Shown here: in pieces, positions 1-37,181 of the stretch
Numbering within the stretch: position 1 is the stretch's first letter
How the letters are laid out: the number at the start of each line of letters is the position of its first letter
Source: a virus
Virus record (IMG/VR): IMGVR_UViG_3300021437_000054
Span: 1 to 37,181 of that record
Direction: 5' to 3' (one strand)
DNA length: 37,181 bases
Notes under the pieces: generated by a model
The model's input: the letters and a program-made list of their open reading frames with translations, nothing else
Database searches by the model: none
What the model was told of the DNA's origin: nothing
Made by a program: the position numbers and the translations under genes

Positions 1-11
1 AACCAGCAGCC
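1..11. repeat. 11-bp terminal direct repeat (assembly overlap), left copy
   Basis: Bases 1-11 (aaccagcagcc) are identical to 37171-37181. An open reading frame continues in frame across the join when one copy is removed, so this looks like overlap of a circular or circularly permuted assembly rather than true physical ends. The unique length would be 37,170 bp. Confidence 0.85.
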
Positions 12-268
12 CGGTTGATTTTCAATGCTATCTGCAAGAATAAAGCGTGATCGGGGTGAGTAGTGTCTCTGCACAGGCGCTCCAAAGTGTCACTTACTGT
101 GACCTCACCCTTGCGAGGCATACCAGCGATAAGCGCCCATGTGGTGTGAGCTATGGCAATGTCCAGAATCAGCGCTGGAATTGGTAAAAAACTGAAATAC
201 CAATATTTACCTGGGTTTTTCAGGAATCTCAGCGCAGGCACCAGTAGGACAATCAGCAGGTCGATCAC
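1..268 (-). CDS. Small membrane protein, N-terminal part; gene wraps the window ends
   Basis: The GTG start at 268 overlaps the TGA of the upstream gene by four bases (GTGA). Reading leftward the frame is open to base 1 and, after collapsing the 11-bp overlap, continues to a TGA at 37139-37141, giving a 99-residue protein. The N-terminus is hydrophobic (about residues 2-16), and a second hydrophobic stretch covers about 23-49, so one or two membrane spans are likely. A soluble tail of about 50 residues follows. It lies between the fibre-associated gene and a membrane/coiled-coil gene, directly upstream of the lysis cassette. A lysis or membrane role is possible but unproven; I do not recognise a named family. 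Confidence 0.75.
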   Translation of the reverse strand, partial: MIDLLIVLLVPALRFLKNPGKYWYFSFLPIPALILDIAIAHTTWALIAGMPRKGEVTVSDTLERLCRDTTHPDHALFLQIALKINRAAG

Positions 269-588
269 AGTTGCGCCCTGAGTGCTGCGGCCTGAGCCTC
301 GACCTCGTAGACCTTTGCTACACCTGGGATGGCAGTCAGATTGACAGCACCACCTGTGATCTGCTTGAACGCCTCAGACATCAGCATCACCGTCTCGCGC
401 AGGTTGCGCTGGGTAAGTGCGTTGGCTGCGTCCAAGGCTGCGAGTTTTTCTGCGACTGTTGGTGTGTGAACGGGCTTTAAGGCTTCTGCTTCTGCATCAG
501 TGATTTGCACACAGCCAGCGGGAAGAAGGTGCTCGAACTCAGCAGAGTCGAGAAAGTACAGCGCGTTGGATTGGTCTTTGTAGTGCAT
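265..588 (-). CDS. Small tail-fibre-associated protein (possible fibre assembly protein)
   Basis: A 107-residue protein encoded immediately after the tail fibre gene. The N-terminus (MHYKDQSNALYFLDSAEFEH, followed by LLPAGC) is the pattern of short phage proteins that commonly follow tail fibre genes and are often labelled tail fibre assembly or chaperone proteins. The middle is helical and alanine-rich (EKLAALDAANALTQRNLRE), with no membrane segment. Only nine bases separate it from the fibre stop codon and its own stop overlaps the next start, so it belongs to the late leftward operon. The chaperone role rests on position and resemblance. It could instead be a minor virion component. Confidence 0.7.
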   Translation of the reverse strand: MHYKDQSNALYFLDSAEFEHLLPAGCVQITDAEAEALKPVHTPTVAEKLAALDAANALTQRNLRETVMLMSEAFKQITGGAVNLTAIPGVAKVYEVEAQAAALRAQL

Positions 589-597
589 GATTTCCCC

Positions 598-1734
598 TTA
601 GCGAAGTTCGACCCATTTGTTAAGTGTCCCAGTTGTCATGGTGATTGAATACGAAGCACCAGGAGGAACAATTGAAGAATCGTTTGCAATTGCCAATGAC
701 GCACTGTTCACAGTCCATTGCGGCATAGTCACACCACCTACAACAATGGTTATTGCTGAACTTGTAGTACCAGTGCTACTGGCCTTTATAAATATTGGCT
801 TGCCGGTTGTATTGAAATACGTTGTTCCAAGAACACGAGATGCAGTCACATCTTGCCAAGTCTGCCCATACCCCAGCGAGGACATAGCCGCCAACGCTTG
901 CCCACCGTATCCTTGGATTGTGCTAGGTGCAGTGGTCCATGTGCCCGCCGTAGCCTGTGTACTTTCCACGTAGCCGATTACACGGTAAGCAACGTTGGTA
1001 CGTGCGGTGGTTGAATACACCACAGAAGCGGACGTTGCAGCAGCAGAAATAGCTGTAGTGCTGATCAAGCCGGTCTCGGTCAAGTCATTACCGCCTGCGA
1101 TGTTGACCACCGCCAATTCCACGGTTCCGGCGTTATTCAAGGCCAGCACCGCCAAGCGCGATTGCGTTGCAGAGAAAGTGCCAAGAGTCGCTGTAGATGG
1201 GACTACCAAGCTGGCAGGTGTACCCGTTACCCGTGTTACTGTCCCGCTACCAAGCGTGGCGCTGCGAAAATCTAATGTCAGTGCAGATGCCGTGATGGTC
1301 AGCGCGTTGGCATTTACCGATGCTGATATAGGCTGTATTTGAGGTGTAGCCGCTTGAACGAAAGCCGTAGTGGCGACTTTCGTACTGTTGTCACCAGGGG
1401 CTTGGGTCGTAGTGGTGACACCACCGGCAAAGTTGAGTGCTGATATGTCGGCATTCGCACCAGATGCAGCAGCGCCAAGGCTTGCCAACGTAGGCAATTG
1501 TTCAAACCTTACGGACTCACCGTTAGCAGATCCAGCGGCAAGGCCGGTAAGCTTGAATCCGCCCATAGGCAAATTGTTTGTTGGAACAGTCTGCCCATCT
1601 TTTGCCAAAGATCCAGTTAATGCTGTTCCAATATCAGAGAGTGTATTATTAGCCCATGTAGAGCTAATTGTCGTGCCTCCGGTTACTGGATTGCCAGCCG
1701 GTAGCGAGTATGTTCCAGAACCATTACGAGCCAT
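598..1734 (-). CDS. Tail fibre protein
   Basis: 378 residues. The N-terminus (MARNGSGTYSLPAGNPVTGG, then TTISSTWANNTLSDI) is a recurrent podoviral fibre opening that anchors the fibre to the tail. It is followed by a fibre-like motif (NLPMGGFKLTGLAAG, about residues 55-69) and then long Thr/Ser/Ala/Gly-rich beta-prone sequence with few charged residues, typical of trimeric fibre shafts and tips. In virions such proteins bind the host receptor. The gene is the last large structural gene before lysis and is followed closely by a small fibre-associated gene. No enzymatic motif (deacetylase, lyase or hydrolase) is evident, so I call a fibre rather than an enzymatic tailspike. Confidence 0.85.
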   Translation of the reverse strand: MARNGSGTYSLPAGNPVTGGTTISSTWANNTLSDIGTALTGSLAKDGQTVPTNNLPMGGFKLTGLAAGSANGESVRFEQLPTLASLGAAASGANADISALNFAGGVTTTTQAPGDNSTKVATTAFVQAATPQIQPISASVNANALTITASALTLDFRSATLGSGTVTRVTGTPASLVVPSTATLGTFSATQSRLAVLALNNAGTVELAVVNIAGGNDLTETGLISTTAISAAATSASVVYSTTARTNVAYRVIGYVESTQATAGTWTTAPSTIQGYGGQALAAMSSLGYGQTWQDVTASRVLGTTYFNTTGKPIFIKASSTGTTSSAITIVVGGVTMPQWTVNSASLAIANDSSIVPPGASYSITMTTGTLNKWVELR

Positions 1735-1751
1735 TTTTATCCCTTAAAAAC

Positions 1752-1913
1752 ATGTCCGAAAACACATCCATGATGATTGCCATTTTAATCAAACCATTGG
1801 TTCTATTGGCATTTTTTACGCTACTTTTATGCGTAAGATTTGCATTCATTCGTTGGATGCCTGAATGCAAATTGAAGAACATTTTATTGCGCCGCGTTGG
1901 TAGCCGCTACTGA
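1752..1913 (+). CDS. Small single-span membrane protein, antisense to the late operon
   Basis: A 53-codon frame on the strand opposite to all neighbours, filling the only sizeable gap (1735-1883) between the tail fibre and the gp16-like gene and overlapping the latter's 3' end by 30 bases. The product has a hydrophobic span (about residues 8-28, including IKPLVLLAFFTLLLC) followed by a basic tail with RFAFIRWMP and a Lys/Arg-rich end. That is the layout of many tiny phage inner-membrane proteins. The start could be the ATG at 1752 or at 1770; neither has a strong ribosome binding site. In P22 the corresponding gap between gene 16 and the tailspike carries the immI genes, so a moron-type insertion is plausible. 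Reality as a gene is moderate. Confidence 0.5.
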   Translation: MSENTSMMIAILIKPLVLLAFFTLLLCVRFAFIRWMPECKLKNILLRRVGSRY

Positions 1914-3692
1914 GGACAAGAAGGATGCAGGTAGAGAGGCTGCTACTTGCTGGGGCAAAGCACGAATAATCTGTTGCCGTGCGCTTGGCTCAATTCTTGA
2001 AAGCTCCACCTCGATAAGTTTTGCAACCTGCTGAGGATTATTGGCAAGCATATCGTCCAGCTTCCCAAGCATTTGCGCCTGCACCTTATTGCCAACAACT
2101 GATGCGGCCAAAGAAATTCCTTTGCCCATTACTCCAAGGCCTGGTATGTAACCAGCAATTGATAGCAGTTTAGATGTAATTGGCGCTTCTTGAGCGAAGT
2201 GCTGCGCTAGCATTTCACCACCAGCAAGACGCCTAGCAGTTGGAGAGCCAGTGCCCATTCCACGCTTCAAAGCCTCTGCTATTTGGCTAGCATCTGAGGT
2301 AACGCCTTGCACCGTAGCCATTTGCTCTGGTGACAGCACATTAGCCATCTTCGCACCACTAAAGCCAGTTGCTTGCTGCGCCAACCTATCAGGATTTTGC
2401 ATAGCCTTTGCGAGGCTTGCATAGTTCAGTGACTCAGGGATATCACCAGCCGTAGCGGGTATCAGCTTCTGTGCAAGCGACTGGCCTACCTGCATCTGGT
2501 TGATGGGTTGGCTCATCTGCGCATGCGTGGTGCGGGCAGCATCGTATAGTGGGCTAATCTCACCCATGCCTTGCACCAAGTCATTCTGCAAGCCTTGATA
2601 AGCGCGAGCCATTTCTTTATCACCAGAAGAAACAGCTTGACCAATCTTGCTATCAATGGCCTTCTTCACCCAATGCATGCCTTGGATAGAAGACTCATTG
2701 TCCATTGGCGTGCCATTGATCTTGGCAAGCTCTTTGGCTCGGCTTAGGATATCCTCTGGAATACGTTGCTGGAATGATGCAATATTAGCCTGCGCCTCTG
2801 GCGCTAGTGATGCCATATCCACGCCTTGCGCACGAGCTTGGTTATATAGATTGCCAGACGCAGACTCCCGAGCAGACATTGCAGCCGCCATATCCTCCGG
2901 TGTCTTAGCCACGCCGCGCAATGCATCTGCCAATGCAGCACGGTTAGATCGGCCAGCGCGGGCCAGTTCACCACTTGGCAACGCCGATGTAATGGCATCC
3001 TCAAGGGCTGACAGACCCTCACTTCCACCGACCTGCCCAGCGGATAGGCGCACACCTGGTGTTGCTGCGCTCTTGCCTCTAAGCGCCTGTGCAAGCGTTG
3101 CAGCATCACTGCCAGCCGCCCGGTTAAGCGCACCGCCTATGATGCGCTCTTGACCTGCCAGAGGGTCATATAAAGCTGCTTTGGCTGCTTTTAGTCCTGA
3201 TACAGCCGCAGGCAGTGCAGCACCCATAGCGCCACCTAGAGCCATATTCTTTAGACGGCTTTCATCGGCTGTAGTTGGTTGCAGTGCAGCCATACCTGCG
3301 CCAGTGAGGGCTGCGCCAGCTGCCCCTTGGCCTCCAGGGATCATCATTGCAGGAACTGATGTAAGAATGTTCCCAAGAATATTGCCAGCTACTCCTGACT
3401 TAGTAGCCATCAATGGAGCATCTAGTTCACGGGCTTTGGCTACGTCTTTATCAGATACAAGGCCTAGCATCTGACCAGCACCGCGCCCAATATCGTAGAC
3501 TGCTTTACCAGCACCAGCGGCCATCTTCTCAAATATTGACATGCCCTCAGTAGGGTCAACATTCATTGCGGGTGCTGCCGGTGCTGGCGCTGCGCTATTG
3601 GTAAGCATTCGCAGGCCAACATCGGAGACTTTGGACAAGTCCCCACGGTGCAGGGCTAAAAGATCAGCGTCTGATAGTTTTGACAGATCCAT
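1884..3692 (-). CDS. Large internal virion / DNA ejection protein (P22 gp16-like by position and size)
   Basis: 602 residues, Ala/Gly/Met-rich. It starts with two short repeats (LSDADLLALHRGDLSKVSDV), followed by a long glycine-rich amphipathic stretch (about 75-175, with GAAGAALTGAGMAAL) and a mostly helical Gln/Ala-rich body. A second hydrophobic glycine segment (about 510-545, including IPGLGVMGKGISLAA) could enter a membrane. It is the last of three consecutive genes of 268, 463 and 602 residues placed between nozzle and fibre. P22 gp7, gp20 and gp16 occupy that place with similar sizes and are injected to form a conduit. I see no transglycosylase motif. The ejection role is inferred from context and composition. 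Its ATG shares one base with the upstream TAA. Confidence 0.7.
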   Translation of the reverse strand: MDLSKLSDADLLALHRGDLSKVSDVGLRMLTNSAAPAPAAPAMNVDPTEGMSIFEKMAAGAGKAVYDIGRGAGQMLGLVSDKDVAKARELDAPLMATKSGVAGNILGNILTSVPAMMIPGGQGAAGAALTGAGMAALQPTTADESRLKNMALGGAMGAALPAAVSGLKAAKAALYDPLAGQERIIGGALNRAAGSDAATLAQALRGKSAATPGVRLSAGQVGGSEGLSALEDAITSALPSGELARAGRSNRAALADALRGVAKTPEDMAAAMSARESASGNLYNQARAQGVDMASLAPEAQANIASFQQRIPEDILSRAKELAKINGTPMDNESSIQGMHWVKKAIDSKIGQAVSSGDKEMARAYQGLQNDLVQGMGEISPLYDAARTTHAQMSQPINQMQVGQSLAQKLIPATAGDIPESLNYASLAKAMQNPDRLAQQATGFSGAKMANVLSPEQMATVQGVTSDASQIAEALKRGMGTGSPTARRLAGGEMLAQHFAQEAPITSKLLSIAGYIPGLGVMGKGISLAASVVGNKVQAQMLGKLDDMLANNPQQVAKLIEVELSRIEPSARQQIIRALPQQVAASLPASFLSSVAATNAAQ

Positions 3693-5083
3693 TATTTCAA
3701 TCCCCGGCGTGCCATTTCTGCTGCGAATGCGGACGGATCAGGCATGCCCTGTACTTGTGGCAGTGGGTCAATAGTCATGTCTTGGGCCACATTCTTAAGC
3801 GCAGGATTTTGCTGCCAGCGCGATAGAACTTGGCTTCCCTTGGCGTGCGTAGCGAGTGCAACACGCTCAGACAGATCGGCAACACGGCGCAAGTTTTCAG
3901 GCGTATCACTAATTTGACCGCCAATAGCAGAATTCAAGAATTCACGATCCTTATCGGTGAATCCATTGCCACCACCCAAGCCAGAGGATTTAATGCCGCC
4001 AAGCGTGAGCTTACTAAGACCTGACATAAGCTCTTGCGTGCTTGCAGCTTTTCCTGGGCCTACCATGCCGGTAGTCTCCATTAACTTTTGCAAAGCAAGT
4101 CGTGTATCGGCGACGCTTCCAGTAATAGCGCCCCTATCAATTGCAGATTTAATACTACGTGCATTTGCAACCATTTCAGGCGCTGACCGGGCAGCATCAA
4201 CAGCCGCCAATGCATCCTTAGCCAATCCTGCGCCAACATCCTGATTGAACTTATTTTCAGGACCGGCAACGCTGACAGACATATTAGCCGCGCCTGCACG
4301 CTTCTGATCAATGATGAATTGTTGCAGCGAGCCTTTATAGCCTTGATTCTTGGCGTATTCATACTCAGAAATAGCTTGTGGCTGATCAAACTGCTTAGGC
4401 ACCACTGCACCAGTCTTCTGACCAGTAAGCTCACCCATCAACTGTCCATTGACGTTAATCAGCTTCTCCTTACCAAGGTTAGGAGCTTCTGCCATTTGCT
4501 TGGCAAATGTAGGATCACCGCCAGCAAGTTGGAACTTCTGAATATCACCGCCAGTAGCATTCCACAAATCAGACTGTGCTTTGCGCTGCTGCATGGCTTG
4601 CTGGAGCTTCGCTTGCGACTCAGCGTTAGTGATCATGCCCTGAATGCCAAACTGCTGGAGCATCGGGTTTTGCGACTGGGCAGCAATATTGAATGCCTCA
4701 GACGGGTTCGGCGCAACTGCTTTGGTCTGTGCCGGAGTTGGCGCAAAGCCTTCGTAATCACCAGAGCTTGCAATGGTTTCTGCGGGTTTCCCAGTCAGTG
4801 CTTCTGACATTCTCTGCATATCAGATGCACCTTGTGTGCGCTGATTTTCGTACATAGCCTTTTGCTGGCCTTCAACATCCTGCATACCCTTCATGCCAAG
4901 ATAGCTCTGCAAGCCCTTGGCAAGGTGCTGTGTCCAGCTTGGAGCCACATAAATACCGCTTACAGTCTGGCCTTCAACGGGTTGCTGGCCTTGCTGCAAA
5001 AGAGACTCGGCCATCCTCTGACGCCTAGCGAGTGCCAGAACATCAGGGTTGTTAGGGTCTTGAGTGATGAATGGGTTAGCCAT
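3692..5083 (-). CDS. Internal virion / DNA ejection protein (P22 gp20-like by position and size)
   Basis: 463 residues, rich in Gln, Ala, Met and Gly and probably mostly helical, with no transmembrane segment and no enzyme motif. The N-terminal region (about 1-120) has Gln-rich sequence (RMAESLLQQGQQPVEGQ). A central Gln-rich stretch (about 145-180, ESQAKLQQAMQQRKAQ) is coiled-coil prone. The C-terminal third has the conserved-looking SGLGGGNGFTDKDREFLNSA, where a helix predicted to follow a glycine turn is typical of phage ejection proteins. It is the middle member of the three-gene cassette. Function is inferred from synteny with P22-type phages rather than recognisable homology. It could be another structural protein. 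Confidence 0.65.
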   Translation of the reverse strand: MANPFITQDPNNPDVLALARRQRMAESLLQQGQQPVEGQTVSGIYVAPSWTQHLAKGLQSYLGMKGMQDVEGQQKAMYENQRTQGASDMQRMSEALTGKPAETIASSGDYEGFAPTPAQTKAVAPNPSEAFNIAAQSQNPMLQQFGIQGMITNAESQAKLQQAMQQRKAQSDLWNATGGDIQKFQLAGGDPTFAKQMAEAPNLGKEKLINVNGQLMGELTGQKTGAVVPKQFDQPQAISEYEYAKNQGYKGSLQQFIIDQKRAGAANMSVSVAGPENKFNQDVGAGLAKDALAAVDAARSAPEMVANARSIKSAIDRGAITGSVADTRLALQKLMETTGMVGPGKAASTQELMSGLSKLTLGGIKSSGLGGGNGFTDKDREFLNSAIGGQISDTPENLRRVADLSERVALATHAKGSQVLSRWQQNPALKNVAQDMTIDPLPQVQGMPDPSAFAAEMARRGLK

Positions 5084-5102
5084 AGTTTTAGAACAGTTTT
5101 GC

Positions 5103-5909
5103 TTACTTTAGGCCGAATGCTTTGCCAATCAATGCAGAGCCAGTAGGGCTACCAAGGAAAGCACCGCCCATGCCCATCAAGCCACTCATCATGTTGTTAT
5201 TACTGGCTTGTTGTGCGTTGTATCCACCAAGATCAGCCTGGTATTGGCTCTGCGCAGCGCCAAGGTAATTGGCACCTTGCGGAGTAGCTGAGAATTGAGG
5301 GCCTGTAACCTGTGCACCAGATCGAACGGCATTCAGCATGTTGACAGGTTCATTGCGCAAGAATGATTGTTCTTGTAATGCCTGTTGTCTTGCCTGATTG
5401 CCTGTGTTAATGCCTTGCAGTGCGGCTTGACTAGTCGCGTCATTGCGGGCATTGTTCAGGTCTGTCATGCCTGCGTTCCACGCCTCCGTACCACGGCCAA
5501 TACCCTGGTTTGCAAGCTGAGTCTCAAGTGCAGACTGGCGACGGTCAAACTGAGGATTAAGACGCGCCATGATGGCGTCCTGCGCAGTCTGGCCTGGGTT
5601 AATCTGCTGTGCGGGCAGCTTGCTTGTGTCAAACGGTGTAGCTAGTGCGTTTTGCACATAGCCTAGGCCCTGATCCATTGTGGAGCCAAGCCCCAAGCTG
5701 ATCTTGTTTTGCTGATCTAGCAGTTTCTGCTGATCAGGGGCAAGATTGACAGTCTGTGTGTATTGCGGGTGCCCGCTTGCATCGACACCTGAGCTGCTGT
5801 AAGTCATCGATCCGTATGGAGTGACTTGATTTACCCGATTAGCTGCCGCAGTAGATTCTGCTGCTGCTGTGTAATCAGGTGGTGGTGGTGGACTGGAGCT
5901 TTTTCCCAT
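5103..5909 (-). CDS. Small internal virion / DNA ejection protein (P22 gp7-like by position)
   Basis: 268 residues beginning MGKSSSPPPPPDYTAAAEST, a polyproline opening seen repeatedly in podoviral internal virion proteins. A segment with aromatic and polar repeats (VTPYGSMTYSSSGVD), a Gln/Asn-rich helical middle (LNPQFDRRQSALETQLANQG) and a glycine/methionine-rich hydrophobic C-terminus (MMSGLMGMGGAFLGSP, about 239-256) follow. The last segment could insert in a membrane. It is the first gene of the three-gene ejection cassette. The start codon region overlaps the 3' end of the acetyltransferase gene by 35 bases. I am confident it is a virion protein and only moderately confident of the ejection role. 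Confidence 0.7.
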   Translation of the reverse strand: MGKSSSPPPPPDYTAAAESTAAANRVNQVTPYGSMTYSSSGVDASGHPQYTQTVNLAPDQQKLLDQQNKISLGLGSTMDQGLGYVQNALATPFDTSKLPAQQINPGQTAQDAIMARLNPQFDRRQSALETQLANQGIGRGTEAWNAGMTDLNNARNDATSQAALQGINTGNQARQQALQEQSFLRNEPVNMLNAVRSGAQVTGPQFSATPQGANYLGAAQSQYQADLGGYNAQQASNNNMMSGLMGMGGAFLGSPTGSALIGKAFGLK

Positions 5910-6321
5910 ATTTACCTCTTAAATATTTGCATTCGTTCTTGCGCATAGTGAACAAAAACAAATCGCCTTTGGAGGTTGCCCCATGCAATTTTGCCTCCAG
6001 ATTAAACCCGAATTTTGTTACTAATGCAATGCTTTTCTCATTCGAACTACACACCGGGGCAGTGATCATTTTTGCCCCTATTGCGTTGAATGGGTAGTCA
6101 AAAATGACCGATAAAAATGTTGCATCTGCCCATCCTGCATCGCCTGCAATGTGGCAAGTGATGTTAGACCCGTTCCAGTCTTCATACAAAGCGCCAGCCA
6201 CCAACTTGCCATCTCGCAGTTTGCCGATAGCAGTTCCTCTGCCAGAATTCCAGCTAGCGCCTGTCCTCTCGCATACCCAAGGCCCAATGACTGACTCATC
6301 AAAGAATAGCGCCAGACTCAT
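5875..6321 (-). CDS. GNAT-family N-acetyltransferase
   Basis: About 148 residues from the ATG at 6321, which I prefer to the upstream ATG at 6363 because this family usually opens with a short beta strand (SLALFFDESVIGPWV). Visible GNAT features: GTAIGKLRDGKLVAGALYED (strands with a conserved glycine turn), DATFLSVIFDYPFNAIGAKM, and the C-terminal NEKSIALVTKFGFNLEAKLH, which matches the motif where acetyl-CoA-binding GNATs carry an asparagine and a phenylalanine-glycine turn. Such genes recur in podoviral tail clusters with unknown substrate; modification of virion or host protein is speculative. It overlaps the nozzle gene by 23 bases upstream and the gp7-like gene by 35 bases downstream. 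Confidence 0.82.
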   Translation of the reverse strand: MSLALFFDESVIGPWVCERTGASWNSGRGTAIGKLRDGKLVAGALYEDWNGSNITCHIAGDAGWADATFLSVIFDYPFNAIGAKMITAPVCSSNEKSIALVTKFGFNLEAKLHGATSKGDLFLFTMRKNECKYLRGKYGKKLQSTTTT

Positions 6322-7855
6322 ATACAACGTCCGTAGATACCCACCGCACATCCACGCCAGCACATGAAACTCTTATTTGTGGCGCACCATAGTAGCCGAC
6401 ACCAGATACACCTTGCCATGATTGCTGTATTACCAAGTCTTGGCCCCATTGCGTAGCATCCCATACAGCAGAGTCCCACGCTCCATAAGTGACTGGAGAA
6501 AATGTTAATGGAGCCGTATTTGTAGATAGATCAAAATCTACATTCATGGCTCCCTGCAAGCTAGGACGGCCACTAGCTCTAAAGATTGGCCTAGTCATCG
6601 TCCAGCGCTTTAGATTCCCTGGTGCCCCATAGGTGGAGAATGCTTGGATACACACGCCATTAATATTTGCACCGTCATCAGCATTCGTATCCCATGCTTT
6701 TCCGACATAGCCATTGCCACCGAAGTATGGCTGATCGTTGAAAAGCTCCCAGCAATTGGCATTCCACCCGGTGAACCTGCCCCATGAGGTGCTAATGGTG
6801 TTCATGGCGTACTGCTCTTGAGTAACACCCTCTATCGTTGGAATATTCAATATCAGCATGTTCTCTGGTGCGTAATACAGCAAAGACCAGCCGAAGTTAG
6901 ATGAATATGAAGATACAGAGCTAGAGATGGCAAACTGTATTTTGTCAGTTATAGCCACCCGAGGATTCACGCGAGAGGACTGCAAAGCACCAGCCATAGG
7001 CACAAGGCCATCTTGCGATATGTACAGCAAGTCACCAGCGAACTTGTAGAAGCACCGTTCACCAACCGGCGAGCCAAGTGCCCATACGCCCTTCAAGGCC
7101 CATGTTGATGCGCTGCTAGGGTCAGTACCTTGGTAAACAATTACCTCACCCTCTGAGGTGACTATTACATAGTAATCATCAACACCCGTGCCGGCGTCAA
7201 TTGTCCACGTCGCATGTGCAACGATATACCCGCCATGCTGTGCTACGGCAGAAACATCGATTGGATTGGCTGCGCCGCCCACCGAAGATACCGGCAGATA
7301 CCATGTTTTCAGGCTATTTTTTCCGACAAACCATACCCGGTTTTTGAACACGATAGGGCTTGTCAGCGTAGTGGTCGTAACGCCAGTGATTGAAGGCGTA
7401 GATGCGCCATCAATTTGAGTCCATGTCGTGCCGCTATACAGCATGGGCTTATCCACGCCATTTGCAGCGTATAGGAAGTTTCCACCGGCCGTAGCCATGT
7501 TGGTGTATTGCCAGCGCGAGTTGGTTTTACCTGTAGCTACAGCCGCACCGACTGCGCCTGGGCTACTCACGTCATAGAAGTTACCGCCAGATATGGCAAA
7601 GAACTTGCTTGTGAGGCCTGCTGAATAGGCCATCAGCGTCTCTACTTGGCCTGGCAGGCCTGTAGCATATTTGCTGTAGCCCTTGCGAAGCTGGCACTCT
7701 GTAGTAAGAGGAAACCAGTTCTCCATGACTGCTGCGTCTTCGGGCTTCATGGCTGTGAGCGAGTCGCGTGCGTTCCAGCCACCCACAGGCGCGGGAAGCG
7801 ATACAGACATAGATACCGCAGTGCGGCTACCTTTGGTACGAGCTGCTTGGCGCAT
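6299..7855 (-). CDS. Tail nozzle / tail tubular protein B-like
   Basis: 518 residues. The signature APVGGWNARDSLTAM...DAAVMENWFPLTTECQLRKG (about residues 22-59) is characteristic of a widespread podoviral tail protein placed after the adaptor gene. The rest is beta-rich with repeated aromatic blade-like segments (FFAISGGNFYDVSSPG, FKNRVWFVGKNSLKTWYLPV, YYVIVTSEGEVIVYQG), consistent with a beta-propeller such as the T7 gp12 or P22 gp10 nozzle. In virions it extends the DNA channel below the portal. Its ATG overlaps the stop of the adaptor gene by one base. The exact structural equivalence is inferred. Confidence 0.75.
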   Translation of the reverse strand: MRQAARTKGSRTAVSMSVSLPAPVGGWNARDSLTAMKPEDAAVMENWFPLTTECQLRKGYSKYATGLPGQVETLMAYSAGLTSKFFAISGGNFYDVSSPGAVGAAVATGKTNSRWQYTNMATAGGNFLYAANGVDKPMLYSGTTWTQIDGASTPSITGVTTTTLTSPIVFKNRVWFVGKNSLKTWYLPVSSVGGAANPIDVSAVAQHGGYIVAHATWTIDAGTGVDDYYVIVTSEGEVIVYQGTDPSSASTWALKGVWALGSPVGERCFYKFAGDLLYISQDGLVPMAGALQSSRVNPRVAITDKIQFAISSSVSSYSSNFGWSLLYYAPENMLILNIPTIEGVTQEQYAMNTISTSWGRFTGWNANCWELFNDQPYFGGNGYVGKAWDTNADDGANINGVCIQAFSTYGAPGNLKRWTMTRPIFRASGRPSLQGAMNVDFDLSTNTAPLTFSPVTYGAWDSAVWDATQWGQDLVIQQSWQGVSGVGYYGAPQIRVSCAGVDVRWVSTDVVYESGAIL

Positions 7856-8565
7856 TAGAGGTTCCAGCTACCAGCCGGGACAACTATACCGGGCATGATG
7901 TCGTATTTGGTATTGCTTGTGCTCAGCCAATCCTTAGACCCATCCTTGCCCATAGCGTCTTGGCATCGGCGTTCATAGGTGTTGAAGTCTTCGGCATACT
8001 CAAAGCCCTTGAGCTTTTTCCAGCGCCAGATTGTTCCAAGCACAAGCAGATTCCATTCAAGCCTTGGAATATCAGTATCAGCGCCCCATTCTTCACGGCC
8101 TGTCGCGCCAGTGGAGTCGGTACACCAGTTGCGAGTTGTGTACTCGAATACGCACGTTTGCCCCGCAGCGGGGATGGGGTACATGTAAAGGTTACCACCC
8201 TTTACCCGGAAGTTAGACCAAGGGCCATTGATGGAGAATGCTTTGTTTTGCTGCCATCCCTGAGCCGTTTTTGGGCCATATACTGGACGCCGCAGGGTGC
8301 GGTTCCAGATAGTGTCATTGATGATGTAGCCAAGGCCTGGAGCTATGGTTTCCATAGCTCCTTGGTTTTCGGCAGCAATGGTAGTAAACGTGGCCTCAGT
8401 TTGCAGGCCAGTCCACTCATGCCGAGCAGCAAGCTCTTGCCCTTCTTCGTTGCAAAGCGCCAAGATATTGGTGATCTGTGTATCAGTATTACCAATGGCT
8501 TGCGTTGGTACTGTAAGCGATAGCCTTCCAGTAATTGCTTGAACGATAGAAAGGCAAGTCGCCAT
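7855..8565 (-). CDS. Head-tail adaptor protein (tail tubular protein A-like)
   Basis: 236 residues. The N-terminus (LSIVQAITGRLSLTVPTQAI) followed by TQITNILALCNEEGQELAAR and HEWTGLQTEATFTT is the typical pattern of podoviral adaptor proteins that dock below the portal ring. The middle contains the beta segment (FRVKGGNLYMYPIPAAGQTC) and the C-terminus the helix with Asp/Glu/Lys-rich sequence (WRWKKLKGFEYAEDFNTYER). It is encoded directly before the nozzle gene (TAATG junction), the same order as T7 gp11/gp12 and P22 gp4/gp10. No membrane segments or catalytic motifs are seen. Confidence 0.75.
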   Translation of the reverse strand: MATCLSIVQAITGRLSLTVPTQAIGNTDTQITNILALCNEEGQELAARHEWTGLQTEATFTTIAAENQGAMETIAPGLGYIINDTIWNRTLRRPVYGPKTAQGWQQNKAFSINGPWSNFRVKGGNLYMYPIPAAGQTCVFEYTTRNWCTDSTGATGREEWGADTDIPRLEWNLLVLGTIWRWKKLKGFEYAEDFNTYERRCQDAMGKDGSKDWLSTSNTKYDIMPGIVVPAGSWNL

Positions 8566-8570
8566 TTAAG

Positions 8571-9200
8571 TTACTCCACAGTATTCTCGGCCTCTTCGAC
8601 CACTTGTTTAGGCTTGCGCCCACGTTTTGCCTGTAGAGGCTCGCCCGTATTATCGGACATTTGCTCCAATTGCGCCAGTCGTTCAGTGAGCGCTTCAAGC
8701 TGCTTTTTCAGAACTTCATTCTCAATGGTCGCAGAGTCCTTGCCCTTGCACCACTCTTGTGCCTTCTGCTTGAGTTCACGTCCGCCCATGCCATAGGATC
8801 GCATTGCCTCCTCCGTCATGGCTGCAACATCCTCAATGGTCAGGACATGCATGGAGATAAAGTTATCAGCCTGAGCGGGCGACAGAACAGGCCATTCCTT
8901 CACGGATGTGCCATTCAAAGGAGCGTCTTGGCCGGACTTCCATGCATCAAACTTCTTTCTGAATCCATCGACCCATTCTTGCGGGTATGCGTCAGCAGCA
9001 CCGTTGACCAGCTTAGACCGGATCATGTCCAGCCAATCCGTTGCAATGCGCTCTACCTGATCTTTAGAGCCTGGTTGCATGATGAATGCCATGTCCAAGT
9101 CTTTGGTAACGCGCCGTCCGAGTTCTTCGGAGCGCAGTTTGTCGTGTACTGCAACACGCTTGAATTCAACAAAGGGGGGTCGTGCTTGATGTAGTTCCAT
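8571..9200 (-). CDS. Conserved phage protein of unknown function with C-terminal coiled coil
   Basis: 209 residues. The N-terminal domain (about 1-130) has WP/WL aromatic positions (RIATDWLDMIRSK, YPQEWVDGFRKKFDAW) and ends with a helical region. Residues about 160-182 form a heptad-like coiled coil (ENEVLKKQLEALTERLAQLE), followed by a basic patch (QAKRGRKPKQ) resembling an AT-hook and an acidic tail. It lies between the decoration-like gene and the adaptor, a place where podoviruses often carry a conserved uncharacterised gene. The basic GRKPK motif could contact DNA; this is inference. No enzyme motif recognised. Confidence 0.7.
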   Translation of the reverse strand: MELHQARPPFVEFKRVAVHDKLRSEELGRRVTKDLDMAFIMQPGSKDQVERIATDWLDMIRSKLVNGAADAYPQEWVDGFRKKFDAWKSGQDAPLNGTSVKEWPVLSPAQADNFISMHVLTIEDVAAMTEEAMRSYGMGGRELKQKAQEWCKGKDSATIENEVLKKQLEALTERLAQLEQMSDNTGEPLQAKRGRKPKQVVEEAENTVE

Positions 9201-9224
9201 GTTTCCTTTTCCTGTTTAGGATTT

Positions 9225-9260
9225 CATTGCAGAAGGCACTGATTAATGCCCTCTGTAATG
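9225..9260. other. Long imperfect inverted repeat upstream of the 209-residue gene
   Basis: Arms 9225-9238 and 9247-9260 are complementary except at two positions, one of which can form a G-U wobble, with an 8-base loop. It sits in the mRNA between the decoration gene and the 209-residue gene, immediately next to a second hairpin. Possible roles are transcript processing or attenuation. Confidence 0.55.
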
Positions 9261-9261
9261 A

Positions 9262-9279
9262 AAGGGGCCGAAGCCCCTT
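9262..9279 (-). terminator. UUCG-loop hairpin terminator or attenuator after the decoration gene
   Basis: Read leftward: AAGGGGC, loop TTCG, GCCCCTT, then TTCATT. This is a 7-bp GC-rich stem with a stable UUCG tetraloop and a weak T tract, beginning 7 bases beyond the stop codon of the decoration-like gene. The short T run suggests partial termination that would lower expression of downstream tail genes relative to capsid genes. Confidence 0.65.
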
Positions 9280-9285
9280 CCAAGA

Positions 9286-9999
9286 TTACACCACCTGACC
9301 CTGTGCAAACGGGTTGTTGATGATAGCAGCACCATAACCGGTGTAAGTACCGGTCAGAGTGATCGAACCGGATGCGGTTGCAACCTTATCGATGGTACCG
9401 ATGGCAGAGCCCATCGACACCGAGCGGCCATCAGGCGACAGAGCGGCCACCACCGTAGCAGCGGGCACACCAGTACCAGTCAGAGCCATGCCCAAGAACA
9501 GGCCGTCATAGCCGCCTTGGCAAACCACGGTGCTAGAACCAGTGATGGTCGCAGCAGTCACAGTCTTGGTACCGGTAGCGGCAATGCGGTTGCGGGTGTT
9601 CAGCAACTGCTTACCAGCGGCCAAAGTACCTGCGATGCCGGCAGCAGCCACAGCCACAGCGGTATCAGCAGTAACGGTGGCATTGGTCTTGTACACAGCC
9701 AGGCCTTCGGTCTGGAGCCAGCCAAACGAACCCGAGGGGATCGAAGCCATGGCAACGCCAAACTGGAAGCCCTGACCAGCGGTGGAGGGCAGCAGCACGC
9801 CCGCGTACAGTTCAGACCAAGTGACCAGCGAACCTTTCAGGATCGCGTCAGCGGACTTCACGTACACGAACTTGCCCGTGCCCCAGTACGGGTCTACGGC
9901 GGTGACGGTCATACCCAGCGGGTGACGCTGAACGGTATCAGGAGTGAACCAGTCATTAAAGGGCTGAGTGCCCAGAGTGGGAGAGATTGCAGCGAACAT
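9286..9999 (-). CDS. Head decoration / capsid-stabilising-like protein
   Basis: 237 residues encoded directly after the major capsid gene. The N-terminal half contains conserved-looking virion motifs (PYWGTGKFVYVKSADAILKG, GSLVTWSELYAGVLLPSTA), while the rest is almost entirely Ala/Thr/Gly/Val beta-prone sequence with very few charges. This resembles the proteins found next to capsid genes that coat or cement heads. A hairpin precedes it and a UUCG hairpin follows, so it may be expressed at a distinct high level. The assignment as decoration is from position and composition; a minor head protein is the alternative. Confidence 0.65.
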   Translation of the reverse strand: MFAAISPTLGTQPFNDWFTPDTVQRHPLGMTVTAVDPYWGTGKFVYVKSADAILKGSLVTWSELYAGVLLPSTAGQGFQFGVAMASIPSGSFGWLQTEGLAVYKTNATVTADTAVAVAAAGIAGTLAAGKQLLNTRNRIAATGTKTVTAATITGSSTVVCQGGYDGLFLGMALTGTGVPAATVVAALSPDGRSVSMGSAIGTIDKVATASGSITLTGTYTGYGAAIINNPFAQGQVV

Positions 10000-10020
10000 T
10001 TTATTCCTTTGTGAGTTGAA

Positions 10021-10045
10021 AGGGTGTGAGTTAGGCTCACACCCT
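10021..10045 (-). other. Perfect 10-bp hairpin between capsid and decoration genes
   Basis: Arms agggtgtgag (10021-10030) and ctcacaccct (10036-10045) flank a 5-base loop. Read leftward the stem is followed by TTTC only, so it is a poor full terminator. It lies between the capsid stop and the next ribosome binding site (aaagga), suggesting an mRNA-stabilising or attenuating element. Confidence 0.65.
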
Positions 10046-10053
10046 ACTGGACA

Positions 10054-11031
10054 TTAAGCCTTGCCAACGCCCTGACGAGCGCGGTTCGAGCAGACCAAGT
10101 TACCTTGGAACAGCACGGGGATAACCAGTGCGTCTTGGTTCACCGAGCGCAGCTCAGGCATGATTTCCATGTTGGCATCCTGGTGCACCACCAACTCCAA
10201 GAAGTCGGAGTTCAGGAAGTACATGTGGTTAGCCGGGATCCCGGAGGCGCTGGAGTCAAAAACCACGTCAGCGGTCTTGTATTTCAGGCTGATCATGCCG
10301 CCCTTGCCTTCATCGCTAGGAGCATAGCGCTTCAAGCTGGACTGGCTAGCTTCAAAGAACGTGAAGTAGTTGGAGTCCATGACGATCAGGTCAGGCGTAT
10401 CGTTGCCGCGAGTGCACTGCAGCCACAGGGGCAGCATCATGCCAGCTTCGATAGTGGCAGCGGATGGGGTAACGCTCACAGCAGCGGCAGACAGCACCTG
10501 GTTTTGCCAGAAGGTGAATGCGCTGGAGTTGATACCACCAACAGTGCCGGTGCCCAGGTCAGACACCAGAGCCTGAATACCGTTCATCTGGTTAGATGCG
10601 GTGCCGTCAGAGTACAGGTCGCCAGACAAGCCGTTAGCCATAGAGCGCTGAGCATTCTTCAGCTTTGTTTTCACAAAGTTGATGATGCGGTTAGAGCCGC
10701 TATTGGTACGTATTTCCAGGCCGGAAGCGGCCACGTTGACGGCCACTTGGCGCCATGCGAATTCAGCAGCGGAGATAACATCCACAGCAGAAACGTTCAG
10801 CGTATCGAAGCCACTGTAGCGCTGATACGTGCTGTTGGCAGCGTAATCGAGCGGGGTGACGATGGACAGGCCACCATCTTCAAGGCGGATGCGGCCCTTA
10901 TCAGTGATACGGCGATACAGCGCATTGTGGTTGGAAACGTTATCGGCCACATCTTTTTTGTGGTTGCGATAAGTGGTGCTCACCAGTTCGGTGAAGGTAT
11001 TAAACAGGGTGCTTTGACCGGGAGAGGCCAT
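10054..11031 (-). CDS. Major capsid protein
   Basis: 325 residues, positioned directly after the acidic scaffold-like gene, the usual arrangement. The sequence fits podoviral major head proteins: MASPGQSTLFNTFTELVSTT at the N-terminus, RIRLEDGGLSIVTPLDYAAN (strand leading to the E-loop area), a helix with KTKLKNAQRSMANGLSGDLY (a common backbone-helix motif), the P-domain-like DLIVMDSNYFTFFEASQ, and MYFLNSDFLELVVHQDANME near the C-terminus. These are hallmarks of the HK97-like fold in this phage group. Fully soluble, no signal sequence. Hundreds of copies are expected per head, consistent with its isolation by a hairpin downstream. Confidence 0.88.
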   Translation of the reverse strand: MASPGQSTLFNTFTELVSTTYRNHKKDVADNVSNHNALYRRITDKGRIRLEDGGLSIVTPLDYAANSTYQRYSGFDTLNVSAVDVISAAEFAWRQVAVNVAASGLEIRTNSGSNRIINFVKTKLKNAQRSMANGLSGDLYSDGTASNQMNGIQALVSDLGTGTVGGINSSAFTFWQNQVLSAAAVSVTPSAATIEAGMMLPLWLQCTRGNDTPDLIVMDSNYFTFFEASQSSLKRYAPSDEGKGGMISLKYKTADVVFDSSASGIPANHMYFLNSDFLELVVHQDANMEIMPELRSVNQDALVIPVLFQGNLVCSNRARQGVGKA

Positions 11032-11049
11032 AATTTACTCCAAATAAGG

Positions 11050-12081
11050 TTAGATGAGACCTAGCTCGCGGGCTTTGTCTCGGATGGTGTCGTCAATGTT
11101 GCCTACTTGCTTTGCGGCAGGAAGCGTACCCTTGCGGGATATGTTCACTGCTGCTGCTTGCTTGGCAGCTTGTGCTTTCTGAGTGGCTTGCGCTTTCCGG
11201 TCTGCGTCTACCTTTGCTTGCTGTTCGGCAAGAACCTGGTTTCTGACAGTGGGGTTAGCGTAAATTGCCCGCTCATAGGCATCACGGAGATCGGTAGCAA
11301 TGCCAGCCTGTAAGAGGCCAGCCATGTCTTCCCTCACTGCCGCAAAATGCACGTTTGCAGGGTCTTTCGAGAATCGCTCTATCTCGCTGTTAAGCGTTAC
11401 GCTCTCTTGCTGCTCACGTGCCTGATTCTGTTGCGCTATCCAGCTCTCCATTTGGGTAAGCTTTTGCTGTAGCGCGTATGTATTGGGATCAAACTGCTCA
11501 GCAGGCGTAATAGCGGCCTGCTGGATGTCAATTCCGTAGTCCGATGCAAGCTTGTGCAGCATCTGAACCTTTTGCTGCTGGCTTCCCGAGCGCAGCATGG
11601 CATCAGCATTGAATAGTGCTTGCACTGCCACATCAGGCGTAACGCCAGCGGCCTCAATGGTGCGCATGAAGGGAGAGATGGCATTGCGGATGGTGTCGCC
11701 AAACTGCGCCTTCTCACGGTACTGCTCAAGCCCACGGTGCATTTCATCAGACCGGCGCAAGAACTCTTGCATAACCACCGGGTCTTTTGCAATAGCTGCT
11801 GCAGCCTCTTTGCGAAGCCCCAGGCGCTGCAACTCAGTCGGAACTACAACTGACTCAGACTCTGCCAGTGCAGGCTCAGCGGGGGTTTCTGTAGCCTCTG
11901 GATCGGTAGGCTTGGGGGTATTGTCTACGGGTGGAGTTTCTTTGGCTGCGAAGCGGCCTTTATCGTCACGCGAGTCACTACGGGACTCAATGTCTTCCAG
12001 GGTCTGACGGATAGTGTCATCCATCGAAACTTCTGTCGGTTCAACGATCTCCTCTGTTGAGAGGCTCACATCTTCATCCAT
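11050..12081 (-). CDS. Capsid scaffolding protein
   Basis: About 343 residues, acidic and Gln/Ala/Glu-rich, with a disordered N-terminus (about 1-85, Pro/Thr/Glu repeats such as PKPTDPEATETPAEPALAES) and long helical coiled-coil segments, for example KLTQMESWIAQQNQAREQQE, and a C-terminal Ala/Gln/Lys helix. This composition and the position directly before the capsid gene are typical of scaffolds, which are removed or cleaved before packaging. I prefer the ATG at 12081 to the GTG at 12087 because a GGAG ribosome binding site ends just 5 bases upstream of that ATG. No protease motif is visible, so autocleavage is not indicated. Confidence 0.82.
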   Translation of the reverse strand: MDEDVSLSTEEIVEPTEVSMDDTIRQTLEDIESRSDSRDDKGRFAAKETPPVDNTPKPTDPEATETPAEPALAESESVVVPTELQRLGLRKEAAAAIAKDPVVMQEFLRRSDEMHRGLEQYREKAQFGDTIRNAISPFMRTIEAAGVTPDVAVQALFNADAMLRSGSQQQKVQMLHKLASDYGIDIQQAAITPAEQFDPNTYALQQKLTQMESWIAQQNQAREQQESVTLNSEIERFSKDPANVHFAAVREDMAGLLQAGIATDLRDAYERAIYANPTVRNQVLAEQQAKVDADRKAQATQKAQAAKQAAAVNISRKGTLPAAKQVGNIDDTIRDKARELGLI

Positions 12082-12120
12082 TTTCACTCCAATTAGGGTT
12101 AATACCTATGGCGGTTTATA

Positions 12121-12519
12121 TCACAATGCGCTATCTAAAATAGCCTTTTTTTCATCACCGAGCGAATGATATGCGCTAACTACTGCATTTTCTAGTGCAT
12201 CATCCGCAGCCTTTGCCTCATACTTAGCTCTACTGTCGGACACTTTGCGCTCAGAATCCAGCCCTTCCCAAGGCCGTGACCCACTACGAGCCATGTCATC
12301 ACGCCGTTGGCTTGGCGTGTCAATCCATTTGCCAGTGATGGGCGACTGATAAGCGGGCATGACGTAAACCGATGCTGTACGCTTGGGGAATGCATGCATC
12401 ATGAGCTTATCGCGCCACCCCTGCTCAATGTCTTCATAGTACGGTGCGTTTGTCTCGCACCAGACTGACTTATCAGTGTCTGTAAATCCTAGGTGTACTT
12501 GCAGTTCTTGGTAGTTCAT
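12121..12519 (-). CDS. Conserved phage head-module protein of unknown function
   Basis: 132 residues, hydrophilic, no membrane segment. Notable motifs: YEDIEQGWRDKLMMHAFPKR, VMPAYQSPITGKWIDTPSQR and RDDMARSGSRPWEGLDSERK, the last resembling sequences found in small proteins encoded between portal and capsid genes. The remainder is helical and charged. It sits between the eight-repeat protein gene and the scaffold gene with only two bases to its upstream neighbour, so it is co-transcribed with the head genes. Assembly factor or minor head protein are both possible. Confidence 0.65.
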   Translation of the reverse strand: MNYQELQVHLGFTDTDKSVWCETNAPYYEDIEQGWRDKLMMHAFPKRTASVYVMPAYQSPITGKWIDTPSQRRDDMARSGSRPWEGLDSERKVSDSRAKYEAKAADDALENAVVSAYHSLGDEKKAILDSAL

Positions 12520-12521
12520 AT

Positions 12522-13475
12522 TTATCCCATTAGAAGCATCATTGTTTCTTCGTCGTCTTCATCATCAATTTGCTGCTGAATCTTGATCTGCTCAATCTCA
12601 GCGGACAGCCAATCAATGAATTTACGTTCCTCCGTATAGTCAATGGTCTTGATCTCAGCCACTGCTTCACGTTTGATCTCTGCCACTACAGCGGGTGCAG
12701 GGGCAATCCCCATCAATTCTAAGTAAGTCGCCTCGATGGTGGATTCAATGGCATCTTCGCGGGTCTTACGCTGCTTCCATGCGTTCTTATTCCAGCCGGT
12801 ATGCTTATTCGGGTGGAAGGCATCATCACCACCAACCTTCGTTGGCGCTTTGGATACGCCATTCTGAGCAATGCCTGTGATGGTGGACAATTGTCCAGCT
12901 AGTGCGCCGGTAGTGTCATGACTGACAGCCACGCCAGTGCGGGATGCAGCACCAACGATAGCCCCAATCTGGCCTACAAGCGCACCGGGCGCATCATGGG
13001 TTATAGGTGCACCAACGCGAGCCGCTGAGCCCACGATAAGCGAACCTTGGCCCGTTAGCGCTCCTGAGGTATCGAATGCCCTAAACCTAGTGGCAGAGCC
13101 TGCCAGGGCTGATCCTGGGCCTACCAGCAAACCCACCGCAGAGAATGCACGGAACCTGCTTGCAGAGCCTGCAATCGAGCCTAGCTGGCCGACCAATACA
13201 CCAGGTGCATCATGCGTTACTGAGCTAGTCGATCGAGACGCAGCGCCAACAATGACAGATCCCTGCCCCGTCAGTGCGCCTGTTGTGCTAAATGCCCTGA
13301 ATCTATTTGCCGCACCAGCAATGGCACTGCCTTGCCCCGTCAAGGCCCCGGAGGTGCCATGCAGTGCAATGTGTGCCGCAGTGCCCGCAACAGCACCTAT
13401 CTGGCCCGTAAGAGCGCCAGAGGTGCCGTGCGTTACTGGCCCACTAGCGCCGGTTAGCGCAAGCAGCAGTGACAT
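12522..13475 (-). CDS. Repeat-rich structural protein with eight about 24-residue units
   Basis: 317 residues in two parts. Residues about 14-205 are eight imperfect tandem units of 22-26 residues built on the pattern TSGALTGQGSAIAGAASRFRAF (for example GALTGQGSAIAGAANR, GVLVGQLGSIAGSASR, GALVGQIGAIVGAASR). The glycine/alanine and small-residue content with regular spacing suggests a beta-solenoid or fibre-like shaft. Residues about 215-317 are unlike the repeats: HPNKHTGWNKNAWKQRKTRE, then acidic helices ending in DDEDDEETMMLLMG. Unit number probably varies through recombination between related DNA repeats. Location between portal-side and scaffold genes suggests a minor head or fibrous decoration protein; function unknown. 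Confidence 0.75.
   Translation of the reverse strand: MSLLLALTGASGPVTHGTSGALTGQIGAVAGTAAHIALHGTSGALTGQGSAIAGAANRFRAFSTTGALTGQGSVIVGAASRSTSSVTHDAPGVLVGQLGSIAGSASRFRAFSAVGLLVGPGSALAGSATRFRAFDTSGALTGQGSLIVGSAARVGAPITHDAPGALVGQIGAIVGAASRTGVAVSHDTTGALAGQLSTITGIAQNGVSKAPTKVGGDDAFHPNKHTGWNKNAWKQRKTREDAIESTIEATYLELMGIAPAPAVVAEIKREAVAEIKTIDYTEERKFIDWLSAEIEQIKIQQQIDDEDDEETMMLLMG
12878..13440 (-). repeat. Degenerate tandem repeat array encoding the eight GALTGQG units
   Basis: DNA encoding repeated GALTGQG / AGAASR blocks, such as cccgtcagtgcgcc-type segments recurring about every 70-75 bases (22-26 codons). Units differ at many third positions, so the array is old or maintained by selection rather than a recent slippage product. 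Confidence 0.65.
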
Positions 13476-13482
13476 TTAGGGG

Positions 13483-14976
13483 TTACTCCCAGCCGTAAAC
13501 CGGCGTGTAGGTAAACGTGATGGTCTGCGATGCAGTGGCTGTACCTGCGATGAACTTGGCTACCAGAGCCACACGCTCACCCGGATTGACGTAGATCGGT
13601 GCGCTAGCCAAGTCGATCTTGATCGGGCCTTTGTCTGGGCCTTGACCTATGGCAGCGCCGATAGGCCAGTTCATGAAGCCCAGAGCGATACGGCGCGGTG
13701 CCTTGGCATTGGTGGCTTCAACCGTTGCCAGCGAGACAGCTGTATGACCGAAGGCCAATGCGAATTGCAGAGTCGTGGATGTAGTTGCCACAGCTGCGCC
13801 GGTATTCACTGCATCCACCAGAATGCCAGTAATCACCAGGCGACGGCCTTGGACGTTGGCAGTGGGTAGTGGCACACCATATTCAGACCAGATACCGTCA
13901 GTTACAGCAGCCGCCGCAGCAGTGACAACACCCTGACCGCCCAGACCGCCCGGCAAGTTAGCTGTCAGCGCAGTGTTAGAAGGCGCCGCAGCCGTTGGGT
14001 TGGTGCTGTTGACGTAGGTAGCCAAGCCACCCATCGTTCCGCCAGACAAGCCTTGGTAGGAGCCGAACAGACGGTTGCCCGTCTGAGCCAATGTGCTGGA
14101 GTAGTTCGCACCGCCGACCCGCACAGAGTACGCATTGAGAGCGGCCTGCACAGCAGCACCAGCAGCACCGCCAGTGATACGCTGCATGAAGAATGCCTTG
14201 AGGCCAGACCCCATGTTCACCCGGCCAGTGCCAACCGGCAGTGCCAGCGAACCCATCAGCCATGTATTTGTACCGTCGCTTACCCAGAAGTTAGCGCTGA
14301 TCGCGTTGGTGTAGACGATGAACTGATAGCGCTTGTTGTTGGTGTAGGTAAACGTGCCGGTGTTGTTGAAGCTAGTCCATACGCCGGTAGAGGTTTCCGT
14401 TCCGTTGAAGGACACAACGCCCTGAAAGCCCGATGCACTGGCCCGCACAAAGATGCCATCAGGCGGTGCAACAGTAGCAGACACGATGTTGGTCGTGAAA
14501 CCGAACTCGACAAAGTTGTTAGCCGTTGGCTGCTGGCTGAACGAAACCTCAAAGTCACCAGACAGAGTTTGCACACCGCTGTTAGGAAAGTTGGCATACG
14601 TCTGCAGCGCATAGCCGGTAGTGGTCGTGGTGATCGATCCGCTGTTGGTAGTGAACTGGCCCGCAGTCCAAGTCGCAGCCATCGTGGTGCTGACAGACTG
14701 GTGCTTGCCGGTGTTCTGCGCGGTGTAGTTGAAGTTCTCTTCATCCACCAGTGTATCCTGAGCGATACGTGTACGGTAGTCGCCGTCCAGTTCAGGGCTG
14801 ACCAGCAGAGGCACACCAGTGATCTTGCCCGCGTCCAGCTCAGTCTGAATACGCAAGTTGCCCACGTTCAGCGGGTTAGTGTATGCGTCTAGCTCGGCTG
14901 TGACCCTTAGCTGATTGGCCGCGTTGACTTCGGCCACGTTGCCGGAGGTGTTGCCTTCAATACGAAAACCTGCCAT
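13483..14976 (-). CDS. Large minor structural protein, beta-rich, possible head fibre or decoration protein
   Basis: 497 residues. The first 75 residues contain two short related units (VTAELDAYTNPLNVGNLRI, followed by a TELDAGKITGVPLLVSPELD type unit), then a long beta-rich body with a jelly-roll-like segment (about 120-245; FSQQPTANNFVEFGFTTNIV, RYQFIVYTNAISANFWVSDG) reminiscent of carbohydrate-binding folds. The C-terminal half is Ala/Gly/Thr-rich (LPGGLGGQGVVTAAAAAV) and ends with a conserved-looking PIYVNPGERVALVAKF. No catalytic site is recognised. Because it is encoded among head genes rather than tail genes, a head-fibre or surface-decoration role is a reasonable guess. Confidence 0.65.
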   Translation of the reverse strand: MAGFRIEGNTSGNVAEVNAANQLRVTAELDAYTNPLNVGNLRIQTELDAGKITGVPLLVSPELDGDYRTRIAQDTLVDEENFNYTAQNTGKHQSVSTTMAATWTAGQFTTNSGSITTTTTGYALQTYANFPNSGVQTLSGDFEVSFSQQPTANNFVEFGFTTNIVSATVAPPDGIFVRASASGFQGVVSFNGTETSTGVWTSFNNTGTFTYTNNKRYQFIVYTNAISANFWVSDGTNTWLMGSLALPVGTGRVNMGSGLKAFFMQRITGGAAGAAVQAALNAYSVRVGGANYSSTLAQTGNRLFGSYQGLSGGTMGGLATYVNSTNPTAAAPSNTALTANLPGGLGGQGVVTAAAAAVTDGIWSEYGVPLPTANVQGRRLVITGILVDAVNTGAAVATTSTTLQFALAFGHTAVSLATVEATNAKAPRRIALGFMNWPIGAAIGQGPDKGPIKIDLASAPIYVNPGERVALVAKFIAGTATASQTITFTYTPVYGWE

Positions 14977-14986
14977 GTTTTACCCC

Positions 14987-15280
14987 TTAATCTGCCCAGA
15001 CGTAACGCGCCTGGAACGTACCCGTTAAACGTAAATTACTCATGGCCTGGGCCGTGAATCCAACACCTGCACTCACCGATATGGGTTGCAGTGACAGCCC
15101 GCCAAGAGGCAACATCTGATGCTCAATGGCGTTATGCGTTGCCGTTGTGTCTGCACCCATCAGGTATATCTCAACCTTGGATGTGCCGCTAATGGTCGCA
15201 TCACTCACCGCAGTCGTGACAACATTAGTACCCGGCGCAGAGCCGAAATTGAATGTCACAGTGCCTTGACCAGTTGCCAC
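14987..15280 (-). CDS. Small beta-rich virion-module protein of unknown function
   Basis: 97 residues, mostly short beta strands (TVTFNFGSAPGTNVVTTAVS, KVEIYLMGADTTATHNAIEH), ending with NLRLTGTFQARYVWAD. No signal peptide or membrane span. It lies one base from the upstream 127-residue gene and 10 bases from the downstream 497-residue gene, so it is part of the head transcript. Composition is that of small structural proteins. No specific family recognised. Confidence 0.6.
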   Translation of the reverse strand: MATGQGTVTFNFGSAPGTNVVTTAVSDATISGTSKVEIYLMGADTTATHNAIEHQMLPLGGLSLQPISVSAGVGFTAQAMSNLRLTGTFQARYVWAD

Positions 15281-15281
15281 G

Positions 15282-15665
15282 TTATGCGCTCAGTGCAGTG
15301 TATGTAAGCGAACTGCAAGAAACTGTGTCGCCGGCAGTCACAACTAGGCCATTGGTCATGTTGATATCGCTAGCAGAAGCGGCCACAGCGCAGTGAATCA
15401 CCACCGTGCCGCCAGAGGTTTGCAGTGTTGCCGTAGCAACCGTACCGCCCGCTGCATTGGTGTCGCTGGTGATCGCGTTAGCAGTCGCAGTGCCAGTAGC
15501 AGAAGCGCCGAATGCTGTAGCACTCAGGCTCAGAGTAGCGACTACAGTGCCTGGGGCACTGACAGTGCCAGTGGTGCGGAATGCCAGCTTACCGGATGCA
15601 CCGATAAGCGCAGTCACTGCGTCCGTTGCTGCGTTACGCGCCGCTGTCGTGTGTGTCACTGCCAT
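15282..15665 (-). CDS. Small Thr/Ala-rich virion-module protein
   Basis: 127 residues, 35-40 percent Ala plus Thr, low in charge. The sequence (AARNAATDAVTALIGASGKL, VVATLSLSATAFGASATGTA, DINMTNGLVVTAGDTVSCSS) matches a recurrent kind of uncharacterised phage structural-region protein with a beta-sandwich-like profile. Its start region overlaps by 32 bases the end of the 53-residue gene that follows the portal gene. A decoration or head-associated protein is likely; the exact role is unknown. Confidence 0.6.
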   Translation of the reverse strand: MAVTHTTAARNAATDAVTALIGASGKLAFRTTGTVSAPGTVVATLSLSATAFGASATGTATANAITSDTNAAGGTVATATLQTSGGTVVIHCAVAASASDINMTNGLVVTAGDTVSCSSLTYTALSA

Positions 15666-15795
15666 CTGTCAGTTCCTTCAGTTGTTCATCATCCAAAAAG
15701 CCGACAACCTCGACGGTCTCGACCTTGCCTGTATCTTTGCGGGTGATTTCAAGCATCATCCGAACCTCACCTAGTGCGCTCTGTAAGTCAGCCAT
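15634..15795 (-). CDS. Small 53-residue protein translationally coupled to the portal gene
   Basis: Its ATG overlaps the portal stop codon (TAATG at 15793-15797) and it ends with TAA at 15634-15636, overlapping the next gene by 32 bases. The product (MADLQSALGEVRMMLEITRK, then a stretch with TGKVETVEVVGFLDDEQL) is acidic and mixed helix/strand, with a normal coding feel. Such tight coupling on both sides supports a real gene of about 5.8 kDa. Function unknown; co-expression with portal suggests a head-assembly accessory. Confidence 0.65.
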   Translation of the reverse strand: MADLQSALGEVRMMLEITRKDTGKVETVEVVGFLDDEQLKELTDGSDTHDSGA

Positions 15796-18098
15796 TATTC
15801 AGATACCTCAATCATCCCCGTCGCCTTACCGCTGATCGGGTCACGTTGCAAAATGCGTTTCTTTGGCTTACCCATCTCAGCCATCATGCCGTGCATAGTC
15901 TCGGCAATCTTGCCGAAGTGCTGCATTGCCTGCATGATGTTAGCATTTGACTGCTCAGTGTGCGATTTTACCTGCTCGCCGATAGCATTGGTATCAATAT
16001 TTACAGCGGGCTTTTCAGCCGCTTGAGCGTTCATGCCTGCAATCTGTAGCTTGGTCTGAGCATCAATCTCAGCCTTCATGCGTGCCCGCTCAGTCTCTGC
16101 TTGCTGCTTGAACTGCTCGATCTGATAGGCAAATTGCTGCTTGACCTGCTCCAACTGCGTTGCCTGCTCACCCTTGAACTGCTCAATTTGCTGGGTCTGT
16201 TGCAGCTTCATCTGCTCGATCTGAGACTTACCGGCCTCAATCTGCTGGCTGTGCTGGATCTCCATTTGCTTGACCTGCAAGCTATTGTCCTGGGGTTGAG
16301 CGGGCTGAGGAGGAGGCGGAGGCTGCTTGATCTTGTCAAACGCATCTTCCACGGCATTGCCCATCTTAGACCGGCGAGCCACGGTCATCATTATTTCCTT
16401 GAGCGCATCGACAGGCATAGCACCCATCTGTACCGCAGGGCCAAAGCTGGTCAGGATCTGGCCCAAAGACATCAGCACATCTTTCAGGCCAGACATGTCG
16501 GACTCAACAGAAGATGCAATAGTGGAGTCTGTCTCAACGTCAACCTTGAAGGTGCGCAGCTTGTCATCTCGCAGCACCTGCAATATCTCATCCCATGAGG
16601 GCGGCATATCAGGCGGAGGCGGAGGCTGTTGGCCCTGTTGCTGTGCCATCATTGCCTGCTGTTGGTACTGCATCATGGCCTGCTGCTTTTCCTCTCCAGT
16701 GGGGAACTTCATCCCCGTCATGGTGGCAAGCGTCTCAGGCTGGAATCGCTCTGCAATGACCTCGGACTGCAAGCGGATTAGGTCACGGATGAAGATGGCG
16801 CAGTCAGTCTGCAAGCGCTTCAACCGTGCACTTCCCCATTGGGATTTGATCTGCTGAGCACCGAGCGTCTCATTGGGGTTGGTAGACCCGCGAAGAATAT
16901 CGCTAATGCCGGTGATCTCATAGATAACCTGCTTGGACGACTCACGCTGTAGCTGCAAAATCTGCAATACCTTGGCAGACTGCTCGATGGGCATGAACCA
17001 AATGGCCTTTTCAAGCCCGCCACGCTCAAGCAGCGCAGTCACGTTGGATGCTGGGATAAGGTCATTATCCTCACCCCGCATCAGCTCGGACAACTCAGAG
17101 ATCGTAGAGTCGTAGATGCCTCGCATCTTCAAGCCCTTGATCAGGATGTTGATCCGCCGTGTAACAGTGTCTAGCTCGTCGGCCTGCTCGCGATAGTACT
17201 CAAACAGGGGGGTCGGGATCATCGTCCCGCTATCCTCACAAGCGTACAGCGGGCGAGGATTAGGGTAGAAGTTTGTCAGGTTAAGCGGGTCTGGTACCTT
17301 CTTCAATGGCTCGTCTTTGTAAGACGGTGCAATGAAGATTACTTCACGCTCCTCTTTGTCCCATATCTCCCACACCTCGGCGGTCTTGAAAGACTCAGAC
17401 ACATCAACGTCTTTTTCGCCTTCAACGTCTGGATCATCTGTCTTGTCCAGTGGCACCAGCTTGCCAACTTCGCCAAACTGCTCTTCTAGCTCATCACGGG
17501 TCAGTCGGTGCCTGAAAGCCTCCCAAGTGACAGCGTCCCAGCTATCCCCGGCAGACATGCGAAAGTCATCCCACTGGACGTGCTCAATGGGAGCCTGCTC
17601 CCATGCCAGCTCCTCAAAGTCTCCGTCAAACTCTTCGCCCTGCTCAGTGTCAGTGGCCTCTTGGGCTGCATTGAAGCTCGGGAGATAGCGCACACGGGCT
17701 AGGCCACGGCCAGGCAGCAGCATGTCCACAACACAGCTACGCACCTGGGTATCAAAGTCAGTGGTGTCCATGCCGTACTCAAGAGCGCGAGAAAGCACCT
17801 CAGAGCATGCTTTGCCTACCGGGTCCTCATCCTTAAAGCGCCGACGCACATCGGGCTTGGGCATGCTGTTATAGATGGCTGGGCGCATGGTCTCAGTGTT
17901 AGACCATAGGATGTTGAAGCTGTGCTTCTTGACTTCCTTTTGACGGTATCGCTTGAGCACCTTTTGAGCCTTGGCACGCCATTCAGATTCACGCTTGTCT
18001 GCCAGCTTCAACTCAAGCAGCCAGCGGCGAACCTCTCCGGCCTTGCCTGGGCCAGTGTCCTCGGCCTTCTCTAATGCGCCAGATTCATAATCCATCAT
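15795..18098 (-). CDS. Portal protein
   Basis: 767 residues, placed after the large terminase gene and before scaffold and capsid. The N-terminal half shows portal-like sequence: KRYRQKEVKKHSFNILWSNT, ETMRPAIYNSMPKPDVRRRF, VRSCVVDMLLPGRGLARVRY and later NILIKGLKMRGIYDSTISEL. The region around residues 395-420 (YEITGISDILRGSTNPNETL and GAQQIKSQW) is the typical portal clip/stem area. The last about 200 residues are Gln-rich coiled coil (QIEQMKLQQTQQIEQFKGEQ), corresponding to the long barrel of P22-type portals. It forms the dodecameric channel through which DNA is packaged. Confidence 0.9.
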   Translation of the reverse strand: MMDYESGALEKAEDTGPGKAGEVRRWLLELKLADKRESEWRAKAQKVLKRYRQKEVKKHSFNILWSNTETMRPAIYNSMPKPDVRRRFKDEDPVGKACSEVLSRALEYGMDTTDFDTQVRSCVVDMLLPGRGLARVRYLPSFNAAQEATDTEQGEEFDGDFEELAWEQAPIEHVQWDDFRMSAGDSWDAVTWEAFRHRLTRDELEEQFGEVGKLVPLDKTDDPDVEGEKDVDVSESFKTAEVWEIWDKEEREVIFIAPSYKDEPLKKVPDPLNLTNFYPNPRPLYACEDSGTMIPTPLFEYYREQADELDTVTRRINILIKGLKMRGIYDSTISELSELMRGEDNDLIPASNVTALLERGGLEKAIWFMPIEQSAKVLQILQLQRESSKQVIYEITGISDILRGSTNPNETLGAQQIKSQWGSARLKRLQTDCAIFIRDLIRLQSEVIAERFQPETLATMTGMKFPTGEEKQQAMMQYQQQAMMAQQQGQQPPPPPDMPPSWDEILQVLRDDKLRTFKVDVETDSTIASSVESDMSGLKDVLMSLGQILTSFGPAVQMGAMPVDALKEIMMTVARRSKMGNAVEDAFDKIKQPPPPPQPAQPQDNSLQVKQMEIQHSQQIEAGKSQIEQMKLQQTQQIEQFKGEQATQLEQVKQQFAYQIEQFKQQAETERARMKAEIDAQTKLQIAGMNAQAAEKPAVNIDTNAIGEQVKSHTEQSNANIMQAMQHFGKIAETMHGMMAEMGKPKKRILQRDPISGKATGMIEVSE

Positions 18099-18130
18099 GC
18101 TGCCTTGTAAGTGGTTGCAAAGCCTGTACT

Positions 18131-19528
18131 CTACTCATCGCGCTTGCGCCTTGCATTGTCCCGAATTATCTCCGAAATTGTCTTTTGTTGGGAGAATTTA
18201 GGTGTTTCTGGTGCTTTTGGAGGCGCAATCTCTTGCATTACTTGGCATCCATAGGAGAATCCATCTCCGTAGTGAGATGCCCAATCATGCACTGGCTCAC
18301 TAGCAAAACTCTTTGTTTCATCGTTGTATTCATATGACCATGCACGTAAACCGTCCAATCCTTGAGCACAATTATCAGCGTTAAAACTGATTTTTGGCAT
18401 CAGTATGCGGGCTGCATTCACTCGATCTGCAATGCTAGTGCGAGATATGATGCGTATTTTTTCCCAAGTGAACGCCAGCGCGAATGTCTCTTCTGCGCTT
18501 CTTTTCGCTGCAAAGCTCTTTGCTTTGGCATCATGTGGAAGCCAAAATCGGCCTAGTGCCTGCTTTCCGTTAGACCTTCGATACTTGCTTAAACGCTTGT
18601 TAAGCTTGTCGCACCATTCCTCTGCATCAATACCCCATCCGCTGTCTGAGTCAATCAAGTTGTAACCTCCCGGAACGGGTTGCCAGAACCACCATGTTGC
18701 AGTATCCCTGCGCCCCAAGTCAGCACTTATCTCTATGTCAGCTCCATCTGGGTCAAACTTGCATTCATTGGTTACACGCCCTTCTTTTTCTGCGACTGAG
18801 ATAGATCGTGCAAGAATTGCACCAAGATTTGCAGCATCAAAGCTGCACATGTACTCTTGTTCAAACTTGGCCGTCCCATAGTCCTCTCCAAAGTCATTGA
18901 TGTAGTTTTTAAGCTCATTTGCAATCTGATCCTCAGAGAACACTTTAGTGTCACGGACACTTAGAACTTGTGCGAATGCTTTTGGGTCTTTTTTAGCAGC
19001 TTCTAATGTGCGTAATGCGTGATTACGGCCACGAGGCGTGGTGTTAAATATCTGCCATCCACTATTCTCCATGATGATAGGGCGAAGATAAGCACGAACA
19101 TCAGGATTTGATAGTGCCCACTCAGAGTAAACAATGCCAGCAGGCGGAGACCCTACCAATGAGTCGGGATTGTCAGAGCCAACAATCTGTATAACCGTGT
19201 CATTCAGAAGCGTTAGCTTCATTTCCTGATTGTTGATAGATTTTCGTATCTCATGAGGGAATGCCTCATCAATACGTTTTTTACCAGTGTGCGGGTTAAT
19301 AGCATCCCAAATGGCTTTACGTGCCTGGTTGTACTTTGGAAGCATGTACCAATAGCCCGCCACACGCTCGAATGATGCAACTGCCATACGGTGCAGACCT
19401 AGCTCATCCTTGCCACTTCTTCGATGCCAAACAAGTTCTGCATGCTTTCCGCCATTTTCCAAATATTCCCAAGCCGCCATTTGATAATGGCGCGGAGTCC
19501 AATTGTTAGGAAGTTGGATTCTTGCCAA
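18131..19528 (-). CDS. terL: Terminase large subunit (ATPase-nuclease)
   Basis: 465 residues from the TTG at 19528, chosen because a GGAG lies 10 bases upstream. An alternative TTG at 19537 is too close to it, and no ATG is near. The ATPase domain carries an atypical Walker A (WHRRSGKDE, about residues 34-42), Walker B (GIVYSEWAL, glutamate about 136) and coupling motif (FNTTPRGRNHA). The nuclease half has acidic residues in ISADLGRRDTATWWF, WLPHDAKAKSF and DWASHYGDGFSYG, the three-aspartate RNase H-like site. It pumps DNA into the prohead at the portal and cuts concatemers. Its start overlaps the small subunit gene by 23 bases. Strong assignment; only the start is uncertain. Confidence 0.93.
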   Translation of the reverse strand: MARIQLPNNWTPRHYQMAAWEYLENGGKHAELVWHRRSGKDELGLHRMAVASFERVAGYWYMLPKYNQARKAIWDAINPHTGKKRIDEAFPHEIRKSINNQEMKLTLLNDTVIQIVGSDNPDSLVGSPPAGIVYSEWALSNPDVRAYLRPIIMENSGWQIFNTTPRGRNHALRTLEAAKKDPKAFAQVLSVRDTKVFSEDQIANELKNYINDFGEDYGTAKFEQEYMCSFDAANLGAILARSISVAEKEGRVTNECKFDPDGADIEISADLGRRDTATWWFWQPVPGGYNLIDSDSGWGIDAEEWCDKLNKRLSKYRRSNGKQALGRFWLPHDAKAKSFAAKRSAEETFALAFTWEKIRIISRTSIADRVNAARILMPKISFNADNCAQGLDGLRAWSYEYNDETKSFASEPVHDWASHYGDGFSYGCQVMQEIAPPKAPETPKFSQQKTISEIIRDNARRKRDE

Positions 19529-19826
19529 AGCGCACAATCTCCACCACTAATGGGCCTCCACCTTCTCCGACATGCTCAGTTCTAGCGAGCTTAGGAGCTG
19601 CGTACTCAGCGAGCTTGGCAATCAAGTCCAGGGCCTTAGCCGGGTCATCGCGTGCAACGTCAGAAAGCCACAAGGAGACGTTTTCAGCATTGTCCTCTAG
19701 CAGGGTATTAACCGTCTCACGAAAAGCGCGTGTGAGCTTGTTTGGCATGCCCTTGGGCCGTCCAGGGCCTGCGCCAAGCAAAGCGGCGCCTGTAGGTTTC
19801 CGCTTAGTTTTTTTAACCGGCTCCAT
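19506..19826 (-). CDS. terS: Terminase small subunit (DNA recognition)
   Basis: 106 residues directly upstream of and overlapping the large subunit gene. The N-terminus is basic and contains GAGPGRPKGMPNKLTRAFRE, a motif typical of small terminases and related phage DNA-binding proteins that load packaging onto DNA. It is followed by helices (ENVSLWLSDVARDDPAKALD, LIAKLAEYAAPKL). It would bind the packaging site and stimulate the large subunit. The assignment depends on adjacency plus the GRPKG motif and is secure at the level of family, not of binding site. Confidence 0.82.
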   Translation of the reverse strand: MEPVKKTKRKPTGAALLGAGPGRPKGMPNKLTRAFRETVNTLLEDNAENVSLWLSDVARDDPAKALDLIAKLAEYAAPKLARTEHVGEGGGPLVVEIVRFGKNPTS

Positions 19827-19831
19827 AGCAA

Positions 19832-20047
19832 TTATTTTGAAGTCAAGTTTGTACGAATCAGTGCAGCGGCTTGAGCTGCTGTGTTGGACTGAGGCACTTG
19901 AGTCCAGCCGGCTTTCTTGCTGGTGGTCATGTTCATGTTTTGCACGAAAACATCAGTGACTGAGCCAACGGTGTTGAACTGGGTGATCCGAGCGTTCAGG
20001 CCATCGGTGGATAGCTGGGCTTGGAGTTGTGCTTCTGTGAATGCCAT
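19832..20047 (-). CDS. Small phage protein of unknown function upstream of terminase
   Basis: 71 residues with a helical N-terminus (AFTEAQLQAQLSTDGLNARI), a beta-like middle (GSVTDVFVQNMNMTTSKKAG) and a C-terminal Ala-rich helix. It is separated by five bases from the small terminase gene and by five from the 54-residue gene upstream, so it is co-transcribed with packaging genes. No motif is recognised and no membrane span is present. Confidence 0.6.
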   Translation of the reverse strand: MAFTEAQLQAQLSTDGLNARITQFNTVGSVTDVFVQNMNMTTSKKAGWTQVPQSNTAAQAAALIRTNLTSK

Positions 20048-20052
20048 GATGG

Positions 20053-20217
20053 TTAGCCTTTCTTGCGCAGCGCGGCTGCGAGCTTTTGGGGTTGCTGTTT
20101 GATGCCTTCGGAGGCCATTTTCTGCGCCGTGTGGACGGGGATGCCAGACGACTTAGCCACTGCGGGATTGTGCGCAGCGGCCTCAAATAATCGATGTTGC
20201 TTGGCGGTGTAGGGCAT
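20053..20217 (-). CDS. Small 54-residue basic protein
   Basis: Open frame from ATG at 20217 to TAA at 20053-20055, filling the space between the 151-residue and 71-residue genes exactly (five and six bases to neighbours). The product (MPYTAKQHRLFEAAAHNPAV, then AKSSGIPVHTAQKMASEGIK) is basic and helical and resembles small uncharacterised phage proteins with the MPYTxKQHRLFEAAAHNP opening. It could bind nucleic acid; function unknown. The tight packing and recognisable N-terminus support it as a real gene. Confidence 0.75.
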   Translation of the reverse strand: MPYTAKQHRLFEAAAHNPAVAKSSGIPVHTAQKMASEGIKQQPQKLAAALRKKG

Positions 20218-20223
20218 GGCGGT

Positions 20224-20679
20224 TTAGATTTCCACAACTCCCGGAGCCTTGGATTGGCCCCGCTGAAACGCAAGTCTAATCGCTTTTTCGTATTCGATCA
20301 AGGTGACAGCCGTTCTTTGCATGTGATGGTACTCGATCACATCGCGTGCAGCGTTAAGGCCCGCTGCGGTCATCCCCATGCGGCCTGTGGCCTCGAAACG
20401 CTTAGCCGACAGGATCAAGTCCTCTTGCAGCGTTTTGCACGCTCTGAGGGCCTCTATGCCTACGCCATTGATCGCCATAGTCTCACAAAGGGTCAGCACT
20501 TGGTTGATGTCTGTCCACTCCTGCAATGTGCCCATTCCCTTGGACATTGCATCCAGGCTTGAAAGCTCTCGCATTAATAGTTTATCTGCCTTTTGGTTTG
20601 ATATTGGTTTAATACCTTCCATAACAAACTCAATTGGATTAACTACTGCATACATTTTACGTTTGCATTGTTTGCGCAT
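20224..20679 (-). CDS. Conserved phage protein of unknown function
   Basis: 151 residues, mostly helical. After a basic start (MRKQCKRKMYAVVNPIEFVM) comes ISNQKADKLLMRELSSLDAM, EWTDINQVLTLCETMAINGV and a helix with RDVIEYHHMQRTAVTLIEYE. The shape resembles the small conserved helical proteins found before terminases in many podoviruses. A second possible ATG sits at codon 9 (MYAVVNPIEF), which would remove the basic leader. It overlaps nothing and is one base from the 74-residue gene. No known domain identified. Confidence 0.65.
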   Translation of the reverse strand: MRKQCKRKMYAVVNPIEFVMEGIKPISNQKADKLLMRELSSLDAMSKGMGTLQEWTDINQVLTLCETMAINGVGIEALRACKTLQEDLILSAKRFEATGRMGMTAAGLNAARDVIEYHHMQRTAVTLIEYEKAIRLAFQRGQSKAPGVVEI

Positions 20680-20680
20680 G

Positions 20681-20905
20681 TTAAATACCTTTATCTAATT
20701 CTTCAATTGCACGTTTGGCATATATAGCAGCATCGAGTAGCTCCTCATACTGATGCTGCAACCATTCTCTTAGTGTTAAATTATTAACCCTCACGGTAGT
20801 TTTATATTTATTAATACCCAATGCTTGACGTTTTGCAATGTCTGCACATACGTCAGCTTCGGTGCCTTGTACGCGGATGAACCCGCCTGTTGTGTCCATG
20901 TCCAT
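20681..20905 (-). CDS. Small conserved phage protein (helical, MazG-like flavour)
   Basis: 74 residues. After GGFIRVQGTEADVCADIAKR come the motifs RQALGINKYKTTVRVNNLTL and REWLQHQYEELLDAAIYAKR, the latter two helices with regularly spaced Glu and Asp (EELLDAAIY) that resemble the acidic helices of small nucleotide-handling proteins. Family is not assigned. A ribosome binding site (aagga) lies six bases before the ATG. It is the first gene of the leftward series after the G/C-rich region, so a promoter may lie within 20906-21019. Confidence 0.6.
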   Translation of the reverse strand: MDMDTTGGFIRVQGTEADVCADIAKRQALGINKYKTTVRVNNLTLREWLQHQYEELLDAAIYAKRAIEELDKGI

Positions 20906-21079
20906 GTGATCCTTAAATGTTAGTAGTCGCTAACTTATTGTCCCAAAAATCGACGCATCATGAATGCCCCTGCTGCCCCTACCCTTAGGGTAGGTAGGGG
21001 CGGGGCGGGGCTTTTTCATGCTGTTTTGCCCCTAACCCCTGAAAACCCCTAGGGGCTAAAGTAGGGGTACAGGGGCTTT
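20906..21079. promoter_or_regulatory. 174-bp noncoding region with CCCCT/AGGGG iterons, candidate origin or control region
   Basis: Between the primase stop and the 74-residue gene. It contains nine copies of CCCCT or its complement AGGGG between 20967 and 21075, on both strands, two of them abutting as the palindrome cccctagggg (21046-21055). The G-rich stretch 20988-21010 has four runs of at least three G with loops of 6, 1 and 1 bases, a G-quadruplex motif on the + strand. Next to the 74-residue gene there is also gttag(6)ctaac (20920-20935). Location beside the primase-helicase makes an origin or replication control site reasonable but unproven. I see no clear sigma-70 promoter. Confidence 0.55.
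20975..21001. other. Inverted repeat with 9-bp arms inside the iteron region
   Basis: Arms gcccctacc (20975-20983) and ggtaggggc (20993-21001) are perfect complements with a 9-base loop. An alternative stem, cctaccc (20978-20984) with gggtagg (20988-20994), has a 3-base loop. On the + strand a TTTTT run follows at 21012-21016, so a rightward terminator for antisense transcripts is another possibility. Confidence 0.6.
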
Positions 21080-23071
21080 TCATCGCCTCATCATCATGGT
21101 TGAGGCCTGCACCTCGTTGATGAAAATCCACCCATGTTCGTAGCTGGAGATAATATCTGCGTTAATCAATCTGAATATATATCCGTCTGTACGGGATGGT
21201 TCTGTTTTGTTTTTAGCAGTGCGCTCGCTCATGCCATCAGATATTAATAAATCACGTAATGCACTACGGCTAACATATGGTGACCCTCCCCTATCTTCTG
21301 CACCAGATGCAAACCATGCACGCTCTAATACTTTTGAAGCCTCAGATACTTTTGAATCTTTAGCCTCAACATTCGGCGCATCCACCAAAACAACCACTGC
21401 ACTAGTAACAGGCAGACCATCCTCATCAATCCACCCCGGTATTTCAACAGATTGAAGGGATACATATATGGGTTCTGCCAGTTCTGCGTCTTTGGACTTG
21501 CGTTGTGCTATCTGCATGGGCTGATCGCCCTTGGCGGGGACAATGCTGATCTCTATATCCAAGGCACCACGCCATGCGCTGGAGCCCCGTGCGCGGTGCT
21601 GGGCCTCCTCTGATACGCCAGTGTGGTGGACCAGGACTACGGTGCATGCAAACTCTTGCATCAGTGCATTGCAGGCGTCTAGCATGGTTTTAGCGTCCTG
21701 GGCGCTGTTCTCATCACCGCTCAGGAATCGATGCAGGGTGTCCACCACAATGACGGCTGGAACTGTTGGTAGCGCCCGGATGTTTTCCAAGGCTCTTAGG
21801 TAGCCTGCTGGCGTATTCAGGTCACAGCCATCACGGGACAGCCACATATTGAGCTTGCCAGATTGGTTCTGGTGCTTCCAAGCTGCAACGCGGCCCCGTA
21901 GACCGTGGTGGCCCTCGCCCGCTAAGTACACCACTGCGCCGGGCTTTACCTTGTGCGTAGCCCATTCTGGTGTGGCACTTGCCATGCGCAGGCACCAGTC
22001 CAGCACCACAAAGGTTTTGCCGCCTCCGCTGGGGCCATGCACCATGACTAAGGCTTTATCCTGAATCCAATGCTTGACAAGCCATGAGATGGGCGCGGGC
22101 TGGGCGCAGAAGTCATCGGCATGCACCAGCCAATCATTGGATGGCGTGGCAAGCAGCGCGGCCAAGTCTCCACCGGCAAGCGCGTAGTCGTTGGCGTCTT
22201 GGCCGACATCAGGTGGCATGACAACCCGCACACCATGCTTGGCGCTGGCTTGGTCAGCATATTTCTGTCCAATGCCGTGCGAGTCATGATCAGCCACTAC
22301 GACAATGGCCTGTGTAGCGCCGTACTTTTCACGCAATGCAGCGACTACGGGTACAATGTTGGATGCACTGTAGGCCACAACGCAGGGCCTGTTGGTGACC
22401 TCGTGGATAGTGGCTGATGTGGCAAAGCCCTCAGCTACATACAGCGTACCAGGCTCATCAAATGAGCCTACCTGCCAGAATTTACCTCCGGTGGATCCGC
22501 CTGGGTGATACAGCTTCCCGCCGTCTGCCGATATGTATTGAAGGCTTGCCATGATGCCATCGGTGTCATAGAGTGGCACAGCAAGCCTGCCGTCACCCGT
22601 TACCCTTGCACCATGTGGCTTGATGCCTTTGCGGGTTAGATAGGGGTGCTCTGGATGTGCCCCGGTGCAGTCCGTCCAGATCTTCTCCACCGTATCGGCT
22701 GCTACCTCATGCTTACGTGCTATCTCAGCATCCCGTAGTACCTTTGCTTCGCTCATACGGCGCGTATGGGCCATCTCCTCAGTTGCGCTAAGCGTGCGGC
22801 CCACATCAGCGCGGAATGATGATTCAAGCCCCTGGCGCCAGCATCCGAACCTGCCGGCCGGCACTCCATCGCCAAATATGCAATACCATGCGCTCTTGTC
22901 TTTACGGCCATCGCCGTTAAAGCGGTGCACTTTGCCATCCATGTTTAGCGTTTCTGGCGGCGTCAGACCCGCCGATAGCATGGCTGTGCGGAGCTGATCC
23001 TCCGGGCTTGCAATGTGCTTTTCTGGTGGCGGGCTCCAGGGGCCTCCGAATATGTTTGTCAGACTAGCCAT
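21080..23071 (-). CDS. Primase-helicase (TOPRIM plus RecA-like ATPase)
   Basis: 663 residues. An N-terminal primase-like part (about 1-150) is followed by a TOPRIM domain with TLYVAEGFATSATIHEV (glutamate about 214), YSASNI and IVVVADHDSHGIG (aspartates about 261 and 263). The RepA/AAA-25-type ATPase has Walker A GPSGGGKT (346-353), Walker B PAVIVVDTLHRF (aspartate about 444), then VVLVHHTGVSEEAQHRARGSS. The C-terminus (ALRDLLISDGMSERTAKNKT) looks like a winged helix. It should prime and unwind DNA at the origin. There is no zinc finger at the N-terminus as in DnaG. It is encoded leftward with the HTH gene, unlike the other replication genes, and is the only primase candidate. Confidence 0.9.
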   Translation of the reverse strand: MASLTNIFGGPWSPPPEKHIASPEDQLRTAMLSAGLTPPETLNMDGKVHRFNGDGRKDKSAWYCIFGDGVPAGRFGCWRQGLESSFRADVGRTLSATEEMAHTRRMSEAKVLRDAEIARKHEVAADTVEKIWTDCTGAHPEHPYLTRKGIKPHGARVTGDGRLAVPLYDTDGIMASLQYISADGGKLYHPGGSTGGKFWQVGSFDEPGTLYVAEGFATSATIHEVTNRPCVVAYSASNIVPVVAALREKYGATQAIVVVADHDSHGIGQKYADQASAKHGVRVVMPPDVGQDANDYALAGGDLAALLATPSNDWLVHADDFCAQPAPISWLVKHWIQDKALVMVHGPSGGGKTFVVLDWCLRMASATPEWATHKVKPGAVVYLAGEGHHGLRGRVAAWKHQNQSGKLNMWLSRDGCDLNTPAGYLRALENIRALPTVPAVIVVDTLHRFLSGDENSAQDAKTMLDACNALMQEFACTVVLVHHTGVSEEAQHRARGSSAWRGALDIEISIVPAKGDQPMQIAQRKSKDAELAEPIYVSLQSVEIPGWIDEDGLPVTSAVVVLVDAPNVEAKDSKVSEASKVLERAWFASGAEDRGGSPYVSRSALRDLLISDGMSERTAKNKTEPSRTDGYIFRLINADIISSYEHGWIFINEVQASTMMMRR

Positions 23072-23255
23072 GCACTACCTCAGCACTTTGGCGGCTAGTG
23101 ATGTAATCGCTCAGCGCCTTGACGGTCTCATACAGAGGGCTAGAGTCATCTTGCATGAATCTGTACATTGTCGCGGGATGTATCCCTGCAAGCCTTGCGA
23201 CTCGTCTAAGACTGCGGCCCTCAAGCCAATTTTTTATCTGCTCAACCGTTAACAT
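23064..23255 (-). CDS. Small HTH DNA-binding protein (Cro/CI-like)
   Basis: About 63 residues, MLTVEQIKNWLEGRSLRRVA, then RLAGIHPATMYRFMQDDSSP, a clear helix-turn-helix (helix 2 RRVARLAG, recognition helix PATMYRFMQ). I prefer the ATG at 23255 to the GTG at 23264: an AGGAG site lies 8 bases upstream of that ATG and overlaps the GTG. The gene is divergent from the rightward early operon and overlaps the primase start by 8 bases, so it probably controls one or both promoters in the shared 23256-23373 intergenic region. It may repress early genes or itself. No cI-type peptidase domain, so SOS induction is not indicated. Confidence 0.8.
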   Translation of the reverse strand: MLTVEQIKNWLEGRSLRRVARLAGIHPATMYRFMQDDSSPLYETVKALSDYITSRQSAEVVHG

Positions 23256-23290
23256 TTGTCGCACTCCTGAAAAAATATTTTTGGTAACGC

Positions 23291-23320
23291 TTGCATTCTG
23301 CCATAAAAAGCCATTACACT
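23291..23320 (+). promoter_or_regulatory. Candidate sigma-70 promoter for the rightward early operon
   Basis: TTGCAT (23291-23296) and TACACT (23315-23320), spaced 18 bases, each matching four of six consensus positions. Transcription would begin near 23327 and reach the aaaggag ribosome site before the ATG at 23374. It lies in the divergent gap next to the HTH gene, a natural place for repression. Confidence 0.45.
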
Positions 23321-23373
23321 ACACACACCGGACGAACTGAATTTGCAGAAGGTCTGGTTAAAGGAGAAAAGAA

Positions 23374-23574
23374 ATGAACGGAAATGAACAATCCATTGGC
23401 CGCAATCACTCAACAGCCGATAAGGCGTCTATGACTAATTTTGGCGATTGCTTCCGTGTGGATATTCGCTGGAATGACGGGGCGCATGTCTACATGATCC
23501 ACGACACAAAGGCCGAAGCCTTGGCCCATCTTGAGAGCTTAGGATTTTTTAAAAATTCTACACTTTACCGCTAA
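23374..23574 (+). CDS. Small protein of unknown function, first gene of the early rightward operon
   Basis: 66 residues with a hydrophilic N-terminus (MNGNEQSIGRNHSTADKASM) and a compact middle (TNFGDCFRVDIRWNDGAHVY) followed by DTKAEALAHLESLGFF. A strong ribosome binding site (AAAGGAG) lies 8 bases before the ATG. It is the first gene after the predicted early promoter, the position where phages often place host-takeover proteins. No family recognised. Confidence 0.65.
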   Translation: MNGNEQSIGRNHSTADKASMTNFGDCFRVDIRWNDGAHVYMIHDTKAEALAHLESLGFFKNSTLYR

Positions 23575-23583
23575 TCCCACCGT

Positions 23584-23635
23584 CAAGCCTTCGGGCTTGC
23601 CAGTGTGATTACCCGCTGCCAGTCGGTTACTGGCA
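23584..23635 (+). other. Two small RNA hairpins between the first two early genes
   Basis: Hairpin 1: caagcc (23584-23589), loop ttcg, ggcttg (23594-23599), a 6-bp stem with the extra-stable C(UUCG)G tetraloop. Hairpin 2: tgccagt (23617-23623), loop cggtt, actggca (23629-23635), a perfect 7-bp stem. No T tract follows either, so they are not convincing terminators. They may stabilise or process the early mRNA. Confidence 0.55.
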
Positions 23636-23653
23636 AATAACCAAGGAAACACG

Positions 23654-24031
23654 ATGAACATTGAAGAACTGACTTTGAAGCAAATCCGTGAGATTGCTGC
23701 GCTTGTGAATGGCACTGTTGTGCAGCCTGCACAGGCCAATGCGCCACATCCATTTATTGGGAAATACGTAATTGCCCGATGCTATTCGGCAGGCGTGCAT
23801 GCCGGTGAGGTGGTGAGTGTCGATGGAGAATCAGCCATTTTGAAAGATAGCCGCCGCTTGTGGTCTTGGAAAGCTAACGACGGGGTTGCATTGTCTGGTG
23901 TTGCCCAGACCGGTTTGCAAAGTGGATGCAAGATTGATGTGGTCAATCCTGAGATTTATCTCACTGGAGTATGCGAACTTATTCCATGCAGCAAAACTGC
24001 TAAGGAGTCTATCAATGGCTTCAAAAAATAA
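23654..24031 (+). CDS. DUF6948-like phage protein
   Basis: 125 residues. The central segment HPFIGKYVIARCYSAGVHAG, followed by EVVSVDGESAILKDSRRLWS and WKANDGVALSGVAQTGL, matches the pattern I associate with the uncharacterised DUF6948 family of phage early regions: a beta-barrel-like domain with a conserved tryptophan-rich turn. The N-terminus (MNIEELTLKQIREIAALVNG) is an amphipathic helix. No catalytic motif; role unknown. The next ATG (24015) lies inside its last codons, overlapping by 17 bases. Confidence 0.7.
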   Translation: MNIEELTLKQIREIAALVNGTVVQPAQANAPHPFIGKYVIARCYSAGVHAGEVVSVDGESAILKDSRRLWSWKANDGVALSGVAQTGLQSGCKIDVVNPEIYLTGVCELIPCSKTAKESINGFKK

Positions 24032-24230
24032 AGTATTTACCGAAAGCTACGGCGACGGCTCCGGCTACGGCTACGGCGACGGCTACGGCTCCGGCTCCGG
24101 CTACGGCTCCGGCTACGGCTCCGGCTCCGGCTCCGGCTCCGGCTACGGCTACGGCTCCGGCTACGGCTACGGCGACGGCTACGGCTTCGGCTCCGGCTAC
24201 GGCTACGGCTCCGGCTCAGGCGACGGCTGA
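24015..24230 (+). CDS. Gly-Tyr-Gly-Ser low-complexity protein, interrupted by TGA
   Basis: 71 residues: MASKNKVFTESYGDGSGYGY, then only G alternating with Y, S, D and one F to the end. The TGA at 24228-24230 lies inside the repeat. The same frame continues for 13 more sense codons of the same repeat (with GSGDGYGDGYGLN) to a TAA at 24270-24272, immediately beside the next gene's ribosome binding site (aaagga). The ancestral gene probably ended there, and a single C-to-G change in a TCA codon (such a codon lies just upstream) would explain the TGA. Readthrough is an alternative. The product should be disordered and aromatic-rich. Similar GSGYG-repeat proteins occur in other phages upstream of ATP-binding proteins, from memory. 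Function unknown. Confidence 0.7.
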   Translation: MASKNKVFTESYGDGSGYGYGDGYGSGSGYGSGYGSGSGSGSGYGYGSGYGYGDGYGFGSGYGYGSGSGDG

Positions 24231-24263
24231 GGCTCCGGCGACGGCTACGGGGACGGCTACGGA
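24045..24263 (+). repeat. Hexamer-type repeat tract (ggctac / ggctcc / ggcgac)
   Basis: About 219 bases in which every second codon is a glycine (nearly always GGC) and the other is TAC, TCC, GAC or a one-base variant. It encodes the Gly-Tyr-Gly-Ser protein and its apparent extension beyond the TGA. The antisense strand reads as an Arg/Ser-rich open frame because of the repeat alone. Slippage or recombination is likely to alter its length. Confidence 0.85.
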
Positions 24264-24281
24264 TTAAACTAAAGGAAAAAC

Positions 24282-24956
24282 ATGGCAATCAACCTAAAAT
24301 CAACCGGCAGCATGTCTGCCAATGGCGTGAAGCTGCTTGTATACGGCCAAGCTGGTGCGGGCAAGACTTCGCTTATCAAGTCTTTACCCCAGCCCATTGT
24401 GCTTAGTGCAGAGGGCGGTCTGCTTTCTATCCAGGATGCTGACTTGCCTTACATTGAGATTACAAGCATGGCTGATCTGAAAGAGGCATACGAATGGGTT
24501 ACAGGCGAGCAGGGCAGTAACTTCAAGTCCGTGGCGCTGGATAGCATCAGCGAGATAGCCGAAGTAGTGCTAAACCATGAAAAGAAGGTCAACAAAGACC
24601 CTCGGGCAGCTTACGGCGCTATGCAAGAGCAGATGGCCGACATTATCCGGGCTTTCCGTGATCTGCCTGGCAAGCATGTTTACATGAGTGCCAAGCTGGA
24701 AAAGACGCAGGATGAAATGGGACGTGTGCTGTATGCGCCTAGCATGCCGGGGAATAAAACCGGTCAATCCTTGCCCTACTTCTTTGATGAGGTGCTAGCC
24801 CTGCGCGTAGAGAAGGATGCGGAAGGCAACACACAACGTGCCCTGATGTGCGATACCGATGGCCTGTGGCTTGCTAAAGACCGTAGCGGAAAGCTGGGGG
24901 CATGGGAAGCGCCGGATCTGGGGGAAATCATTGCCAAGATTGGGGGTGTGAAGTGA
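24282..24956 (+). CDS. Sak4-like single-strand annealing recombinase / ATPase
   Basis: 224 residues, AAA-24 type. Walker A is VYGQAGAGKTSL (about residues 20-31), and Walker B is near NFKSVALDSISEIAEVV (aspartate about 87). Further conserved segments are RAFRDLPGKHVYMSAKLEKT and APSMPGNKTGQSLPYFFDEV. This is the layout of Sak4, a minimal RecA-like recombinase of phages that cooperates with a single-strand binding protein. The nearby DUF669 gene could supply that partner. Expected role: recombination-dependent replication and repair of the phage genome. The ribosome site aaagga is shared with the TAA that ends the extended repeat frame. Confidence 0.85.
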   Translation: MAINLKSTGSMSANGVKLLVYGQAGAGKTSLIKSLPQPIVLSAEGGLLSIQDADLPYIEITSMADLKEAYEWVTGEQGSNFKSVALDSISEIAEVVLNHEKKVNKDPRAAYGAMQEQMADIIRAFRDLPGKHVYMSAKLEKTQDEMGRVLYAPSMPGNKTGQSLPYFFDEVLALRVEKDAEGNTQRALMCDTDGLWLAKDRSGKLGAWEAPDLGEIIAKIGGVK

Positions 24957-25258
24957 GCGGGCATACACCAGGGCCTTGGAGACTAGACCACAGCGATGCC
25001 GTAGACCTTCGCAACCATGTCGGCATCAGCTCTGAGTCGCATAGCCTGCTGGCGCAAATAGTTTGGAAGATGGACGACGACGAGCGCTCGCCAAGTTGCG
25101 AAGCCAATGCCTATCTAATAGCCGCTGCGCCTGATCTGCTGGAGGCCGCGCAACGTGTGCTGGCTCATAAGCGCGGGGAAGACGATTGGTTGATCCTTGC
25201 AGTTGACTGCGTGGCGCTTGAAACCGCAATCGCCAAAGCCACGGGGGTGCAATCGTGA
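24953..25258 (+). CDS. Small conserved phage protein (HTPGPW type)
   Basis: 101 residues from GTG at 24953, whose last two bases begin the TGA of the Sak4-like gene (GTGA). The opening SGHTPGPWRLDHSDAVDLRN and the block EANAYLIAAAPDLLEAAQRV are signatures of a very common, uncharacterised phage protein. No membrane span. It is translationally coupled upstream and downstream (GTGA again at 25255), so it is co-expressed with recombination genes; its function is unknown. Confidence 0.75.
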   Translation: MSGHTPGPWRLDHSDAVDLRNHVGISSESHSLLAQIVWKMDDDERSPSCEANAYLIAAAPDLLEAAQRVLAHKRGEDDWLILAVDCVALETAIAKATGVQS

Positions 25259-25638
25259 TCGAACTAGAAACCCTGTGCCAATCATGGCAATACGCCAAAG
25301 AAGCTGAGCGCATTGCTACTGAGTCCCGCCGTGACTTGGAAGATCAGCTTATGCGACTCTTGCAAGTTTCTGACCAGTTGGATAGCACCATGACTCAGAA
25401 GCAAGGCGACTTTGTTATCAAGGTCACTGGCCGGATTAACCGAACCATTGACAGCGAGAAGCTGCAAGAGCTTGCCAATGAAGCGGGGATTGCTGAGCAT
25501 CTTGGATCACTGTTTCGCTGGAAACCTGAAATTAACGCATCGGCGTGGAAGAACGCAGATGAAACTATCACTAGGCCTCTGGCCGGTGCAATCACGGCTA
25601 AACCTAGCCGTCCTTCCTTCGCAATCACTAAAGTATAG
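25255..25638 (+). CDS. Conserved phage protein of unknown function in the recombination cluster
   Basis: 127 residues from GTG at 25255 (GTGA overlap). A long N-terminal helix (SWQYAKEAERIATESRRDLE, then DQLMRLLQV) is followed by a beta/helix region with DFVIKVTGRINRTIDSEKLQ and SLFRWKPEINASAWKNADET. These are features of small phage proteins encoded beside Sak4 and DUF669-type genes, where they may modulate single-strand binding or nuclease activity. No catalytic site is visible. A 14-base gap separates it from the next gene. Confidence 0.65.
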   Translation: MIELETLCQSWQYAKEAERIATESRRDLEDQLMRLLQVSDQLDSTMTQKQGDFVIKVTGRINRTIDSEKLQELANEAGIAEHLGSLFRWKPEINASAWKNADETITRPLAGAITAKPSRPSFAITKV

Positions 25639-25652
25639 AAAGAGTAAGTACC

Positions 25653-25997
25653 ATGCAAAATATCACCTCACCCCGCACCGACGACATCGCTATTGAGCAG
25701 GAAATTCAAGCCAAAGGTTTGACTGCTCCTAGCGTCACGCCTCAGGACTTGAATAACAATATAACTGATGTCGAAATCGTGAAGCACATATCTCATGGCG
25801 GGCAGGTCCTGCGTTGGGCCGTATTGACAACAAAGAGTGGATATGCCGTAGTTGGCAATCCATCGGTTTCTGTGTCTCCTGAGAATGATGACGAAGAGAT
25901 TGGCAAGAAGGTGGCATTTGAGAACTCAAAGAATGCTCTCTGGCCACTCATGGGCTACGCACTGAAGAATTCACTTTCCCAGCAACCCAAGGAGTAA
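25653..25997 (+). CDS. N4 gp49 / Sf6 gp66 family protein
   Basis: 114 residues. The sequence LTAPSVTPQDLNNNITDVEI, then VKHISHGGQVLRWAVLTTKS, GYAVVGNPSVSVSPENDDEE and IGKKVAFENSKNALWPLMGY, follows the signature of this small phage family: a conserved V/I-rich strand, an NPSxS turn, and an ENAxxKLWPLxGY-like C-terminus. Members are uncharacterised. It lies between the gene of unknown function and the DUF669 protein, all rightward and closely spaced. Family match is from memory; a profile search should confirm it. Confidence 0.75.
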   Translation: MQNITSPRTDDIAIEQEIQAKGLTAPSVTPQDLNNNITDVEIVKHISHGGQVLRWAVLTTKSGYAVVGNPSVSVSPENDDEEIGKKVAFENSKNALWPLMGYALKNSLSQQPKE

Positions 25998-26002
25998 CTT
26001 AA

Positions 26003-26485
26003 ATGGCATTTCTCACTGAATCATTCGACGTTGACAGCCTCCCCAAGTCTGAACGCAACTTTGACCCACTGCCCGATGGATGGTACACCGCTAGCATCAC
26101 TGGCGCTGAAATCAAGAAGACTAAAGCAGGCACTGGCGAATACATCGCTGTGCGCTATGACATCACTGGCCCCACGCATCAAGGCCGGGTGATCTTCGCT
26201 AATCTGAACATCAAGAATCCGAACCCAAAGGCGGAGGAGATTGGTAGAATGGAGCTTGGTAATTTAATGAGAGCGATAGGTTTATCTAGAGTGACGGATA
26301 CAGACCAGCTTATTGGCGGAACTTTAAGTATAAAAATCACCATTTCTAAATCTGAACAATACGGAGATGGGAATGAAGTGAAGGGTTATAAATCAGTAGC
26401 TGGGTCAGTAGCCATCTCTCCATCTGTATCAACAACGCCGGTTGCAGCAGCGAAATCTGCTCCTCCATGGGCAAATAGAAAGTAA
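26003..26485 (+). CDS. DUF669 single-strand DNA-binding-type protein
   Basis: 160 residues. The hallmark opening PLPDGWYTASITGAEIKKTK, then GTGEYIAVRYDITGPTHQGR and VIFANLNIKNPNPKAEEIGR, matches DUF669 proteins. These adopt an OB-like fold and are thought to act as phage single-strand binding proteins. The C-terminus (AAKSAPPWANRK) is a short tail that could recruit partners. From about base 26240 onward the DNA is noticeably more AT-rich than the first half, up to the start of the homing endonuclease, suggesting the 3' half was replaced. A good candidate partner for Sak4. Confidence 0.8.
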   Translation: MAFLTESFDVDSLPKSERNFDPLPDGWYTASITGAEIKKTKAGTGEYIAVRYDITGPTHQGRVIFANLNIKNPNPKAEEIGRMELGNLMRAIGLSRVTDTDQLIGGTLSIKITISKSEQYGDGNEVKGYKSVAGSVAISPSVSTTPVAAAKSAPPWANRK

Positions 26486-26492
26486 AAATCAA

Positions 26493-27170
26493 ATGGGCAT
26501 TTTGTATCAGTTGACGTTTTCTAATGGAAAAAAATACATTGGCATAACGGAAAATGAGTATATGAGTCGTAGGCTTGGACAGCATAGATACCAAGCTAAA
26601 CGAGGAAGCAAATTGCCCATTTATCTAGCTTGGTCAAAGTACGGAGAGCCTGCTATAGAAATTTTGCAACATCTTTTTGGTGATGCTTTGTACCAAGCAG
26701 AAATTGATGCAATCAAGCTCTACCGCACCATTGCACCAAATGGATACAACTTGCTTGATGGCGGACAAAAATCTCCTGCGCTTAACAAAGATGTTGCAAA
26801 AAAAATAAGTCAAGCGCAAAAAAAGAGATATGAAAATCCAGAGGAAAGAGAATTAGCTTCTTTAATGGCACGCAATCGAAGCCAAGAAACAAGGAAAAAA
26901 ATCTCTATTGCATTGACTGGAAAAAACTTAATCGATCAGACAAAAGAAAAAATAAGGCAGGCAAATTTTGGGAAAAAAGCAAATGAAGAAACACGAAAAA
27001 AAATGTCTCAGTCACATTCAGGAAAAAAATATTCAGAAGAAACGTTGAAAAAAATGAGACAAGCCGCAAAGCTTAGGATGCAATCCCCAGAAGCAAAGGC
27101 ACAGCTAAAAGCTGCAAGTCTTGCAGGCGGAATCGCCATGAAAAATAAGTCATCCAAAAAAATGCCCTAG
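26493..27170 (+). CDS. Free-standing GIY-YIG homing endonuclease with NUMOD-like repeats
   Basis: 225 residues from ATG at 26493. The GIY-YIG domain is at the N-terminus: MGILYQLTFSNGKKYIGITE (first motif relaxed to LYQ, second YIG at 15-17), catalytic arginine in SRRLGQH (27), glutamate about 70, and NGYNLLDGG (84-91). The C-terminal half is a series of basic DNA-binding modules (ARNRSQETRKKISIALTGKN, GKKYSEETLKKMRQAAKL) typical of NUMOD3. No clear ribosome site precedes it, and the DNA is rich in A tracts unlike neighbours, as expected of an invading gene. It probably nicks phage relatives lacking the gene and spreads by recombination. Confidence 0.9.
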   Translation: MGILYQLTFSNGKKYIGITENEYMSRRLGQHRYQAKRGSKLPIYLAWSKYGEPAIEILQHLFGDALYQAEIDAIKLYRTIAPNGYNLLDGGQKSPALNKDVAKKISQAQKKRYENPEERELASLMARNRSQETRKKISIALTGKNLIDQTKEKIRQANFGKKANEETRKKMSQSHSGKKYSEETLKKMRQAAKLRMQSPEAKAQLKAASLAGGIAMKNKSSKKMP

Positions 27171-27187
27171 CCTTTTGAGCTAGGGCA
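27163..27187. terminator. 9-bp hairpin at the end of the homing endonuclease; terminator-like in the leftward direction
   Basis: Arms tgccctagc (27163-27171) and gctagggca (27179-27187) are perfect with a 7-base loop. The endonuclease stop TAG (27168-27170) is inside the left arm. On the complementary strand the stem is followed by a T7 run (AAAAAAA at 27156-27162 on +), so it looks like a leftward terminator although all local genes are rightward. On the + strand no T tract follows. Confidence 0.6.
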
Positions 27188-27217
27188 AATCAACATACAC
27201 AACCAAGGAGAACGGGC

Positions 27218-28252
27218 ATGAAGATACCCGAACGTGAGGATACCATAGCTTCGCTAATTGACAAAGCTCATGAGGCCAAAGAATTAGGGAAAGGCCGTGC
27301 ACACCTGGGATGCTCTGCGCTGGGTCACCCCTGTGACCGTTGGCTGTGGTTGTCATTCCGCTGGGCAATCAAGCAAGGCTTCCCCGGACGAATCTTGCGA
27401 GTGTTCCGCCGTGGGAATAATGAAGAGGCGCAGATCATTTCTGACCTGCGAATGATTGGCATCCATATCACTGGCACCATTGACGGCAACCAGGCACGGG
27501 TGGACTTTGGGTCTCATGTGAGTGGCAGCATTGACGGCATCATTGAGAAGGGTGTCCCGGAAGCACCAAAAGCACGCCATATTGCAGAGTTCAAGACCCA
27601 TAGCCTAAAGTCATTCAAGGATGTTTCATCCAAAGGCGTCCAGGCATCCAAGCCTGAGCATTACGTGCAAATGCAGCTTTACATGCATGGGACAAACATT
27701 GACCGCGCCTTGTACTTGGCAGTGTGCAAGGATGACGACCATATTTACACCGAACGGGTGAAGTACGACAAGGCGTTTGCTGAGAAGTATGTTTACCGTG
27801 GCCACCGGATCACATTGGCTGATCGGATGCCTCCACCCATCAGTACAGACCCTTCATGGTATCAGTGCAGCTATTGCCAAGCCAAAGAGTTTTGCCACTC
27901 TACACACATAGTCAAAGAGGTGAATTGCCGTACCTGCGCTAACGCTACCCCATTGTCTGATAGCACTTGGCATTGTGCAAAGTGGGAGGATGTTGTACCG
28001 ACAAGCGCACAGCATGACGGATGTGAGGCCCATGTTATTCACCCTGATCTAGTGCCTTGGAAGCGAAAAGAAAGCGCTATTGACTTTGTAGCTATCTATG
28101 AGGTGAATGGACAAGATGTTGCCAATGGAGAACCAGGAGAAGGCGTGTACAGCAGCAAGGAGCTACTAGCTAATGCCGCAGCATGCGCTACTGGTGAATG
28201 GAAGCAATTGCAAGACTTGCGTAAGCAATGGAATGGGAGGGTAGTTGGGTGA
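27218..28252 (+). CDS. Cas4/AddB-like PD-(D/E)XK nuclease with probable Fe-S cluster
   Basis: 344 residues. Nuclease motifs: SGSIDGIIEK (aspartate about 106), HIAEFKTHSLKSF (glutamate 124 and lysine 126, the ExK of PD-(D/E)XK enzymes) and HYVQMQLYMHG (the QxxxY region of RecB-type nucleases). Cysteines are placed as in Fe-S nucleases: one in GHPCDRWLW (39), then CSYCQAKEFC (217, 220, 226), plus CRTC (237, 240) and C253, which may hold a second metal. It lies four bases into a start/stop overlap with the helicase gene (GTGA at 28249), suggesting an exonuclease-helicase pair. Its ribosome site is aaggag. Expected role: end resection in recombination. The NUMOD-type endonuclease upstream is an insertion. 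Confidence 0.85.
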   Translation: MKIPEREDTIASLIDKAHEAKELGKGRAHLGCSALGHPCDRWLWLSFRWAIKQGFPGRILRVFRRGNNEEAQIISDLRMIGIHITGTIDGNQARVDFGSHVSGSIDGIIEKGVPEAPKARHIAEFKTHSLKSFKDVSSKGVQASKPEHYVQMQLYMHGTNIDRALYLAVCKDDDHIYTERVKYDKAFAEKYVYRGHRITLADRMPPPISTDPSWYQCSYCQAKEFCHSTHIVKEVNCRTCANATPLSDSTWHCAKWEDVVPTSAQHDGCEAHVIHPDLVPWKRKESAIDFVAIYEVNGQDVANGEPGEGVYSSKELLANAAACATGEWKQLQDLRKQWNGRVVG

Positions 28253-29838
28253 ATATGCTACGTGACTACCAACAACGCAGCATAGACCAGCTATACGCTT
28301 GGTTCGAGGCTAATGAGGGCAACCCTTGCATGGTGCTGCCGACTGGTGCGGGCAAGTCCCATATCATCGCAGCACTGTGTAAGGATGCCTTGCAATCATG
28401 GCCTGAGACACGCATTCTCATGCTCACGCATGTAAAGGAGCTGATCGAGCAGAATGCAGAGAAAATGCGCCAGCATTGGCCTGGTGCGCCAATGGGCATC
28501 TACAGCGCCAGCATTGGCCGCAAGCAGCTTGGCGAGCCTATCACCTTTGCGGGCATCCAGTCAGTGCGTACCAAAGCCGTAGAGCTAGGTCATGTTGATC
28601 TGGTGCTGATTGATGAATGCCACCTTGTCAGCCATAAAGATGAAGGCGGGTACCGGACATTGCTTGCCTCATTGAAAGCCATTAACCCTGCACTGCGCGT
28701 GATTGGCCTTACAGCTACTCCTTACAGATTGGGCCACGGCTTAATCACCGATAAGCCAGCACTATTTGACGCACTAATAGAGCCTGTGAGCATTGAGGAG
28801 CTAGTCTACAAAGGCCATCTTGCAACGCTGCGTAGCAAGCTCACAAAGTCAAAGCTATCGACTGATGGCGTGCATAAACGTGGTGGAGAGTATATCGAGT
28901 CAGAGCTACAGGCAGCGGTAGACAAGGATGATAAGAACCATGCGGTAGTCGCTGAGGTTATCGCCCTGGCAGGAGATAGGCGCTCTTGGCTATTCTTTTG
29001 TGCTGGCGTACAGCACTCCGAGCATATCGCACAGGCCTTGCGTGATCAGGGTATCACCGCTGAATGTGTGACGGGCAACACCAGTAAAAGCGAACGCGCC
29101 AGAATGATTGCTGAATTTAGGGCAGGGCGCATCAAGGCGCTAACTAATGCAAATGTACTTTGCGTAGGATTCGACGCGCCTAACATCGATCTGATAGCCA
29201 TGCTGCGCCCCACAATGAGTGCAAGCATGTATGTACAGATGGCAGGGCGCGGATTGCGCATCAAAGAGCATACCGACCATTGCCTAGTCCTAGACTTCGC
29301 TGGCGTGGTGGAGACTCATGGCCCCATCACCGCAGTCCAGCCACCACGTAGGGGAAGTTCAGAGCCTGGGCCACCGCCAGTAAAGCTGTGCGACCAGTGC
29401 AATGAACTCGTGCATATCAGTGCCAAAGAATGCCCAGCTTGTGGCTTCCAGTTCCCACCGCCACAAGAGAAGCCCTATACGCTGCGCAATGACGACATTA
29501 TGGGTGTTGAGGGTAAAGACCTTGAAGTGTCAGAATGGATGTGGCGCAAGCATGTAAGCAAAGCAAGCGGCAAGGAGATGCTTGCATGCACATACTATGG
29601 CGGGCTGTCAGATAAGCCCATTACCAGTTATCATGCCATCATGCACGATGGTTTTGCAGGTCAAAGCGCCCGCGTCGAGTTGGCTCAGATAGCCCATAAC
29701 GCATCCGCAGCTCTGGACTATGCCGCAGCGGATCTGGAAGACATGGCAAACGCCATGAACCTAGGAAAGCCACCATCTACCATCGAGTACAAGATGGATG
29801 GTAAGTTTGCACGTATTTTGAATAGGAGTTGGGTATGA
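28249..29838 (+). CDS. SF2 DEAD/DEAH-type helicase
   Basis: 529 residues from the GTG at 28249 (GTGA overlap with the nuclease; GGGAGGG upstream). Motifs in order: LRDYQQRSIDQLYAWF, Walker A MVLPTGAGKSH (about 28-38), ILMLTHVKELIEQNA, DECH box (LIDECHLVSHKDEGG, about 120-134), GLTATPYRLGHG, then helicase C domain GNTSKSERARMIAEFRAGRI, NANVLCVGFDAPNID and QMAGRGLRI. A C-terminal zinc-like CDQCNELVHISAKECPACGF (four cysteines) follows. It probably unwinds branched DNA during recombination or replication. Phage homologues often pair with the PD-(D/E)XK gene as here. Length typical of SSL2-type phage helicases. Confidence 0.93.
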   Translation: MNMLRDYQQRSIDQLYAWFEANEGNPCMVLPTGAGKSHIIAALCKDALQSWPETRILMLTHVKELIEQNAEKMRQHWPGAPMGIYSASIGRKQLGEPITFAGIQSVRTKAVELGHVDLVLIDECHLVSHKDEGGYRTLLASLKAINPALRVIGLTATPYRLGHGLITDKPALFDALIEPVSIEELVYKGHLATLRSKLTKSKLSTDGVHKRGGEYIESELQAAVDKDDKNHAVVAEVIALAGDRRSWLFFCAGVQHSEHIAQALRDQGITAECVTGNTSKSERARMIAEFRAGRIKALTNANVLCVGFDAPNIDLIAMLRPTMSASMYVQMAGRGLRIKEHTDHCLVLDFAGVVETHGPITAVQPPRRGSSEPGPPPVKLCDQCNELVHISAKECPACGFQFPPPQEKPYTLRNDDIMGVEGKDLEVSEWMWRKHVSKASGKEMLACTYYGGLSDKPITSYHAIMHDGFAGQSARVELAQIAHNASAALDYAAADLEDMANAMNLGKPPSTIEYKMDGKFARILNRSWV

Positions 29839-30020
29839 GAACACCAGAACCAGATTTTGTAACCGAGTGGCGCAAGCAATCTGCAACGCCTAAGTGCTGC
29901 CATACATGCGAGCATTACTCCATAGACGGCGAGTGTGAGCATCATGGAATGACACCACCTGATGACTTTACAGCCCTTGCAGATGCATGCCTAGACTGGG
30001 CTATGGAAATACCGTTTTGA
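29835..30020 (+). CDS. Small cysteine-rich zinc-binding-type protein
   Basis: 61 residues from ATG at 29835 (ATGA overlap with the helicase stop). KCCHTCEHYSIDGECEHHGM contains CC, C-x2-C-like and C-x-H-H residues, giving a probable metal site, and the C-terminus is TALADACLDWAMEIPF. The clustered CHTCEHY...GECEHHG is seen in small proteins that follow phage replication genes. No further function is evident. The VRR-NUC start overlaps its stop. Confidence 0.7.
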   Translation: MRTPEPDFVTEWRKQSATPKCCHTCEHYSIDGECEHHGMTPPDDFTALADACLDWAMEIPF

Positions 30021-30352
30021 GCACCGAACGCATCCCCACGGAGGACGAAGAGCAAATGCTCTTTGTCCAATGGTTTCGCAGATCGTATCATGCACGCATC
30101 TTTGCCATTCCTAACGGAGGCTATCGTAGCGCCAGCCAAGCTGCACTGCTTAAGGCCACTGGCGTTAGCGCAGGTGTACCTGACCTGTTTATCCCAGAAT
30201 GGAAGCTATGGATAGAGATGAAACGCACTAAAGGCGGAACAGTCTCACAAGATCAAAAGGACTGGATTAAGTACCTGAACGACATAGGCCATACAGCTAT
30301 AGTCTGTAAAGGTTTTGAGGAAGCGAAGAATCGAATACTTAGCTTCAATTAA
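30017..30352 (+). CDS. VRR-NUC domain endonuclease
   Basis: About 111 residues from the TTG at 30017 (TTGA overlap with the preceding stop), or 121 if the ATG at 29987 is used. I prefer the former because start/stop overlaps dominate here. VRR-NUC motifs: AIPNGGYRSASQAALLKATG, VSAGVPDLFIPEWKLWIEMK (PDL and ExK catalytic acids) and QKDWIKYLNDIGHTAIVCKG. This family makes structure-specific cuts in branched DNA, and phage versions may resolve recombination intermediates or degrade host DNA. It is the last early gene; its TAA overlaps the A-run of the terminator that ends the operon. Confidence 0.85.
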   Translation: MSTERIPTEDEEQMLFVQWFRRSYHARIFAIPNGGYRSASQAALLKATGVSAGVPDLFIPEWKLWIEMKRTKGGTVSQDQKDWIKYLNDIGHTAIVCKGFEEAKNRILSFN

Positions 30353-30377
30353 AAAAGGCCCCGAGGGGCCTTTTTTT
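30351..30377. terminator. Bidirectional Rho-independent terminator
   Basis: Six A, ggcccc, GA, ggggcc, seven T: a 6-bp GC stem extended by A-T pairs with T tracts on both strands. It separates the rightward early operon (VRR-NUC stop overlaps the left edge) from the leftward MazG-like gene (its stop TAA overlaps the T run). Convergent position strongly supports function both ways. Confidence 0.9.
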
Positions 30378-30681
30378 ATGCTTGCTTCACAAAGACTCCG
30401 CTGGAGTCTAAGTAGCCTTTTCTATCCTTGATCTGGTCATAGGCAAGACCCAGACACTCTACAAGGTCAAAGTCAGCAGTAGCGCATCCGATGATCAGTG
30501 TCACCAGGATATCGCCATATGCGTCTTTCTGAGCTTCTTTGTCGCCCTTGTGGATAGCCTCAAGCAGTTCGCCAACTTCCTCTAACGTCTTAATGGCTTG
30601 CGCCATGTTGTTAGAGTTTTGGACAATGCCACGGGCTTCACCCCATTGGACAACTTTCATTTCGATGTTTGCGTAGCTCAT
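30376..30681 (-). CDS. MazG-like nucleotide pyrophosphohydrolase
   Basis: About 101 residues from the ATG at 30681, which overlaps the upstream stop (ATGA). An ATG at 30696 is also possible. IKTLEEVGELLEAIHKGDKE, then DAYGDILVTLIIGCATADFD, has the MazG-type ExxE and ExxD helices: EEVGE binds metal and DAYGD supplies the second pair. Phage MazG-like proteins hydrolyse nucleoside triphosphates and may lower ppGpp or cleanse the pool. Coupled to an HTH gene and expressed against the early operon. The helices and spacing are clear; substrate not determinable. Confidence 0.8.
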   Translation of the reverse strand: MSYANIEMKVVQWGEARGIVQNSNNMAQAIKTLEEVGELLEAIHKGDKEAQKDAYGDILVTLIIGCATADFDLVECLGLAYDQIKDRKGYLDSSGVFVKQA

Positions 30682-30977
30682 GGTATGTGGCTCCAAGAAT
30701 TGTATTGAAGCACCTTTTCTATGGTGCGGATATGAACGCCGTATTGATTGGCAAGCGCTTCATTACTTAGATTATCCTTGATATGTTTGCGCAGAGCATC
30801 ACGTTGCCTTGCAGCACTGCGAATGCTCACTACGTCCATATCAAGTAGCTTTGTTTGTGGTAATTCTTGACCCCGAAGGGCCATAGAACGAGCGCGGCTA
30901 AGGTATTCACTACGATCTAGGGTTTTGTCTGATCGATATGCCTTGCCGAATGCTTTTGAATAATTGGTTTGTGCCAT
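30678..30977 (-). CDS. HTH regulatory protein
   Basis: 99 residues. The C-terminal half has a helix-turn-helix: LRKHIKDNLSNEALANQYGV followed by HIRTIEKVLQYNSW (recognition helix HIRTIEKVLQY). The N-terminal half is basic and arginine-rich (NYSKAFGKAYRSDKTLDRSE, with RSEYLSRARSMALRGQ). Placed divergently from the rightward small-gene array with 158 bases between, so it probably controls that promoter or its own. It is preceded directly, with no gap, by a 9-codon leader frame. Confidence 0.75.
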   Translation of the reverse strand: MAQTNYSKAFGKAYRSDKTLDRSEYLSRARSMALRGQELPQTKLLDMDVVSIRSAARQRDALRKHIKDNLSNEALANQYGVHIRTIEKVLQYNSWSHIP

Positions 30978-31007
30978 CTATTCAATATCTAACTCTTCAT
31001 ATTCCAT
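30978..31007 (-). CDS. 9-codon leader peptide upstream of the HTH gene
   Basis: ATG at 31005-31007 to TAG at 30978-30980 encodes MEYEELDIE. It has the better ribosome binding site (aaggagtaggt), while the HTH ATG begins at the next base after the TAG. This arrangement suggests coupled reinitiation: ribosomes finishing the leader start the regulator. The peptide is strongly acidic. Too short to be sure by sequence alone, but the strong ribosome site and exact abutment make chance less likely. Confidence 0.45.
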   Translation of the reverse strand: MEYEELDIE

Positions 31008-31135
31008 ACCTACTCCTTGTTGTTAAGGCTGCAACCATACCACTGTATGCATGTGAATCGTATTAGGGTTTTCCCTAGTACAAATTTTTTGAAACAGGTT
31101 CAGAATTCAGCCATCAACAACACCAAAGGACAGAA
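31008..31135. promoter_or_regulatory. Divergent intergenic region with a palindromic operator-like site
   Basis: The gap between the leftward HTH gene and the rightward small-gene array. It contains tAGGGttttCCCTa (31064-31077), a perfect 5-bp inverted repeat with a 4-base centre, which could bind an HTH dimer. The + ribosome site (aaagga) lies just before 31136. I see no promoter good enough to name. Confidence 0.5.
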
Positions 31136-31393
31136 ATGAACTTCAAAACAACCTTAAATGATGCCGATGTGGTCATCGAGTATGAGCCTGATGATGATGG
31201 TGATGTAAACGAATGTGAAGTGATCTACCAAGGCAAGATCATCACTGAAACTGTGCACCACGATAAGTATTTCTATTTTTTGTGCCAATGCGAGGCTAAT
31301 CTCAAAGAGCACATTGCCTCTGTAAAGTTTGACAATGAATTTGATCGAGGCCAAGAGCTTTATGAGGCCAAGCAGGAATCAACGTCATGGTAA
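31136..31393 (+). CDS. Small acidic protein, first gene of the rightward accessory array
   Basis: 85 residues, rich in Asp and Glu (VVIEYEPDDDGDVNECEVIY), with beta-like N-terminus and helical C-terminus (KEHIASVKFDNEFDRGQELY). A ribosome binding site (aaagga) lies before the ATG. It opens the accessory gene array after the operator-like site, so it would be expressed early. No motif recognised. Acidic phage proteins of this size sometimes mimic DNA, but I see no direct support here. Confidence 0.6.
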   Translation: MNFKTTLNDADVVIEYEPDDDGDVNECEVIYQGKIITETVHHDKYFYFLCQCEANLKEHIASVKFDNEFDRGQELYEAKQESTSW

Positions 31394-31548
31394 CGCAGAC
31401 AATTTTCACCAAGCTGGAGAACTTCAAAGAGGATGTACTAGCCAACTTAGATGCTGCATATGACGTTGAGAGCGCATTGAATGCACTGAGAGCTATCACA
31501 CTGGATGCACTATTACTTGAACAAAGGATTAGAAATGACAACACGTAA
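31387..31548 (+). CDS. Small 53-residue helical protein
   Basis: ATG at 31387 lies in the last codons of the preceding gene (overlap 7 bases), and TAA ends at 31548. The product (MVTQTIFTKLENFKEDVLAN, then LDAAYDVESALNALRAITLD) is almost entirely amphipathic helix. The next gene starts at 31535, overlapping its end. Good packing and coding-like sequence support it. No recognisable domain. Confidence 0.6.
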   Translation: MVTQTIFTKLENFKEDVLANLDAAYDVESALNALRAITLDALLLEQRIRNDNT

Positions 31549-31705
31549 ATTCCCAAGGACTATGAACGAAGCCTTTGGCCCGTATGCTACTGGCCCCATT
31601 GAAGATCAAATTCGACCTATGGACTGGCAGGACATTGTGGTTATTTCTGGCTGTATTTTTTGTGTCACTGCCTTTATCGGCATGATGTTATGGGGTGTTG
31701 TATGA
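31535..31705 (+). CDS. Small membrane protein, RKFPRTMNEAFGP type
   Basis: 56 residues. I choose ATG at 31535 (ribosome site aaagga) rather than one at 31505. The opening MTTRKFPRTMNEAFGPYATG is a signature of a common tiny phage protein. Residues about 35-55 (DIVVISGCIFCVTAFIGMML) form one membrane span near the C-terminus. Likely inner membrane, with a cytoplasmic N-terminus. Function unknown. The next gene overlaps the stop (ATGA). Confidence 0.75.
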   Translation: MTTRKFPRTMNEAFGPYATGPIEDQIRPMDWQDIVVISGCIFCVTAFIGMMLWGVV

Positions 31706-31881
31706 ACTGCTGCAATGATTATGGTGAATGCCACCAGGGTAAAGACTGCCCTGCGCGTGAGTCTTTGGATACTCTTACAGCTATTACGTTGGATAGTGTT
31801 TTTGGATTGCTGCGAAACATGCTAGCTGGAGTTGGTATCTTGGCGGTCATCATGGCGCTTGGCTTTTGGAGTGTTAAATGA
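31702..31881 (+). CDS. Small cysteine-rich membrane protein
   Basis: 59 residues from ATG at 31702 (ATGA overlap). A cysteine-rich N-terminus, MNCCNDYGECHQGKDCPARE, carries five cysteines and one histidine that may bind metal. One membrane span follows (about 38-56, MLAGVGILAVIMALGFW). Similar small Cys-rich membrane proteins are common in phage accessory regions. Exact function unknown; it overlaps the next start (ATGA at 31878). Confidence 0.75.
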   Translation: MNCCNDYGECHQGKDCPARESLDTLTAITLDSVFGLLRNMLAGVGILAVIMALGFWSVK

Positions 31882-32165
31882 CCGACCTCGAAATCAGCAA
31901 AGCCCTCGCATTGGCGATTGGGTGGGATGACCTATGGGTAGATAAACACGGCCAACTATGGGTTGGCTTGAAAGCTGAAGAATTACATGAAGGAATATTC
32001 GACTACCGAGACTGGAACGTAATAGGCCCGATTGCGGAGTGGTACAAGTGCTTTCCGCAAGGTATGGGTGGTGAGTGGTATAGCCGGTGCGGAGATCGTA
32101 TTGCTGTGTTTGCAGACACCCCGCGAAAGGCCGTTGCGTTGGCCGTTATAGGAGCGAAGCAATGA
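31878..32165 (+). CDS. Conserved small phage protein (MTDLEISKALALAIGW type)
   Basis: 95 residues. The pattern TDLEISKALALAIGWDDLWV, then DYRDWNVIGPIAEWYKCFPQ and DTPRKAVALAVIGAKQ, matches a common uncharacterised phage protein family with conserved tryptophans and a FDYRDW motif. Soluble. Starts overlap stops on both sides, so it is translationally coupled within the array. No role established. Confidence 0.7.
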   Translation: MTDLEISKALALAIGWDDLWVDKHGQLWVGLKAEELHEGIFDYRDWNVIGPIAEWYKCFPQGMGGEWYSRCGDRIAVFADTPRKAVALAVIGAKQ

Positions 32166-32314
32166 GCGACCTACAAGAAGCCAAGCGCATCCAGACCTTC
32201 ACCATTCTGCAATTGCTGGAGTACGTGATGACTAACCCTGAGTACCTGACCGACAGCTACTACAGCGTGTTGGGAACCGCTATACGCGCACGCTACAAGG
32301 ACCTAACACTATGA
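32162..32314 (+). CDS. Small 50-residue helical protein
   Basis: ATG at 32162 overlaps the previous stop (ATGA), and TGA at 32312-32314 overlaps the next start. The product (MSDLQEAKRIQTFTILQLLE, then YVMTNPEYLTDSYYSVLGTA) is a short helical protein ending in basic RARYKDLTL. No domain recognised. Confidence 0.55.
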   Translation: MSDLQEAKRIQTFTILQLLEYVMTNPEYLTDSYYSVLGTAIRARYKDLTL

Positions 32315-32838
32315 GCCGCCTAAAAATAGGTCGAGCGAAGCAGGACAGTCTGCCAGCAGAACGCCTTCGGAGACTGATGCATTACAACGAGGAAACAGGA
32401 GTTTTTACGTGGTACGAGTCACGCTCTAGGACTAAGGCCGGGGCAGTGGCAGGGTCAGTTAATACAGACGGATACCTTGCCATCTGCATAGACAAGTCAG
32501 TCTACCTTGCGCACCGCCTTGCGTGGCTCTACGTTTATGACGAGTGGCCTGATACAGCAATCGACCACAGAAATGGAACGCGTACAGACAACTGCATTGC
32601 AAACCTGAGACAGGTAACTCTGTCACAGAACCAGCAAAACAGTAAGCGTAGCGCTGCAAATACATCCGGCACTAAGGGTGTATCGCAAGTGGCATCTTCA
32701 AGAAACTGGAAAGCCCAGATAGAGGTTGACGGAGTGCGAACGGTACTTGGTTCGTTTAAGACGAAGGCCGAAGCTGTAGCTGCAAGACACGCCGCCGAGG
32801 TCATACACCACACGCACAGGAGAACCGAGAATGTCTAG
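32311..32838 (+). CDS. HNH homing-type endonuclease with AP2 DNA-binding domain
   Basis: 175 residues. The HNH nuclease includes AHRLAWLYVYDEWPDTAIDH (His 68, Asp-His 85-86) and RNGTRTDNCIANLRQVTLSQ (Asn 94/98), and the C-terminal AP2-like module is SGTKGVSQVASSRNWKAQIE, then VDGVRTVLGSFKTKAEAVAA. This HNH-AP2 pairing is classic for phage homing endonucleases. It is embedded in tiny coupled genes by start/stop overlap, so it may have entered as a unit without breaking coupling. Expected action: cleave and copy into related phage genomes. Confidence 0.88.
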   Translation: MSRLKIGRAKQDSLPAERLRRLMHYNEETGVFTWYESRSRTKAGAVAGSVNTDGYLAICIDKSVYLAHRLAWLYVYDEWPDTAIDHRNGTRTDNCIANLRQVTLSQNQQNSKRSAANTSGTKGVSQVASSRNWKAQIEVDGVRTVLGSFKTKAEAVAARHAAEVIHHTHRRTENV

Positions 32839-33175
32839 ACTTTTGTTTGCCGCAGCACGCGGCGCGCGGGTTCAGCGCCAACAAGAATCTTTGTCAGGGA
32901 CTATCTGGTGGGAAACCGTTGCTATCCAGTGGGGTCTTGATGATGAACTCCGCATCCACCCCGATGATAAGAACCTGCAGTACGGGTCGATCAGCACGGC
33001 GCTGCGGGGGATGGCAGACAGCGAAGACAGCCCGCGCGGTGACATGCTCTACGACACCCTCGCCGGGGTTACACCGTACAGTATCGAGCCTAGATGGATA
33101 CTGAGCGCCGCCAGCATTCACCGCTCCCTGTTTCTTTTAATCTTGGCCGAAGCACTGGCCGACGAAGGACTTTGA
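32831..33175 (+). CDS. Conserved phage protein ending in LILAEALADEGL
   Basis: 114 residues. It starts MSRLLFAAARGARVQRQQES within the last codons of the HNH gene, with ribosome site aggaga upstream. The pattern SLSGTIWWETVAIQWGLDDE, LRIHPDDKNLQYGSISTALR and the C-terminal SLFLLILAEALADEGL resemble a common uncharacterised phage protein. The final hydrophobic run (about 96-106) is short and probably a buried helix. Function unknown. Confidence 0.7.
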   Translation: MSRLLFAAARGARVQRQQESLSGTIWWETVAIQWGLDDELRIHPDDKNLQYGSISTALRGMADSEDSPRGDMLYDTLAGVTPYSIEPRWILSAASIHRSLFLLILAEALADEGL

Positions 33176-33176
33176 T

Positions 33177-33410
33177 ATGACACAAAACACCGTACCGCTG
33201 CCGGAGCCGGCGACAGTTACCGTTCTTCACGAGGTGGCCTATTACACCGCCGACCAAATGCACGCCCACGCAGCAAAGGTGTGCGCGGAGAAGGATGCGG
33301 AGATTGATCGGCTGAACACTGTCATCAAGTCATGGCTTCGAGCCAATGGACCTGATGGCTGGATTGATGACATGCGGGTCGAACTCGCAGCCCTTAAGGA
33401 AACCAAATGA
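33177..33410 (+). CDS. Small helical protein
   Basis: 77 residues: TVTVLHEVAYYTADQMHAHA, then AKVCAEKDAEIDRLNTVIKS, WLRANGPDGWIDDM and a C-terminal ELAALKETK. The middle is coiled-coil prone (AEKDAEIDRLNTVI). Ribosome site aaggac lies upstream and the next gene overlaps its stop (ATGA). The ending RVELAALKETK resembles the ending of the next gene (TAALKETK), hinting at shared ancestry of the C-terminal tails. Confidence 0.6.
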   Translation: MTQNTVPLPEPATVTVLHEVAYYTADQMHAHAAKVCAEKDAEIDRLNTVIKSWLRANGPDGWIDDMRVELAALKETK

Positions 33411-33586
33411 AACGCCCAATAGAGCACGAGTACAACAGCTTTGTTAGCTACGCCAGAGAGCTTGAGAAGTATTGCAGTGAACTGGAGTCCGCTGCACAGC
33501 AGGCGCTGAATGCGCTGAAAGGATGGCCGGGCAAGCCACGCGCCGCCTTTGAAATTCTTACCGCAGCCCTTAAGGAAACCAAATAA
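33407..33586 (+). CDS. Tandem family member 1: small coiled-coil protein
   Basis: 59 residues from ATG at 33407 (ATGA overlap) to TAA at 33584-33586. Helical: RPIEHEYNSFVSYARELEKY, then CSELESAAQQALNALKGWPG and a C-terminal AFEILTAALKETK. The SAAQQALNAL ... ILTAALKE module is repeated in the next two genes, so these appear to be products of tandem duplication. The next ATG overlaps the TAA by one base. Function unknown. Confidence 0.65.
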   Translation: MKRPIEHEYNSFVSYARELEKYCSELESAAQQALNALKGWPGKPRAAFEILTAALKETK

Positions 33587-33870
33587 TGCACAGCACATTT
33601 GATGAAGATACAAACTTCAATAACCAAGAAGAAACGATTGGTGAGCTGCGAGACACCTGCAAAGAACTGCGTGCTGATGTAGCACACAAGGACAAGGTGA
33701 TTGAACAGTACAGTGATGAAGCAAGAAAACTCTTTGCCGAACTCACCGAGCTGCGCACCGCTGCGCAACAGGCGCTGGAGGCTATTGCAAGCTTGTCTGG
33801 AATGGGACTGACAGATAAGGCGGTTATTGCCATCACCACCCTCACCGCCGCACTGGAGAGCAAGACATGA
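33586..33870 (+). CDS. Tandem family member 2: small coiled-coil protein
   Basis: 94 residues. Long coiled coil: EETIGELRDTCKELRADVAH, then KDKVIEQYSDEARKLFAELT and the shared C-terminal module with AAQQALEAIASLSGMGLTDK and ITTLTAALESK. The DNA for ELTELRTA and AAQQALEA recurs in the next gene as exact 24-bp (33738-33761 and 33920-33943) and 21-bp (33763-33783 and 34050-34070) repeats. This signals recent duplication or gene conversion. Confidence 0.68.
   Translation: MHSTFDEDTNFNNQEETIGELRDTCKELRADVAHKDKVIEQYSDEARKLFAELTELRTAAQQALEAIASLSGMGLTDKAVIAITTLTAALESKT
33738..33761 (+). repeat. 24-bp direct repeat (copy 1; copy 2 at 33920-33943)
   Basis: Exact repeat beginning cgaactcaccgagctg and ending in cgc, encoding ELTELRT in two adjacent genes. 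A second exact 21-bp repeat (33763-33783 and 34050-34070) encodes AAQQALEA. Together they support recent tandem duplication or conversion between the paralogous genes. Confidence 0.9.
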
Positions 33871-34166
33871 AAGTCAAACACATCAAGACCCTGAAAGACG
33901 GGCGGCGTCACGTGTTGATCGAACTCACCGAGCTGCGCACCGCGTTGGCAGAGCGGGATACGGAGATTGAAGGATGGAAGGCCGACCAGAAAGAGAACCT
34001 GTGCAACCAGTGCGAACTGCAAATGCAGATCAACACCCTCCGATCAGCCGCGCAACAGGCGCTGGAGGCTTTGGAGGAACTGCGCTACAGCAGCACAACA
34101 TTCAAGGCCGATAAGCTGTACGCAGAAGCTAAAGCCGCCATCACTGCAGCACTGGAGAGCAAATGA
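33867..34166 (+). CDS. Tandem family member 3: small coiled-coil protein
   Basis: 99 residues from ATG at 33867 (ATGA overlap). The N-terminus MKVKHIKTLKDGRRHVLIEL is unlike the other members. It is then followed by ELTELRTALAERDTEIEGWK and the shared C-terminal module with SAAQQALEALEELRYSSTTF and AKAAITAALESK. Probably helical and oligomeric. Function unknown. A family of C-terminal modules on varied N-terminal heads is common in phage accessory arrays. Confidence 0.68.
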   Translation: MKVKHIKTLKDGRRHVLIELTELRTALAERDTEIEGWKADQKENLCNQCELQMQINTLRSAAQQALEALEELRYSSTTFKADKLYAEAKAAITAALESK

Positions 34167-34312
34167 CAGACGAACAGCACAGCGCATGGATGCGGGTGGC
34201 GGTAATCGTTGCGCTAATCGCCGGTGCGACCGCTTGCGCTATTACTGGGCACGAAGACGCCGCCTACGTCTTTGGCACTGCGATATTTTTTACATTCCTT
34301 GGAATACTATGA
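34163..34312 (+). CDS. Small two-span membrane protein
   Basis: 49 residues from ATG at 34163 (ATGA overlap) to TGA at 34310-34312. Residues about 10-28 (MRVAVIVALIAGATACAITG) and about 34-49 (YVFGTAIFFTFLGIL) are hydrophobic, giving two membrane spans with short ends. No family recognised. Holin-like size is possible, but its early location away from the lysis cassette argues for another membrane role. Confidence 0.62.
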   Translation: MTDEQHSAWMRVAVIVALIAGATACAITGHEDAAYVFGTAIFFTFLGIL

Positions 34313-35160
34313 CCACCATCATCAAACTGAAGGCCGCGCTGGCGGCTCTGCAAAAAAACGGAGAGCATCTGCCCGTTGATTTTGACTACCACTTTGAAGC
34401 GATGGAAGACCTGCGCTCTGTGATTGCGGAGATGGAAGCGGGGGAGCCGGTGGCTACCATAACCGTTTGGAATCACAAAGGTCATTTAACAAACCACGAT
34501 GTAGATTGTTTCGGCGAACTGCCAGAAGGCACGCATCAGCTCTACACCCACCCGCAGCCAAAGGCCGAGCCAGCAGATGGCACACTGCTCAAGCAGTTTC
34601 TGTCCGAGGCGAAGAAGGCTGGCGTTACTCACCTTAATTTCGCGCAGCCAAAGGCCGAGCCAGTTGTAAAGGAATCCTTGACTACTGAGGGAACTGTCAA
34701 GGAATCCTTGACGGTTGAGCCAGTGCAGGAGCCGGTGACCGGATGCGCTTGCCGGTGGGATGCTGACGATAACCGCGTGGCTACATGCGTTCGTCATCAG
34801 GGATGGCTTGATGTGGTCCATGAGTGGGCTGAGCGCGCCAAGGCAGCAGAAGCCGCTGCACTCCAAACAGCGCCAGTGCAGGAGCCGGGAAAATTGACGC
34901 CAGACCAGAAAGACGCCGAGCGCGCAGCCTTTGAGCAGTGGTACGTCGAAAACGCATTCAACTATGAGCGCGACCCGCTTGGAAGCAAGCTATGCGGCGA
35001 CCAGTGGGCGGCATGGAAGTATCGCGCCGCCGCACCCCAAGCAAAGCCGCTGACGGACGCGCAGATTGCCCATATCGTGGACAGTATCACGGTCTACCAG
35101 GGCGAATACCCACATGCTATTGCCCGCGCCATAGAAGCCGCCCACGGTATCAAGCCATGA
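34309..35160 (+). CDS. Modular phage protein with repeated Pro/Glu linkers
   Basis: 283 residues from ATG at 34309 (ATGA overlap). An N-terminal helix (MTTIIKLKAALAALQKNGEH) and folded part (VATITVWNHKGHLTNHDVDC, then FGELPEGTHQLYTHPQPKAE) are followed by linkers with repeats: two copies of QPKAEP, two of VKESLT (14-bp repeats at 34669 and 34699), and two of PVQEP. A middle C-rich segment (VTGCACRWDADDNRVATCVR) may bind metal. The C-terminal domain has AFEQWYVENAFNYERDPLGS and QWAAWKYRAAAPQAKPLTDA. Such mosaic proteins are common in accessory phage regions. Function unknown. Confidence 0.68.
   Translation: MTTIIKLKAALAALQKNGEHLPVDFDYHFEAMEDLRSVIAEMEAGEPVATITVWNHKGHLTNHDVDCFGELPEGTHQLYTHPQPKAEPADGTLLKQFLSEAKKAGVTHLNFAQPKAEPVVKESLTTEGTVKESLTVEPVQEPVTGCACRWDADDNRVATCVRHQGWLDVVHEWAERAKAAEAAALQTAPVQEPGKLTPDQKDAERAAFEQWYVENAFNYERDPLGSKLCGDQWAAWKYRAAAPQAKPLTDAQIAHIVDSITVYQGEYPHAIARAIEAAHGIKP
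34553..34573 (+). repeat. 21-bp direct repeat (copy 2 at 34643-34663)
   Basis: Exact 21-bp repeat containing cagccaaaggccgagccag, encoding QPKAEP. Additional repeats in the same gene: aaggaatccttgac at 34669-34682 and 34699-34712, and gccagtgcaggagccgg around 34720 and 34874. Repeated linker blocks indicate internal duplication. Confidence 0.85.
34696..34712. other. 17-bp palindrome (8-bp arms, 1-base centre) inside the modular gene
   Basis: gtcaagga, a, tccttgac is a perfect inverted repeat. It is within coding sequence, created by the VKESLT linker duplication, and could serve as a protein-binding site, but position inside a gene makes a chance origin likely. Confidence 0.5.
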
Positions 35161-35528
35161 AACGCATACAGACCAACACCCTGCGCAACTTGGCATGGTT
35201 CGCTTCCCAGCCAGACCCCGTTACCTGGGCCGAAGTGGCCGACGATCTACGCCAGATGCCGCAGTCTGCGCAGAACATTCTCAAGCGATACACCGCTGAC
35301 GGCCTACTGCATTGCGAGGCTCGACCCACGCAGATCACAAGCCATGGCCTCAGCAAGTTCGGCAAGCCTTATGAGTGCACCCGTACAGTTATGGTTCGCC
35401 ATTACACCATCACACCTAAAGGGGTAGCTCTGCTTGCAGAGCATAGTGATGGACGTGATCTAACTCCTACACCACGCCGCTTCAGGATCGTGGCTAATTC
35501 AATATTCAACTACGCAGCTTCACTATGA
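35157..35528 (+). CDS. Winged-helix-like DNA-binding protein
   Basis: 123 residues from ATG at 35157 (ATGA overlap). The segment QPDPVTWAEVADDLRQMPQS followed by AQNILKRYTADGLLHCEARP resembles a winged helix: helices, a recognition helix QNILKRYTADG, and a turn to the wing. Then TVMVRHYTITPKGVALLAEH is typical of small regulators. No effector domain. It may control later genes, but there is no direct evidence. The next gene overlaps the stop. Confidence 0.62.
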   Translation: MKRIQTNTLRNLAWFASQPDPVTWAEVADDLRQMPQSAQNILKRYTADGLLHCEARPTQITSHGLSKFGKPYECTRTVMVRHYTITPKGVALLAEHSDGRDLTPTPRRFRIVANSIFNYAASL

Positions 35529-35731
35529 AAAACGCATTCGACTGGAAGGGTCAGCCTTCTATTTTTACAACCAAAGCCAAAGGAAACTTGGCTTTTGGAG
35601 AAGACGCAACACGCAGGAACCTTGCTTTATCTATTCGCTCAAAGCGTGCGCCAGCAATGTTTGAAGGAAGCTCCAAGTACCTTGGGCCTGATCTAATGCT
35701 AGCCAGAAACCCAATGAAGAAGTCTACTTAG
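35525..35731 (+). CDS. Small protein of unknown function, last of the accessory array
   Basis: 68 residues from ATG at 35525 (ATGA overlap). Basic and hydrophilic: MKNAFDWKGQPSIFTTKAKG, then NLAFGEDATRRNLALSIRSK. Ends at 35731, overlapping the 3' end of Rz by 8 bases in convergent orientation. I see no terminator hairpin between them, so the two convergent transcripts probably overlap. No domain recognised. Confidence 0.6.
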   Translation: MKNAFDWKGQPSIFTTKAKGNLAFGEDATRRNLALSIRSKRAPAMFEGSSKYLGPDLMLARNPMKKST

Positions 35732-36197
35732 GAACCACATTTCTAATGTAGTCCTGCAAGCCTAGGGCTTTGTCTGCGATGGTTGCAGCATCTCGCGCCA
35801 CCGCTTCATATCGCTCAAGGCATCGGCTAAGGATGTAGTCTTTGGGGGAACCATCAGCTCCGGGGGCGGCTGAGGTATCACCGGAGGCTGAACCGGAGGC
35901 AAGGGCGGCTTGCAGGCGCAGGCGCTCAGCGTCAAGAGCGCCCACAGCAGTGGCAGTAGCAGTTTTGAGGGATTCATAGTTTTCACTCACTTTACGGTTA
36001 GCGACTTGCAGGGACTGCTCTTTGGCGCGTGCGGCTTTCTCAGCAGCCAACGTGTCTAAAACTTGCTGATTTTTATACATGTCAAACTCGACCTGTACAG
36101 AATTACCGCCCATTTTGTACATCTTCCAACCGAAGGCGACTTCACCGAGGGCTAGGAACACCAGAATCCATATACGCCAGTTAAGAAGAAGGCTCAT
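35724..36197 (-). CDS. Rz: Rz-like inner-membrane spanin (i-spanin)
   Basis: 157 residues. The N-terminal membrane anchor (about 5-24, LNWRIWILVFLALGEVAFGW) is followed by a long periplasmic coiled coil (YKNQQVLDTLAAEKAARAKE, QSLQVANRKVSENYESLKTA) and a helical C-terminus with conserved-looking cysteine in YILSRCLERYEAVARD. This matches Rz proteins that join Rz1 to fuse inner and outer membranes in the last step of lysis. Rz1 is nested inside in another frame. It overlaps the holin-like gene stop by 4 bases (ATGA). Alternative: other coiled-coil membrane proteins, but the nested lipoprotein makes Rz clear. Confidence 0.85.
   Translation of the reverse strand: MSLLLNWRIWILVFLALGEVAFGWKMYKMGGNSVQVEFDMYKNQQVLDTLAAEKAARAKEQSLQVANRKVSENYESLKTATATAVGALDAERLRLQAALASGSASGDTSAAPGADGSPKDYILSRCLERYEAVARDAATIADKALGLQDYIRNVVPK
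35762..35986 (-). CDS. Rz1: Rz1-like outer-membrane lipoprotein (o-spanin), nested in Rz
   Basis: 74 residues entirely inside the Rz gene in a shifted frame. It has a lipoprotein signal with lipobox LTLSAC (cysteine about residue 23), then a proline-rich linker (CKPPLPPVQPPVIPQPPPEL), both hallmarks of Rz1. ATG at 35986 or at 35977 (MNPSKLLL) can start it. Cleavage and lipidation at the cysteine would place it in the outer membrane, where it pairs with Rz. Nesting is classical for lambda-type spanins. Confidence 0.9.
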   Translation of the reverse strand: MKTMNPSKLLLPLLWALLTLSACACKPPLPPVQPPVIPQPPPELMVPPKTTSLADALSDMKRWREMLQPSQTKP

Positions 36198-36385
36198 GGC
36201 TTGGTTACCCCGTATTTGTTGTCCATAGTGCCACCAGCAATGTACGCGCCCACTGTGGCTGCAGTCACCAAAGCGTATGTGCTTCCGGCCGGGTCAAGGT
36301 GGCCGGTGTACTGCAGGAATGTTGTAGCTACACCAGCACCTAGCGTGATGATGAATCGGCGACCGCCAAGGCTAGTGAAATTCAT
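36194..36385 (-). CDS. Holin-like small membrane protein
   Basis: 63 residues from ATG at 36385; a GGGAGGA ribosome site lies directly before it, and the GTG at 36397 would contain that site. Two hydrophobic spans: about 8-26 (GRRFIITLGAGVATTFLQYT) and about 33-52 (STYALVTAATVGAYIAGGT), with a basic residue pair at the start of the first. Its place next to Rz and the candidate endolysin gene suggests a holin, though no fine family match is claimed. It overlaps the Rz start (ATGA). Confidence 0.65.
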   Translation of the reverse strand: MNFTSLGGRRFIITLGAGVATTFLQYTGHLDPAGSTYALVTAATVGAYIAGGTMDNKYGVTKP

Positions 36386-36403
36386 AAATCCTCCCACCTG
36401 ACG

Positions 36404-36808
36404 TTATTTGTAGCTGATCCAGACCTCTTCACCGCGCTGGAGGGCATCCCGTATTTGGGGGAAAACGATGTTGAATGCTGCCACGGATTGGGTAACGGAG
36501 TTACTTGTCTTTCCAAGTCCGAGTAGTAAACATCCTTCCGTGTCGGCAACTGTATTTCCAGGATGGATTCGTACACCCGAGAAACCTGGTACACCAACAA
36601 GCAAAGGAAGATCACGTTGAAAATGAGGGCTAAAAGTAACCACCACGGAATATGTACCATAAGGGATTGCCGTTTCTCCAAAAACTTTAGGTTCACTGGA
36701 TGGACGCACTACGTCCTCCAGTGTGTAGCACGTAAACAGGCCGTCGATGAACAGGTCACCAATGGTGCAGATGTCACTGCAAAGGTTTCGCACTACGTCG
36801 ATTTTCAT
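36404..36808 (-). CDS. DUF5675-like protein, candidate endolysin
   Basis: 134 residues. TLEDVVRPSSEPKVFGETAI, then PYGTYSVVVTFSPHFQRDLP and GFSGVRIHPGNTVADTEGCL (His 82, Asn 85, Asp 89, Gly 92-Cys 93), matches the DUF5675 pattern I recognise from phage lysis regions. The H...D..GC arrangement resembles L,D-transpeptidase-like active sites, so a peptidoglycan hydrolase role is plausible but unproven. No signal peptide or membrane span. It is the only enzyme-like gene in the lysis cassette and no lysozyme-like protein is seen elsewhere in the window. ATGA overlap with the membrane protein gene upstream. Confidence 0.75.
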   Translation of the reverse strand: MKIDVVRNLCSDICTIGDLFIDGLFTCYTLEDVVRPSSEPKVFGETAIPYGTYSVVVTFSPHFQRDLPLLVGVPGFSGVRIHPGNTVADTEGCLLLGLGKTSNSVTQSVAAFNIVFPQIRDALQRGEEVWISYK

Positions 36809-37149
36809 GGCCGTTTCTCCGAAATTCGATCAATCTTGATCTCCAGGCGGTCAAGCTGCTGGCGTAGAAGCCCAATTAGTTCAGCAGTATTTTTGTCTTG
36901 CCGGTCATCCCGGTCACGCTGAGCGAGTTGCATGGTAGATGTTTGCTGCTCCACCAATGAAAGTCTACCTTCGATCTTGTTGACATACATGAAGCATGAG
37001 AACGCCACGGTTAGCGTAGTGAATACATGCCCTAGCTGTATCTCTTTCTTGAATGTCCAATGGGTCAAACTTTCATTATCAGTGGTGTCTTGCGCCCGGC
37101 GAAGTTGTACGCGCCGTTCATTTTCTGGTGCAATCGAGTCAGTCATCAC
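36805..37149 (-). CDS. Membrane protein with coiled-coil tail, lysis cassette
   Basis: 114 residues from GTG at 37149, or 113 from ATG at 37146. The N-terminal 38 residues are polar and soluble (RRVQLRRAQDTTDNESLTHW), one membrane span follows (about 40-56, GHVFTTLTVAFSCFMYV), then a coiled coil (GRLSLVEQQTSTMQLAQRDR, and LIGLLRQQLDRLEIKIDRIS). This is the design of holin-like or pinholin-associated proteins, but a spanin-type or immunity role is possible. Placed immediately upstream of the endolysin candidate. Its 5' end overlaps the C-terminal codons of the wrapping membrane gene. Confidence 0.65.
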   Translation of the reverse strand: MMTDSIAPENERRVQLRRAQDTTDNESLTHWTFKKEIQLGHVFTTLTVAFSCFMYVNKIEGRLSLVEQQTSTMQLAQRDRDDRQDKNTAELIGLLRQQLDRLEIKIDRISEKRP

Positions 37150-37181
37150 TACATGCCTTTATGTGTACAAAACCAGCAGCC
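37139..37181 (-). CDS. C-terminal part of the small membrane protein that wraps the window ends
   Basis: Continuation of the frame starting at 268. After collapsing the 11-bp repeat, the last residues (RAAGFVHIKACSDD) end at TGA 37139-37141. The terminal codons overlap the GTG/ATG start of the membrane/coiled-coil gene. This confirms the join between the two window ends. Confidence 0.75.
   Translation of the reverse strand, partial: AAGFVHIKACSDD
37171..37181. repeat. 11-bp terminal direct repeat, right copy
   Basis: Identical to bases 1-11; see the left copy. Deleting one copy leaves the wrapping frame intact, which supports a circular or permuted genome. Confidence 0.85.

Follow-up and report, generated by a model that had tools for sequence, protein, structure and literature searches.

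The window analysed here, a single contig of 37,181 nucleotides from a virus record (IMGVR_UViG_3300021437_000054), carries on its forward strand a short gene for a glycine-rich repeat protein that at present ends at a TGA codon within its own repeat. As terminated now, the gene spans positions 24015–24230 and encodes 71 residues (30 Gly, 14 Ser, 13 Tyr and 2 Phe among them), which consist of MASKNKVFTESY followed by a (G-X)n chain in which X is Tyr, Ser, Asp or Phe. The underlying DNA is a hexanucleotide array of the form GGC-NMC at 24046–24262, about 36 units long; Tandem Repeats Finder reports it as one array (period 6, 36 copies, 82 % matches, score 266), by far the strongest of the window. 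Since scores of other phage contigs carry the same gene, the array is not a product of chance. The protein shows both the low-complexity composition and the regular aromatic spacing that serve as a criterion for condensate-forming proteins.

The TGA (24228–24230) falls at an X position. Translation of 24015–24272 gives MASKNKVFTESYGDGSGYGYGDGYGSGSGYGSGYGSGSGSGSGYGYGSGYGYGDGYGFGSGYGYGSGSGDG*GSGDGYGDGYGLN* (asterisks marking the two stops), which confirms an earlier sequence-only reading of this DNA that had reported a repeat gene with an in-frame TGA and a repeat continuing beyond it to a TAA. Thirteen codons lie between the TGA and this TAA (24270–24272), which adjoins the Shine–Dalgarno sequence AAAGGA of the next gene. 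The segment 24231–24272, comprising the cut-off tail GSGDGYGDGYGLN and a probable ancestral stop, is homologous to the end of the corresponding gene in the contig L218 (contigs and records are given below as L numbers).

The same reading had recognized the repeat gene correctly but missed its pairing with the gene immediately upstream. That gene (23654–24031) encodes a 125-residue protein that is a clear member of the family DUF6948 (PF22253), scoring 98.7 bits over the whole domain (1–85), where the curated Pfam cut-off is 27 (E 2.2e-28). The Shine–Dalgarno sequence of the repeat gene, AAGGAG at 24002–24007, is situated within the DUF6948 coding sequence, in a block, AAGGAGTCTATNNATG, that is also present in close relatives, and the repeat gene begins before DUF6948 has ended, giving an overlap of 17 nt that is also found in L208, L209, L210 and L218–L226. 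Downstream is a gene for a Sak4-like ssDNA annealing protein (24282–24956; phrog_124, E 3.5e-58) with its own Shine–Dalgarno sequence at 24273–24276, followed in order by genes for an SSB, a homing endonuclease, a Cas4-type exonuclease and a helicase. The homing-endonuclease-like gene (26442–27170; phrog_314, E 4e-31) lies ahead of that for the Cas4-type exonuclease, and its sequence overlaps with the end of the SSB gene.

A two-gene phage cassette

When IMG/VR was searched with DUF6948, leaving the repeat unused, 78 relatives were found, of which 74 were examined. All 56 homologues with at least 200 nt of downstream sequence are adjoined by a (GX)n ORF, and in 12 of the remaining 18 the sequence runs into an array before the contig ends. 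Eighteen of the 74 contigs (L218–L291) stop in the array or close to it, within 200 nt of the DUF6948 gene; the array breaks short-read assemblies, and the gene is consequently under-sampled. A tblastn search with the repeat protein, run with the low-complexity filter on, gave no matches, and array contigs were gathered by DNA pattern instead, yielding 120 contigs with 79 assessable arrays (at least three different X residues being required). Directly upstream of these 79 arrays is DUF6948 in 46 cases, a family we designate A5 in 23 and neither in 10, so that 69 of 79 have one or the other. The A5 family (L095, L104, L168, L195 and others) is a divergent small protein of the form ..VVLDRGWVFVGDV..NA..R.WGTTKGLGEL.. 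found upstream of arrays in phages that have no DUF6948; comparison of the DUF6948 alignment (A1) with A5 by hhalign gives a probability of 80 % and an E-value of 1.4e-5.

The arrangement of the two genes is also conserved. Their overlap ranges from 8 to 17 nt and is mostly 8, 11, 14 or 17 nt, and a Shine–Dalgarno-like motif precedes the repeat start in 53 of 64 cases, a count flattered by taking the best of several starts, as against 14 % at random positions inside DUF6948. In L099 a single ORF, from position 4963 onward, contains both DUF6948 and the (GX)n array, and this fusion directly supports a functional link between them. Named records found through DUF6948, all of them with an array, are Pectobacterium phage Koroua, Vibrio phage IKEMa6-1 and Iodobacter phage PhiPLPE, and further such records come from Chlorobiaceae phage CV-1-33, Neisseria gonorrhoeae and Monoglobus. 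The N. gonorrhoeae record (NZ_CP119142.1, L214) is listed as a plasmid, is 2.17 Mb long and evidently represents the chromosome, with the cassette probably in a prophage. DUF6948 and the (G-[S/Y/D/N])n gene thus form a conserved and widespread two-gene phage cassette. It is apparently undescribed: nothing relevant on DUF6948, DUF7666 or phage Gly-rich repeats was found in the literature searched, Pfam gives no function for DUF6948, and neither the two genes nor the additional C-terminal domain described below are assigned one by Pfam, NCBIfam or PHROGs.

The position beside Sak4 is not a general feature. Among control loci anchored on Sak4, one of 86 has DUF6948 (L021, which also has the array), and none of the 84 Sak4 relatives that were scored has an array upstream, which indicates that the cassette moves independently of Sak4. 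Its neighbours (99 proteins) include helicases, DNA polymerase, RecE, RecT, Sak4, exonucleases and primase, but since terminases and a portal protein are found there too, an association with early DNA metabolism is only a tendency. DUF6948 was found in none of 369 sampled bacterial genomes with a query that does match viral records, a result that applies to this sample rather than to cells in general.

Some repeat genes run in frame into additional C-terminal domains, neither of which is present in the window. The first, a conserved domain of about 150 residues containing ..FAHG..WHHxLTGSC..GR.. (alignments A2 and A3), follows the array as WHHxLTGSCxxGR in L157, L170, L296–L301 and L215, and all seven loci of this type have a DUF6948 gene upstream. 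Its AlphaFold model is confident (pLDDT 94) and matches no fold in the PDB, the lowest Foldseek E-value being 0.3 and the highest VIA Z 4.9. The second, ..GxLHATxxPxxWxGxRWWxVALxGxV.., follows the array in L108, L160, L164, L179, L192 and L205; one copy of this type weakly resembles DUF7666, below the cut-off (E 0.03). The presence of a folded C-terminal domain in some members suggests that there the array is perhaps merely a linker. We note that the public annotations of L211 (3286–3531) and L216 (1505–2077) read the array in another frame (MAMAMALAMA..); for L211 the more probable gene is the GX frame, the start of which overlaps DUF6948. The PhiPLPE record (L210) lacks any annotation of the repeat gene.

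The in-frame TGA

The closest syntenic relative of the window at this locus is L218, in which the DUF6948 protein is 88 % identical and a Sak4 gene likewise directly follows the repeat gene. Its array is unbroken, with sense codons up to ..GDGEGSN and a TAA that aligns with the ..GDGYGLN and TAA of the window ahead of the Sak4 Shine–Dalgarno sequence. Among 126 array ORFs the repeat goes on past the first stop in two, those of the window and L172; in L172 the repeat beyond the stop belongs to a separate ORF that has a start of its own, which leaves the window alone as an interruption within the same gene. Because L218 is unbroken and no same-gene interruption occurs elsewhere among these ORFs, the TGA is private to the window phage, and this is the outcome of the comparison of repeat and stop position across related phages that the earlier reading had proposed. 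A decayed repeat remnant lies beyond the stop of L243, so that truncation is not absolutely unique to the window. Where an array ends three or fewer codons from a stop, the stop follows immediately upon the last Gly in 35 of 49 cases.

The best reading of the TGA is therefore a recent nonsense change, a suggestion of the sequence-only reading that is borne out by the sense codons leading to the homologous TAA in L218 and by the lack of interruption of any intact array elsewhere. A frame that is still open after the TGA is what would be expected of a recent mutation. The specific change from TCA to TGA that had been put forward is plausible, a TCA codon being present at 24216, but unproven. Taken as a private truncation, the change is probably harmless. 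The repeat proteins of relatives are 18–135 residues long, which makes the 71-residue product of the window ordinary, and since array length changes by in-frame units of 6 nt, dropping 13 residues out of 84 would be expected to have little effect. One possible consequence concerns the next gene: with the TGA as its end the repeat gene is separated from the Sak4 start by 51 nt, compared with 9 nt for the TAA, and any termination-coupled start of Sak4 might thereby be weakened.

That the TGA is instead a sequencing or assembly error seems rather unlikely. The repeat is hard to assemble, as the related contigs that stop in or near the array indicate, but the TGA is one substitution within an otherwise regular array and direct evidence of error is absent. 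Programmed readthrough, which would give a minority long form with an extension of 13 residues, had been offered as an alternative and is hardly credible: although the frame after the TGA is open, repeat-like and closed by a TAA beside the next Shine–Dalgarno sequence, a stop is conserved at this place neither in L218 nor in any other array examined, and the window alone has its own array interrupted. Reassignment of the TGA codon was also considered and rejected, since TGA ends 6 of the 23 long genes of the window and is thus a normal stop in this genome.

Array composition and the predicted fold of DUF6948

Across 55 arrays, Gly occupies 1793 of 1849 Gly positions (97 %), and the 1837 X codons of the same arrays specify Ser (750), Tyr (497), Asp (419, about 23 %), Asn (49), Phe (33), Ala (25) and little else. 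Ala is rare at X even though it is one base away from Ser (TCN) and Asp codons. Each array uses near-uniform synonymous codons, and the choice changes from one array to another: for Gly it is GGC in the window, GGG in L218 and GGT in L249 and L276, while Ser may be TCC, TCT, TCA (L276), AGC (L231) or AGT (L259). That the residues are kept while the codons switch shows selection on the protein. The near-identical contigs L268 and L269, and likewise L297 and L298, are separated by whole in-frame units, and with a six-base unit the length changes while the frame is kept. At the DNA level the arrays are thus turned over and homogenized, and their protein alphabet is maintained throughout. None of 54 arrays has a net positive charge, the median being −9 per 100 residues.

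The DUF6948 proteins are neutral to slightly basic and have invariant residues at R42, G47, G51, W70, W72 and G87. AlphaFold2, run on the family alignment, predicts with a mean pLDDT of 92 an N-terminal helix, strands and a short helix ahead of the last two strands. When this model was compared with the PDB using Foldseek, the best 50 rows were almost all Sm/LSm chains, with E-values of only 2e-3 to 1e-2 (best 2.3e-3), and with VIA-align all 50 rows were Sm/LSm (best Z 8.3, rmsd 2.0–2.2 over 64–67 residues); by the yardstick of the tool, Z scores of 7–8 are common even for models that have no true match, and no Foldseek E-value here fell below 1e-3. The DUF6948 profile matched no PDB sequence at E-values up to 1, which leaves room for a remote relationship to Sm proteins. 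The fold that these comparisons suggest, without proving it, is a small beta barrel of the Sm/LSm-like kind that has a helix at its N terminus. Both this predicted fold and the tie to (GX)n arrays are new observations for DUF6948.

Possible roles of the pair

In Escherichia coli Hfq, an acidic tip acts as a nucleic-acid mimic on the Sm rim and autoregulates RNA binding (PMC5606850), and the tail of Acinetobacter baumannii Hfq is built of GGFGGQ repeats, carries an acidic tip and is needed for function (PMC11617691). The cassette resembles Hfq and Sm proteins with low-complexity tails in that a predicted Sm-like barrel is linked to a disordered chain that is Gly-rich, aromatic and acidic. It differs in that the phage chain alternates strictly as Gly-X, that DUF6948 has no detected sequence similarity to solved Sm proteins, and that barrel and chain are separate genes in nearly all of the phages, being joined in one polypeptide, as in Hfq, in L099.

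By analogy, the first gene of the cassette would supply the small Sm/LSm-like barrel and the second, from its overlapping start, a disordered (Gly-X)n chain with X restricted to Ser, Tyr and Asp, joined in some cases by Asn, acting as a detached counterpart of the Gly-rich acidic tails of the Hfq type. The chain may bind the DUF6948 barrel and there compete with or organize nucleic acid, its tyrosines perhaps clustering the complex, and the pair would act in early phage DNA or RNA metabolism. The sequence-only reading had proposed that the repeat protein could condense or bind nucleic acid; for the nucleic-acid part of this idea, the predicted Sm-like fold of the partner provides a first and indirect support. 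To the explanation as a whole, that is, a conserved cassette of an Sm-like barrel with a detached disordered tail, carrying in this phage a private nonsense change near the end of the second gene, we give an even chance of being right. A bolder version, in which the barrel sits on phage nucleic acid and is condensed or regulated by a separate acidic Gly-Ser-Tyr-Asp chain of variable length, so that the two proteins constitute a minimal nucleic-acid granule, is possible but doubtful.

Other proteins of similar composition invite comparison. FUS is a low-complexity protein of the [G/S]Y[G/S] type, and the crystalline repeats of silk have Gly at every second residue. As in FUS and silk fibroin, Gly, Ser and Tyr dominate the phage chain and the repeat has no folded core; in contrast to both, the phage chain is very short and acidic, has an exact two-residue period derived from six-base units, and is phage-borne and paired with one specific small protein. 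The strict occurrence of Gly at alternate positions and the folded partner encoded just upstream would suit a silk-like chain, its Gly/Ser-Tyr alternation stacking strands into fibres or gels with DUF6948 as chaperone or anchor; the content of Asp at X disfavours stacked sheets, and we regard such a structure as unlikely. Equally unlikely, in our estimation, is a device for counter-defence or host takeover, in which an acidic decoy of variable length would titrate away a nucleic-acid-binding protein or a defence sensor of the host. The hypervariable length of the array, its never being basic and the phage-borne distribution of DUF6948 in the genomes sampled are all consistent with a decoy, yet a decoy by itself leaves the near-universal presence of DUF6948 as a partner unexplained. 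It is quite improbable that the array matters chiefly as DNA (as a recombination hotspot, replication origin or protein-binding site) with the protein incidental, for although arrays shift in length by whole units, are homogenized internally and in the window adjoin a recombination gene, the residues remain Gly with Ser, Tyr or Asp while the codons vary between phages, the start, Shine–Dalgarno sequence and near-fixed DUF6948 overlap are retained, and in some phages the array is in frame with a C-terminal domain.

The cassette occurs in phages and prophages from many environments, and it has escaped annotation because one half of it is of low complexity and is filtered by standard searches, some annotations moreover being in the wrong frame. 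The Ser/Tyr/Asp alphabet, strict despite the change of codons, would make the sequence rules of such chains directly testable. If DUF6948 is truly Sm-like and has a detached disordered partner, the cassette would provide a simple, swappable phage model for the tuning of Sm proteins by their tails.
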